Source of the DNA: Elmis aenea
Taxonomy: Eukaryota; Arthropoda; Insecta; Coleoptera; Elmidae
NCBI GenBank assembly: GCA_947652605.1
Contig: OX393583.1
Coordinates: forward strand, 11,077,222-11,141,221
Reading direction: 5' to 3'
DNA length: 64,000 bases
The notes beneath the pieces are model-generated. The model saw only the letters and a list, made by a program, of their open reading frames with translations. It did no database searches and was not told the DNA's origin. A program made the translations under genes and the position numbers. This document shows positions 1-64,000 of this stretch, piece after piece (within the stretch, counting starts at the first letter, position 1; every line of letters begins with the position of its first letter).

Positions 1-455
1 GTAACAATAGTCCAATGTATGCTTGAAAATTGGCACTATCTAAACTTTTCAATTTTTGGTTAAAAACTCGTTTACCTTCAATGTTTGTCATATTTATAAT
101 TTCTTTTTTAATGTTTGAATTGAAAATTGTTGTAAATGCACTTTTCACATCTGTTATTCTTGAAGTAGCGTACCTCGTAATACCTGGAGTATTTTTTATA
201 ACATTTGCAGAAGTTAACCGTCCTTGTTGCTGTGGAGGTTCCAATAACCACTCTATGGTACCATTCTTTGATTGAATTGATTCAATGCACTGGATAGCAG
301 CAACATGCAGTGCAGGAATATCGATATCATTGTCAGAAGTACTAGGTACTTTCACCTTCGTCACTAGTGTGATTTTCATATTCCGATAAATCTTCGTCGG
401 TGTCAGATAATTCTTCAAGCAGTTCAGCATCAGTCAGAGGTCTACGATTTGCCAT
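1..455 (-). pseudogene. piggyBac-type transposase, N-terminal fragment (truncated by window edge)
   Basis: Read on the minus strand from the ATG at 453-455, this gives an acidic N-terminus (MANRRPLTDAELLEELSDTD and onward) typical of piggyBac transposases. It is followed by the conserved block with TRYA, an AF..IF segment and MTNIEGKR. One extra base near 345 shifts the frame and creates a TAG, so the copy is broken. The rest would lie left of the window. The open frame on the opposite strand at 30-275 is only a shadow. The family call rests on my recognition of the N-terminal blocks; no terminal repeat or TTAA target site could be assigned on the right side. Confidence 0.7.
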
Positions 456-826
456 AATTTGCAGTAAAACTATAACACTTTACTTACTACCCAACAAAAA
501 CTGAAGGCGTATATGCGAGTTTGTTTATTTTATAACTAGGGCTAATAAACAAGTCAAAACTTGTAGAAACTTGTAATGTCTGAGCACATTATAATCGACT
601 TGTATCAACGTCAGTAAAACAGCCTCGTAAAACAGACAAACGTTTGTATAGCTATTTATATTCAATTAGATTTTCACATCAAGTCATATTGACCCGAACG
701 GTACATTAATAAAATCTTCGAAAAAAAAAGTTGTAAATAAAAAATGCATTTATGCAGCAAAAAAAATCTATTGTCTACTGTTGATGTAATGTGAATTAGG
801 TATTAGCAAAAAATATAAAACAGATA
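456..826. other. Gene-free AT-rich stretch
   Basis: It lies 5' of the piggyBac fragment on the minus strand and may contain that element's terminal region. No coding frame, clear repeat or terminal motif was recognised. Confidence 0.4.
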
Positions 827-1130
827 TACAGGGTGTTTCTTAAATATTGCAAAAAATATCGGTATGTAATTCATTATCGAAAATTAAGGAATTCTTTTAC
901 ATAATTTTTTCCCTTTGAAGTCTCCTTTCGGAGTTACACCTCCCTAAAAAAGAACGGTAAAATTAGGTTTTTATTTTATTTCTCAAAAGTGGATAAATGT
1001 AGGAGGATGATTTTTGGTAGATGTTTTGTACTTATATTAAAAGGTTTCCCATAGTAATATCTTTATTGATCTCCCACCTTCGCAAGGGCTGAAAAGAGCG
1101 CCCCTTTTGTTTTTTTTAATCAGAACCTTT
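827..1130 (+). repeat. TACAGGGTG-type interspersed repeat, family A copy 1
   Basis: It starts with TACAGGGTGTTTCTTAAATA. It shares an ordered series of blocks (TTTCGGAGTTACACCTCC, TAAAATTAGGTTTTTATTT and others) with inverted copies at about 49800-50018 and 54440-54713. The TA at its edge and the ACAGGGTG terminus fit a mariner-type non-autonomous element. This copy is diverged and its right end is not sharp. Confidence 0.6.
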
Positions 1131-1250
1131 TCGAGGCTTGAAATTTTGCGAACGAAAAAAAAAATCTTTAAAGCTTGATTTGTTTAGATTTTTTATATTC
1201 CTTCACTTTTCCTACAAAACCTATAGATCTGTATCGTTTCTTTTCTAAGA

Positions 1251-1390
1251 TCACAATACACACAATTTCATCAGCAAAAGAAGATGATTTGAGCTCTAAT
1301 AGAGATCAAGATTAAAAAGATCTTAATACACACAATTTCATCAGCAAAAGAAGATGATTTGAGCTCTAATAGAGATCAAGATTAAAAAGA
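1251..1390. repeat. Near-perfect 70-bp tandem duplication (2 copies)
   Basis: The units 1251-1320 and 1321-1390 differ only in their first few bases, so the duplication is recent. No coding function seen. Confidence 0.9.
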
Positions 1391-2200
1391 AAGTCTGGAG
1401 AAAATGATAAGTGATATTAATCAATAATAAAAATTAACATTTAAAGATTCTATGTCACTGTTAAGGGTAATCAACAGTAGACCAGTTAGTAATAAAGTTA
1501 TTCAAGACTTATTTATTTAAGTAAACAGTATTTTTCGTCACAAGTTGCACAAAATGTACGATATGTACTAAAATAATTGTAACAGCGCCCGAAATAAGGC
1601 AAGGACATGGGACATGGGAGTTTCTCGAATTTCCAAATTTATAATAAGATTATTCACAGTGCACTTATTAATTAATCAGTAATTGTAAACCCGTTCGAAC
1701 AATTAGCAGAAAATCTTCAATGGTACTTCAATTATCGTGTGAACGCGCGTTGCCCATATAAAGGTATTTGTGTGAAGGACGAAAAACATTATGAAATATC
1801 CGCGAACAGTTTAAACTCTATTAAGTATCATAAAGGTAAATTGTACGGTAAAAGTTAATTAAAATAATTGCTTCTTAAAATTTTGTTGTTGGTCGATTTT
1901 GAACTATTTTTTCACTCTACTCATTTTTATATTGTCCTTCAAAAACGGAATTGTGTTTCAAAATCCTTAAAATGTTGCTGTTTCCATTTAGTTATAACAA
2001 ACAAAAACATTTGTATTATACTTTGATTGTGTTTTGTTTTGCTAACGACAGTAACCTATGAATGTTTTTTGTTTATTTTTATCTTGACACAAATTAGGCA
2101 CAAGGCGTAATTGAAAAGTTGCATGTCGTAATGTAAATAACAGCATCTGTCATAAGTACAACAACTTAAATTTTTTAATAATCGAATTTAATTTACATGT
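1391..2200. other. Gene-free stretch
   Basis: AT-rich single-copy-looking DNA between the tandem duplication and the hAT element. No coding frame or repeat recognised. Confidence 0.4.
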
Positions 2201-2208
2201 ACAGGTGT

Positions 2209-3447
2209 CAGTGGCGGATCTTGATTTTGTGGGGCCCCAGGCGCAACCTGATCTGGAGGCCCCCTATTAAGATGGTTCACTGAAATGAACAATGCAGAAA
2301 AGTCATAACGTTTTTTATTTTTAGAACCAACAAAAACATAAACACAAAAATCAAATACGGAAACAAAAAAATATTCTCAGGTACCAGAAAAAAAAATCAC
2401 ATTCCCATTTAAAAGAAAAAATCCCATCTCAGGTAAAAAAATCACAGTAAAATTCTGCATCATACAGTACAGGTGGTCCAAATTCGATGGGACTACAATG
2501 GGTATCTCGCTTAATAGTCAAGATAGAGAAACGGTTAAATTACTAAAAATGTGCAGTTTTTTTAGAACAAACTCAGAACAGTTTTCAAAAATATTCTATC
2601 ATTTCCGGTTTTTGAATTATTAATGAAAAACTGTTTTTTTTGTTATATTTATAATGTGTCATAATTATCTCCCTTATTGTTTTAAATATCGAAAAAGTTT
2701 ATAAAGATGATTTTTATATATTTTTATGTAGATTTTGATAGTAGGTACTAAAAAAAAATTTTTACGCTCGCCGTTAAAAAGGTATGACACAAACTCACCT
2801 TTTTTTAAATGGAAACTTTAGTTGGCTATGACCTATTTAAATTCCTTATTTTTTCCCTTTCCAAATATATTAGGGTTGATGTATTTATTTTCAATAATAC
2901 GCAAGTTACAAAGGTTTTTAAAATTTTTAAAGATGAGAAACAAAGAGCAGGTTGTGAAAACAAAGGAAAATCGGAAAAGATAGAATATATTTGATAACAA
3001 TTCTGAGTTTGTCCCAAAAAACTGCACACTTTTGGTACATTAACCGTTTCTCTATCTTGACTATTAAGCGAAATGCCCATGTTATCCCATCGAATTTGGA
3101 CCACCCTGTACAGTACATCGGCTTGCAGTGCACTGTAATCAGATGCAAGCAGGGTTGTAAGTTTTTGCTATTTGGAACCAAATTGGCTATCATTTTTGTT
3201 TAATTTAACATGTTTTTTTTTAAATTGGCATCAATGGCTATTACACAATACCCACTATGAAAATAGGTTTTAGAAGATATTACAATTTGCCTACAATAAT
3301 TATTATTTTATAATTTATTCTCATATTAACAGACAATAAAAATTTAATTTTGGTTTTGGAGGATGACGAACCCAACGATTCTGAAGCCCCCTTTTTGCCG
3401 AGGCCCGAGGCGCGCGCCTCATGCGCCTGTGCGGTAATCCGCCACTG
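2209..3447. mobile_element. hAT-type non-autonomous element with exact 8-bp TSD
   Basis: The ends are CAGTGGCGGATCTTG and GGTAATCCGCCACTG. They are flanked by identical 8-bp duplications ACAGGTGT (2201-2208 and 3448-3455), the hallmark of hAT transposition. The subterminal regions are rich in GGGGCCCC/GCCCCC, unlike the surrounding AT-rich DNA. No transposase is encoded; the open frames inside come from the palindrome nested at 2470-3108. Confidence 0.88.
2470..3108. mobile_element. TA-flanked palindromic (foldback) MITE, mariner-like, nested in the hAT element
   Basis: The ends CAGGTGGTCCAAATTCGATG and CATCGAATTTGGACCACCCTG are inverted copies bounded by TA on both sides. Inversion extends through the AGATAGAGAAACGGTTAA block on the left and its complement on the right. 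It belongs to the same family as the palindrome at 22661-23872. The small open frames on both strands are consequences of the palindrome. Confidence 0.82.
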
Positions 3448-3879
3448 ACAGGTGTGGCAATAATCACGGTGCTTTCGTCCTCTATAGGTTTGTTCCAACA
3501 CGCTTTACTGTACTTACCAAAGCGCTATTTCGTCGCTTCGTTCCTAAATTTACTTATATCCAACACACTTAATTATTGTTAAAAATAGTTTCTTTTTTAA
3601 TTCAACACAAATACAACACTCCAAAAATTTACTTAAATATAACATTTCACCCCCAATCATTAAATGTTATTGAGTATTGAGTAAAAGTCGAAATGACAGG
3701 GTTTTAGCCTTAAACGCGGCTGTCGAGCCGGTTTCACGCGAATTACGTCTAGCATTTACGGTTAGGGTTCATCCTTGGTCCTCAGAAGAAATGGAATATC
3801 AACTACCCGAATTGGGAAGTCACCACTAACGCGTGGTGTTTACGCTGGTGTTTAAAAGTTACGGAATAAGGGGGCAGAT

Positions 3880-4180
3880 GTGATAGCAAAAAATATGAAA
3901 TACTTGAATTTCTTTTTTCTCTCTTAACTTTTTTGTCTTACTCATAAGACCAGTTATATTTGTACTTTCTTGAAGTACTTTTTTATGTAGAATGTAACTA
4001 TTATTCTAGATTTTTTTTATCACTTACCGGTTTCGGTGTGTCACCTCTAATTTTATTTTTTTTATGGGTCGCAACGTTGGCCATAGAATAGTTAAGCGTG
4101 CTTTGTTTTCCTCTTTCCAATGAGATATTACCTACTTGCTATATCTATTTTAATAAATCAGTAAAAATCATAAAATATCG
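3880..4180 (+). repeat. Interspersed repeat, family B copy 1
   Basis: An ordered set of blocks (ATAGCAAAAAATATGAAA, TTTTTGTCTTACTC, TGTAGAATGTAACTATTAT, GGGTCGCAACGTTGGCCAT) reappears in the same orientation at 26510-26820, inside an intron of the serine protease homologue. No coding capacity. Confidence 0.65.
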
Positions 4181-4205
4181 TATATTATCAATCACTTATC
4201 AAGCT

Positions 4206-4960
4206 ATACAGGGTGTTCCAAATTCGAGTCAATGCATGGGGATCTCGCTTATCTTAACAGCTACGAGGTCGGTTTAATTAGGGCAAAGTTGCAAAATTAG
4301 ATGCTCGTCAAATATCTGCAAAGAAAATTTTCATAGCTGCCTTAGTTCAAAAGTTATTCAAGGAAAACTGAATAAATAGATTTTCGTTTTTTTGCCCTAT
4401 TTCCTACATTTTTTAAGATATCGACAATCTGGCACCACTTCTCCAAGGCAACTTCTTACGCTTTATATTTGAGGTAACAAAGAATTTCCAACAACGTTTC
4501 TCTCTTCAGAACCATCAACATTTTTTTTTAAATACGTCAAAAAAATTTAATCTCGTTGTCGGATAGCAATTTGTCTTCTGATTTCAATGATATATGACAC
4601 TTAATATCTAAAATAATATTCCTAACATATTTATTAAAACCTATTTTTTTAATTAAATCCCTTTAATGGTAAATTCATTCGGTTTACTTACCTGCTTCCA
4701 AGAAAAAGGGACAAAGACAATTATTTACCATGCCGATAAGGAATTTTTCAACAATTGTTTCAAAAAAGTTTTTACAGAAATGAAATTCAACATCAAATGA
4801 AAAAGTTACAGGCAAAAAACAAAAATCCACTTTTCTCAAAAACCAAAAAAGCTAGATAAATTCTGTTTGCGTCAAATTATCAAGCACTTGAATATACAAC
4901 TTTGCCCTAATTCAACCAAAGTCGTAACTCTTACGGTTTACGAGATCCGCATAGTGGCCC
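4206..4960. repeat. TACAGGGTGTTCC-type inverted-repeat element
   Basis: It starts with TACAGGGTGTTCCAAATTCG and a block about leaving the TCTCGCTTATCTTAAC motif. The subterminal GGGCAAAGTTGCAA block (about 4281) has an inverted counterpart ACAACTTTGCCCTAATTCAA near 4898-4917. It looks like a degenerate mariner-type foldback; the right end is not well preserved. Confidence 0.5.
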
Positions 4961-5039
4961 TCGAAAAACGAAAACCATGTATATAATTTTTTTTTTGTAA
5001 ATAGAAAATTATCTGGTATGATTTCAAGCTGGCTGATGG

Positions 5040-5118
5040 TCTGACATCGCCCGGGCCGTATTTTTAGGGTTCGCGGGCCGCATTTGTCCCACGGGCCGTA
5101 CTTCGAAAACCCCTGGTC
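5040..5118. mobile_element. hAT terminal fragment
   Basis: On the minus strand this reads as a typical hAT end, CAGGGGTTTTCGAAGTACGG, followed by a GGCCCG-rich run. The partner end was not located. The Harbinger element directly abuts it, so the original element may have been interrupted there. Confidence 0.45.
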
Positions 5119-5362
5119 TAAAGCGGGGTACACACGTTCAAGTATATTGTGCAATATTTATTGTACAAAATATGGCGCAATACCGTTTGTGCAATAAGTG
5201 CATACACACGCTCAATGTTTTAATTTTAACATCGCACAAGTGTAGTGTGGCTGCTTAGTGAAAACGACTAACAAAAAGAAAACTTTAGTATTTTTTTTTT
5301 TTTGGGTTGTTTGGCATTGGACTGTAGTCCATCAGCCACAGATATTTTATATTATCGATACT

Positions 5363-6617
5363 TTAAATATTTAAATTAGCAAGTCGAGCAAAATTAACGA
5401 GAACGTCACAAATGTCCCTTGATATTACAGATAGAACCGATACTATGTTAACAGGGAGGTGCACCCCCAACGATATCAGATCTTTGTAGAGCTTTTCTGT
5501 TAAAATTGTATTATGACTACATGAAAAGAATAAATGATTTAAGTCCCCGTAAGACTGCCCATCACATGGGCATGCTGGGCTATCCTTAATGCCAATTTTA
5601 TACAGATGGGAGGGGAAGTTGCCATGATTTAATTTTAAACGGGTGATAGTTGTTGAATATGATTTGCTGACATTAAAAGATGTTATGTGTGGAATTATTT
5701 GCGGTAAAGTGGGATGTATTAAAGTATATTGTGTAGGTGAAGTCTGTGTAAACCGATCCCAACTTTGTCTCCACAGAGTCCTGGCGTGAAATTTGAATTG
5801 ATTATTGACATCGTCAAGTAAGGCAATATTCTTGTTGACTGGCAGAAAGGTAGCTTCTCTAGCCAGGTTGTCTACAATCTCATTACCAACGATTCCTGCA
5901 CGGCCCTTTGTCCACACGAAGTCCACTAAGCATTGTACTTTCGTTAGATCCAGAAGATGTTTTTTAATATTAGATATTACCTACATGTGGAAGTTTTTTT
6001 GTTAAGGACGTACTTTGAATCGAGTTTAATACAGATCTCGAATCGGAAAGTATAACGATGTTTCTAGCATTATAGTTAGTTTTACTGTATTTCAAAACTC
6101 GCTCGATCGCATATACCTCAGCAGTGTAAATTGAGCAGATCTTAGGAATGCTGTATGTTTTCGAAATATTGTCATTTTTAATAAAAAATGCACTACCAAC
6201 ACCGTCAATCGTTTTGGAGCCATCAGTATATACAACAACTGGGTTGTTGTAACAGTTTATAAAAGGTTTTATAATGTTGTTATTTAACACTTGAATATCA
6301 GAATAGACAGGATAAATGACACGAGGCTTATAAAACAACATATTGTAGTCGAAATCAAAAATTGACCCCTTATGGTTATTTTCTATTAATTCTGCGTATG
6401 GGTTGGTATCGTAAAAAGCCTCGACTAGTGGGGGGCTGTTTTTGTTTTTCCAGTATCTGTTTGTAAGATTTTCAATGCTTAAACAATAAAGTTTATTGGA
6501 AATTTTATTTGGTTGAGAGCTGCGAATTTTGACGAGCATTTTAAAAGCCAGACACTTTCGTCTAATCCAAAGCGGAACTTTAGTATATATTTTGCTTGGA
6601 AAAGCCTTACTGATCAT
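5363..6617 (-). pseudogene. LINE (I-type, RNase H-bearing) 3' fragment, 5' truncated
   Basis: Two minus-strand frames, separated by a frameshift around 5927-5970, together cover the end of a reverse transcriptase ORF and an RNase HI domain. TDGSKTIDGVGSAFF supplies the first Asp, AEVYAIERVL the Glu, ILSDSRSVL the second Asp, and GNEIVDNLAREA the last conserved segment. A C-terminal stretch with a CPCDGQ..HLFFSCSH zinc-knuckle-like motif follows. A T-run at 5289-5304 on the + strand is the poly(A) tail. The fragment sits inside the Harbinger element and is truncated at its 5' end near 6617. RNase H plus the C-terminal CCHC-like motif point to the I/R1-type groups; the exact clade is not certain. 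Confidence 0.8.
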
Positions 6618-6639
6618 GAAGAAGAAGAAAATGAATTGA

Positions 6640-6990
6640 AGGTTATGGATGAAACAATGGTATTTAAAAAGGGAGATATATTCCGATGTGCAACTTTTAA
6701 ACGCACTCCAAGATAACGTATCATGCGACTACAAGAACTACCTACGGATGGATGAAGCTACCTTCGACGTAACAAAATACAGTTATGAGAAGTTCCATAC
6801 CACCTGCACAGCGATTAGTCGCAACCCTACGATTTTTAGCTACTGGACGACATTTCAATGATCTTAGATTTTCAATGAGAATATCAGAGCAAAGCATTGG
6901 AAAGATCGTTATCGAAACATGTGAGGCTATAATTGTTGGATTAAAAGATTATATACTTCCAGCAGCTTTTCATAAGCCGCTGTTCTTTTG
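6640..6990 (+). pseudogene. Harbinger (HARBI1-like) transposase fragment
   Basis: The blocks YKNYLRMDEATFD and, in another frame, IPPAQRLVATLRFLATGRHF then QSIGKIVIETCEAI are characteristic of PIF/Harbinger transposases. A frame change near 6785 breaks the ORF, and the downstream DDE part is missing. It lies between the nested LINE and the right terminal repeat of the element at 5122-7315, as expected for the native transposase of that element. Confidence 0.8.
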
Positions 6991-7318
6991 ATTCGGTTGC
7001 TGTACCACCCATCGTTGGTATTCCACCTCGGGCAAATTGTGGTATTGTTGGATAAACTATAATATTATTCCTTTTTGAACTTCTATAGTCACCGGGTGCA
7101 AATGAACAAAAAAACTGCAGATATTTTACAATAAGGCCGAACGCAAACACTCATATTCAAGTTACTGTGCAATTAACACAAGTTATTGATAAACATTTCG
7201 TCAATCTTCAATCTCAATATTATTGCGCAATATTTTTGAAAATAGCACAATATATTGCACAATATTGACGTCACACAAGTATTTTGTGCAATATACTTGT
7301 ACGTGTGTACCCCCTTAA

Positions 7319-8384
7319 CCCTTTGAGTACGGATATATTGTTTGCTTAGAAAATCCGGTGTTTTTGATGCTTTTTGGGATAAAAATGATCTATTTAACAC
7401 GAACAAATTAAAAAAAAAAAAATTGAAATAATTTTACAAAAAAAATGGTGGTTCCAATGAAGTAACAGTAGGAACTACATATGAATGACAAAAATTTTAA
7501 AGTATAAATTTATTTGTAAAATATAAAGAGAAAATATTCTTACAATGTAGTAATCACAAATAATATGCAGAAAAGTAACATTAATAATAAAAAAGTATAC
7601 TATTTATTGTGTAATTTCAAAAAACAATTTCATTTTTCGACAAACAATCTTACATTGCAACATTTGCAGTGCCATCTGGTACGTCGCGGTTTATTTTTTG
7701 TGCTGCAGCTAGCACATCTGATTTTTGTACCATGGACGGGAAGATGCGCAACTTGGTTAGTTCTCCTCTCCAAAGGTATTTGTACTTTATACCTATTTGA
7801 AGGTACAGAAACACTTTTTCGTCCTTTTGGACTTATTTCTGTGTTAGCACCGATTAGCCCATTTGCTACTGCTAATCGAAACTCTTTTAGAGTTAGAGGA
7901 GTTCGTATAAATCGTCGCTAGTTAACTTTTCTAGATTTAAAGTTTGTTTTGACATGGTGGTCTAAAGAAAAACAAAGCGAAAAAAATTAAAATAAAGATA
8001 CGAAATCCTAGTGGTTCCATATGGAACCACCATATAAAAACATTAAAAAAACTGACCTATGATGTAAAACTTTGATGACCTTTTACTGGATACTTTAAAG
8101 AAAGAACATATATGAAAAATATTATATTACTTAGTTGATAATATTGTACAGTTTTTTATAACAAAAAACGATACAGGAAGACACGAAGCACGTTAGAAAT
8201 GCACCAACAAAATATTCACCAAAACAAATTTAATAAACGCTGATTTGACCGTTTCAGTTTAGAACGCGCGAAACATCAATACATGACTCATTCTTGACTG
8301 TGGTTCCAGCGCTCGATTACTAGGGCTCTCAGAATAAAATTAGAAATATGTGGTTCCATAGTGGAACCACTAAGACCTAAAGGG
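7319..8384. mobile_element. piggyBac element, internally deleted, TTAA-flanked
   Basis: The termini CCCTTTGAG and CTAAAGGG are bounded by TTAA on both sides (7315-7318 and 8385-8388), as in piggyBac transposition. Subterminal palindromes (GTGGTTCCATATGGAACCAC at 8011-8030, GTGGTTCCATAGTGGAACCAC near 8350) probably served as transposase-binding sites. A transposase C-terminus is still present on the minus strand. Confidence 0.85.
7629..7918 (-). pseudogene. piggyBac transposase C-terminal fragment with Cys-rich domain
   Basis: The minus-strand reading ends in a Cys-rich segment (IRCASCSTKNKPRRTRWHC, KCCNVRLFVEK, stop at 7629-7631), the classic zinc-binding tail of piggyBac transposases that recognises the element ends. 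An in-frame TAG marks the upstream limit, and the DDD catalytic core is absent. It lies inside the TTAA-flanked element 7319-8384, consistent with an internal deletion derivative. Confidence 0.75.
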
Positions 8385-8487
8385 TTAAGGCTAAGGTTTA
8401 GTCGGTTTGAGCAGTCCGAACCAATTTAATTTGCGACGCGAGTATACACGTCTTGAGCAGCGAAAGGGTTTAACAAATTACTACATT

Positions 8488-8598
8488 GAGGTCCTATTGC
8501 ATAAAAGCTAAATCCGGGATTAACCCTGGGTTATTCCCTAGTCTTAGGCGTTAACCCAGGCCTAATTCCAGGTTTACCTTTCATGCAATCAGACCGTT
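8488..8598. repeat. Short imperfect inverted repeat (MITE-like)
   Basis: GGTCCTATTGCATAAAAGC on the left pairs with GCTTTTATGCAAT-like sequence (TTTCATGCAATCAGACC) on the right. Complementarity also runs through ATTAACCCTGGG and CCCAGGCCTAATT. No TSD defined. Confidence 0.5.
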
Positions 8599-8599
8599 G

Positions 8600-9479
8600 A
8601 GCATTTATAATCTGGAGAATCGAATATTAAATAATCAATGATTTATTGTTATGTTGATTTAATTATAACCGGTACCAAGCACTATTTAATTTTGTTTCAC
8701 GAAATTAAAAACAAAGTTTTTTGTTTTTGTTCCGATCAGAAGCGAACACAGAATTCTTTGTATGTAGTACCTGGTATAAACAAATGCTGCATGTAAATAT
8801 ATTAATAATACAAAACTACTTATTCATTGCCATTGGCTGCAACGTTACTGCCCCTGGACAAACGTGAGTAGTGAATAAGATCATCTACCGATACAAACCT
8901 CTAAACTGTACCATTATCTAATTACGTTATAATTAACATCGAAAAATACGATGATTAAAAATATTATGTTGCAAAATAATGCATGGAGGAGATTCCCGTT
9001 CATCTCTCGTGAACTTTTTTGTCTCGATTCTTTACGGTGAAAGTTTTTCTGAGAGCACCTTCACTGTGATTGTTGCATCTTGTGTGTGTACTTAAGCAAA
9101 TTAATCAATTACAATAATAAAATTAAGTCCCGGATGTTCATGCGCTTTTTTCTCAGAGACATAGTGCAAATGTTCTTATGAATAACGTCGTTAAAAAAGA
9201 GTGAAAGTGCTTCTTCAAAACTGCCTAATTAGCGAACATGTGTATACAAATACCCACGTGCGGGAAAATCGTGAATACACAATGGGATCCAAATCTTAAT
9301 AAGTTAACGCACCGTTTTGATATACTTAAATTCGAATTAAATTAAGAGTTCATATTACGTAAGATAAAAAAAACATGGATTTAAAAGTTACATGAAGATA
9401 ATGATTGTGTTTTAATCTTTAAGTTGGTAGATTATCCGGTAAACCTCACTCCTATTACCGGTACGTAATAACTTTTTAA
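8600..9479. other. Gene-free stretch
   Basis: No coding frame with recognisable similarity, repeat ends or RNA gene was seen. The sequence looks less repetitive than its neighbours, so regulatory or untranslated DNA is possible but unsupported. Confidence 0.35.
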
Positions 9480-9545
9480 CAGGGATGGGGAGTCGAGGAG
9501 TCAGAGCTTTTTTGAGGAGTCGGGAGTCGGAAAAACTACCGACTC
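9480..9545 (+). mobile_element. hAT-like terminal fragment (GAGTC-rich)
   Basis: It starts CAGGGATGGGGAGTCGAGGA and contains repeated GGAGTC. The inverse end type (GACTCC repeats, ending ACTACCCATCCCTG) occurs at about 36000-36076. Flanking 8-mers at the two sites do not match, so they are separate fragments of one family. Confidence 0.55.
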
Positions 9546-9983
9546 TATCTTGATATGATTTTTTTTCGAGATTGAGGACAGTATGAACAATTTAAAACAA
9601 TAGCAAAATAACGATCTTAATCGATCGGGAACGATTAAAGTAACACAAACTAGTTTTGTCTGTGAACGTCCAATTTTTATCTACAAAAGATACTTGACTG
9701 GATAAGGTTTATAGACAGCGCAAGAATACAAAACGCATGATTCGTGTGATACACGGTAGGGTTAGTTCTGTAGTCAACCAAATCTTAGCCCGTGTTGAAT
9801 GTTTTTTTTTTAAATGAAAACAAACGTTTTATGTTAGTTTTCACTACTTATTAAAAAATAAACTTAAATTTTTAACTTGACCTTCTATTACTGGCCAAAT
9901 GAGTGAAGGTCAGGTTAAAGGTTAGTTAATTGTTTTTTTTTTTAAACGAATTTATTAGGTAAATTTTCATTTTTATTAAAAAT

Positions 9984-10180
9984 TGTATCATTTATACTGA
10001 TCAAAATATAAAATTTTACTGGCCAAAAAAACAAAATAATACCGACCAACTAACAAAATTGTGCTGACAAATTGCGATTTAATACTGACACTTAATTATT
10101 TATACTGACCAAAATATTCCTACATATGGACAATTTATTATACAAAATACTTACTATTATTAAAAAAAAATACTGATCAA
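9984..10180 (+). repeat. Degenerate short-period repeat (TACTGACCAAA-like)
   Basis: Variants of ATACTGA(C/T)CAAA recur irregularly (for example around 9995, 10040, 10085, 10110 and 10170). The repeat is too diverged for a fixed period to be given. Confidence 0.45.
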
Positions 10181-10417
10181 ATAAATGGAAGTGGTTTTCT
10201 AACTGCTCAAATTTACCCAATAACATTTAATAAAACGTTTACTATAAAGATCAGCCTAAACTGAAATTCAAAGCACAAATTAGTACTTAAAAAATTTAAA
10301 AGAAAACATCTTAAGCGAACCCACTGTTTTATTTTTGTTGTTTTGTTTTTCTGGTTGTTTACAGCTCTCACCACATATAAATAGCTCGTATTTTGCATGT
10401 ATAAACACTGTTTATAA

Positions 10418-11343
10418 TTTGAAGAAAGTAACGGGAAGGTGGTCATTGGGTTTATAAAGAAAACTCTTTACATCTGCTAAATATTTCGAGTCTATATTTG
10501 ACCCTTCATCGGTAGCTAAAAATTACAGGTGAGTTAAATAATGTCCCTAGAATCCTAAATACAGGCACTTTTTTAATAAAAAAGATACTCACCGATGAGC
10601 GAGGATAATTGGAAGCAGTATTATTATAAACATTAAAGTTTTCGAAGATAAAATTTACATTGAAGTTACTTGATACTTGACTGAAATTCGTTTAAATTTA
10701 TTTTGATGAGCACATGGAATTTTTCTTAAGATTGAAATTTTGACAGTATAAATGAAAAATTGAAAGTTAAAATAATAGAAAAATCGCCATGTGTTTAGAT
10801 AACCGAAACGTGGTGGTTGCCACGCCATTGTATCAAATTTTAATGTGTTATTAATATTTAATTGTGCTGTAAAAATTTGAACATGTTCATCAATCATCCT
10901 GTGCAGTTGTTTATATATTGGATGTTTATTGTTCTGTATTGTATGGTGACAAATCTTGTTATCTAACCACATGGCGATTTTTGTATAATTTTAACTTTCA
11001 ATTTTTCATTTATACTGTAAAAATTTCAATCTTAAGAAAAATTCCATGTGCTCATCAAAATAAATTTAAACGAATTTCAATCAAGTACCAAGTAACTTCA
11101 ATGTAAATTTTATCTTCGAAAACTTTAATGTTTATTATAATACTGCTTCCAATTATCCTCGCTCATCGGTGAGTATCTTTTTTATTAAAAAAGTGCCTGT
11201 ATTTAGGATTCTAGGGACATTATTTAACTCACGTGTAATTTTTAGCTACCGATGAAGGGTCAAATATAGACTCGAAATATTTAGCAGATGTAAAGAGTTT
11301 TCTTTATAAACCCAATGACCACCTTCCCGTTACTTTCTTCAAA
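10418..11343. mobile_element. Long foldback element with ~387-bp arms
   Basis: The left arm 10418-10804 and right arm 10957-11343 are near-perfect inverted copies, ending in TTTGAAGAAAGTAACGGG and its complement. The loop is about 152 bp. The open frames at 10655-10972 (-) and 10918-11106 (+) share a peptide only because the DNA is palindromic. The arms carry CAGGTGAGT-like and other splice-like strings but no coding domain. No clear TSD was identified, so the superfamily is unknown. Confidence 0.85.
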
Positions 11344-11884
11344 CTACTTTATGGTCGTAATTTCTGGTTCATACTGTTTATAATAATTTAACAATAGGTT
11401 GTTGACCGGTCATTAGAATTCGAAAGTCTAGTTTTTTATTTTCAATTACCAAAATTATTTTATTTTGCCACCTACAAAGTTTTAAATGAACAAAGTAAAG
11501 TTGAGATAAAAAATTGGAAAGTAAATGTTTATTTGCCATTATAAAAATACTATGAACAGTAATTTGTTGTTATTATAGTAAATTTATTTTGGTTAATATT
11601 AAAATCACCATTCTGCGAGAAGAATCTAGGCAACTGAATGTCAATTTAAAAAAAGAAATCTACCTACAATTACTTTTGTTACTAGATATTTTTTAACAAT
11701 AAATAGTAAAAATGTATTAAAAGTATGATGTACCTACCTAAGATAAATTAAGCCTGATGTAAGCCCATTTATGGCGCAAAAAGAAAATATTGGTTTACTG
11801 TCCTCAAAAAAATTATTTGCTTAAAAAAATTACTGTATACATACAAAGATCCTACTGTTTAACTTCATTCATGACACCGACACT
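11344..11884. other. Gene-free AT-rich stretch
   Basis: Nothing recognised between the foldback element and the LINE fragment. Confidence 0.4.
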
Positions 11885-13640
11885 AAATTTATTCAAGTAT
11901 TAACAAAAGAGGGCTTACAACAAGGATGCGTGCTCAGTCCATTATTTTTCTCAGTAGTTATAGATGGAGTAATTAAAGAAGTAAAACAAAAAATAACACA
12001 TATTCACAACTGCAAAATCGAAACAATAAACATAAATTAGAAAAGAATCTGTAACATAATCTAGAAACTCCAAGCCAGGAATTGGAAAAAATTAAGATGA
12101 TAACTACACTCATATGTTAAATTCTCCATAATGACTTCACGTTTTGTCGTTATGACAGCGGATAAAAAGGTACCTAACTAAATATTCACTTGCATTTTTG
12201 CATGTAACTTTTGTTACCATGCAACCGACCGTCCGTAGGACGAGTTGTTTTATCAGACGGTTTTGTCTCGTCGATTTTCCTAGCAACCAAACTTTCGTAG
12301 CAACGCAAGTTTGTCCGGCTAAAAAAAAAGCTCTCGTGTAATTAATTACTCCCGAAAATAAATACAGACCAAACGAAAACTATGATCGTTACAACAAGGG
12401 AAAGGAACAAAGGGCATAGCATCACTTTAAATGGGCTTAGGTTGGAACAGGTAGAAAGCTTTAAATATTTAGGAGTGATCATAGAGAAAAATTGAGGAAT
12501 GGGCAAGAAAATAAGCGAAAGGACACAGGGGCGGATTTAGGCATGGTCTTTATGGGCTGCAGCCCAGGGCCTCGTTCAATCAAAGGGCCCCCTTCGCGTT
12601 CAAAAAAATTAGAATAAAAACATAAACTATGATTTAACTAAAGAATTACAATGTGACGTTCAAATAAAAGAATTTGCAGCGAAAAATGCAAAGCAGTTAC
12701 TCTTTAAATATCTTTAATGTCTTGAAAATACTTACTTTATTATTCTAACTCTTAGAACGTTTTATTTATTTTATTTTTGAGAATCAATTTATATTTGTTT
12801 TTGTTTTTCTTAGTCTTTATTCTTGATCTAAGCATTTGTTGTTTCGTTTTCCTTTTGTTTGTTACTAAAAGTAATACCTAAACATTTTATTTTTTATTCA
12901 TGTTTGATGTTTGTTATGTATACAAAACCCTTTTTCATTATAACTGTATATAAAAGCTTGGATATCCAAGTGCATCAAATAAAATAAAAAGTTCTTTCAT
13001 ATCTGTTGCCTATAATGTTTCCTATTTAAAAAAGGAGGAAAAAAAGTTTTCGACAAAATGCCGAATGAGTCGCCACAACTTGGATTAATTGGGTTGGCCC
13101 TCAAACAGTGTTAGTCCAGGGCCCCCAAAGTTAACGATCCGCCTCTGAAAGGACAGGAAATGTAGGAAGAATATTAAACAGTTTAAGAACAACATTTTTT
13201 GGAAATAGGGTTAAAAAGGTAGTAACGCCGGCACTTTTATATGTAAGTGAAACGTGGACACTCACAAATAAAAATAGTAGCCGAGTGAATGCGGCAGAAA
13301 TGAGTTAAAAAAAAATCCAAGGAAAAACAAAAAAAGATAGAATCAGAAATAAAACATATAGACAACAATTAGAGATAACATCAGTTAAAACAAAAATAGA
13401 AGAAAGGCAGCTGTGATGGTTGGGTCACATTTATAGGATGAAAAAAGAAATGTTAACCAGAAAAGCCTATGAAGCAAGATCACAGGGAAAAAAAGAGGTA
13501 GACTGAGAAAAACCTGGCAAGACGAAGTTAAAAAAGCAGCAACGGATAGAAACATCAAATGGAAAGACATAAAACAAAACTAGTTAAAGACAAAAAACAT
13601 GAAAAAAGTCAGAACAACACAACTCAACAGTCCTACAGAA
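11885..13640 (+). pseudogene. LINE reverse transcriptase remnant, split by an hAT element
   Basis: Plus-strand fragments in several frames match non-LTR reverse transcriptase. QGCVLSPLFFSVVIDGV is found near 11920-11980, LEQVESFKYLGVIIE near 12450-12490, and after the hAT insertion a thumb/C-terminal part with VTPALLYVSETWTLT and LWLGHIYRMKKEML. Stops and frameshifts are frequent, so this is a dead copy. Internal sequence between about 12085 and 12360 is not recognisably LINE and may be another insertion. The lineage is the type whose C-terminus reads GHIxRM followed by basic (R/K)GR(L/P)RKTW, as in the fragment at 55256-55711. Confidence 0.75.
12526..13147. mobile_element. hAT-type MITE with exact 8-bp TSD, inserted in the LINE
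   Basis: The ends CAGGGGCGGATTTAGG and GTTAACGATCCGCCTCTG are flanked by AAAGGACA (12518-12525 and 13148-13155). Removing the element rejoins the LINE reading (KISERTG...). No transposase. Its GGGCCC-rich subtermini resemble those of the element at 2209-3447. Confidence 0.88.
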
Positions 13641-14391
13641 GGACTCATGACTAATTAAAATTAATCAGATTTTATAAACATTTATTAATTAAATTCATTC
13701 ATGAAACAGTACCTACACTTTTTTGGCTGGGGGGAATCTGACACCCCTAACCCCCTGCTACGTCAATGCCTGGCAGAACAATATCTGAGTCGCCTAGATG
13801 CAAACTCAGTTATATCCATTTTGGGTGCAAATTAAACTGACAGTGCCATCTTGTAGAGAATTGTATTCTCTGTGAATATAGACATACCCTGACATTCAAA
13901 ACCGACTAAAACATGTGCTCCACACCGTTTAAATGCAAAGGTCCAATGCAAAACCGGGCAATTCCTATTTTACATAGTAGCAGAAACGACTACATCAATA
14001 TCGATGCAAAATCGGTTATATCCAATGGCAAAATTTATCTTTAGCTACAAATACGGTTAAATCCATTTTCATAGGTTTTACGAATTATTTTAAGCTTAAA
14101 ACAAGTTCGAGTTGTTGTGTACAAGCACGTGTTTGAAAGAAGATGGATCCAGAGCGATTTGTAAGTTTAAAGTTCCCAAAGGAAAGCCCGTTCTAAAGCC
14201 TTCTTTGTACTTCTAAAGGAAGAGAGGAAAGATTTACTCACCATTTCGTCACAAAAATTTAGTGCTCCCAAAAATACCTGACCAAATTACATATTATAAG
14301 TGTCAATATTATATTTACAATTTTTACGGTTGTTGTGGGATCGTCAAAAAGCAAATTGTCTCCCCAAAATGTTTTCATCTACACTTGGTTT

Positions 14392-16107
14392 CCACAACGA
14401 ATGGGCCAGAACTGACCAAGAAAAAGCTGATGTATTTGCCCAATACTTTGAACAAGTTTTCACTCCTCATGCAAACAATCCAGATGCCGAAATAGACAGT
14501 TTTCTAGACATACCATTGCAAATGAGTCTGCCAATTAAAAATCTTACATACTCTGAAGTAAAAACCGAAATTAAACACCTTAATAAAAAAAAAGCCCCGG
14601 GGTATGATCTAATAAATGAGAGAATACTGTCCGAGCTACCTACGACGGGGATCCAGTACTTAAGAATAATATACAACTCCATAATAAGAACAAAGTACTG
14701 GCCCTGCCAACTGAAGTTTGCACAAATAGTACTGATACCAAAACCAGGCAAACCCCAGCAAGAAGTTACCTCATACCGACCAATCAGCTTGCTCCCACTG
14801 ATATCAAAAATTTTGGAAAAGCTTATTTTAAAAAGAATGAATAATGATGATATTCCTGAGGAAATTCTTCCTAATCACCAGTTTGGGTTCAGAAGGCACC
14901 ACTCCACCATCCAACAATGCCAACGAATTGTTACAATAATTAATCAATCATTCGATTCGAAGGAATACTGTCCTGCAGTTTACTTAGACATCCAACACGC
15001 TTTTGACAAAGTATGGCATAAAGGTCTTCTCTACAAAATCAAAACACACATGCCAAGTGAATATTACTTACTTTTAAAGTCCTACCTCTCCGGGCGATAC
15101 TTCCAAATTAAGTATGGCAACGAATACTCCGAAATCTGCCCCATCAAATCTGGAGTACCACAGGGAAGTGTCCTTGGGCCCTTACTATACACATTATACA
15201 CTTCAGACATACCAACTACACCAAACACCTACTTAGGGACATTTGCAGATGATACAGTGATTTTAAGTCGACATAAAGACCCAGACATAGCCGCCTCAAG
15301 ATTACAAATGCACGTCGACCTACTACAAAAGTGGCTTAGTAAATGGAGAATCAAAGTTAACGAAACGAAAAGTACACATGTTACACATACCTTAAAACGC
15401 TCCGAATGTCCATCAATACAACTAAATAACATACAAATACCAAGAGCAAACGAAGCTAGATATTTAGGACTCTCGATAATAAATTAACGTGGAAACAACA
15501 CATAAACAAAAAAAGGAAAGAAATGGACTTAAAAATAAAGAAAATGTATTGGCTCTTTGGAAAAAGATCATCACTATCACTGGAAAACAAAATCCTACTG
15601 TACAAAGCAGTAATCAAACCAGTATGGACTTACGGGATAGAGTTATGGGGATGCTCAAGTAAGTCGAATGTAAAAATCATACAACGATTCCAAGCCAAAA
15701 CGTTGAGATTAATAACAGGAGCTCCATGGTATGTAACCAATATCACACTACATACAGACCTAAACATACCATTCATAGAAGACGAACGTAGAAGAAGAGC
15801 CGAGAAAAACTACGACAGACTACAAAGCCATCCCAACGAACTAGCCTCAGACCTCACCCAGGTGGTAAAATCGGGACGCCTCAAAAGAATATGGCCAAAT
15901 GAACTAAAACAATAATAAGTTTCCAGTGGGATGACATCGATGTGGGATGACATCGATGGATTGACTACCCCTCATGACAAGATACGCCAACACATTAGCT
16001 TATAGGACTATCTTTTGTGTATATAAATACATGTAAAGGTTCTGATTGCTAATATGCATTAAATTATTAAAAAAAAAAAAAAAAAAAAAAAAATCTACAC
16101 TTGGTTT
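14392..16107 (+). mobile_element. Jockey-type LINE, 5' truncated, with 15-bp TSD and poly(A)
   Basis: It is flanked by identical 15-mers ATCTACACTTGGTTT (14377-14391 and 16093-16107). It ends in a poly(A) run at about 16069-16092 just before the second copy, the signature of target-primed reverse transcription. It inserted into the transposase-like region of the DNA transposon at 13787-17130 and is younger than that element. Confidence 0.92.
14393..15914 (+). pseudogene. Jockey-clade reverse transcriptase, one frameshift
   Basis: It covers almost the whole RT domain. KKAPGYDLINERIL comes first, then SYRPISLLPLISKILEK, FGFRRHHSTIQQ, AVYLDIQHAFDKVWH (first catalytic Asp), SGVPQGSVLGPLLY and the intact FADDTVI catalytic box (about 15240-15260). 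The thumb and C-terminal segment follows in a shifted frame (VWTYGIELWGCSSKSN, VTNITLHTDLNIPF, stop at about 15912). The frame changes near 15475-15485. The endonuclease and ORF1 regions are missing by 5' truncation. GIELWGC and the short C-terminus are typical of Jockey-clade elements of insects. Confidence 0.88.
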
Positions 16108-16114
16108 GAACACG

Positions 16115-16640
16115 AAAGTTAAAATTCTTCTAATGAAATTGTATCAGCAGTGTATGACAGCATTATTAAAATTGAAATTGATGATGATACGAGGGAGATT
16201 CGTTTAATGGCCGACGGGTGTACTGGACAAAATAAGAACAAATGTATGATTGCAATGGCTTGTAAATGGTTTTCGTAAGCGCCAAAACAAATTAATACAA
16301 TACAGCTAATTTTCCCTGTCACTCGGCACTCATGTCTACCATCAAATCGCGTATTTGCTCAGATAGAGAAACAGGTTCGTAAAAAAGATACCATAATAGA
16401 TCCAGAAGACTATATCAACATTTTCAAAGTTCATGGTACTGTGAAGAGACTCGCAGAAGATTGTACGGTATTTGACTGGAGGAACGCTATAAAAAATGTG
16501 ATGAAACCAACAAGCTGTTTGCCTTTTAAGCTATCCTCTTGTAAAAGATTTGTTCTAAGCAGAAGTAAAAGAGGAAAAATTTTTGTGAAAGGTAAAATGA
16601 ATTATAAAAATGACTGCAGTGGCTCAATCAATTTGTAAAA
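16115..16640 (+). pseudogene. Transposase-like remnant of the GAGTCGCC element
   Basis: Pieces in shifting frames read SSNEIVSAVYDSIIKIEI, LMADGCTGQNKNKCMIAMA, then CLPSNRVFAQIEKQVRKKD, PEDYINIFKVHGTVKRLAED and FDWRNAIKNV. I know this ordered pattern (DGC.GQNKN ... R.F..IEK ... Y...F..HG.V) from transposon-encoded insect proteins, but I cannot give its superfamily with certainty. It contains stops and frameshifts and lies within the terminal repeats of 13787-17130; the coding region was split by the Jockey insertion. Confidence 0.6.
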
Positions 16641-17130
16641 GGGAAAAAACCCTTTAGATGATCGCTCCAAAGTTTTTTACCAGTAGGCAATCGGCCCATC
16701 AAGCAACAAAAAAAAAGACAATGTAAATGAGTTACCAATCAAACATTTTGGAAAAGATTGGCTCTCAAACTCAGAAGAATATAAATTAAATTTTCATAAA
16801 GACATTATAAATTCTGTTACCGATAACAATGGTACAGATGAAGTAAACGGTTTATGATATTATTAAATGAATGCGCTATGTTTTTAATTCAAATCCGGGC
16901 AAATCCTGAATTAGCTGCAAAAGTGGCTAAATGCGTACTTAATTTTCATTTTTCTCTTAAACGATTTGAGTTTGTTTTTTGAGGTTCCGGTGGATTATTC
17001 TTAATATTTTTCCTTAACTTTGTCAACAAAAACAATAATTTTAACTAAACTGTGCAAGTCGCTATAGTTTTTCTCAATTATCTCATTTCCAATAAAAGTG
17101 GAGATAGTCAGTTTTGCATCTAGGCGACTC

Positions 17131-17702
17131 ATCTATTGATGTACTTTGATATATTACATAATAAAACTGAAGATTACTTAAAAATCACATATTGCGTAAG
17201 GTACTAAAAGTAAATTAAGAAATATTTACAGCAACTAATATTACACCATTAAAAGCATTCGTGCTTTTTGCTTTTTAAGTAATTGTCGTTTAAATATAGA
17301 GCAATATACCTAAAAAATATATACCTACATTTGCAATAATGATGCTTCCTTTAAGATAAACTAAAAGTACTATTATATAATTCATCACTTATTTAAGTTT
17401 TTTGTTGTGATTGACATTTAAATTTGCACTGTAAATTCTATTCTTTAAATTAAACATTGCGTCACTACTAGAGCATAACATATTATTAGGTTTTAACTGT
17501 TTTTGGAGCTTGCTCGTCTAGGAAACGTATTACAGAAAATTGATTGAGAACATTGAGTGAAAGGTTCATATATGACAGTTAGTTATTGATATCGAGATTA
17601 ATGCAGAAAAACAAATATTCAAAGTTCAGCAACCAAACTAATACAATTTTTACTTATTCGAAGCATACTTGTTCATATATTTATTTATTATTTTAAGGTG
17701 TG
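17131..17702. other. Gene-free stretch
   Basis: AT-rich DNA between two transposons; nothing recognised. Confidence 0.4.
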
Positions 17703-17704
17703 TA

Positions 17705-19785
17705 CAGGGTGGGCAAATTTCGATGTTTTAATAGGGAATCTCGGTAACTATAAGAGGTATCAAAAAACGGACCGCGCATCCTCGATCTCTTTTTTCGAGA
17801 AAAAGTTAATGGTGAAAACTAAAATTGGTTATCGTCTTTTGTTTTCGATTTATCACCGATAACTCGATTTTTCGACTTTTCGTTTTATGACTATATTTCG
17901 CTTGTTTATGAAAATAAACAAAAATAATTTTGACGTTCTACAGGCACTTTTTTGATAAGAATCCAGTGGCGTACACAATTTTTCAAAAAAAAAACCGAAA
18001 TTTGAGTTGTGACATAAAGTTGTATTTTTTTAAATAGAACCCATAGTTGGCTACAACTTATTTAAATTCTTTATTTTTTTGTCATTCCAAATATATAAGG
18101 GTTGATGTATTTATTTTCAATAATACGCAAGTTACGGAGGTTTTTTAGATTTTTTTTAAACAAAATTACAGTAGGCTGTGAAAACAAAAACAAAACAAGG
18201 TGTAAAACCTTTTTAAACTTATTTGGTAGAAGTTACGAAGGTTTTGTAATTTGTTGTTGTGATGAACATTACAAATATTTGAACATAAGATAAACTACAA
18301 TAAACTACATTACTGCAGATTAGGGTTTCTCATATTTAACCATTTTGCTTGTCCCGGGATTCCGGGAAGAAATCGGCCTTTGTCCCGGGATTTCCCGGGA
18401 TCCCGGGATGTAATAAATTATGTCAATATTTTTAAATAAATAACCCAAAAAATTAAGGGAGAGGTTTATTACTTAAAAACAACTCCAAGTCATATATGTA
18501 ATACAATTTGCTCCATGATTATTACAAATAATTCAATACTATTGGTGAGAGAAACATACATTTGGGAATTATAACCTTTCTATTGCAATTTCATATTTAT
18601 GAATACAATAATATAATTTTTACAATGAATTTTTGTAAGGTGGTTTGAGAAAACAAAGGTGAGTTGTGCTTCAGTCAATTAGTCTTTTTCTTAATTTATT
18701 AACAAAAAGTCCTGCTGCATAAAATTCTCTAAGTCTCTATTGATGTAGGTGAAATTGTCTTGAGAGCATCTAGCAGCAAAGAAACATCGTTATTATCAAT
18801 AAAATTTCATTTACAAGCTATTTTGCTTTGAATTATCAGGGTACACAAAAATAATACTGTAAAAGTATTTTGAAGATATTAACTTTGTAATGGAGACCGG
18901 GATTCTTTGCGCCATACGAAAAGAGAAAAATTATTTTGAAATAAAAATAAAGTTTTTCCATAATTTACTGTTAGTAAAGATATTTTAAGTTTTAAGCATA
19001 AAATTCTGATAAGTTATGATAGTATTACAGATCTTAGCACAAAATAAACGAAAATAACACTTTTTTAAAATCCCGGGAATTCCCGGGACAAAAAGCATTT
19101 CCCGGGAAATATAAAATAGCTTTAAATGGACCGAGATCCCGGGTTCCCGGGATCCCGGGAAAGAAACCCTACTGCAGATTCCGACTTTATCGTTGTTTCC
19201 TTATTTTTATATATTTATAATGTTTATCACAACAACAAATTACAAAACCTTCGTAACTTGAACCAAATGAGTTTATAAAGGTTTTACACCTTGTTTTGTT
19301 TTTGTTTTCACAGCCTACTATAATTTTGTTTTAGGAAAAACCTAAAAAACCTTCGTAACTTTCGTTTTATTAAAAATAAATACATTAACCCTCATATATT
19401 TGGAATGACAACAAAATAAGGAATTTAAATAAGTCTTAGCCAACTATGGGTTCCATTTAAAAAAATACAACTTTATGTCACAACTCGAATTTCGGATTTT
19501 TTTTTGAAAAATTGTTTACGCCACTGGATTCTCATCAAAAAAGTGCCTGTAGAACGTCAAAATTATTTTCGTTTATTTTCATAAACAAGCGAGATATAGT
19601 CATAAAACGAAAAGTCGAAAAATCGAGTTATCGGCGATAAATCGAAAACAAAAGACGATAACCAATTTTAGTTTTCACCATTAACTTTTTCTCGAAAAAA
19701 GAGATCAAGGATGCGCGGTCCGTTTTTTGATACCTCTTATAGTTACCGAGATTCCCTATTAAAACATCGAAACTTCCCCACCCTG
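17705..19785. mobile_element. Large TA-flanked palindromic element (2.1 kb), interrupted by an hAT element
   Basis: The ends CAGGGTGGGCAAATTTCGATG and CATCGAAACTTCCCCACCCTG are inverted and bounded by TA (17703-17704 and 19786-19787). Inversion runs through AATCTCGGTAACTATAAGAG, GCGGTCCGTTTTTTGATACC, ACGTTCTACAGGCACTTTTT and the AATACGCAAGTTACGGAGG core. Without the nested hAT copy it is about 1.2 kb, the size of the 22661-23872 palindrome, with which it shares an internal core but not its ends. Confidence 0.85.
18321..19171. mobile_element. hAT MITE rich in CCCGGGA repeats, exact 8-bp TSD
   Basis: It starts TAGGGTTTCTC, ends GAAACCCTA, and is flanked by CTGCAGAT (18313-18320 and 19172-19179). 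Both ends carry runs of TCCCGGGATT/AATCCCGGGA (about 18352-18410 and 19070-19160), a GC-rich subterminal array in an otherwise AT-rich element. No coding capacity. Confidence 0.9.
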
Positions 19786-19811
19786 TATATGTTTGCAATG
19801 ATCCTATACAT

Positions 19812-20140
19812 CAGTGGTCCCCAAACTTTTTAAAAGGAGGGCCACAAAGGGTTATTGAAAGTGCCAAGTGCGCCGAATTAAAAAAAAATGTATACACGAA
19901 AAAACGAAAAGAACAACAACAATGATCACAAGTACAACTAAACAAATAGATTTTTCTTAATAATAAAGTAAACTGAATATACAACAAATAAAATAATTTT
20001 TTACTTACTAAATAAAACAAATAGGTATTCTCGAAATTAAAATTAAAAACAATCAATAATCAATGATATTGAAACAGTGCCAATCAAAACTAGGCAATGG
20101 TTCCTTTGATGCCTAAATGACTCTATGGATATTTTTCGAA
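19812..20140 (+). mobile_element. hAT terminal fragment
   Basis: It starts CAGTGGTCCCCAAACTTTTT followed by GGAGGGCCACA, a well-known hAT end type. The opposite end was not found; the LINE at 20143-21295 abuts it and may have replaced or interrupted it. Confidence 0.5.
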
Positions 20141-20142
20141 AT

Positions 20143-21295
20143 AATAATAATAATAATAATAATAGGCTTTATTTAGTTATAAAAGAAACTATTTATACAT
20201 CAATCTTTACAACTAGTACTTCAAATTAAAATTGCAGTTTTACATGGGTCTTACAACCTTCTTTAAACGCATGCAGATTAACAGAATATTTTAATTCGTT
20301 TGGTAATTGATTAAATAATAATTTTAGCCCTTTGTAATAGAGCGAGTTCTGTGTATTATTTTTTTTACATTTAGGCAGTCTAAAATGTTCTCTTTGTCTT
20401 GTTTCATAATCATGCTGTTCTTTGTTGTATATCAGATATTTACTCATATATCCTGGCATCATATTGTTTATACATTTATATATTAGAACCAAAACGTTAT
20501 ACACTGTATTTTGCCATATATTAAGGAACCCCAACTTATTATGCATATTTTCAATTTTAGTTAATTTAGAACACTGTAATATGATACGCAAAGCTCTGTT
20601 TTGCTGCTTTTGTAATTTTTTTAGATCCCCCTCATTACTTAGAAATATTATGCTACTGCAATAATTAAAGTATGGTTCTATTATTGTATGATAGACCAAT
20701 ATCCTAGCTTCAAAGTTTAATTTATTCGATATTCTCCCAAAATAACTAATTTTTGAACCAACTTTTTTTACAATATAATCTATGTTCTTTTTAAATTTTA
20801 GATGATTATCTATAATTACCCCTAGGTATTTAAACTCTTCAACTATCTCTACTTTATTATTATCTATAAATACGTTAACATTTGACATATTGCTGAATTG
20901 TGTACTACCTATTACCATGCATTTTGTTTTAGATACATTCAACTCCAGTTTATTAGCTTTAAACCAATCTGTTACTTCAATTAAATCTTCGTTTATGACA
21001 TTAACTGTTGTTTGTAAATCTTCACCTGATACCGAAATTAACGTATCATCTGCAAATAAATGCATGTCACACGATTTAACTGTCTGCGTAATGTCATTTA
21101 TGTAAATATTGAATAAAACTGGACCTAAAACTGATCCTTGTGGTACACCTAACTCGTTAATAATTACCTTTGATTCTACTTTTCCCACCCTGGTTTTTTG
21201 AAATCTGTTTGATAAATAACTTTCAAACCATTTTAGTTCATTCCCTTGGATTCCGTACATTTGTAATTTTTGCAAAAGTCTTTTTCTACAGATTC
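20143..21295 (-). mobile_element. LINE 3' fragment ending in an (ATT)n tail
   Basis: It is 5' truncated, with its ORF at 20226-21275. On the minus strand its 3' end is a (TTA)n microsatellite (20143-20163), so the tail is a simple repeat and not poly(A). A second, more decayed fragment of the same type is at 46295-46860 in the other orientation. Confidence 0.8.
20226..21275 (-). CDS. Non-LTR reverse transcriptase C-terminal part (349 codons, uninterrupted)
   Basis: This minus-strand frame is open throughout. It contains the RT palm blocks GVPQGSVLGPVLFNIYINDI and LFADDTLI (catalytic Asp pair), then FKANKLELNVSKTKCMV and EFKYLGVIIDNHLKF. A thumb and C-terminal region follows with NYCSSI, QNRALRIILQCSK and the terminal SLYYKGLKLLFNQLP...F segment. 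It lacks the fingers, endonuclease and ORF1, so it cannot act alone. It is unusually intact for this region and probably a recent insertion. The clade is probably CR1/Jockey-like by C-terminus and microsatellite tail; I am not certain. Confidence 0.85.
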   Translation of the reverse strand: MQKLQMYGIQGNELKWFESYLSNRFQKTRVGKVESKVIINELGVPQGSVLGPVLFNIYINDITQTVKSCDMHLFADDTLISVSGEDLQTTVNVINEDLIEVTDWFKANKLELNVSKTKCMVIGSTQFSNMSNVNVFIDNNKVEIVEEFKYLGVIIDNHLKFKKNIDYIVKKVGSKISYFGRISNKLNFEARILVYHTIIEPYFNYCSSIIFLSNEGDLKKLQKQQNRALRIILQCSKLTKIENMHNKLGFLNIWQNTVYNVLVLIYKCINNMMPGYMSKYLIYNKEQHDYETRQREHFRLPKCKKNNTQNSLYYKGLKLLFNQLPNELKYSVNLHAFKEGCKTHVKLQF

Positions 21296-22200
21296 ATTAA
21301 AATAATAACGGCGATTAGTTTTGAGTTATTATTTAATATGTTTCATTCTAAAAAATGATTATTTGCATATGTACCTAAGTACTGCCTAGTGTAACAATAA
21401 TTTTTCTTACAAAATTTTTGATGCAGCTATACATATTTATATTAACTGGCAAAAAAATAACTTAAATCATATTTTCACTTTTAAATAATTATTTCTCTAT
21501 TACGTATGAGTTTATTTTTAAAAATACGCAAGTTACTACAATATAATAGTATTTATTAAGTTTAGTCGAAGTAGCCATTGCAAAAACAAAATAAAACATC
21601 ACGTAAATAAAATAGCTGTACTTAATTAAACACACAAAAATGTAAGATATTTTTAACATTTCTTATTAATTTATGATTGTTAACTTTTTTTAAAACTGTT
21701 ATTAAAAGATCTAAATTATAATATTGTTTTAACTTGCTTATTTTTAGAGATAACATCTTTTTAACTTTTATTAATAATTTTTTTATAATAATGGTTTAAA
21801 TTTCCAAGATTACCGTAATATACACAATGAATCTAATTTAAAATTTTTATGGTTTCAAACAAAGAGAAAAAACTGAAAGTAAGACACGTATTGCGTTTAT
21901 AAATTTGCTCTGAGAACCGACTTACAAACCATTTCGACGAATAGTTTAAACAAATGATGTTACTTAACATGTTTTTTATTGTTTCGATGTTAAATAATTT
22001 ATATTGCCAGAGGTATTTGCAAAACACTTTCGTTTTGTTGTGTTTGTTTCACATAGAAAAGGAAAAGAATTCTAAATAACATCTTTGAAAATAGATTGTT
22101 ACTTGACATTTAAAACAAATTATGGAGGTATTTTCAAAGCCGACTAATTAATTTCTATTAAATATTTTGTTTGTGCCCATTCATTATCATGAAAACCGCA
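21296..22200. other. Gene-free AT-rich stretch
   Basis: Strongly AT-rich with no recognised domain or element end. Short open frames look random. Confidence 0.4.
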
Positions 22201-23960
22201 ATAACTCGAGAAATATTAATTTTAGACATAACAGACCTTTACCAAATTTTAAAGGTAATTAAATTATCGATAAGAATAAGTAAAAATATATAGAGTGTTC
22301 CATTTAAAAAAATTAACTTATCCGTGTTTGAAGTTTAACAATTTGGACCGAGCACAAAAAATACCCTGTGTATTATTTTTAAAATTTTAACTGGTCAGCA
22401 ATCACTGCGATACTATTGTCGAATAGAGTTTCAAAGGAATTCGTTCTGCCATTGCTATGTTGTGAAATATCAATATTTTCTTAGAGTTGAGTTTCTGTCA
22501 AAATTTTCATAAAAACTTAAATAATTCAAAAACGATTAATTTTAGGCACATACAACCTTATACATTTTGAAAGACAATTTAATTCTGCATCTAAAAAGCG
22601 CAAAATATACAGGGTGTTCTATTTAAGAAAACAAAGTGCGCAAAAACAAAACACTGTGTACAGGGTGGTCCAAATTCGATGGGATTGCATGGGTATCTCG
22701 GTTAATATTTAAGATAGAGAAACGGTTAAACTACCAAAAATGTGCAGTTTTTTGAGACAAACCGTTTTCAAAAATATTCTATCATTTCCGGTTTTCGAGT
22801 TATCGAATAAAAAGTGTTTTTTTGTCATATTAATAATGTGTCATATCTCTGTTATTGTTGTAAATATCAAAAATATTTAGCAAGATTATTTTTAGATATT
22901 TTTATGTTTAATTTAATTATATTAAAAAAAAAATTTTTACGCTCGCCGTTAAAAAGTTATGACACAAAATTACCTTTTTTTAAATAGAAGCGATAGTTGG
23001 CTATGACATTTTTAAATTCTTTATTTTTTTCTCATTCCAAATATATAGAGGTTGATGTATTTATTTTTAATAATACGCAAGTTATGAAGGTTTTTTAGGT
23101 TTTTTTTCTAAGAAAATCATAGTAGGCTATGAAAACAAAAACCAAACAAGGTGTAAAACCTTACAAAATTCATGTGGTACAAGTTACCAAGGTTTTTTAA
23201 TTTGTTGTGGAGATAAACATTGTAAATATTTGAAAATAAGAAAACGATATAGTCGGTATCAGCAGTAATGTAGGATATTGTTGTTTATCTTATGTTCAAA
23301 AAATTTCGTATTTATCTCAATAACAAATTAAAAAACCTTGGTAACTTGTACCACATGAGTTTTATAAGGTTTTACACCTTGTTTATTTTTTGTTTTCACA
23401 GCCTACTATGATTTTCTTAAAAAAAAAACTAAAAAACCTTCATAACTTGCGTATTGTTGAAAATAAATACATCAACCCTTATATATTTGAAATGAAAAAA
23501 AAAAGAGGAATTTAAAAAGGTCATAGCCAACTATCGTTTCCATTTAAAAAAAGGTAAGTTTGTGTCATAACTTTTTAATGGCGAGCGTAAAAATTTTTTT
23601 TTTTTTGTATAATCAAATTAAACATAAAAATATCCAAAAATAATCGTGGTAAATATTTTTGATATTTACAACAATAACGGAGATATGACACATTATTAAT
23701 ATGACAAAAAAACACTTTTTATTCGATAACTCGAAAACCGGAAATGATAGAATTTTGATAACGGTTCTGAGTTTGTCTCAAAAAACTGCACATTTTTGGT
23801 AGTTTAACCGTTTCTCTATCTTAAATATTAACCGAGATACCTATGCAATCCCATCGAATTTGGACCACCCTGTATAGTTGAAAATAATTTTAGGTTATGT
23901 AGTAAATTACCACAAACAACTTTCATCTGAAACTTTTTTTTTGTAAAATTTTCACACTAA
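22200..23960. repeat. ACAGGGTGT-type repeat copy split by a palindrome insertion
   Basis: The segments 22200-22658 and 23875-23960 are the two halves of a repeat whose inverted, uninterrupted relative lies at about 26900-27160. Matching pieces are AACACCCTGTATATTTTG, TTTTGTTTTTGCGCAC and ACATAACCTAAAATTATTTTCA. The break between the halves is exactly the TA-flanked palindrome at 22661-23872. Confidence 0.75.
22661..23872. mobile_element. TA-flanked palindromic element, 1.2 kb, mariner-like ends
   Basis: The ends CAGGGTGGTCCAAATTCGATG and CATCGAATTTGGACCACCCTG have TA on both sides (22659-22660 and 23873-23874). The arms remain inverted for nearly 600 bp each, including GATAGAGAAACGGTTAAACTACC, GTTATCGAATAAAAAGTG and GCTCGCCGTTAAAAAG. 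The centre is near 23265. No transposase ORF. TA duplication and CAGGG ends suggest mobilisation by a Tc1/mariner transposase. Confidence 0.9.
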
Positions 23961-24228
23961 TGGACACACTAATGTAGGGTGAATAATGAATAAATTAGTT
24001 GTAAAAAGGAAAAATAAAAGTAGTTTCTTAAAAAAAATCAAAGATACCAAAAATTCGTGATTTTTTTTATTTTTATAATTTAAATATTTAAATCAAAAAT
24101 TTTTAATTTTTTTAAATAAAAATCAAATTTTGCCCAACCCTGTTGGAGATTCATATTTTAATCACTAATGGAGCATATTATTTCAGACATAAAATAAACC
24201 AACTTTAATTCTTTTCTGTATTTTCCAG

Positions 24229-26116
24229 AACTTTCCACTGAAACGTGTCGTTCCACCGATGGGAGCTCGATACCTTGCATATCACTGTACGAATGCCCTG
24301 CGATCCTCCGAGCCATAGGCACATTAAACGAAACAGCAGTGGAAAGCATCCGCCACCTATACTGCGGATCGTACAACATGTACGGCGACCCCTTAGTGTG
24401 CTGCGAAATGGACAACATCTTAAACAAAAGAATCGAAGAAACCGAGAGCGCGGCCAACATCTCCTCAAAAATCACATCAAGCGAAACATCGCCGAATTTC
24501 TTAAAGAAAATCGTCATAAAAATAACCAAACCGAAATACACCAAACAGACGATCATTTCCCAAGTCAACGGCCCGAATCCGACCGGATACATAGAGATAC
24601 ACGAGCACGTACCGACGTACAAACAGCACACCACGATCAACGAAATGACGCCGGAAGTCACAAGGGACATCTCCATACACGAATCCGCGGACAACCTCGT
24701 CAGAAAAACCGTCATCAACGAAACGCTCAAAAATTTCAGGGATGTTCTTCGACGACCACCACCACCGCTGGCTTATTTACCACCAGACGCACCGCGCATA
24801 CTGGATCAAAACGGCAAAATCGGTAGTTCGAAGCGAACTCAAGAAGGTACAATTAGGAACATAATAGACGGTTACAAAGCCATACAACCCCGATCGCCCT
24901 TCGATCTTCCACTAACCAACAAAGATGACGAGGATTCAGAAGGTCCAAATTTGTCCACGCGACTGCTAGCTAATGATACAGAACTCGACGATGCCATATT
25001 TCAAACATTCCTCAACGACACGCAAGAAGAGGAAAGTGACGAGGATACAACCACGGAAATTACGCCATCAGTTTTCAAACTGCTGCCTCTTGGATTTTCA
25101 ACAAGTGGCAACGAAGAGATCAATAACGTGTCGGTGGCTTATTCAACAACAGAACCAGAGCAAAACATTGCTGCTAACAGCTCTAGCGAGGAACTCTCAA
25201 GCGTTAAACCAAAAAAAGAACCAACGATTAATTTAGTAATAGAGAATAATAACGAAGAAGATATTGTAGAAGATTCTTCAGACGTTAGAAACACAAGTGA
25301 TATCAATATTTCTTCCAGCTTCGCCCCTCTATCTCTACAAATAGAGAATAATAACGAAAAAGAAATCATAAAAGATTCTTCAGACGTCAGAAACACAAGT
25401 GATATCAGTATTTCTTCCGGCTTCTCCCCGCCATCTCTACAAATAGAAAATAATAACAAAGAAGAAATCGCAACGGATTCGTTAGATATCAGAAACACAA
25501 GTAATATCAGTATTTCTTCCAGCTTCTTCCCGCTATCTCTACAAAAAGAGAATAATAACGAAGAAGAAATCGAAAAAGATTCTTCAGACGTCAGAAAAAC
25601 AAGTGATATCAGTATTTCTTCCAGCTTCTCCCCGCTATATCTACAACTAGAGAATAATAACAAAGAAGAAATCGTAAAAGATTCTTCAGACATCAGAAAC
25701 ACAAGTAATATCAGTATTTCTTCCAGCTTTTTCCCGCTATCTCTACAAATTAATGAAGAATTAGGAGTTCTTCAAGATTCTTCGGAACAATTCGGCAAGT
25801 TTTCATCCACAACTGAATCTCCATTACCCAATGAAACATTAGCCAACAACAGTATTACAAGTATCACGAGACCAACTTCGAAGTGGGTTTTAAAGAAAGA
25901 TCTGTTTCCAAGTAGGAAAATTTGCGGTTTGCAATATTTCGATGACGTGTATTATAAGGAAAAAGTTTCTTCGCCGCTACATTTTCCGTGGTTGGTGCTC
26001 ATAACGAATAGTACAAGAAACGATAGTTCCCGGTTTTTAGGGGAAGGTGCGATTATAACCCAAAGATATGTTCTGACTTCGGCGTCTGTTGTGGATAACA
26101 GCACTGATGTAAATGA
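24229..26116 (+). CDS. CLIP-domain serine protease homologue (SPH), exon with CLIP domain and repeat linker
   Basis: This is the first visible exon of a four-exon gene (24229-26116, 28489-28682, 28744-28853, 30694-31002). It opens after a TATTTTCCAG acceptor and ends at GA|GTAAGT, phase 2. It starts with a CLIP domain showing six Cys in the pattern C(RSTDGSSIP)C(ISLYE)C ... C(GSYNMYGDPLV)CC. After a charged linker come five 34-residue repeats (25239-25748). The beginning of a chymotrypsin-like domain follows (KICGLQYF, PWLVLI, RYVLTSASVV). In active proteases the last motif reads TAAHC, so the catalytic His is replaced by Ser. CLIP-SPHs are secreted haemolymph cofactors of prophenoloxidase and Toll-pathway cascades; that role is family knowledge, not shown here. 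A signal-peptide exon must lie upstream and was not found. Confidence 0.85.
25239..25748 (+). repeat. Five 102-bp coding tandem repeats in the SPH linker
   Basis: There are five units of 34 residues, each beginning (I/K/L)ENNN(E/K) and continuing E(I/D)...DSSD(V/I)R(N/K)TS(D/N)I.ISSSF.P..LQ. They are acidic and Ser-rich, so likely disordered and possibly glycosylated. Units 3-5 are the most alike, which suggests recent expansion by unequal exchange. They sit between the CLIP domain and the protease-like domain. Confidence 0.95.
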
Positions 26117-26464
26117 GTAAGTACATTTCCTATTCAAAATTAATAAGATTTTAATGATGTTACTAGTACCTGTAAGTAGAAAACATAATACAAACAAATT
26201 AATTGTCTTGAACAACATTAACATTAAGGATTATTTGATGTCTTGAATAAGTATAATTATGCAAAATTGTAAATTAATTCAATATATCAATTTTAGTGTA
26301 CAAATTAAAACTGGTAACATGTATTAGGTATTACTGTCATATTCTGCCATATACAGGCTGTCCCAGATTACATTTCCAGCATGGATCTCGCTTATTATAA
26401 GAGATAGAGGTTTGTTTAAATTAGATGAATTATTCCTTAGTATGAAAGGAGCCACAATCTATTT

Positions 26465-26495
<31 letters not shown>

Positions 26496-28488
26496 ACAAA
26501 ATTTCTCGTACTTTAGATGTTATAGCAAAAAATATGAAAATGTCAAATTCCTTTTGCTCTCATAACTTTTTTGTCTAAATCTCTAAATCAATTTTATTTG
26601 TACCTTAAAGATACTTTTTCATGTAGAATCTAACTATTATCTTAGATTTTATTATCACCCTTTATTTTTGAGATATTACCTCTTACTTCATTTTTTCTTA
26701 AGGGCCGTCCAGTTGGCTTTGGAATAGTTAAATGTGCTTTTTTCTCCTCTCTCTAACGACATATCTTTGGTTGAATCTAGGTATTTAAATAAATAACTCT
26801 GAAAATCAAGAAAACCGCATTTTCTAATATTATTATACAGGGTGTCCCAGCCAAGACGAATTATGCGATAGCTCTGTTATTACTTATTACTGTTATTAGT
26901 AATAATATTAAGAAAAGTCATTTGCTACATAACCTAAAATTATTTTCAGCTATACACAGTGTTTTGTTTTTGCGCACTGATACCAACCAAACATTGTTTT
27001 TTTATAAGGAACACCCTGTATATTTTGTAATTTTTGGATGTAAAATTATATATTCTCTTTCTAAAATATTATAGGTTGTTTATGTCTAAAATGAACATTT
27101 TTGAGTTATTAAAGTTTTTTTGGAAATCTTGACAAATGCAGACCTTTAAAAAATATTTATATTTATTAACATAACAACACCACGACTATTTACTCTAGTT
27201 ATTTATTAGACAATAGTGTCATATTGATTGTTGACTAGTTAAATTTTAAAAATAATATACAGGGTGTTCGTTATACTCGGTCCATTTCGCTAAACTTTAA
27301 ACGCATGTAAGTCATTTTTTTTTTTAAAGAACACCCTGTATATTTTTACATTTTCTTGTAGAAAATTCAATTATCTTTCAAAGTTATTAAGCATGTTTCG
27401 TGTCTAAATAAAATATTTTCGGAGTTATTTCGTTTTTTATGATTATTTGCGAGTATTTTACCTAAAATATCGATAGTAGCTTTTGAAAACTCAAAACAGT
27501 TTGTATGAACTGTTAACCAGAACAGTTACCATCTATTGGATGTGTTCACAATATTTGAAGCACCATGCATTTTGCAAGGTGAAATTTTTATTAAATTTAC
27601 CAGGCTTCACTGCTAATTATTAGGAGTAACATTTACCGGCAATAATGTAAATATTGCGTTTTATTAAACACATAGACCAGAAGACGTGGGTATTAGTAAT
27701 ATTAGCCGGTAATTATTAATACTAATCTAATACTCTATATTAATTGAACTGTAACATTTGTACAAAAGTTAGTAGTTATTGAGTTATTTGCGGTTTTTAA
27801 ATATTGACAAATAATAGATACCTATACTTAAAAAATTTACAGTCTAGGCACAACTTTTTTTCGACGTAAAATACATTTACACTTAAACTTTCAGTTTTAT
27901 ATTTTTAACGTTATTCATATATATTTTGGTAAAATAGGTTGGAATTATGATGCCTATATATGAAATAAAAGAGTTATAATTATTAATTTGTTTTTATTTT
28001 ATTCAGTTAAATTTCAACAATAACTTTTCATTTTTTGTATCACTAGTTATACCACCGTATCGCTTTTATCAAAAGCAATATAATTTTTAAATTCCGTAAC
28101 TTTTTAATCTATTACCTAGATTATGCCTAAGCAAATATAAACATGAGTTCAGGTGTAAACAGAACCAACCAAGATTGTTATTTTTTAATTGAGTGATAAA
28201 ACTGACAGCTTAAAATACTTAGTTTACTACCTAACTTTAAAACTTGCAATCTTTTTAATCCTTTTAAGAAGTATGACAATAATATTAATCAAAGTATGAT
28301 ACAAAGCACAATTTTTGCATTTTACCAAACTAATAACTACTAAATATAAATAACATTTGATATTAATTTGACATCAAATCTATTATTAATAGACAAATTA
28401 GCAATAGGTACTGGTTATGTTTTATAAAATATTAATAATTTTAAGAGACAGAATGAGGAAACTTCAACTAATTCACAATTTTTTTCAG
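26117..28488. other. SPH intron 1, filled with ACAGGGTG-type repeats
   Basis: The donor is GTAAGT at 26117 and the acceptor TTTTTTTCAG ends at 28488. It holds a TACAGGCTGTCCCAG repeat start at about 26352, a (TA)n microsatellite at about 26466-26489, the family B copy at 26510-26820, and several facing termini (TACAGGGTGTCCC near 26836, ACACCCTGTA near 27007, TACAGGGTGTTCG near 27260, ACACCCTGTA near 27330). No coding sequence was seen from 27350 to 28488. Confidence 0.6.
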
Positions 28489-28682
28489 GCTTCTCATTTA
28501 CTTGGGAGAAAAAATTATAGAAGAAGGGGCTAACTGTTCAAAGAATCAACTCGTAGGTAACTGCACTGACTTGGCAATAACCAGCAAAGTTGATGGAATC
28601 ATAGCACATCCTTATTTTAAGCTAGATCATTATGAAAATGATATAGCTTTGGTTCGCCTCAGCCTAAATCTAGAATTTTCCG
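28489..28682 (+). CDS. SPH exon carrying the catalytic Asp region
   Basis: Phase 2 entry after TTTTTTCAG joins VNE to LLIYLGEKIIEEGANC. The exon contains IIAHPYFKLDHYENDIALVRL, where the catalytic-triad Asp is kept, and ends TCCG|GTAAAC in phase 1. The open frame running past 28683 is intron readthrough. Confidence 0.85.
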
Positions 28683-28743
28683 GTAAACAACACAATTCGT
28701 TTATTAACTCAGTGTGAATTTCTCAAATTTTATAACGTTATAG

Positions 28744-28853
28744 AGTTTGTCCAACCGATTTGCTTACCATATCCTGGCACCAAATCAGCCCAACCGGGAC
28801 AAATGTTATTTAGTTCTTTTTGGGGTCTACAAGATCCGTTATTGAGTACTCAG
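28744..28853 (+). CDS. SPH exon with the FVQPICLP segment
   Basis: The acceptor is ...GTTATAG at 28743. Phase 1 entry gives SEFVQPICLPYPG, a hallmark stretch of chymotrypsin-fold proteins, then FSSFWGLQ and a CAG|GTAAAT donor at 28854. Length 110 bp, restoring phase 0 for the last exon. Confidence 0.85.
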
Positions 28854-29392
28854 GTAAATATATTAATAGATCATATTGAACCTAAAGTTTACTACGAAGG
28901 CCGTGTTGAATTTATTAAGAATAAAAAACAGGATTGATGTTTTTATTACAAACACCTTCCAATTAAATCTCTTCAATAACAATACACTTCACCATTCTTA
29001 CTTTTCACTCCCCAAATGTTCCAAACCATCTTTATTGACTACTTTGCGCATTTGTTCAATTTATGTCCCAAGTTGGTTTTTAAATCCGAATTGGTATTTA
29101 GGGATTGGGTTTCCCGACTTGATGTATTAATATTATGAACATGCGGTTTTGGTGGTTCACGGCCTGTTGACACGCGTGTCATAGGTTTGCCATCACTGTT
29201 CTAGGTCGTCCGCTTTACCTATTTTTCTGGCTCTCCGTATTTTTTTAACTTGTCTTGTGTTGTCCATTCGTAATAAATGATCTGTTCACTATAATTGCTT
29301 TTCCTCTATTTTACTTTTTAGTAATATCATTTTAAGATTTTCTCTCGTGTTCGTTTCTTATTTTATCTACAACTTGTATATTTTAAGATTTT

Positions 29393-30312
29393 AAGATTCC
29401 TCTTTAATTTTACTTTAAAAAATGTAAAAGGTTATATGGGTCTTAAGTCAACCGTTTTCGTAAAAATTGCATTTTCATGAAAATACAGTACTTTCAAAAA
29501 TTTTCAACATTTAAAAACTTTGAGAGGTCTGAAGAAATTCGCTTGGAGATAAGATTGACAATAGATTATATAACACTTTGCACCACCTACATTTTAAAAA
29601 TATTATACAAGGCGTTTTTTAAGCTTGGTCAAACTTTAAACATCGATAACTCATTTTTTTTAAATACAACGCCCTATATTTTTTTACACCGTCTTATAGA
29701 AAATTTAATTCTCTTTCGAAAACATACTTTTTTTTTCACTTAAAATTGATATTTATAAGTATGGTAAAACTACAACTTTCCTATAAAAAAATGTCAAAAA
29801 TGTGTAGGCAAACGACAAAATTATAAGTTTCCTGTTTTTTCTTTCAATTGTTTTAAATTACCGCTATCTACCTTCATAGCCTACTTGAAAATATTACTTT
29901 GCCTTAATAATTAACAACAAAATCGCGATATTTCGGAAAATATTAATTTTAGGTGAAAAACAGCCTGTATGTTTTTGAAAGAGATTTAAATTTTCTATAA
30001 GGCGGTGTAAAAAAATATAGGGTGTGTTTAAAAAAAATGAGTTATCGATGTTTAAAGTTTCACGAGTTTGATCAAGCGTAAAAAACGCCCTGTATAATAT
30101 TTTAAAAATGTAGGTATTGCAAAGTCTTACCTAATCTATTGTCAATCTAATCTCCAAGCGAATTTCTTCAGACTTCTCAAAGTTTTTAAATGTTGAAATT
30201 TTTTTAAAGTACTGTAATTTCATGAAAATGCAATTTTCACGAAAATGGTTGACTTAAGACCCATATAACCTTTTACATTTTTTGAAGTAAATTTAAAGAG
30301 GAATCTAAAAAT
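29393..30312. mobile_element. Foldback element in SPH intron 3
   Basis: The left arm (about 29393-29745) and right arm (about 29957-30312) are inverted copies. Examples are AATGTAAAAGGTTATATGGG on the left versus CCCATATAACCTTTTACATT on the right, and AAATTCGCTTGGAGAT versus its complement. A TACACAGGGTG motif follows at about 30319-30330. The open frame at 29477-29743 is a shadow. Confidence 0.75.
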
Positions 30313-30693
30313 GTAAAAATACACAGGGTGTTCCGTAAGAAAAAATATTACTTTGATATGCCACTATTTTTTTAAGCACCCTGTTTGTTTGAAAATATTT
30401 TTAAAATGTAGCCCTTATTGACTTACATAATCTAACAGCGAGAAATATTTGAAGATATATACTGTTTGGCGTTTGGCCATAAAACTCCGCGGCGTCCTTC
30501 GTGACTCACCCTGTATATATTTTCCATAAATTTTTCATTTGTTTTACCTTTTTCTTAATATCTGCACTCCACCAGTTCGTCTTTTTTCTGTTGTTTCTCT
30601 GTAAAAGACTGATCATTTAAATTTAAATGTCACTCAAATTTTTTTATAGACACCATTTTAGCAATTTTTAACGATAAAATTATTTGTTTCTAG

Positions 30694-31002
30694 GTTATCA
30701 GAAGAAATATCGAACAAAATTCGTTAATAACTAATGAAGAGTGCGAAAAAATCGAGGGACGCAACTTTACCAAAGTCGACAGACATAAAACAAAGGGTTA
30801 CGTTTGTTTTAAAGGAGAAAACGAAACAAACGATTGTCGAAAACAATTGGGAGGACCTCTTATATACTGGCACAAGAGGCGATGGTTTATCCATGCTGTT
30901 AGAACTTTTAATCCGCAATCAGAGTGCAATTCAACCCAAGTACAGTTGTCTGTTAAGGTATCAAACCATTTGGGTTGGATTTTGGAAACTATTAGTCTAT
31001 AA
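30694..31002 (+). CDS. SPH terminal exon, catalytic Ser replaced
   Basis: It follows TTTGTTTCTAG and is phase 0. It encodes TNEECEKIEGRNF, then the region that in active enzymes reads CxGDSGGPL; here it is NDCRKQLGGPLIYW, so the Ser is replaced by Leu and the GD before it by KQ. It ends with VSNHLGWILETISL and TAA at 31000-31002, the usual C-terminal helix of the fold. Together with the His change in exon 1, this makes the protein non-proteolytic. Confidence 0.9.
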   Translation, partial: VIRRNIEQNSLITNEECEKIEGRNFTKVDRHKTKGYVCFKGENETNDCRKQLGGPLIYWHKRRWFIHAVRTFNPQSECNSTQVQLSVKVSNHLGWILETISL

Positions 31003-31309
31003 TAATTGTTGATTATTGAAAACAATATAAATTTAATACATATCTGGGACCCGATAAATTAATTAAACCGATATAAATAACTGAAAAAGAATTGCAAATT
31101 TTAAGTACATAAACCACGGGTGTTAAAATCAAATCATAGCTGTCATCGCGCCTCCTTTATCATTTGTCTAGCCATCAAATGGGGGCCCGTACCTTAGTGT
31201 TAGGAATGCAAGTGTCCTGAGTGCACGCCGGGATAGAGCGTGCTTGTTTGCGTTCGGCGTGGCGTGGCGTTCGAGTTCAAACCAGCTTGTCTTTTTACAG
31301 CGTTTACCA

Positions 31310-31960
31310 GCGTTTTTGGTAGGTCCGTCCAGTACTGGTGGTACATCATACATTTTTTGCTGGTCTCAAATACAAGATAATTAAAAAAAAAAAGAATTGT
31401 ACCTCCAACGTTACGTTGAGGTACATTTGCTAAAAACTCGAAATGTTTTCATGTCACAATTGTTTGCTCATTTTTTGCCAGTTTTTGCTGTACTTTTTAA
31501 ATTATTTCCAAGATATGTAGTGTTTCATTATAATAATAATTATTATTTTTTTTCTTTCTGAATTTACACTTTATAGTTTAGGATTATTGTTTATTTTGTA
31601 ATTAAATTTAAAAAAACGAATAAACAGAATACAAATACAAATTTTCAGATTATTCCTACCTTAAATTAATAAATTACAACTATTTATATATTAAAGTGTC
31701 CGTTCTGCCCCGCGTTCCCCTATTTGAGACCAGCAAAAAATTTATGATGTACTACCAGTACTTGATGGACCTACATAAATTTTTTGCTGGTCTCAAATAC
31801 AAGATATTTAAAAAAAAAAGAATTGTACCTCCAACGTTACGTTGAGGTACATTTGCTAAGAAGTCGAAATGTTTTCATGTCACCATTTTTTGCTAATTTT
31901 TGCTGTACTTTTTAAAATTTTTTGCTGATCGCCTTTCCAAGATATGTTGTTTGTCATAAT
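31310..31960. repeat. Duplicated and inverted repeat cluster
   Basis: A segment starting TTTTTTGCTGGTCTCAAATAC occurs at 31354-31510 and again at 31779-31945, near-identical, including the 26-bp palindrome GTACCTCCAACGTTACGTTGAGGTAC. Between them the sequence around 31722-31800 is an inverted copy of the first junction (ATTTGAGACCAGC / GCTGGTCTCAAAT with GTACTACCAGTACTTGATGG). This looks like a pair of facing transposon ends or a rearranged foldback. Confidence 0.6.
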
Positions 31961-31964
31961 TATT

Positions 31965-32919
31965 ATGTGCTACCAATAAACAGGTGGTATTCCACCTATC
32001 TTAAGGTCACTATTAACTTTTCTGCAGGGGTTATTGAATCTGTTATATGATAGTTTGTACTTGTAAGTTTTAAACGAGATTCAATTTTCTCTAATATACA
32101 GGGTGTGTAAAAATTGGCGGAAGCGCTACACGTGGCGATGTTCTTCATAAAATTTTAAGTCGAAAATCTTGATACGAAAATGTTATACCATGCTTCTTGC
32201 TGTGTCTGCAAGAGGTCCTTAAAGTTTTGACATTTAGTCCTTTATTAAGCGTTATTATTTAATACTTGCAAATGAAAAAGCTGCAATTTGGAATAAAAAT
32301 AAATTTCGAATAGTATTTTTTCCTAGCTATTGTGTTCTTCCTTTCAAAAATTGGTGTTGAAAATATGTAAATCACTGATTTGAATGAAAATGATACATAT
32401 GGCAACATTGTCATTAGCTGTCATCTCTGTTTTTCTCGTAATTATTTCTAGTTTGTGTTTTACGATACCCAAAAGTTTGCAGCTATGTTTACGAAGGCTT
32501 TCAGTTCGAACAAAAATTGTAAATGCCCAAGTAAAAATTGCTGATAAAAAAATGTCCAAAAGCAAATCAATGTACCTATGCCATGTTGCAAATTGTTTTT
32601 TTTTTAAATGGTTTCTGAGGCCATAGGAAGCATGGTACAACATTTTTGTATCAAGATTTTCGACTTAGAATTTTATGAAGAACATCGCCACGTGTAGCGC
32701 GTCCGCCAATTTTTACACACCCTGTGTAGTCAAAGCTTGACCCGACATTCTTGTATATTCGTGGAATTTATCTTCGTTTAATCTTAAAGTTTCATATAAC
32801 GTAGAAAATTCTTCAAATTTTTTTCTTTGCTTAACAATATCACTCGGACCTTCTTTAAAGTTAAATTTCAAAATCGAGTTTTCTTCTAAATACATATCAA
32901 TAATATCGTAGGAAGCCAT
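31965..32919 (-). pseudogene. Harbinger-like transposase N-terminus, split by a palindromic MITE
   Basis: The minus strand from 32919 reads MASYDIIDMYLEENSILKF, then FEEFSTLYETLRLNEDKF and HEYTRMS. After the MITE (32099-32724) the frame resumes with LEKIESRL, TNYHITDSITPAEKLIVTL. The order FxEYxRMS ... I.P.EKL.VTLRF is characteristic of insect Harbinger/HARBI1-like transposases. The downstream DDE part is not seen. Removing the MITE plus one TA restores a continuous frame (see findings). Confidence 0.7.
32099..32724. mobile_element. Palindromic MITE with CAGGGTGTG ends
   Basis: The ends CAGGGTGTGTAAAAATTGGCGG and CCGCCAATTTTTACACACCCTG are inverted. Complementarity continues with CACGTGGCGATGTTCTTCATAAAATT and GTCGAAAATCTTGATAC. 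TA lies on the left (32097-32098); the right side reads TGTA, slightly decayed. Open frames within it are shadows. Confidence 0.85.
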
Positions 32920-33061
32920 TATGACAGTTTATAGTATATACGTCACTCGAACGCTGTCTGTTTACTGCGTTTACTGAGGCCACTCAGTCAACGCTACTAT
33001 TTCGCACGCCCCGCTCCGCCGCACGCACCGCTGCACGCGTTTTCACTGAGGCCTCACACTT

Positions 33062-33730
33062 AAGGCCTAGCACACACAGAGCGTTTTCTGTCGCGCGACT
33101 TGAGTCGTGCGTTTGTGAAGTACTAGCAATAATTGCATGTACCAAAATCTGTTCTTTAGATGTTAGTTGTAAAAGCGGTTTAAAGACGAATCACAAAATA
33201 TTAGGTTTTCTCAAAATTAAAGTAAGGACCGTTCGCCTGTGCTAGTAAAGTTATGTTGCGCAAACGCAACGTCAAAACGTGTATAAGGGTAAAAACCACG
33301 TGTTTTCCATAGAATAATAATAATAATAATAATAATAATCAGCCAAAACCAATGCTTTTGATCATACAGGCTGCACAATTTTAAACTATACCCCAAGGGC
33401 GCCAATTTAATACTTTTTGATATTGTCTTATGTGTTATTTATTAAAAGTGATATTTTTTCTGTTACCATTCTGATTTTCTTAAGATTTAAGTCGTCAATC
33501 CTAGATATTGTGAATACCATGATGAAATTGAACAAGCAAGTCCGGAATGGTGAATTACCAAATAGATTATATTATGTTCTTATGTATTTTTATGCTTGTA
33601 ATACCAATGTGCTAACAATTTAATAATATTTGTTATTGTAATGTATATAGTTTATATGAATAAACATATATTTGTTAAAAATACATTTATTTTAATGTTT
33701 GCATTTGCTTTTCATATTTTAATCGTATAA
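33062..33730. other. Gene-free stretch with an (AAT)n run
   Basis: Contains a Harbinger-like GGCCTAGCACACACAGAGCG motif near 33065 and an (AAT)n microsatellite at about 33313-33341, possibly the tail of a LINE fragment. No coding sequence recognised. Confidence 0.4.
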
Positions 33731-33732
33731 CA

Positions 33733-33840
33733 CAGTGCTTCTCAACCTTTTTGTTTTGCGCTCTTATTTTTTGTAACCAATTTTATTGCGCTCCCCTTTT
33801 CCATATCAATTTTTATTGCCCTCCCCTAAGTCTTGTCTAA
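33733..33840 (+). mobile_element. hAT terminal fragment
   Basis: It starts CAGTGCTTCTCAACCTTTTT and continues with GCGCTC/GCGCTCCCC repeats, a typical hAT end. No partner end or TSD was defined. Confidence 0.45.
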
Positions 33841-34172
33841 CCAAAATACTGGACTCGAGGCAAATAATATCCAAACTCGTGATAAAAAGTCGAATTTACT
33901 ACCTTGGTACCTAAATAACTAGGTATTACCTGCAACGAACGATTTAAAAATTAAAGTATATTTTGAATTTATTGAGAGTAGTTTCGCTGCAATTTTAACA
34001 CTTTATTTATTACAACTATGAGCTAGACTGCTAGACATAATTTTTGTTCACAAACACAGCACTGACGTTTTATTTTCCTATCAGCTGATCTTGGACACAT
34101 ACAACAACGCTGCTTTTTGTTATTGTTGGATCCGTCTGGCGGTCCATGTTTCGAATATCCCAGAGCCTGTAA

Positions 34173-34712
34173 ACGAGTGGTGCCCAACCTTTAACACGTT
34201 CACTGCCAACCAAAATTTTGTTCCGACCCTCAGAGGCCAACGCGTTTTATTGAAATATTTAATGTTTAGTATATTTTATTAAAAGGTGTAACTGTTTACC
34301 AAAACAAATTTTAAAAACCGACACCAGAAAAAGTTGAGGTTCACCTTTCCCTACAAGCCAGTAAAACCGTAAAGTAGGCTCACAACGGCTAACAAAATAC
34401 TGGAACATTTAGTATAGATATGTCCATGACTCACCTGTCTAGTCGTTGGCTCCTAATGAACGACCGCCATGACTCAAACCTCGAGTCATTGGCAGTTAAC
34501 GTGTTTTAACTAGGCTCGAGTTTAAAAATTTTAAGCGAGCCACATATAATATATTTTGATTTTAATATTTTCATTTTTAACGTTTTAATGCACAAACAAT
34601 AAAAATTTGTAATATGTTAAAGAAAATGAGGCACATCAAAAGTTGTCGCGAGGCACATCAAAAGGTGTCGCGAGCAACACGTTGCTCGCGAGCTACAGGT
34701 TGGGCACCAATG
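34173..34712. mobile_element. Decayed hAT-like element enclosing a TTAA-type MITE
   Basis: Outer inverted ends read GAGTGGTGCCCAACCT (about 34174) and AGGTTGGGCACCAATGCTG (about 34697-34715), like hAT CAGTGGTGCCCAACC ends. Inside, TTTAACACGTTCACTGCCAA (about 34190) faces TTGGCAGTTAACGTGTTTTAA (about 34488-34508), the style of a small piggyBac-type MITE. Both are diverged. Confidence 0.45.
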
Positions 34713-34979
34713 CTGTAAACAATACTGAAAACTTTTTTGTAAATTTGGTTGTAGTACACGATTTTGAATGTGTCCGTGGACTAATTGTCTACCTAAGATT
34801 TCTTATAGAGAATCTTCTTCAGCGAGCTTTATCTTTATTATTCCAATTTGGATAATTTCTTACAAAGATAATATAAGCTGCATATTGAAAAAAATTGTTA
34901 CTAGCCATCTTCTTGTTTAACATCTACAACTGTAATTGGCCACTAAATTGTCCATGGTATCTACTCCCCCTTGTGTCTC

Positions 34980-35520
34980 TTTTAATGATGTATTATTTCT
35001 GGTTTGTTGGCTTCTCCAATACTTACAGGCTGGTTGTGCATAGTTGAAAGTAGAATTACTGCTTTATTTTTTCCCCGTACATTAGACACTAATGTTAGTT
35101 TATCGGAGAAGCCATACACCAAAGAATTTATTTCTCGATTTTTGTTTGGGAGCATTACAGGAGGTATTTCCTTTCTATTTAGACTCATTGTTTTCACTAT
35201 AGTTATTCTGTTTTCAAGTAAATATTTTGTTAGTGGAATGCTTGTAAAACAATTGTGTGTTACGACATTTCTTCCAGAATTTTTCCATTAAATATTAGGT
35301 CACATACAACATTTTTTCGATAATTTACATCTCGTGGTTCTTCAGGCTGTTTCCAAGATAGATTTGTCCTTTCAGAGGATAGGCATTCTGTGCATCGCAA
35401 ATCCACTAAATTTTACTTCCATATTTAGATGGTTTCGATTTCATAAATTGCCTAAAAGAACAGCGTCCTCTAAAACATAGTTGTTCATTTATCGTCAAGT
35501 CGGTGATTCCCCTAAATATG
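34980..35520 (-). pseudogene. piggyBac transposase catalytic-domain remnant
   Basis: The minus strand reads LTINEQLCFRGRCSFRQFM, KSKPSKYGSKI, then in other frames GFSDKLTLVSNV, KNKAVILLSTMHNQ and KPEIIHH. These are ordered blocks of the DDE/D domain of piggyBac transposases (RGRCxFRQYxxxKPxKYGIK; KNKxVxLLSTMH; P.II..YN). Stops and frameshifts are present. No TTAA ends could be assigned. Confidence 0.75.
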
Positions 35521-35999
35521 AATACAATCTAGTGAGTACAAACGCCCGATGTAGACTATGAATCATAAATACATTCCAAACAAGTATATTTATAACCGAT
35601 ATATTCAAGAAAATGCAAGTAATACCTGAATTCTGATATCAAAACATTGGCGTTCTTAAGAACCCCGAATGTCCAGTAACGTAACTGTTTTGTTTCCGTT
35701 AGCCTAATAATTGTTAGGTAAACTTTACAACAAATTTTAATGCAGTGAAAGATGGCTAATACACTAACGAAAGATGTCCTAGAGGCATTAATTACAGATA
35801 TAAAGTATAAAATAGTTATCAACATAAATAAGGGCTTGGGGTCTGCAAGAACTTCTGTTGCCCATTTGAAGGTTGAACAATAACCAAAATGTCGTTCCGG
35901 TTTACGTTCTTTAAAAAATTTAGATTTTTATCTTTAGTTGGTTTTCGTTTTCGTTCTGTTCTCATCTTTGCTAAAAACTGAATTTAAAACGTTCGACTC

Positions 36000-36076
36000 C
36001 TGGACTCCGACTCCCGACTCCTCTAAGAAGCCTCGACTCCCGACTCCCGACTCTGACTCCAACTACCCATCCCTGG
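36000..36076 (-). mobile_element. hAT-like terminal fragment (GACTCC-rich)
   Basis: It is the inverse of the end at 9480: GACTCC repeats leading to ACTACCCATCCCTG at 36063-36076. It is the same family but lacks matching flanks. Confidence 0.55.
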
Positions 36077-36380
36077 TTAAAATTATCCTTTTATAGCAAC
36101 TCTTTAGACGTAGGCCTTTTGAAAAGTAACGTCTATTAAAATAGTAAGTCTACTAGCTTGCCCCTCATGCGCCAATACTTATGTTTTTATTAATGATCCA
36201 AATCGATCGTTGGTGTTTTAATCTTAATGATGGATGGATGTGTGTACGTGACTTTTAAGTTCTTGCTGTGTGCATTAAAATGTAAACACTTGAACTCTTA
36301 ACGAGATACAATTGATTTACGATTACATTTTAAATTATGGCGAACTGGTAGCACCACCCATTTGATAAGATAAAATAATC

Positions 36381-36393
36381 TATATATATATGT
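36381..36393 (+). promoter_or_regulatory. Possible TATA box of the NACHT-ankyrin gene
   Basis: TATATATATATG lies about 115 bp upstream of the ATG at 36505, in a suitable place for a core promoter. AT-richness makes this weak evidence. Confidence 0.3.
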
Positions 36394-36504
36394 ACTTTAC
36401 ATATTCCACGCAATGTAAAGTTTTTTCAAAGAACATTCGTAGTTTAGTTTTTGATAGCATTTTGGTGATTTTTATTTTACATTTTCTGAATCCAGTCAGT
36501 TATT

Positions 36505-37053
36505 ATGGAGCACGATCAAGAACAATGGAATGCGGCCAGTTTTACTGAATTTTTTAACACCATCGAACAAATTACTACAAGTATAAAAAATAAAGCTCTA
36601 ATAGGACGAACATTAGCACATTCTAATGAAAAAATAGTGGAAGCATTTGCAGCAGTCGATAAAGAAATGGCAAAGGTAGAGATGGAATTACGTTGCATGG
36701 ATCCATCTTGTTCTAGGAGCGGATCTGTTGAGAAAAAAAAATCTATTAAAGAAAAATCTACAACGGAGATGAAACTACACGACAGGGAACCATCTAGTTC
36801 TAGGACTGGATTTGTTGACAGAATAAAATCTGTTAAGAAAATGCCTACAAAAGGAATGGAATTACGCGACACGGAACCATCTTGTTCTAAAAGTGGTACT
36901 GATGGAGGTGGAAGAAAACCTATTAAAAATAAGCCTACAACACGGATGCAATTAAGTGGCATACAATCATCCTGTTTTAGGAATGTATCTATTAAAATAA
37001 CAAAATCTACTGAAGAAACCCCAGAAACACCGACAGCAACGTTGCAGCCTAAA
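36505..37053 (+). CDS. Exon 1 of the nuclease-NACHT-ankyrin gene
   Basis: It begins with ATG at 36505 and encodes 183 residues in phase 0 before a GTTAGT donor at 37054. The frame itself would only continue to a stop at 37074. The first 60 residues are mixed and probably helical. They are followed by about four 29-30-residue tandem repeats (36682-37000) of the form M(E/K/Q)L(R/H)..(E/D)PS(C/S)S(R/K)(S/T)G, each with a basic lysine-rich half. The repeats look like a flexible, positively charged linker; I know no named domain for them. The link to exon 2 rests on matching phases, a good acceptor there and the lack of an upstream ATG in exon 2. The +3 T in the donor is somewhat unusual. Confidence 0.65.
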
Positions 37054-37525
37054 GTTAGTATAATACTTGTTTAATAAAATATATTTCGCTTAAGATTCGC
37101 AAGCATTTTTATTATTATACTTTAAACATAATCATTGGTTGAATTTAGAAAAATTAATATGCACCTTGGCAATAAAGTTCGACTTTTTATCACTCGTGTG
37201 GTGATTTGCCTCGCTTCGTCTCGACAAATAATATCCTAACTCGTGTTAAAAAGTCGAACTTTACTGCCTTGAGCCTTGGTACATAAATAACTATTAATAA
37301 TTTGAAAGCATTGCAAAAAGTGGGTTTGAAATTATAGAAAATTGGTTACCTTTAAAAAGATATAGCTTATCGTTATTAATTTTGAGAAGAAAATTATATA
37401 TGTTTTAGTTGACTTTTGTGTCTTGTTTATTAACCCCAATCTAAAAATCAGTAAATACAAATTTTTTCCATAGCGGAAAAATGTTGGTTAAATAGTAGAA
37501 TGGAGGCTTTCACGGCCGTTGTCTG

Positions 37526-38771
37526 ATGAGTGGGTGGTTTTCGGGTTGTGCCGTGTGGAATTATTAATGCTTGACGTTTCGTCGTCCATGCTGACGACTT
37601 CTTCAGAAGGGGTCTGACTGCTGTTGTCGTGATTTGCTCCGCGTTATATAGCGATGGGTCGCTACGCTCGGTTGCGTCTTGTCTCGGGTCGGTGATCGTG
37701 GATCGTCGCGCTTGGTTTGTTCTTTAGAGCCAGTTGGATCTGGGTTGTCGTTCTGTGGCTTCTTGTGTAAAGCTAACCGCCAGGTGTTGCTCAATTGGTA
37801 GCCATCTTCTCGATTAAAGTTGTTAGGGTTTTTCATAATCTCGATGGACTCCCTGATGACTCTTTGATAGTAGAAGTCGTTTCTAGCCAATATTTGCACG
37901 TTGTTGTAGTCTATTGCATGGTCTATTGCATGGTCTGCTGGTTGCAGTACATGTTCTGCTACCGCCGATCTGGTTATGTGGCCAAGTCTGCAATCTCTTT
38001 GATGTTCTTTGACTCTGCTTGCGATGCTTCTGCCTGTTTGGCCGATGTAGCTTTTTCCGCAGTTGCATTGAAGTTGATATATGCCTTTCACTTGTAGTTT
38101 GGGTAGCGTGTCTTTGTTGGACGGGAGCGCTTGTTCGATTTTCTTGTTTGTGTTGAAGCGCATGCCGATGTTCTTTTTTGCCAGTAGTCGCTTAATTCTG
38201 TCGGTGACGCCTGCGATGTAAGGCAGACAGGCATATTTGGTGAATTCTTGTTTGTCGGTTTTGTTGTGGTGCTTGGTGGCTTGTCTTATATCTTTCGAGC
38301 TGTAACCATTCTTCATTAAGGCTTTTCGTACATGTTGTACTTCGTCTTGTTTGCTGGATTCGTCACAAATTTTGTCCGCTCGGTGTAGGAGTGTCTTGAT
38401 TAGGGACCGTTTTTGTTGAGGGTGGTGGTGAGATGTAGAATGCAGATATCTATCCGTGTGTGTTTTCTTCCGGTATATTGTGTGTGTGTTAGTGTGTTGT
38501 TGGTGCGTTTTACTAATACGTCTAAGAAGGGTAGGCTACCGTTCTCTTCTATTTCCATGGTAAATCTGATTTGTGGTTGGCGTTCCTTTAGATGGGTGAG
38601 GAATTCTTCGAGAGCAGTTCTTCCATGGGGCCATATGGCGAAGGTGTCGTCAACATATCGAAACCAACATTTCGGTTTCTTGTCACTGGATTCAATGGCT
38701 TCTTCTTCGAGCGTAGCGACCCATCGTCATTAATAATTCCACACGGCACAACCCGAAAACCATCCACTCAT
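37526..38771 (-). mobile_element. Penelope-like element, truncated, with inverted terminal repeats
   Basis: It lies in the NACHT gene intron in antisense orientation. A 44-bp repeat at 37526-37569 is inverted at 38728-38771 (shared string GGTTTTCGGGTTGTGCCGTG). Such inverted terminal segments are typical of Penelope-like elements, which have no conventional LTR or poly(A). Between them lie the end of the RT and the GIY-YIG endonuclease. Most of the RT is missing. Confidence 0.85.
37603..38718 (-). CDS. Penelope-like RT C-terminus plus GIY-YIG endonuclease (5' truncated)
   Basis: The minus-strand frame is open from about 38718 to a stop at 37603-37605. It starts with the RT catalytic box CWFRYVDDTFAIWPHG, followed by the conserved FTMEIEENGSLPFLDVLV block and a thumb region. 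The GIY-YIG nuclease module comes next, with GIYQLQCNCGKSYIGQTGRS, the R in IASRVKEHQRD, and H, E and N positions downstream (AVAEHVL, LARNDFYYQRVIRESIEI). The GIY-YIG domain nicks target DNA to prime reverse transcription. The methionine at 38316 is not a real start; the protein is continuous with the RT. No frameshift was seen in this segment. Confidence 0.88.
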
Positions 38772-38867
38772 GTTGGTTAAATGTTGCTCTTTTGCAACGT
38801 TGGTCTTTAATGGGTTAAAAGCATTCCCAATTTTGTAAAATTGTACTCAATAAAAAACATTTTTTAG

Positions 38868-41800
38868 AAATATACAAGAGACCCTGAAACGTCAGATGTT
38901 GGCCGAGAGTTCGAAAGTAAATTGCCAGCCTACATGGCATTGCAGCTACTTGAGGACAAGAATCTGATGAACTATGAAATGGGCGTCAATATGGCAGGTT
39001 GTGGGTCATTCGACGATCTCGTCATATCGACGAAGTTTCATGGTGGGCACAACAGAACGTTTATGCTGCAGCTAAAGCATCAAGTTAAAAGTAAACCCGT
39101 AAGTTTTAACGAATTTTGTGCACAAAAGGGGGACTTTAGCTTGGCGAAATATTTCGGGGGTTTTCAGGAAGTGTTGAACACATTAGACAGTGACAAGCAA
39201 AATAAAATAAGGGACTTTATAGGAAATATTAATAATATCCATTTAATACTATTTACTAACAAACCTGTCAATAGTAAATTATCTTTTTTAGGAAAAAATG
39301 AAAACCCTATTTTATTAGCTCTAAGGACAACTAGTTATACTATCTATAGTATAGATTATGAACAGTTTATTAAAGAATATAAAGGTATTCATGATTTTGT
39401 TTCGCCACTATCAACTATTCAAGAATTTGATAAAAAGTTAGATCGATCAAAAAATCTGTTAAAATATGAACACCATCAATATTTAACTCATTTACGATCA
39501 GTGTACAAAAATGACTATCAAAGTCTACCTACAAATATTAAAATAATGTTAGAATGTTTCCAAAATCAAAGTTTTGGCGCTTTTCTAAACAAATTAACTT
39601 TATTTTGTGGCCAGTGTGATCAAACTGCACTTGATCGACTTGTTAGCAATAAACTAGAAAATTTTTGCTCTGATGCACATAACTTGACAACAATAACAAA
39701 GATTTATTTTAATTTTATAAATAGTTGCGTGAAAGCTTCTAATCCGTACACCATCACAAAATCTTTAATATTAAATAACCTAAGTGAATTATTATTAGAT
39801 CCATTTATTAACAAATATTATTCAACCGCGTATGAATATCATAAAATTGTTGAAACAGGATCATGGCATGACATTGTTCAATCTCAGATGATCACTTTAG
39901 TTGAAACCGATAATGTAATTGATAGTTTTGTTAGCACGTATGTGCTTGATAAAATTAATAAGATATGTAATATAGATACAAGTACCATTGATTATATTAA
40001 AAGTTGGACAACTAACCTTACGTCTGATGATAAAAATAAAATTATGAGTAATTTAAAGGGATCAGGATTAGATATTGAAATTCATAGATTAGTGGGTCCC
40101 GCCGGTAACATTACGTTGTTGGATATTTTTAAGGGTATGTGGCTAGTAGGGAAAATACCTTTAGTGTTACGCGCTAATAACCTCGGAAAATATAAGACAA
40201 TATTACACGTGCTACAAAAAACTGAATGTAAATTAGGAGTTATAATTTTAGTAAATAAGGTTGTCGATGATTTGCAACTGGATGGAAATTTAAACGTATT
40301 TTATAAGTTATCAGGTTTAAAAGAAGATTTGAAAACAAACATATTGAGGGAAAGTGTTCAGTTTCAGGGAAAAATAATACAATTGGAACAAATATTCAAT
40401 ATTGAACAATTGGAAGATAAAGAAAATATTACATTGCAGGGAAAATTAACACATTTGATTACAATACCTTTTATTAAAGGGTTGGCAGATAAACTTTTAC
40501 TAAAAGATATAATTTATATTTTGGTTGGTAAATTTTTTATGGGAAATGAATTAAACAAGTTGCTTCCTTCTTACATACCACAAACTTTATCTAAAATAAT
40601 AATTCATCCTGAGGCACTAAGTAAATGTAAAAACGATATATTTGTAGTTATTGTTAAAAACAAAAATATCTTTAAAGAATGTTTAAAAAAATATAATATT
40701 GAATTGAAAAACTTAGATTTTGTTGACTATACCACTAATAGTAATTTTAAAGGTATAATTTTTAATTATTGCAATATAATTTTAACACAGTCCAACTGTT
40801 TCCAATCAATTTTGAATATATGTCCAAAAAAGAGCATTCATGCGTTGCATTTGGATGAAAATGAAAAGATTTTTGAATTGATTAAAACAGAACGTGGTAT
40901 CAATAATATTAGGAAGTACAGAACAAATTCTAATACTAGTATTTCTTCAATTAATTTAATTGATAATCTGAATGATAAACTCTGTATTATTAGTGCAGGT
41001 CCAGGGATGGGAAAATCCACTTTAATGGATTATATAGCTCACAAAATACCATCAGATACTTGGGTGTTAAACGTAGATTTGAAATTTTACTTAGATTATT
41101 ACTGCAGTAACGAATTTAAAGCAAATCATTTAAAGCCATCTCAACATTTAATACATTTTAGTAAATCCATCATTGCTAATAATTCATGTGATACACAAAT
41201 TAATGAATTAATATTTAATTATTTGTTGGATCATAATCGTGTTTTTATTATTTTCGATGGCTTTGACGAAATTGCGACAACGTATGAAACGGAGGTGACT
41301 GATATGATCAGGTCTTTGTATGATAGTAATAATTATAAGATGATTCTTACTACTAGACCGGTAATGCAGGCACATGTTGAGGATAAGTTTCAAACTTTAA
41401 GTATTCCATTAAATCCGTTTAGTAAAGATGATCAAATTACGTTTTTGAATAAGTATTTTTTGCTTGGTCTTAATAATTTGCTATGTAATTATCGTGAGCG
41501 AGTGGAACAGTTTGTTAATAAATTATTAGATTTGACTGAACAAAATTTAAGCGATTGGGATAACGAATTTACTGGCGTACCATTACAATGTAGACTATTA
41601 GCGGACGTCTTTATTAAAAATTGTGAATGTTATGTACAAACGAAAAAATTTAATTTGAACGAAAGTTTCGATTTGCTATATTTGTATGAAAGATTTGTTC
41701 GCGCAAAATTAAAAATATTAAAATCCAAATTTGGACATTACAATAAAGAGATTAATATAACAATTAGTGAGTATCAAACGTTATACGCACTAAAACTCAT

Positions 41801-42887
41801 ATTTCCGAGTGACTTAATAACAGAACTAGACGTTGAAACACAATTGTCACACTTTAATGACGTACTTAAAAATTTATCTCAACTTGTTCAGAAGGACGGA
41901 CTCGTAGTAATTAGTACCGACTTTAATATAAATTTCGTACACAGGACGTTTGCAGAGTATTTTACGGCCAGGTGGCTTAGTGTGAATTATCAAGAAGGTC
42001 TTCGGTATAGAAATGTCGCCCTCAAGTTGATTGAAGAAATATTAAAACCCAACTACAATGTTGTTCGTAATATTTTTGACACAACTTTGGCAAAAAACAA
42101 ACAATTACATATTGCCATAGTCAAAAGACAAATTAATCAGGTTAGATCAATGATAAAATCGCTCCCTGATATTGTTAATGACGTTGATGAGGGCGGGAGA
42201 TCGCCTTTGCATTTGGCAGCTTCATGGGGTGTTAGACATCCCATGCCAGAGGAGGGGAAAGAAATGGATAAATATAAACATGCATTAAATAATATTAACA
42301 TTAACTATGTTATGGAAGATATTGTTGAACTTTTGTTATCTAATGGTGCCTCATACTTTGAAGACAATTTGTTAAATTATTATCCTTTAGATTACGCTTT
42401 TAAAACAAATTCGATTAGAGGTGCTTACATAATTACAATTAAACATATTCATAAAACCACTATTGATGTAAAAAATTTAAATATATATTTAAATTATTAC
42501 ATGTATTATGGTAACGATAAATTCATAATATTTATATTAAATAATTTAGTAAGCCATAAACACTCTGAAACATTTAAACAATATATAAGTATAAAATTTT
42601 GCGGTTTCACTGCATTACATCAAGCGTGCGGATATGAACATACAGATCTAGCTAAATTGTTGTTAAATTGTGGAGTAGACGTAAACATCAGAAATCGTTT
42701 TAAGGAAGCACCTTTACACACTGCATCTGAATTTGGTAAATTGTCCCTAGTTAAGCTTTTAGTCGATCATGGAGCTGATATTTATATCGAGGATGAAGAC
42801 GGTGAGACAGCGTTAGATTTTGCTAAAAAAAAAAAATGCCAAGATGTTTATAAATATCTAAGGCCATTATACCATAAAAGTGAATAA
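38868..42887 (+). CDS. Nuclease-like / NACHT / ankyrin STAND protein, exon 2 (1,339 codons)
   Basis: It follows an ACATTTTTTAG acceptor and is phase 0, giving a spliced protein of about 1,522 residues. Residue numbers assume exon 1 at 36505-37053. Residues about 197-255 form a PD-(D/E)XK-like motif: E197/E199, FDDLV with D233, and MLQLKH with Q251-x-K253. A long middle region has no recognised domain. The NTPase has Walker A GPGMGKST (894-901), Walker B VFIIFDGFDE (975-984) and the sensor-like ILTTRP, which is NACHT/STAND type. FVHRTFAEYFTARWL (from about 1206) is the conserved helical segment after the NTPase. Ankyrin repeats occupy about 1290-1515 (GRSPLHLAASWG, GFTALHQACGYEHTDLAKLL, APLHTASEFGKLSLVKLLVD). 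STAND proteins are ligand-triggered switches, often in defence; a sensor role for the ankyrins and an effector role for the nuclease are inferences. The reading frame is intact. Confidence 0.88.
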   Translation, partial: KYTRDPETSDVGREFESKLPAYMALQLLEDKNLMNYEMGVNMAGCGSFDDLVISTKFHGGHNRTFMLQLKHQVKSKPVSFNEFCAQKGDFSLAKYFGGFQEVLNTLDSDKQNKIRDFIGNINNIHLILFTNKPVNSKLSFLGKNENPILLALRTTSYTIYSIDYEQFIKEYKGIHDFVSPLSTIQEFDKKLDRSKNLLKYEHHQYLTHLRSVYKNDYQSLPTNIKIMLECFQNQSFGAFLNKLTLFCGQCDQTALDRLVSNKLENFCSDAHNLTTITKIYFNFINSCVKASNPYTITKSLILNNLSELLLDPFINKYYSTAYEYHKIVETGSWHDIVQSQMITLVETDNVIDSFVSTYVLDKINKICNIDTSTIDYIKSWTTNLTSDDKNKIMSNLKGSGLDIEIHRLVGPAGNITLLDIFKGMWLVGKIPLVLRANNLGKYKTILHVLQKTECKLGVIILVNKVVDDLQLDGNLNVFYKLSGLKEDLKTNILRESVQFQGKIIQLEQIFNIEQLEDKENITLQGKLTHLITIPFIKGLADKLLLKDIIYILVGKFFMGNELNKLLPSYIPQTLSKIIIHPEALSKCKNDIFVVIVKNKNIFKECLKKYNIELKNLDFVDYTTNSNFKGIIFNYCNIILTQSNCFQSILNICPKKSIHALHLDENEKIFELIKTERGINNIRKYRTNSNTSISSINLIDNLNDKLCIISAGPGMGKSTLMDYIAHKIPSDTWVLNVDLKFYLDYYCSNEFKANHLKPSQHLIHFSKSIIANNSCDTQINELIFNYLLDHNRVFIIFDGFDEIATTYETEVTDMIRSLYDSNNYKMILTTRPVMQAHVEDKFQTLSIPLNPFSKDDQITFLNKYFLLGLNNLLCNYRERVEQFVNKLLDLTEQNLSDWDNEFTGVPLQCRLLADVFIKNCECYVQTKKFNLNESFDLLYLYERFVRAKLKILKSKFGHYNKEINITISEYQTLYALKLIFPSDLITELDVETQLSHFNDVLKNLSQLVQKDGLVVISTDFNINFVHRTFAEYFTARWLSVNYQEGLRYRNVALKLIEEILKPNYNVVRNIFDTTLAKNKQLHIAIVKRQINQVRSMIKSLPDIVNDVDEGGRSPLHLAASWGVRHPMPEEGKEMDKYKHALNNININYVMEDIVELLLSNGASYFEDNLLNYYPLDYAFKTNSIRGAYIITIKHIHKTTIDVKNLNIYLNYYMYYGNDKFIIFILNNLVSHKHSETFKQYISIKFCGFTALHQACGYEHTDLAKLLLNCGVDVNIRNRFKEAPLHTASEFGKLSLVKLLVDHGADIYIEDEDGETALDFAKKKKCQDVYKYLRPLYHKSE

Positions 42888-42905
42888 TGAATCCTAAATA
42901 TTAAA

Positions 42906-42911
42906 AATAAA
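42906..42911 (+). terminator. Poly(A) signal of the NACHT-ankyrin gene
   Basis: AATAAA lies 19 bp after the TAA stop (42885-42887). A transposon starts 66 bp further on, so the 3' UTR is probably short. Confidence 0.6.
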
Positions 42912-42977
42912 AAACTCTTTTGAACGTCTTAACAAGTTTATGTGATAAAGTTTTTCTCCACTTATTAAATTAATATA

Positions 42978-43971
42978 CCGGGTGTAACTGGAATTAGGCT
43001 CACCCCCTTTTTTTCTTTAGTTTTAAACTTAGACAAATGAAATTTTAGACATGTGATATGTGCAAAAAACTGGAATATTTGATCATAGGTACACTTTTGT
43101 TTCACTTCCGGTTTTACCGGAAATGACCCTAACTTTGTTATTTTAAATGGAACACCCTGTATATTTTTACATTTTTGGAAAGAGGAAGCGATTTTGGATA
43201 CAATTGCACCATTTTGGTTAATTTTTATAACCTCAAATAATTTTTTGACAAAAAGTAAATTTTTTATTAAGTGTGCCGTGACCCGCATAAACTAAATTTT
43301 ATTATGTCAACAAGTGTCCAAAAAATGGTTTTGTAAATTTTAATTGACATTTGGGCTGCTTAAATAGACTTTAAAGGTTACGAAATTGGTTTTTTGACAA
43401 AAAGTCAATTTTTTTAAATGGAACGATGGTGGCTCATGCGGTTATTTAAATAGAGTATTTTCTGGCGAATTCAACAATACCAATAACTTGGTATTTTTAT
43501 TAGGAGCATGCATTAAAATTTCAAATTATTGTAAGATTTTGGTAAGATATCCTAATAATCATAGTTGACTATGCCAAATGGCAACAAAACAAATACTTTT
43601 TTTGTGTTTTTTTACAAAAACGTTTCATGGACACTTGTTGACATAATAAAATTTAATTTATAGGGGTCACGGCACACTTAATAGAACATTTAATTTTCGT
43701 CCAAAAATTATTTGAGGATATAAAAATTAACCAAAATGTTGCAGTTGTATTCAAAATTGATGCCTCTTTCCGAAAATGTAAAAATATACAGGGTGTTCCA
43801 TTTAAAATAACAAAGTTAGGGTAATTTCCGGCAAAACCGGAAGTGAAACAAAAGTGTACCTATGTTCAACTAATCCAGTTTTTTGTACATATCACATGTC
43901 TAAAATTTCATTTGTCTAAGTTCAAAACTAAAGAAAAAAAGTGGGGTGATCCTGATTTCAGTTACACCCGG
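42978..43971. mobile_element. TA-flanked palindromic element just downstream of the NACHT gene
   Basis: The ends CCGGGTGTAACTG and CAGTTACACCCGG are bounded by TA (42976-42977 and 43972-43973). Inverted blocks include GACAAATGAAATTTTAGACATGTGATATG, CACTTCCGGTTTTACCGG and AACAAAGTTAGGGT. Internal TACAGGGTGTTCCATTTAAAAT motifs face each other at about 43145-43165 and 43788-43808, so a second pair of ends is nested or captured. Open frames on both strands are shadows. Confidence 0.88.
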
Positions 43972-44089
43972 TATGTACCTACTTGTCGGTGCTACCACAT
44001 CATCATTATCATCGATGTAAAAAAGAATTTAACATAAATTAATAACCTATATCCACTTACAGCATTACAATAAACAAACAAACATTAAA

Positions 44090-44780
44090 ATATACAAGGT
44101 GTCCAGTTTAAAATGAAGTATCTCGGAAACCGTTAGAAATAAAAAATCGGTTAAATGAGAAAAAGGTTGCGCAATTACATCCGTAACAGTAATCCAGTTT
44201 TACATTTTCAATAACTCATCCTGTTACGTAGTACTACGATAAAAACGAAAAATTTACATTTTCTTAAAACGTCCATATAACCTTCATTTGAAAAGATTTG
44301 TGTGCCAAACGTTCAGGATTATCAGGATCGGAGTAATACATACATATCTGTAACGCATAAAAATAGCTACAAGTCAGACATCATGAGGTTATGTTATTAT
44401 AGTAATCTGTAACGCGGGTTGACTTATGTCATACTTAACAATCATCATGAGGTTATGTTATTATAAAAAGTAATAGTTTAAATTTAAGATATAAAATATA
44501 CCCGTCCTAGGACGGGCTACGTGCTAGTACATAATAAGGATTTTAAAAATGACATTAAAAAGATTTTAGGCCTACTATGTTTGGCGCGGTCATACCTAAT
44601 TTTTGTGTTTCTTATGGACGCCATATTGGATGAGATAACCCAAGTTTTTCAATGCCTAAAGCCGAAGGAATGAAAGTAAAAGAATTTTTTTGTTGCTTTT
44701 CGAGATTTGCTTTTTTTGTGTTGACAGCATTATAATTACGCAACTTTGCCCCAATTCGTAGCCCTTGAGATACATTAACA
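44090..44780. repeat. Degenerate ACAAGGTGTCC-type repeat
   Basis: It starts TATACAAGGTGTCCAGTTTAAA. A subterminal GGTTGCGCAATTACATCC block (about 44165) has an inverted-like partner ATTACGCAACTTTGCCCC near 44735. A direct repeat CATCATGAGGTTATGTTATTAT occurs near 44380 and 44442, and a perfect 16-bp palindrome CCCGTCCTAGGACGGG lies at 44501-44516. Confidence 0.45.
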
Positions 44781-45674
44781 CGATGTTTTTAACTCTCACT
44801 GAACAAAAGTTAAGACAGAAAATAAAACGAAGTGTTCTGTAATTATATTTTACTTAGACTGTTGTAATACAGAGGGCAGCAAAAATACATTATTTCCAGA
44901 TTCCAGATTCGAGTGTTCCAGCGATGAATGATTCCCGTGTTGCATGATTCCTACGTTCAGTGATATTGTTACGCTAATATTTTATTTAATTAATATTATT
45001 TAAATTGATGTACTAAAGTTTATTAAACCCCGTTAAAAAGTATTATGTTTCAGACTGCAAACTTAACAGTATTCAATCATCGTACGTATGTTGTAAGTGC
45101 ACAATAAGCGAATTCTGTTAAGTTACGTACCATGCATTTCCTGTTAAAATATCATGCTCCTAAGCCAGGGTATTTCGTGTAATAATCTTTTTTAACAAGG
45201 CAGTCATCGTTTGCTTCACAATCTAGATGGCCGCGATACCCTGGTTCAGTAAGGTTCAATCCAAATCAATATAAGATTCTTCAAGTGATTGTGTAAATGT
45301 TCATCATGGTTTTTGGTAATAAATATGCTCCTCAAGTTCATTCGATTATCATTTTAGTAAATTCTACGATCCCCAGCTACGACCCCCAAAGTGCACGATG
45401 GCTTTAAGAATAAATCCTTTAAAGTTAACGTGACAATATCATCGTTGCATGATTCAAACTTTGAATAATTCTATCGGTGCATTTTCCAGATTTGAGCATT
45501 CCATATTTGAATGTTCCAGATGAGTAGCTTACCCTTTTTTTTACAGTTTCACTCAACTTTATTAAATGTTGTGTTTTATTGATTTGCTTGTGCATGTTTG
45601 AAATATTAATTTTCGATTTCGGTTAACCGTTAAATTTTTTTTTCTGTTTCGAGATCTGCTTAAAAGAAAATTGT
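44781..45674. other. Gene-free stretch
   Basis: Moderately AT-rich; several TTCCAGAT(T/G) and CATGATTC strings recur, but no element or gene could be recognised. Confidence 0.35.
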
Positions 45675-45678
45675 TTAA

Positions 45679-45835
45679 CCCTTTCGCTGCGGGAACCGGA
45701 ATAAACCGGTTTTATATTTCGTGTCCCATGTGCGGGAATCGGATAAATCCGCTAGCGTAGCCCACAAACTCCATAAGACCCGAAATATCGCCGCACAGTG
45801 CACGAACATTTTTAACAAGTGCCGCAGCGAAAGGG
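45679..45835. mobile_element. Short TTAA-type MITE
   Basis: The ends CCCTTTCGCTGCGG and CCGCAGCGAAAGGG are perfect inverted repeats. TTAA lies on the left (45675-45678) and CTTA on the right, one base from TTAA. Ends and target fit piggyBac-driven mobilisation. An AACCGGAATAAACCGGTT palindrome is internal. Confidence 0.7.
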
Positions 45836-46294
45836 CTTATGTGTATTTAATAAAAACTGTATATTTTCAAAAAACACTGCAATTAAATTATGTCTTCAAG
45901 CGTCGGTAAAGTGTCCATTACAACATATTTTAGAATTACTAAAAAAACAGTGTACAAATTTTTTACTATTGATTTATAATTATTTATTAATTTGCTCAAG
46001 CACATTTTTACTTTTTATTAAAACATTAAATATGTATTTTCTTTAGTCTTACAAATGCTGATAGCTACTGATTTATTCTGTATACCTAATCAATAAATCT
46101 ATGTTTTTTTAAATCTTTCGATTTGTAATTTGTTTTTTGGTTTTATTGTTTTATTTATTAATTTATTTTAGTTCATTAGATTAATGAGATGTGTTTATAA
46201 TATTAATTTAGATGTAGTTAATAAAGTATTTTCATGCATTTTTGTCTATTTTTTAAACATATTTCGAGACTCGTTTTACAATAGTCTGCTTTAC

Positions 46295-46860
46295 ATCAAA
46301 GAGTTGGATGGTGTAGTATTAAATAGAGTTAATGAAATTAAATAATTAGGTATACTAATAGACGATAAGCTTGATTTTAAAAGTAATGCTAATTATATAG
46401 TTAAGAAGGTTTCTAAAAAAGTAGGTTTTCTTGGTTGATTAGGCTACTAATAATTTCGACCGGTCTCAAAAATTGCATAATAGGGTTATGAGAATTATTT
46501 TACACTGTTCCAGATACACCAAAATTACTCTAATGCTAGATACTCTACATTGGCTTAGTATTAAACAACGGATAATTTTTTATACGAATATTTTCATTTT
46601 CAAGATTATAAATAACCTGCTTCCGAATTCTTTGTTTAAATATATAACTCAAAACTCTGATATTCATAACTATCCGACTAGAAACCGTAAAGAAATTGCC
46701 ATTCATGACACGAAATTACACTCAAAATTCTCTTTTTATAAAGGGCTGAAATTTTATAATGATCTATCAATGAACTTAAAAGTGAAACTAATATTGTAAG
46801 GTTTAGACGTAAGCTCAGTAGTTTAATTAAGGAAAAGTTTTAATTGTTATATATTCATAC
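46295..46860 (+). pseudogene. Decayed LINE RT C-terminal fragment
   Basis: Plus-strand pieces read LGILIDDKLDFK, VKKVSKKVGFLG, HNRVMRIILHCSRYTKI and FYKGLKFYNDL. They are in the same order as the intact frame at 20226-21275 (LGVIIDNHLKF, QNRALRIILQCSK, YYKGLKLLFNQL). Several stops and a frame change. This is an old relative of that LINE. Confidence 0.75.
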
Positions 46861-47179
46861 ACGTAAGTTATAAAATGTAAACACGATAAGCAAAATGCTA
46901 AATAAATTGCATTATTGTTATTAAAAATTTTAAAGGTACTAAAATCTCGTAATATTAAATCAAAATGTTTAACAAATTAATAAAACCAGGCAACTTTTGG
47001 CAAACTTATAATTAAAAGCCTATAAACCTTAGTCTTCTTTCCCAAAGATTTCCCACTTTTCCTTCAAAAATGTTCTTTATCATCTTTGTTTGCCACGCAA
47101 TTAAAGCACCTTTCAACTTTATAAAAAAAAGTATGAGTGTATTATTTTTATATTTATTAAACACTGACATCTGAATAAA

Positions 47180-47185
47180 TTTATT
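47180..47185 (-). terminator. Poly(A) signal of the neprilysin gene
   Basis: TTTATT on the + strand reads AATAAA on the minus strand, 57 bp past the TGA stop at 47242-47244. Confidence 0.5.
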
Positions 47186-47241
47186 TTAACTAACTGTACA
47201 CCATACAATAAATAAAAATATTTCTTAGTTACGTATCAATA

Positions 47242-47418
47242 TCACCACAATATACATTTATCTTCGGGATTCATCGGGCTACCCACAGGACATCCGAATG
47301 CTTCCGAAAATTCAATCATATTAGATACGGGGCCAATAACCCTATATCGTCCAGGAGGGTAGGTGCCACCTTTTTGCACAGAATCCAAGTAATAGTTCGT
47401 TTCCGTCATGCACCACAT
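47242..47418 (-). CDS. Neprilysin last exon
   Basis: It follows a TATTTTAG acceptor and is phase 0. It encodes MWCMTETNYYLDSV, then PPGRYRVIGPVSNMIEFSEAF and ends PEDKCILW-stop. The Arg in RYRV(I)G and the CxxW terminus are conserved in M13 peptidases; the penultimate Cys forms a disulphide in the family. Confidence 0.92.
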   Translation of the reverse strand: MWCMTETNYYLDSVQKGGTYPPGRYRVIGPVSNMIEFSEAFGCPVGSPMNPEDKCILW

Positions 47419-50400
47419 CTAAAATAATATTAGAACGTTAGGAAGTTTTCATCTTGTAAGAATAATGAAGGTGTTTAATGATTTTGACTTCACTTTACTT
47501 TATCGAGCAAATTTTACTCGATAGAAGATACTTTAGCGCTATCTTACCGTATTTGTTTGTGATAAATAACCTAGAATAGTAAAACAAAAGCACCAAATTT
47601 CTTATTAAGCTTTTTATCATTTTTACGCAATATACATTCAAACGTTAAAATAAATTATTCGTTTCAAAGGCTCTAAAAATTCATGTGTTGATAATTTGTT
47701 TTTTTTAGCAATGGGGCATGATTTTAGTCTGCATGTAAATATCTGTTGACATGTGTCATGTCATGTAATTTAAAAATGTTGTCATATTTAGATAATAATA
47801 AAATTATTTCTAAAAAATTTCCATGTTCAGTCTTATATAATAGTTCAGTTCTCTAACGAGAATGAATTAGCAGATTCCGATCTGTGAGCCCGAAAAGCTA
47901 AACCCCTTTTTCCAATTAGTTTTACAATATCTATAATTCTTCCAATACTTGCTTGCGTTCAAGGGCTTTTTTTGACGTAAGCTTCCTTCATTTGAGAACA
48001 TTAAACCATAAATATCCTCTTTTTAAAGTTTAAGCATATAAACACAATTATCATGGATCGTATTATTTTCATGTTCTTTATTTGCAGAATATGCTTCCAG
48101 TCTTTCATTCCATCATTTACAAACGAACATTCGTTCTTATGTATGCCTAGCACACGGAACAAAATAGAGATTATTTTTCCAAACAATATGATATCCATCG
48201 TCTCTTTATATTATCATCTCTGTAAAATATAACATTTGGCTTAAATGGCAAATAAGTTGGCAATAGTTGGCTGATAAGGATGTTTGTTAAAAAAATCCTC
48301 AAAATTTTTATTTGTTGGTGTTGTGAAATAACTAGCTGACAAGCATTCAACATTTTTGTTACTCGATAAGTTATATTTGAACATGAAGACTTTGCGTTAA
48401 TAATTGATGTTTCAATTTTGTCTGTTTCAACGGGGGATATTAATTGTCTTCGTTTGTCAAATTTGACGAATGCAAATCTTGATCAATGTTAGATTTTTCA
48501 ACATCAGGTGCACTAACTTTAAAAATTAAAGCAAACAAATCACTTAACTTGAAACTTTTTTTAGCAGCTTCGTGAAGTACTTTTTGCCTTTTCTCTTTCT
48601 CTTTTTGAGCACATTTCCTTTTTTCCATTTTTCCCTGATTAAAAACCAGGAACTACTTCACTTTAGCGGCAGTTGTCGAAAATTGATAACATTTTGTATA
48701 ACCAGGATAATCTCACAATCGCACAATGAATGTAAAGAATCGGTCTGCATTTATTAAGTTTAATAATTGTTTATTAATTACTAAAATATTCAAACTAAAA
48801 TTCTAGTAAGGTATAATATCAATATCACTTGGAGCTCAAAAACACAGCCCGGACGGTGAAATTTAACTAAAACGTCGGACATAGCAGAGACACAAATCAG
48901 AGACGTAGTCAGCTTATAAAGCTTGGGAGGGCCGGGGTTACAAAAATTATGCGATGTTGTAACTTATTCTTTATTTATTACTAACCGAAATAATAATATT
49001 GCACAACTTTTTCATAAAAATCATAACAGGTACTGTGGGTCGCGGCCTCAGAGCGACCGGCCCACCGGGATTCCTCCCGATGTCCCGCCGGCCCAGTCCG
49101 CCACTGCCTATAGGTAAATGTTATGTCCTAATTACCGTGTTTAATTTTGTAAACTAAAACATTTAAAAGAAGCAAATTGTTTTTTATTATTTATCTCTGC
49201 GGAAGTGGTCCCCTTTCGGGTTCCTGTACTGCGACCCATTGGTCTATTGTACCCTCTGGTGAGGAGCCCTGTGTTTTTGAAAAATTCCGGGATTTTCTTT
49301 GAGGGTGTTTTTCTTAACACTACTTAGTTGGATTTTTCCATCCACTGAAGTTTTCACCGATAGGGTGTGAATCCACACTGGCATATTACGCGAAAGGGAG
49401 TTTCTTCTTCTACACCACATCATCTGCATATATCGGTCTCTGAGAGCCCTATTATGTAGATATGATTTTTTAGCCCGCAGTGTCCTGTGACAAGTCCTGT
49501 GGTTGCTCTGATATCTGCTCTGCTCATTCTGAGCATTTCTTCTGTCTTTTCTTTGGAGACAATTGAAAGGATAGCCTTAGAACGGGGTTGTCTTGCAACT
49601 TTTTTCCAGAGCATTATGCCCCTGTGTTAATATGTCATTGACACAGCTTGGCTGTTACAAATTACCATTAGTAGTCAATAAAAAATATTCATTTAATAAA
49701 AATGTTGTTATATTTACTCTTCATCTCCTCAGTAATGTTTTTTTTTTCATTCATTGCAAAAGTTACCTGGCACGCCAGCGTTTCAAAATGTGAAAATTTT
49801 AAAAAATTTGTACGCGGACATAAAAAGTTTCACCACACCTGTCCTACATTCATCCAAATTTGAGAAATAAAATAAAAACCTAATTTTACCGCTCCTCTTT
49901 AGGGGGACGTAACTCCGACAGGAGACGTCTAAGGAGAAAATTATATTAAAGGCCCCCCTTAATTTTCGATAAGAAATTACCCCCCATGGTTCTTCGCAAC
50001 GTTTAAGAAACACCCTGCATGGGTATGTATTGTAATAGTATGAATGGAGTAACGAGTATTGATAAATGAAATTTAAAGGGTAAATTCAATCAAAGGTGGA
50101 TTTTTGTTTATAGTTCATTTGGGTGGGTAGGCGGCGGCTTAGCGAGCTCTTGTTTGTCAGGTGCCTCTCCTGAAATCTGAAATATGTGTTAAATAAGCAA
50201 AGTGCAAGTGTTTTGGGTGGAACATGGAATATGTCAAATAGCAGGTCGTAAAGATTATGCAGTCATGGGTATGCCGGAACTGCAAGCCATCTGGACCGCA
50301 GGTATATTGATCACTGGGCCAAAGTTGCAAATTATAGTAAAATATTTCCCGACATAGTTAATTTCGGGGGTTTGCCTTTCATTTTATAACTCAAAATATT

Positions 50401-53400
50401 TATTTAATCGAACGTGATAAATTGAATAATAAAGCTAATTAATATTAAGATAATTTCAAAGAATTATGATTTAAACTATCTAAATCTATTAAATATACCT
50501 ACTCCTAGGCGTAAAAATTAGATTGCCTGTCATTGTTTAACGGTGGGGATAAAGAGGGTTACTAATATTCCAACTAATTTTAAGTAGAGGGAATGTAAAT
50601 AACAAACCACGGCCAAAGTCAATCTACCATCCTGCATACGTCATAATTTGCTTTGAGTTAGTAACAAATACGAAAGAAAAAATTATTAAAACAAACGGCT
50701 ATTTAATGCGGGGTGATGCACAGATTTTCTAAAATGAAGGGAGGAGTTTGGAGAAGTGTATAAAAGACGAAATTCGCGAAGGTAAAAGGACTTTACTTTT
50801 CGAAATTTATCGAATCAGGACTACAAGTCTTCCCTGCGTCCATCGCGAGGAGCTGAACTTGTTTTCCTACACATACTAATTTTACTTGAGGTTTTTTCCC
50901 GGCGTTTTGCGCTGGGAGCTGAAGCCCAAGAAATTTCATTGACACGCTGGTCTTGGCGAGTACTTAATCGCTGAGAGCTGAACGTTTCACGACTCAAACT
51001 TATTGACTGTACTTGAACGATATTATTTTTAATGCAACGGAGCAATTACGCTCCGTCAAATCAGAACAATAAAACAAATTATCGAGGTTGTAGAGATGAG
51101 AATGCTTGCAAATAATAAGTAAATAAACGATTGAAAATCTTAAGTGTTTTATTTATTGCTGTTTTAAACCCATCTAGTGTCCGGTGAACTACTACCAAAC
51201 AACGTTAACCCATTAAGGCCCAACGTCCTCTTTTGAGGACAAGCGTAAATTTGCTTCAAAACTTTTTTTTTTCTTCGTAATTTTTATTACTTTTTATTTT
51301 ATTCGTTAAATGGAGTACCAACGATGACAGGTAATCATATTAGATACATTTAGTTTGAATACTTGTTGAGCAGCACTGGTTCAAATCAGACCGATTTTAA
51401 GTAGTCAGATACCGTTCGTTACGTTTTTCTTTTTCGAGTCTCAAAACTTCAAGTAAGTGACTATTTTTGTTATAGTTGTAATCAAAAACGATACTAAATT
51501 ATATTAAAACACATTTTACATAGTCTGTTCATTTTGTTTTTAAATTATACACCCTCTAATCTCCCTGTCCTCAAATGAGGACGCTGGGCGTTTGTGACAT
51601 CTTTTTAAATTAGAGCTTTATATTTTGAGGACACTTTTATTGCAGTGTACATGTTTGTGCTAAAATATTTGAATGACTTATAGTGCTTACATGTATATTT
51701 TGATCTTGCATCGTACTTTTCAACCCATAGAAAATATGAATAAAAATATATTCAAAACTGTCGAAGAAGCATTTGAATATCTTATCTCTGAAGAAATAGA
51801 ATGTGACATTGTTGCTTTACCGCCAGAAGTAGATGAACTAACCGACGAATAAGGTATAGAATTATAGATGATGACCAACTCTATCTAAATATATCTAAGG
51901 GAGAAAATAATTTGCGCAGCGGAACAATAAGAGATAATAGATTTGCAAAATGTACTCTTATAACACCTAAAGAAATGCAAAAACAAGCTAGAGGATTTAT
52001 AGACCATCAATTCGATAAAAAAAAATGAAATTCTAATAATAAGCTGGAATGATAACAATTCAGTAACACTAGCAACCAATTTTGATAAAGTAAAGCCAAC
52101 GGTGAAAGTCCAGTGTTAGAGTCGCGAACAAAAAACAACTGTAAACGTTCAGCAGCCTGCGGCCATTCAAGCTTACAACAAATTTATGGGAGGGGTGGAT
52201 CACCATGACTGGCTATTAGAAAAAAATGGTATTGGCCTTTGTTCACCCGTTTGATAGGCATGGCTGTTGTACAAACTAGTGCACGGCAGTATCTCAATAT
52301 CCATCAAGGATTTTCGAAGACAAATAGCTGTGACATATTTGAAAAAAGGACATGGAGCACGGTTAGCACATGGTCGACCTATGTGCTTACCAGTTACTTC
52401 TGCAGCCAACACTTACTGGAACAGCGAACTCTCTAAAGCTCAATGTTGTTATATTTGTTATACATCGTTATCGGCTATCGCAAGTACTCTCAAACGCCCA
52501 GCGTCCTCATATGAGGACGACCTATATCTCCGCAACTATTATTCTGACAATTTTTTTTTTTATTGTAATATGCTCATATAGACCATAGAAGTAAGTTACT
52601 AAAATATCTTTAAAAAAAAACAAAAAAAAATAATGTGGGCCTTAATGGATTAAGGGCCCAATCGCAACAACAGACGATCACGAGCTTACAAAAAAAGGTT
52701 AAATAAAACAAAAGAATAAAGTAACCAAAAAATAAAGTACAGTTTTTTAGCGAACTGTTACAGTATATTAAACTTGAGTCTTAAAACTAGTATTGCACTT
52801 GGACAAGAAAACCTTAAAAAAAATATAAGTAAGGGATTTGTTATTGAATAATGCTTATTTTTATTTAGCATATTTGTATCAATAAATGAATCACTCAAAT
52901 AATCCAACAACTTAGGTTAATTTACAAAAAAAATTACTCACCGTTCCAAAACCGATGAAAAACAATTGATCGGGAGTAAACTCGTCTGTAGCATGTAAAT
53001 CCAAGTTTCTGCTAGTCAATATTTTGTAGGCTTTGTAGGCTTCTCGCAGTCCACCGTTATCGGCAATGTTTTCTCTCAATGTTCTGTTTGCGTTCACCTA
53101 AAAATATTCAGTTGCTATAAAGAAACATCTATTACTTGCCCCACATACTACAACACGTTGTTTAGTACTTACGTAACGGTCGATTTCGGGGATGTAATAT
53201 TTACTGTACTGTTTCACGAAGCAATCAGATTTTTCTTCAAACTTTGCTTCCGTTTCTGGTGACCACCAATCGCTGACAGTGCCCTCTTCGTCGTAACGTC
53301 TGCCTTGATTGTCGTAACCATGAGTAATTTCGTGTCCAATTATGGCACCTATGCGACCATAATCAATGGTACTGTAAATAAATATTTTATTAATATCTGA

Positions 53401-56400
53401 AAAAAAAAATATTAAACATCTTTTACCTTACTGTTCCACCGTAAAACGATGGATTCAATATGCTCACAGGAAATGCTAAAAAGAAATAGTAGGTTTAAAG
53501 TTTTTTTGTACACTTTTATGTACATTCTTAGCTATTATTTCGTTAACTAATATGTTGTGTAAGACAAGGCAAAGTATAAAAATTGGGTGCCGATAAATTC
53601 CCGACGGAAAACTTCTCGACAGTCAAACTTCCCGAAACCAACTTCCCGACAGACAGGCTTCCCAAAATCCAGCTTCCCGACATTCAAACTTTCTACAACC
53701 CAAAATCTCGGGAAACTACCAGATAATAAATAAAATTGATGTTTTATTGCTTAACCCTTGAGTGAACACCATCTCTGTACTTCATATATTGTACACCACT
53801 GGTCTGGTTGGACCAGTAATGTTATATGGGCTAACGGGTGTGATTCAGGTGGATAATTGCTAGTAAAAACGCTGTTCTTTTGTTTTTTATTGTATTTTAT
53901 TGTTTTATTTAAATATTTCATTGCATTTTATTGTTTTATTTTAATAGTAAGTACATTACTCATTTTGAGCTTCCTCATTGATGCACGTAAAACATTTATG
54001 TTGTTGGTAAAAAGTCCGAGATGGCGTAAAATTACGCCGGTGTTCAATTTTTTATTTATTATGGGAGGACGGTTAATCGAAGTTAGATAATTCTTGAAGC
54101 ACAAAGATGCACAAACGAAGGACTAAGGATTAGCATTAAAATAATTGAATTTGGTGGAAAAGTTCGGGATAGTGTGAAGTTGCCCCTGAGTTCAGAGTTC
54201 ATTTTTCATTTATAACGAGAAAACGGTTAATCGAAATTAAAAAATTCTTGAAGCACAAAGAAGCACAAACGAAGCAAAATGTAGCAACATTTGTGCTAAC
54301 TTAACGGACCTAGGAACGTTTAAGAAGCACATATCTACTTCAGTGTGCCTCATTAAATAATATTAGTCAAGATACCTATAAAAAAGATTTTGTTTTAAAA
54401 TTCCAACCGACCTAAAAGTTCTGATTTAAAAAACCAAGAAACTCTGTAAAGGTGGGAGACGATTGAAAATATTATTATGAAAAACCTTTCAATAAGCTTA
54501 AAACATCCACCAAATATAATTTTCCTACATACGTATAGGTATCCAAATTTAAGAAATAAAATAAAAACCCAATTTTACAGCTCCCCTTAAGGAGTGTGTA
54601 ACTCCGAAAAGAGACGTCCAAGGAAAAAGTTTCATATAAAAGACCCCCTTTAATTTTTGATAAGGAATCACCTCCCATTTGTTTTCCGCTATATTTAAAA
54701 AAAACACGCTGTATAACGGGGTCTATTGCTCGCCCAAAACCATAATTTCCAATAGATTTTAGTTGGATGTCATTTCATAAAACTATAATTTCAATATCTG
54801 GTTTGTCGTCGAACGTAAATTTTTGCATAAGTGTACCTTATGTCAAAATACCAAAAATAATAATGGTGGTTCGATTGCTTCTAGATCCTGAAAACGTGCA
54901 TCAAATTTTATTCATCTTTAAGCGATTGAAGGTCATCAATGTGTGCCTTCGTGGCTGATAATTTTAATCATTGTTTTCTGTCATGTATATGAAGTTTTTT
55001 CAACAAGAAATTTTCAAGTGCAACTTCTGCTCGCGGGCGTCTCAACCCATTATTAAGGCCCACATTATTTTTTTTATAGTTTTTTTAAAAGATATTTTAG
55101 TAATTTACTTCTATGGTCTATATGAGCATATTACAATAAAAAAATTTTTTTGTCAGAATAATAGTTGCGGAGATATAGGCCGTCCTCATATGAGGACGCT
55201 GGCCGCTGAGAGTACTTGCGATAGCCGAAAACGATGTATAACAAATATAACAACATTCCAACTATGCTGTATGGTAGTGAAACATGGCCACTAACATCTA
55301 AACATGAGAAAAGAATAACGGCAGCAGAAATGAGATTCTTAAGAAAAATAGCGGGAAAAACAAAAAGAGATAAGTGCAAAAATAAAGACATCCAGAATAA
55401 CCTACAACAAAAACAAATAACACAAAATATCGAAGAAAAACAATTAAAATGGTACGGACACGTGCAGAGGATGCCGCCAGAATCTATGACAAAAAAAATA
55501 ACAGAAAGTAGGAGGTATGGGAAAAGGCGGGTAGGAAGGCCAACAACTAACATGGAAAACAGGATAGAACAAATAGCCCGTGAAAGAGGGAAAACAGTTG
55601 GGGAGTTGAGAGCGATGACGGCAGACAAAAAGATCTGGAAAAGCTGGGTGGAGAACCACCAAAAGCCGACGCCGTGAGGCATAAGGCTTAGTAAAAGAAG
55701 AAGAAGAAGAAGCTTTAGAGAGTTCGCTGTTCCAGTAAGTGTTAGCTGCAGAAGTAACTGGTAAGCACATAGGTCGACCATGTGCCAACCGTGCTCCATG
55801 TCCTTTTTTCAAATATGTCACAGCTGTTTGTCTTCCAAAATCCATGATGGATATTGAGATACTGCCCTGCACTAGTTTGTACAACAGCCATGCCTATCAA
55901 ACGGGTGAACAAAGGCCAATACAATTTTTTTTACCTCTGATAGCAATGGTATGTTTTTCTAATAGCCAGTCATGGTGATCCACCCCTCCCATAAATTTGT
56001 TGCAAGCTTGAATGGCCGCAGGCTGCTGAACGTTTATAGATGTTTTTTGTTCGCGACTCTAACACTGGACTTTCACCGTTGGCTTTACTTTATCAAAATT
56101 GGTTGCTAGTGTTACTAAATTGTTATCATTCCATCTTATTATTAGAATTTCATTTTTTTTTACCAAATTGATAGTCTATAAATCCTCTAGCTTGTTTTTG
56201 CATTTCTTTAGGTGTTATAAGAGTACATTTTGCAAATCTATTATCTCTTATTGTTCCGCTGCGCAAATTTTTTTTTCCCTTAGATATATTTAGATAGAGT
56301 TGGTCATCATCTATAACTCTATACCTTATTCGTCGGTTAGTTCATCTACTTCTGGCGGTAAAGCAACAATGTCACATTCTATTTCTTCAGAGATAAGATA

Positions 56401-59400
56401 TTCAAATGCTTCTTCGACAGTTTTGAATATATTTTTATTCATATTTTCTATGGGTTGAAAAGTACGATGCAAGATCAAAATATACATGTAAGCACTATAA
56501 GTCATTCAAATATTTTAGCACAAACATGTACACTGCAATAAAAGTGTCCTCAAAATATAAAGCTCTAATTTAAAAAAATGTCACAAACGCCCAGCGTCCT
56601 CATTTGAGGACAGGGAGATTAGAGGGTGTATAATTTAAAAACAATATGAACAGACTATGCAAAATGTGTCTTAATATAATTTAGTATCGTTTTTGATTAT
56701 AACTATAACAAAAATAGTCACTTACTTAAAGTTTTGAGACTCGAAAAAGAAAAACGTAACGAACGGTATCTGACTACTTAAAATCGGTCCGATTTGAACC
56801 AGTGCTACTCATCAAGTATTCAAACTAAATGTATCTAATATGATTACCTGTCATCATTGGTACTCCATTTAACGAATAAAATAAAAAGTAATAGAAATTA
56901 CGAAGAAAAAAAAAGGTTTTGGAGCAAATATACGCTTGTCCTCAAAAGAGGACGCTGGGCGCTAATGGGTTAACATAGCCTCGCGGACTACCAGGGGCCG
57001 ACGAGCTACCGGTTGGACATCACTGTTGTAAGTACCTTATAACACAAGATGTTAGCTGACACCCCTTCAATTGCAACGAAATAAATGTAACAGTGGCATC
57101 TAATAGTATGCGTTCACATTATTTGCTTACATAGGGGAAACACCGAACTTGAAACAACAGTGTTTTTCTGTACCTATATCTTCAAGAACACTCGGTTGAA
57201 GTTTTGCAAGTGTGTTAATTCGGTTTGCACGTACTTAAAATTCGAGAATCGAGATTCTCTAGTTCGAGATCGAGAAAACACGTTCGCGAATTTTCGAGAT
57301 TAAGATCGAGAATCAACTTTCCAAAATTTTCGAGATCCTGGGCTGGTATTCTCAACTCCTCCTGTTCAGCGATATCGCTACCGTTGAACGCTAGGGGTGC
57401 ACAAACCACTGACAATCGTATTCCCAACGTCTCCTCTCGCAGGCGCTCCATTCGCGTTCTACGCGAGTGGGTAGACGCACTCCTCTTGGCAAATACCGCT
57501 CGCTTTGCACTCAAATCGTAACCTTTGTGTGTGTTGTGAGTTGTTGTTTTCTTTTATTATGGATGATATTAAATTTATCAATTTAATTGAGGACTTAGAA
57601 CAGGCTTAAAATGATGTGGCCGAACCTTATAATTTAATATTATTAAATTCATTTACATAGGGTTGCCAGAATATCACTTTAAAAAAACATTTTCTCTTTT
57701 TTAATTCTGATATTTCTTTTTCTTTTTTCATGTAAAAATGTTCACTTTTGTTCTCTTTTTCGGTTACCCTTTTTTGAAATGAGAATGTTTGGTGAAGTTC
57801 ATTTAATATCCAAACTTAAACTTAATGCATACAATTACAAGAATATTTCTTGTAATTATTTTTATGATGAGTTTAAAAATAATACAGAAAAAACATCCTT
57901 ACATCTATTACTTCAAAAATTAAATTTAATTAAAAAGGAATAAATGTATGAAAAAAAAATTTCTTAAAGAACCAATAGATTCTAATAAATTAAATAAACG
58001 AAAAGTTGCTGGTTTTCAAACAGGTTTATTCGTTGCAAATTTTAAAAAAGATCCAACATGTTTCGCCGATGTTATTTTATCGGCATCCTCAGGGATGTTT
58101 TTTTAAAAAGTTGAAAAATGTTGAATTATGTTAAAATTGTTGAACATTTGTGAAAAAATTGAATTATCTGTTGATTTTAAAACAACACAAATGTTCAACA
58201 ATTTTAACATAATTCAACATTTTTCAACTTTTTAAAAAAAACATCCCTGAGCATGCCGATAAAATAACATCGGTGAAACATATCGGATCTTTTTTAAAAT
58301 TTGCAACGAATAAATCTGTTTGAAAACCAGCAACTTTTCGTTTATTTAACCTATAATCAAACAACAGGAGAAACCAACTTTATCGATTCTAATAAATTTA
58401 GGTATTTAATGAATAAATATTTTTTTCTTATTAATAATATGGAAAGGAATCTAAATAACCGATTTTATTGGGGAGAAGGCTACTTTATACTAGGTATGTT
58501 AGTTTATTTCAATGATTTATATTATATTTATGAATATATGTAAATAATTTTACTGATATATGTGTAATTAGAAATAATATATAAGAATAATCAATTTTTG
58601 CTACAATTGTGCAAATTTTTTCTTAATAAATGTGTTTTTCAGTTAATTCCGCAATGTTCTCTTTTTTGATTTGTATTGTTCTTTTTATACATTCAGGATA
58701 TCTGGCAACCCTACATTTACACAAGTAAATGTCGATGAATTTCGAAAAAAATTTAGACTTTCGAGGGATACTCATTCCAATACATTTTACATACTATTTA
58801 AATTTGTAGCAATTACACTCCATTGCTTTTGGGCATCGTTATATGTAAAATTTTGTGAAAATTTGCCACTTAATAATTAACTATTCTCTCAAGAATTTCT
58901 GCTAATGCTGCTTTCTGCTGCTCCGTTAATTTCCCCATAATCAATCAAAACAAAAACCACAGAACATTCAAAAACTGGCGGCAAAGTGACAGACCATGCA
59001 AAATTCCAATGTTGCAACATCTACCCACTCGCGTCGAAGAATTGCAAAGGCAGGGGTAGATGAGAATACAGAAGCGACTACTCCACTCGCATTGACGACG
59101 CTCGCTTTCATGAGCACTGCTGTTCAAAGCGAGCGAGTTGGGAATAGCGCCCCAGATCGAGAATGGATAAATCTCGTCTCGTCTCGTCTCGTGACAACAC
59201 TACCTGCTATAAGATGTCTCCGGGCATGGGCGTCCGAAGAAAATTTTCCATGGTGGAGGCAAAGCATAGAGGCAATTTTAATTTAATTTTTCAATTTTCA
59301 TTACTTCTTTTTACAAGTACTATTTTTTACTCAATCCCGGGGGGTGGGGGGCAAGTACCCCGTTTGCCCCCCTACGGACGCCTATGTCTCCGGGTGCAAG

Positions 59401-62400
59401 GGATTTTATTCTATTGTATTTTATTAATTTTTACTTACTTATTCTGTTACTTTGAGGTGTGTAGAATGCGTTGACCGTCAACGGAGACTTTTGCCATCTA
59501 TTGAAAGAATCAAAATAACAAGATAAATGCTACAAATAATTGATAATACACCTACAGACGCCTATTTCTGGGCACACCAATCTGTGATAAGTCAAAAGCC
59601 AAACCGAAAGCTCGCATTCTCTGTGAATTTCCAAAATGGTCCCAAGTACAAATCCTCAAATTCTCGTAATATTTATCCAGTTCCGTGGCATCTGCAGCAA
59701 ATTCTGGAAACCCTAATAACGTTATCATATTTGCGGCCTTCAAGAGAGCTCGTATTTTGGTCTCATCGTCTAACCAATCAGAGGTTTGTAGAATGTGGCT
59801 AAAAGCTTCATACAAGTCGTCAATCATTTGAGATGCCTGTAAACATCAAAAAGCTAATTGCGGTACATATTTACAAAAATATAAAAACTTTATGACGCAC
59901 TTTTACCAAATTCAATGCATTTTATAAATCAACAATACTTACAGTCTGGAGTTTGTTGATGTTGAAATGATAACGCTGATATTCGTAAGTCAGGGCAAAA
60001 CTTAGCCCCATATTATTGGGATAATCTAATACTTTCCTTAGACAATATTCTTGTCTGCAAATAAAAAATAAGTACTATTAGAAAAAACAAAACTTTTGTG
60101 TAAGATACTCATATTTACACAAATGGAAAGTAGCTGATAAACAATTTACTTTGGATAAAATGTTTTTATTTTTTATCGTTTTTTTTTGCACGCCGATTAT
60201 CCGGCAACTGATGGTCCGGCACAACTTTTAGTTCGTACAAAATTATGAAAGGAAATTGGAAATATTTGTGGCCGCTAGACTAGTTTACAAAGCGGCCGCA
60301 GATGGCGTTGTCTGTAGGGCGCACTTAGGGTATATACCAGGGTATGGCCACGCTTCACAAACCCTCCAAATTTCTAATAGCGGCAATGGGATTATATAGG
60401 ATTTCTTTTAATAATTCAATTTTTAAATGAAATTTGTAGGTAAAAACATAATTGGCGTGCAGAAATAGATGCAATAGTAAGTATAGCATTTAAAAAATGA
60501 GTAAAATGAAGGATTAACAATTGTTATTAGCTAAATTTGTATCATGGGGTGTAGGCATGTAAAGAATAAAACACAAGACGTTATTATAAACGTATATTTT
60601 AATGTCCAATGAGCAACTGAAAAGTATAGGTTCATCAATTTAATTTCATATTTTATCACAAAATTACATTATTAATCCCAATCAGCAATCACTGCTATTA
60701 AGTTCGATGTAGACCAATAATAAATACAATGCACATTTTCTTAACCCTTTCAATACGATTTTTTTAATTTCAATATTTTAATATTAATTCAGTCTACATT
60801 TTGTTCTGTGACACCAGAGATCATAAAAAAAAATTAAAATTTATGAAACTATAAAATAATTTTTAGTTATAAACATATAAAATGGGACATATATGTCCCA
60901 ACAGTATAGAACAGTGGGTCGTTTACGTCCCAACACCGTTCACCATGTGCACCTCTCAGCGCCTACAGGCAAACAGAACAAAATTATTGATTCAATCCAT
61001 CTCGTCAAGGCTGTCTTTGGTGATGTTGACCATAAAATACTGAAATCCCAGATCCCTATACATTTGTAAGCATTTAATACATGTTTAGTATATGTGAAAA
61101 TGTCTCTGGGACTATATGTCCCTACAGGACTGAAAGGGGTTTTTTTTACTGATTTATTTTACTTCGGCATGTTTTTGCTGCTATGGCTAATCACCGAAGT
61201 GGAAGAGAAGGGAACTAGGATTAGGTGAGTAAGGGTAGAGGGTAGGTGGAAGTACTGTCACAGCATTTGCCCATAGTAAGTAGGGGAAACCACCTGAAAC
61301 CCCTACGATGACAGACGGCCGCGGGATTCGCACCCACGCCTCCCGACTTTACTCACTAGGTTGCATACCAACCGGCCACCGAGCTCGGTGACTGAAAGGG
61401 TTAAAAATTTAAAAAAATAATTGTATTTAACTTAACTTACGATATTTACATATGGTAATAACTTACACAACTATCACTAATGTCTTTTAAGGTCTTAGAA
61501 TACACTTAAACACTCTGAACACGCAAGAAAAAAAATTAAATATGAATATTCCCCTATGCTCTCCATATAAATTATTTAAAACCTGGAGGTCGCAGCCTAG
61601 TCGCAAGCAAAACTCGACCGTATATACACCTCAGCCAATAGAAAGTTGTCCTACGCCTGTTCCTACCCTGTTTATAAAGGTACCTTAGGCGCATTTAAGT
61701 CAAGTTTCGCTTGCCACTAGGCTGCGACCTTCAGATTTTAAATAGTTTGCATGGAGATCATAGGCAGTTGTACACATTTTATTTTTTTCTTGCGTGCTCA
61801 GATTGTTTAAGTGTGATCCAAGACTCTAAAAGACATTAGTGATAGTTGTGTAAGTTATTAATGTACGTAAATTGCATAATTTAAGTTAATAGGTACAACT
61901 ATTTTTTTGATTTTTAAGAAAATGTGCATTGTATTATTTGTCTACATCAACTTAATAGCATGATTGGAATTAATAATGTAATTTTGTCATAAAATAAGAA
62001 ATTAAATTAATGAATCTATACTTTTCAGTTGCTCATTGAACATTAAAACAGGAATTAAGTAATCAATTGTTTTTACTTAATTATCATAATTAGTTAAAGA
62101 TGCTTAATATTCGTATCAACACATTTATCTATCTCGGAAACAAAGTTTTGTGTGGCATAGAATAAGCTAAATAATAAATAAATACAAAACTAAATCAAAA
62201 AGGGGGTGTCCAGAACTCAGTTAAGTACATGCGAATAAGGTTTTAAATGTTGTTATGATTTAGGTCCAATGAATGACAAACTATACTGATAATCAAAAAA
62301 TTTTTAAAGCAAAAAGTGCTTTTTTAATCCAATATATTTCTAATTATGCAATAAAATTTTTAAAGTTACTTCCGGATTCGGCCACTTCCGGTCTAATCAC

Positions 62401-62844
62401 TAAAACCGCTATAGCGGCAGTCAATTCTACATTATGCACTCTTGTGATAAAAAAAAAATCCCATCTTTGCCAGATTTTTGAATAAAAGTGCTAGTACGGG
62501 TCGTCTGAAACACCCTGCATAAGACGCCCCCCAATTTTTGGTATTAAAATTTTGGAAAAATATTTTATCTTACAAGAGTTTAATTTTTACCTTTTATATA
62601 TCGTCCAATTGTATTCCTTATAAAAGTTATCGAAGGCCGTTCTCATGAAGTCGTCACTATCTGGGGCCATATACGTCAACAATCGACTGATCATGAAATT
62701 CTTCAAAATATCTGGACTAGTTTTAGATATTAAATTAAGTATCCCATACGTAACTTGAAGATTTGACACCAACAATTTTGTGTCATTTGTAATCTGCACT
62801 CCCGTTGATGATAGTACATGATTAAAGAAGTCTAACCATTCTAT
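47242..62844 (-). CDS. M13 (neprilysin-like) zinc metallopeptidase gene, 5' incomplete and apparently broken
   Basis: Seven minus-strand exons were identified: 62591-62844, 59943-60054, 59552-59836, 53427-53475, 53173-53371, 52942-53097 and 47242-47418. Their phases agree except across the gap between 59552 and 53475. They cover the extracellular M13 peptidase: helical N-terminal lobe, HEITH zinc motif, ENIAD third-ligand motif and terminal CxxW. Neprilysins are membrane-bound ectoenzymes that cut small peptides. The cytoplasmic/transmembrane exons and the start lie beyond the right part of the window or were not found. The segment that should hold the conserved NAYY substrate-binding motif is missing. 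The exon before it ends in an in-frame TAG. The locus may therefore be a pseudogene, or an exon may lie hidden in the 6-kb transposon-filled intron. Confidence 0.85.
47830..48628 (-). pseudogene. hAT transposase (TTF/ZMYM-type zinc finger) N-terminal remnant
   Basis: On the minus strand the order is MEKRKCAQKEKEKRQKVL, HPYQPT..PFKP, RRWISYCLEKNNLYFVPC, CSFVNDGMKDWKHI, then GLAFRAHRSESANSF. This matches the N-terminal zinc finger and following LAFRGHR block of hAT/ZMYM1-like transposases. It is interrupted by stops and lies in the last neprilysin intron. Confidence 0.65.
48898..49107. mobile_element. Probable hAT-type MITE remnant
   Basis: The right edge GGCCCAGTCCGCCACTG and left edge CAGAGACGTAGTCAGC with GGGAGGGCC resemble the GGCGG/CCGCC-ended hAT copies elsewhere in this window. 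No TSD could be matched. Confidence 0.35.
49200..49613 (-). pseudogene. LINE RNase H-side C-terminal fragment
   Basis: The minus strand reads MSRADIRATTGLVTGHCGLK, NHIYIIGLSETDICR, then after a stop CGVEEETPFRVICQCG. The TGHCxL...H..Y.IG.....CR.C...EET..H..C.C pattern is the Cys/His segment at the C-terminus of RNase H-bearing LINEs and related ORFs. Broken by stops; lies in a neprilysin intron. Confidence 0.7.
49800..50018 (-). repeat. Interspersed repeat, family A copy 2 (inverted)
   Basis: Ends with GTTTAAGAAACACCCTGCA at the right. Blocks match 827-1130 in reverse complement (TAAAACCTAATTTTACCG, ACGTAACTCCGACAGGAGACG). Confidence 0.65.
50590..51200 (+). mobile_element. Possible solo LTR or promoter-like repeat
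   Basis: A clear TATAAAAG box (about 50759) precedes a repetitive CGC(T/G)GGGAGCTGAA / CGAGGAGCTGAAC / GCTGAGAGCTGAACG region. AATAAA signals follow (about 51068 and 51121). The TG...CA style edges, TATA and poly(A) signals in order suggest an LTR, but no TSD or internal domain was found. Confidence 0.3.
51209..52649 (+). mobile_element. piggyBac element, copy 1, TTAA-flanked
   Basis: It is bounded by TTAA (51205-51208 and 52650-52653) with ends CCCATTAAGGCCCA and TGGGCCTTAATGGA. Subterminal palindromes such as GTCCTCTTTTGAGGAC and GTCCTCATATGAGGAC mark both ends. Transposase pieces are present but broken. It sits in the intron between the last two neprilysin exons and is the inverted twin of 55046-56969. 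Confidence 0.92.
51736..52437 (+). pseudogene. piggyBac transposase remnant in copy 1
   Basis: It starts MNKNIFKTVEEAFEYLISEE (51736), followed by an acidic N-terminal stretch. After a large internal gap come NDNNSVTLATNFDKVKP, QAYNKFMGGVDHHDWLL and the C-terminal TSARQYLNIHQ and AHGRPMCLPVTSAANTYWN pieces in several frames. GGVDxxD is the third catalytic Asp region of piggyBac transposases. Stops and frameshifts throughout. Confidence 0.8.
52942..53097 (-). CDS. Neprilysin exon with ENIAD zinc-ligand motif
   Basis: Phase 0 at both ends, with acceptor TATTTTTAG and donor ACG|GTGAGT. It encodes VNANRTLRENIADNGGLREA, in which the Glu of ENIAD is the third zinc ligand and the Asp supports it. 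It ends with QLFFIGFGT, which joins directly to MWC of the last exon. Confidence 0.92.
53173..53371 (-). CDS. Neprilysin exon with HExxH zinc site
   Basis: The acceptor is TTTACAG and the donor TAC|GTAAGT. It encodes TIDYGRIGAIIGHEITHGYD with the HEITH zinc-binding and catalytic motif (53320-53334), then DWWSPETEAKFEEKSDC. All catalytic residues of this exon are intact. Confidence 0.93.
53427..53475 (-). CDS. Neprilysin mini-exon (49 bp)
   Basis: The acceptor is TTTTTTAG and the donor AG|GTAAAA. It encodes FPVSILNPSFYGGTV, corresponding to the FPAGILQPPFF segment of M13 enzymes, and joins in frame to TIDYG of the next exon. It enters in phase 1, which leaves the preceding exon unaccounted for. 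Confidence 0.85.
53607..53712 (+). repeat. Degenerate tandem repeat (CTTCCCGACA-type)
   Basis: About six variants of (A/C)TTCCCGACA(G/T)..AAA spaced 15-20 bp apart, in a neprilysin intron. No coding frame. Confidence 0.6.
53758..54045. mobile_element. Weak TTAA-type MITE candidate
   Basis: TTAA then CCCTTGAGTGAACACC on the left, with an inverted GGTGTTCAATT near 54037. The right edge is not sharp. Confidence 0.3.
54440..54713 (-). repeat. Interspersed repeat, family A copy 3 (inverted)
   Basis: Ends AAAACACGCTGTA at the right. It shares AAATAAAATAAAAACCCAATTTTACAG and GTGTAACTCCGAAAAGAGACG with copies at 827-1130 and 49800-50018. The minus-strand open frame at 54475-54678 is a shadow. Confidence 0.65.
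55046..56969 (-). mobile_element. piggyBac element, copy 2, inverted relative to copy 1, carrying a LINE insertion
   Basis: The right end (element 5' side) is CCCATTAGCGCCCAGCGTCCTC on the minus strand with TTAA at 56970-56973. The left end contains TTAAGGCCCACATTAT with a decayed TCAA target at 55042-55045. Internal sequence matches copy 1 closely in reverse orientation, including the transposase N-terminus (56459 leftwards) and GGVDHHDWLL (about 55960-55990). The inserted LINE fragment at 55256-55711 makes it longer. Confidence 0.9.
55256..55711 (+). pseudogene. LINE 3' fragment inserted in piggyBac copy 2
   Basis: It encodes PTMLYGSETWPLTSKHEKRI, TAAEMRFLRKIAGKTKRD, QLKWYGHVQRMPPESM and GRRxxGRPxxxx-like KRRVGRPTTN, up to a TGA near 55677. 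This is the C-terminus of a non-LTR RT of the same type as 11885-13640. It ends with an (AGA)n tail (about 55695-55711). Comparison with copy 1 shows the uninterrupted target. Confidence 0.85.
56980..57026 (-). mobile_element. hAT terminal fragment
   Basis: Ends GCTACCGGTTGGACATCACTG, the complement of a CAGTGATGTCCAACCGGTAGC type hAT end. The other end was not found. Confidence 0.4.
57658..58713. mobile_element. hAT-type element with exact 8-bp TSD and internal long palindrome
   Basis: The ends TAGGGTTGCCAGAATATC and GATATCTGGCAACCCTA are flanked by CATTTACA (57650-57657 and 58714-58721). It has no transposase. Its middle contains a long inverted repeat (57990-58349). Confidence 0.92.
57990..58349. 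repeat. Long near-perfect inverted repeat inside the hAT element
   Basis: Arms 57990-58152 and 58186-58349 (about 160 bp each), from TTAAATAAACGAAAAGTTGC to its complement, around a ~33-bp loop. If transcribed it would form a long hairpin. Confidence 0.92.
59552..59836 (-). CDS. Neprilysin exon ending in an in-frame TAG
   Basis: The acceptor is TGTTTACAG, phase 0. It encodes ASQMIDDLYEAFSHILQTSD, WLDDETKIRALLKAANM, LGFPEFAADATELDKYYENL and ends SQIGVPRNRRL-TAG, directly followed by GTGTAT. In M13 peptidases a Trp commonly follows the (P)VN(R/K)xx stretch, so TAG may be a one-base change from TGG at the last codon before the donor. Without readthrough this exon terminates the protein before the active site. 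Confidence 0.8.
   Translation of the reverse strand, partial: ASQMIDDLYEAFSHILQTSDWLDDETKIRALLKAANMITLLGFPEFAADATELDKYYENLRICTWDHFGNSQRMRAFGLAFDLSQIGVPRNRRL
59943..60054 (-). CDS. Neprilysin exon
   Basis: The acceptor is TTATTTGCAG and the donor ACT|GTAAGT. Enters in phase 2 and leaves in phase 0. Encodes QEYCLRKVLDYPNNMGLSFA then YEYQRYHFNINKLQT, the region with the conserved Cys before the (A/S)..G.A.. helix of M13 enzymes. Confidence 0.88.
60745..61400. mobile_element. TTAA-flanked piggyBac-type MITE carrying a SINE
   Basis: It begins CCCTTTCAATACG, ends GACTGAAAGGG and is flanked by TTAA (60741-60744 and 61401-61404). Subterminal GGGACATATATGTCCC (about 60882-60900) and GGGACTATATGTCCC (about 61109) palindromes resemble the repeats of the other piggyBac elements here. 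Without the SINE it would be about 390 bp. Confidence 0.88.
61139..61389 (-). mobile_element. tRNA-derived SINE with 11-bp TSD
   Basis: It is flanked by GACTGAAAGGG (61128-61138 and 61390-61400). On the minus strand it starts near the TSD with an A-box-like TGGCCGGTTGG (61368-61378) and a B-box-like GGTGCGAATCC (61324-61334). It ends with an A-run (T-run at 61140-61147 on the + strand). This order of polymerase III boxes and tail defines a tRNA-related SINE. Confidence 0.85.
62049..62590. other. Neprilysin intron DNA
   Basis: A decayed ACAGGGTG-type terminus (AAACACCCTGCAT, about 62508-62520) suggests a further mariner-type remnant. Otherwise nothing recognised. Confidence 0.4.
62591..62844 (-). 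CDS. Neprilysin exon (most 5' one seen)
   Basis: It follows a T-rich TTTTTTTAG acceptor, phase 0, and ends AG|GTAAAA in phase 2, completing Arg with the next exon (KRQEYC). It encodes IEWLDFFNHVLSSTGVQIT, LLVSNLQVTYGILNLISKTS and RLLTYMAPDSDDFMRTAF, matching the DWLxYFN...V.Y...L..L region of the M13 N-terminal domain. Earlier exons (signal anchor, Cys-rich start) are not visible to 64000. Confidence 0.88.
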
Positions 62845-62919
62845 CTAAAAAAAAAAACACACATCACAATGGTACATTTTGCTTTCAAATACCTTTATTC
62901 CACATCGAGGGTGATTTAA

Positions 62920-64000
62920 CCCTGGAGTAGTCGCGCGATGTCGAAAAGACAGCGCGCTTTTTATTTTAACCCCGAAAACGTGTTTTCACACTTGCTACCA
63001 CCCCGTGCTTCCGTGCAACCTAAGATAAATATGTGATAAAACGATTGAACCTATATTTGTCCTAATAAATCACGCCTACATTAAATAATTTGCTGATTAC
63101 TACTACTCAACGCAGACGTCGAATCGACAGCGCGCGCCCGTATGTTGAATAGACATCGCGCGAGCAGTTTTGGTTATTGGTTTTTGACAGTATACGTCGA
63201 ATCGACTTCGCGCGCCTACTTGTGTTTGTCAAAACTATTATAATTTTTTCCAAAAATGAGTGCTTTTAGATTAAATGACGCTAAAATAACTTTTGGCTGA
63301 AGTCGACGACACTCAAATAGATTTAGCACGAAATTATAAGCTGTCCATTGTTGGTACAATTCGATCAACTAAAGAAGAAATTCCCCTTCCTTCATCACTA
63401 CAAAAGGCAAGCCTGAATATTACAGCATTTTTGGCATTTCCGATGTCGGAATATTAATTTCTTATGTACCAAAAAAATATATATCCCAAAGTTGTTTCGC
63501 TTTCTACAGATCAGCTGAAATTGATGAAAGCTCAGATCCATCGATCATAACATTTTATAATCAAACGGGGTGTTGATGAAGTGGACAAAAAAGCATCCTT
63601 ATACAGTATGTCAAGAAGTGTAACCATTGGCCGCTGAACGTATTCTTTCAGTTTCTGGAAATCTTTGCCATAAACGCCATAGTAATTTTGAAAACAAATA
63701 ATGTTGACATAAAAAGTCGACGATTGTTTCAGAGAGAGTTTGGTAGGGAACTAATAAAAAAATATATGGAGAAAAGAACAAACAATTCCAGTTTGCCAAG
63801 AGGACTTAAAAGGAAACTAATCAAATACATTGGTAATGATGAAAATACGGTACCGAATACTTCAGCTGAAGATAACCCGAAGAGGTTCGTGCAAGATATG
63901 CCCATTTCACAAAAAAATAAACTCAAAAACTCGTTGCGTATCCTGCGACAAAAATATTTGTTGAGACCACACAAAATGTATTTGCAGTGAGTGCTATGAT
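62920..64000 (+). mobile_element. piggyBac element, third type, running off the window
   Basis: TTAA at 62916-62919 is followed by CCCTGGAGTAGTCGCGCG. Subterminal repeats of GTCGAA(T/A)(C/A)GACAGCGCGC occur near 62939, 63117, 63142 (decayed) and 63187, a recurrent palindromic GTCGAATCGAC with GCGCGC. A transposase remnant follows. The right end is outside the window. Confidence 0.8.
63256..63990 (+). pseudogene. piggyBac transposase remnant (PGBD-like), frameshifted
   Basis: It starts MSAFRLNDAKITF, then jumps to catalytic-domain pieces: DPSIITFYNQT, RGVDEVDKKASLYSMSR (third catalytic Asp region), WPLNVFFQFLEIFAINAIVI, RRLFQREFGRELIKKYM. These are the ordered blocks of piggyBac transposases (P.II..YN.TKGGVD..D...Y...R...RWP...F...L....N). 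At least two frameshifts and a large N-terminal deletion. Continues to the window edge. Confidence 0.8.

Follow-up and report, generated by a model that had tools for sequence, protein, structure and literature searches.

A candidate NLR-like gene family in the beetle Elmis aenea that joins a predicted Cap4-type nuclease to NACHT and ankyrin domains

The locus and its gene model

The window analyzed here, a 64,000-nucleotide stretch of Elmis aenea DNA taken as a whole, belongs to a 34-Mb contig, the assembly totalling 516 Mb. It contains a two-exon gene (36505–42887, + strand) encoding a protein of 1522 aa. Exon 1 (36505–37053, +) supplies a 183-aa leader and is followed by a donor GT at 37054. 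After a phase 0 intron (37054–38867, +), exon 2 (38868–42887, +) begins behind an AG acceptor and forms one ORF without internal stop (1339 aa plus stop codon). Residues are numbered below within exon 2; the addition of 183 gives the numbering of the initial annotation, so that E14, E16, D50, Q68, and K70 correspond to its E197, E199, D233, Q251, and K253.

Five regions follow one another along exon 2, all on the + strand. The predicted Cap4/DUF4297-type PD-(D/E)XK nuclease domain (38868–39392, residues 1–175) carries E16, D49/D50, Q68, and K70, and is followed by a middle region (39393–40958, residues 176–697) that is mostly helical in a low-confidence model. The NACHT STAND NTPase (40959–41477, residues ~698–870) contains the Walker A motif GPGMGKST, the Walker B motif VFIIFDGFDE, and LTTRP. 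A post-NACHT region (41478–42092, residues 871–1075) with FVHRTFAEYF leads to the ankyrin region (42093–42884, residues 1076–1339), whose last three repeats (~1241–1335) are hypervariable. The Walker A, Walker B, FVHRTFAEYF, and nuclease motifs quoted in the initial annotation are thus all present in the ORF, and its claim of a NACHT domain with C-terminal ankyrins was confirmed by Pfam: PF05729 covers residues 706–864 (E 5.7e-12, 46.2 bits versus a curated cut-off of 26.7) and Ank_2 is matched at E 3e-29. GPGMGKST and FDGFDE are invariant in all 8 copies aligned. Residues 1–697 gave no Pfam match at E ≤ 10, and this includes the whole ~520-aa middle region. As the nuclease and NACHT parts share exon 2, no splice lies between them, and the gene model agrees with the proposed joining of the N-terminal segment to the NACHT part. 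The exon-1 leader contains an 87-bp (29-aa) tandem repeat in 2.2 copies; no known domain was found in it, nor did BLASTP match it to the 87 NACHT homologues described below.

The intron houses a minus-strand insertion resembling a retroelement (~37500–38780, −). With a GIY-YIG-like stretch, KGIYQLQCNCGKSYIGQTGR, and a reverse transcriptase-like YVDD motif, it has the look of a Penelope-like element; its ORF at 37603–38535 has no Pfam match at 1e-3. A short intron element at ~37149–37298 matches at least 28 other places genome-wide at ~85–88%, many of them on both strands, and is probably a palindromic miniature transposon. Elsewhere in the window lie two reverse transcriptase ORFs (14300–15487, +, RVT_1 E 1.3e-40; 20226–21293, −, RVT_1 E 2.6e-21). 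A long ORF at 24198–26120 (+) has a Pfam match to a CLIP domain close to its beginning (E 1.6e-4) and several internal repeats of ~34 aa in its middle, while its end, without a Pfam match, looks trypsin-like to us. It is perhaps a CLIP-type serine protease, or a homologue of one, with an unusual repeat insert; CLIP-type serine proteases are a class used in insect immunity.

The predicted nuclease domain

The D-(x17)-QxK signature that the initial annotation read as nuclease-type found support in residue conservation, predicted fold, and profile comparison. In the 11 copies from the same genome, which were gathered by exon-1 DNA with the motif playing no part in selection, E16, D49, D50, Q68, and K70 are invariant. 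An alignment of 49 sequences retains Q68 in 49, D50 in 48, and K70 in 48, counts that are favored by the motif filter with which 33 of its 41 homologous proteins were chosen. Among 22 homologues chosen by BLASTP similarity alone, with no motif filter, 20 keep all of D, Q, and K; of the 42 alignable homologues altogether, 40 do so, D or K being lost in P0084 and P0034. We take D50, Q68, and K70 to be the residues contacting metal and phosphate. Three of the five residues named earlier (D233, Q251, and K253) are therefore conserved and E199 (E16) is largely so, being glutamate in 37 and glutamine in 7 of the 49 sequences, whereas E197 (E14) is E in 2 of 49 and is not conserved.

The structure prediction proposed in the initial annotation yielded a nuclease-type core. 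In the AlphaFold2 model (m46c314156c9f, pTM 0.63), helices at residues 11–28 and 92–107 and strands at 33–40, 51–57, 62–70, and 124–130 are arranged in the predicted alpha-beta-beta-beta-alpha-beta layout of the PD-(D/E)XK restriction-nuclease topology. The best Foldseek match of this model in the PDB is bacterial Avs3, with moderate Foldseek and VIA scores, and K70 aligns with the lysine replaced by alanine in the Cap4 entry 7yia (titled K74A).

The window's own nuclease segment has no significant match in Pfam or PADLOC, and a profile of the own copies has none in the PDB; HHalign with the 11 own copies alone against the comparison profile, built from ten Cap4 nuclease regions from plasmids, scored 24.2 (6.7%). 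At the level of the family, 29 arthropod N-termini aligned with the Cap4 regions at 96.1% and E 3.1e-9 (single template), in register over the G, E/Q, FDD, QxK, and TN-strand elements. When the script was rerun the score was 61.1, compared with a maximum of 20.2 over 200 column shuffles and with 9.7 when the profile was reversed, and it was 62.1 without the four own copies. The set chosen by BLASTP alone scored 51.1 (94.0%, E 1.5e-7) versus at most 19.9 in 200 shuffles. Among the 29 members, the PADLOC profiles LmuA and SAVED_PDDEXK match 5 and 4, respectively. Taken together, sequence comparison and modeling support the view that the N-terminal segment is a real domain, predicted to resemble the anti-phage nucleases of Cap4, LmuA, and Avs3.

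The gene family and its ankyrin variation

A search of the genome with exon-1 DNA returned at least 79 matches from 40 scored candidates, many of which are a short dispersed intron repeat. At least 12 distinct exon-1 places were counted, the window included, and a full-length exon 2 lies downstream at 11 of these 12 (a lower bound). Ten of the 11 full-length copies are open and the remaining one has a single in-frame stop. The window copy shares 65–68% identity with the nine further open copies, and the majority of copies lie on one contig, C4. An AG acceptor occurs at the equivalent place in all 10 open copies; a GT donor could be placed behind the shared short stretch for the window gene and 5 more copies, with no call at 6 further loci. 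The leader varies in length, with exon-1 ORFs, read to the first stop, of 173–505 aa (six copies resolved; L009, L012, L014, L016, and L017 were noted). One exon-1 copy, L010/L023 (C8:8712684), is an orphan with no exon 2 within ~19 kb downstream.

Outside Elmis, a query consisting of the NACHT and post-NACHT regions only retrieved 87 homologous proteins from insects, springtails, isopods, and Daphnia, along with metagenome records. The best is from the click beetle Ignelater (E 1.5e-76); others come from Bacillus rossius, Periplaneta, Zootermopsis, Blattella, Onthophagus, Orchesella, several Daphnia, Aedes albopictus, Lutzomyia, Armadillidium, and Chironomus. The architecture that had been described as that of a single insect gene is real, but the gene is not alone: the NACHT-only search places it in a family of insects, springtails, and crustaceans. 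When the 87 homologues were compared with a profile of the N-terminal domain, 44 matched at E < 1e-3, and in every one of the 44 the match lies upstream of NACHT. Since the N-terminus played no part in choosing the 87, this recurrence is independent evidence that the domain and NACHT form a stable unit. Nuclease and NACHT distances also correlate (Spearman 0.65, 0 of 2000 permutations, 40 proteins), perhaps owing in part to the clustering of the same taxa in both.

In the five proteins scanned out of the 43 homologues without a nuclease match, other domains precede NACHT: Lipase_3 in P0012, P0015, and P0020, a protein kinase in P0022, and a Death domain in P0056. Further homologues lacking the nuclease may be partial sequences. 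Such N-terminal modularity is typical of NLR-like proteins, and the presence of these domains in the nuclease position hints at an NLR-like repertoire in which effectors are swapped.

Pooled pN/pS over 10 copies is 0.40 in residues 1–175, 0.28 in NACHT, and 0.72 in residues 1076–1240, and reaches 1.34 in residues 1241–1335 (bootstrap 0.97–1.86). For residues 1241–1331 it is 2.24 in the nine C4 copies, at least 1.30 when any single copy is dropped, and 1.28 with one copy per close pair. Seventeen putative contact positions of the last three repeats, the equivalents of those randomized in designed ankyrin proteins, average 5.3 residue types as against 1.8 at the 72 other positions (0 of 20000 permutations). 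As pN/pS, calculated here from few synonymous changes, is also raised at framework positions (1.09 for all ten copies and 1.85 for the nine on C4), the effect at contact positions lies in the amount of change and not in the ratio alone. Amino-acid variation in the ankyrins is accordingly concentrated at the presumed ligand-contact positions. Synonymous divergence among the 10 open copies is ~0.92 over the nuclease but about five-fold lower, 0.16, over the ankyrins, which suggests exchange or gene conversion between copies focused on the 3′ half. Fungal NLRs are described as showing the same pattern, the contact residues of repeats associated with NACHT being under positive selection (PMC4986451; PMC1805685).

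Proposed mechanism and relation to known systems

The reading that we favor, and hold to be somewhat more likely than not, is that the gene encodes an arthropod NLR-like receptor with its own effector, in which ankyrins would do the sensing, NACHT would act as a switch, and paired nucleases would cut DNA. The C-terminal ankyrin surface, which evolves fast and takes its own form in every one of the ten open copies, may bind a protein derived from a pathogen or parasite. Binding would drive the NACHT NTPase out of its closed state into an open one loaded with ATP, whereupon the protein would oligomerize and bring the N-terminal Cap4-type domains together as active dimers. These dimers would cut double-stranded DNA, either viral or the cell's own, the latter leading to cell death. 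The present analysis shows the domain content, the predicted fold, the conserved catalytic residues, the gene family, and the surplus of amino-acid changes at ankyrin contact positions; the class of ligand, oligomerization, activation of the nuclease, DNA as its substrate, and a defensive purpose are proposed on that basis. In Avs3, according to the part of the report available, a STAND ATPase gathers N-terminal nucleases once a phage protein is recognized (PMC12198126). The window protein has matching parts in matching order, its ankyrins being the presumed sensor, which by analogy suggests the same logic here, and it is in this sense that we infer the self-contained sensor–effector role put forward in the initial annotation.

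The N-terminal domain might instead keep the nuclease fold while acting as a module for nucleic-acid binding or oligomerization, with signaling through other proteins and no DNA cutting. The greater variation of D49 and E16 relative to D50, Q68, and K70, and the loss of D or K in the two homologues noted above, would fit such a module; D50, Q68, and K70 nevertheless rank with the best conserved positions of the domain, also in the homologues chosen without the motif filter, and we regard this explanation as unlikely. Equally unlikely, in our estimation, is that the family acts in conflicts within the genome or in reproduction (mobile elements, meiotic drive, or allorecognition) and not in defense against microbes. 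The concentration of copies on C4 and the diversity of their ankyrins would suit such a role, as would the fungal NLRs with hypervariable repeats that act in allorecognition (PMC1805685 and PMC4986451, so far as the accessible text goes); the nearest nucleases, however, are largely anti-phage.

That the gene arose by exchange with phage WO of Wolbachia, or serves specifically as a sensor or target of Wolbachia, appears still less probable. A phage WO NACHT protein does nest among arthropod homologues in the available part of one study (PMC5062602). Against 50,697 phage records, however, tblastn with the window protein placed the best matches listed in the post-NACHT and ankyrin regions only, with no nuclease (15 of 15 records listed), and the Aedes homologue gave the same result (12 of 17 records listed); the intron, the 34-Mb contig, and homologues from Daphnia to cockroaches likewise speak against it. 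That an unrelated domain has merely by chance produced a nuclease-like motif is highly improbable, for although Pfam and PADLOC are silent on the window segment and the PDB on the own-copy profile, the fold prediction, the profile–profile score with its shuffles, and the relatives' PADLOC matches all agree.

Insects are usually described as lacking NLRs. If the receptor reading is true, this widespread family, whose NACHT is intact, whose repeats evolve fast, and which carries a nuclease of anti-phage type, would be an overlooked branch of arthropod innate immunity, giving a direct structural bridge from bacterial to animal immunity and possibly a self-contained sensor of viruses or microbes in animals often thought to be without such receptors. 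Our judgment is evenly balanced on the broader proposal of an animal counterpart of Avs, that is, a large and ancient arthropod family in which hypervariable ankyrins would trigger a Cap4-type nuclease through NACHT, providing insects and crustaceans with DNA-destroying NLR-like immunity outside the classic insect pathways.

Among known systems, Avs3 and Avs4 (AVAST) likewise place an N-terminal effector nuclease on a STAND NTPase. The sensor of Avs is TPR-type. The window gene differs in being an animal gene with an intron, in its NACHT assignment by Pfam, in a ~520-aa middle region with no Pfam match, and in ending in ankyrins, no TPR family being among the 12 Pfam families found. The whole protein matched no PADLOC Avs model, and at E ≤ 1 just two models matched, both within the ankyrins. 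Because a whole-protein Avs match and a TPR sensor are both absent, we describe the protein as Avs-like in logic but not as a member of Avs. With Cap4 (CBASS) and LmuA (Lamassu) it shares the nuclease signature (G..F/Y-E/Q, FDD, QxK, and the TN strand) in register, but here NACHT and ankyrins follow the nuclease in one polypeptide, and the absence of SAVED among the Pfam families found sets it apart from CBASS Cap4. The tripartite layout of animal NLRs (effector, NOD, and repeats) is present; Pfam found ankyrins and no LRR family in the window protein, for which reason we call it NLR-like and not a classic NLR.

HEPN domains are RNase-type and all-helical, with no relation to the PD-(D/E)XK fold. 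In the portion available of PMC3710099, CXorf38-type HEPN–NACHT animal proteins provide a precedent for joining a nuclease-type domain to NACHT. Fungal NLRs (PNP_UDP/NACHT/ANK; HET-E/HET-D) resemble the window protein in combining NACHT with repeats and in positive selection at contact sites, as the accessible parts of PMC4986451 and PMC1805685 describe them, but they carry other N-terminal effectors in place of the Cap4-type nuclease. In the open-licence literature searched, we found no report of the nuclease–NACHT–ankyrin combination. The nearest account is that of Bordenstein and Bordenstein (2016, PMC5062602), who noted arthropod NACHT–ankyrin proteins beside phage WO and whose NACHT homologues span insects and crustaceans, Daphnia among them. 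Judged from the available part of that article, theirs is probably the same animal family; the proteins are described there with NACHT, ankyrin, and latrotoxin domains, and that text holds no word starting with 'nuclease'.
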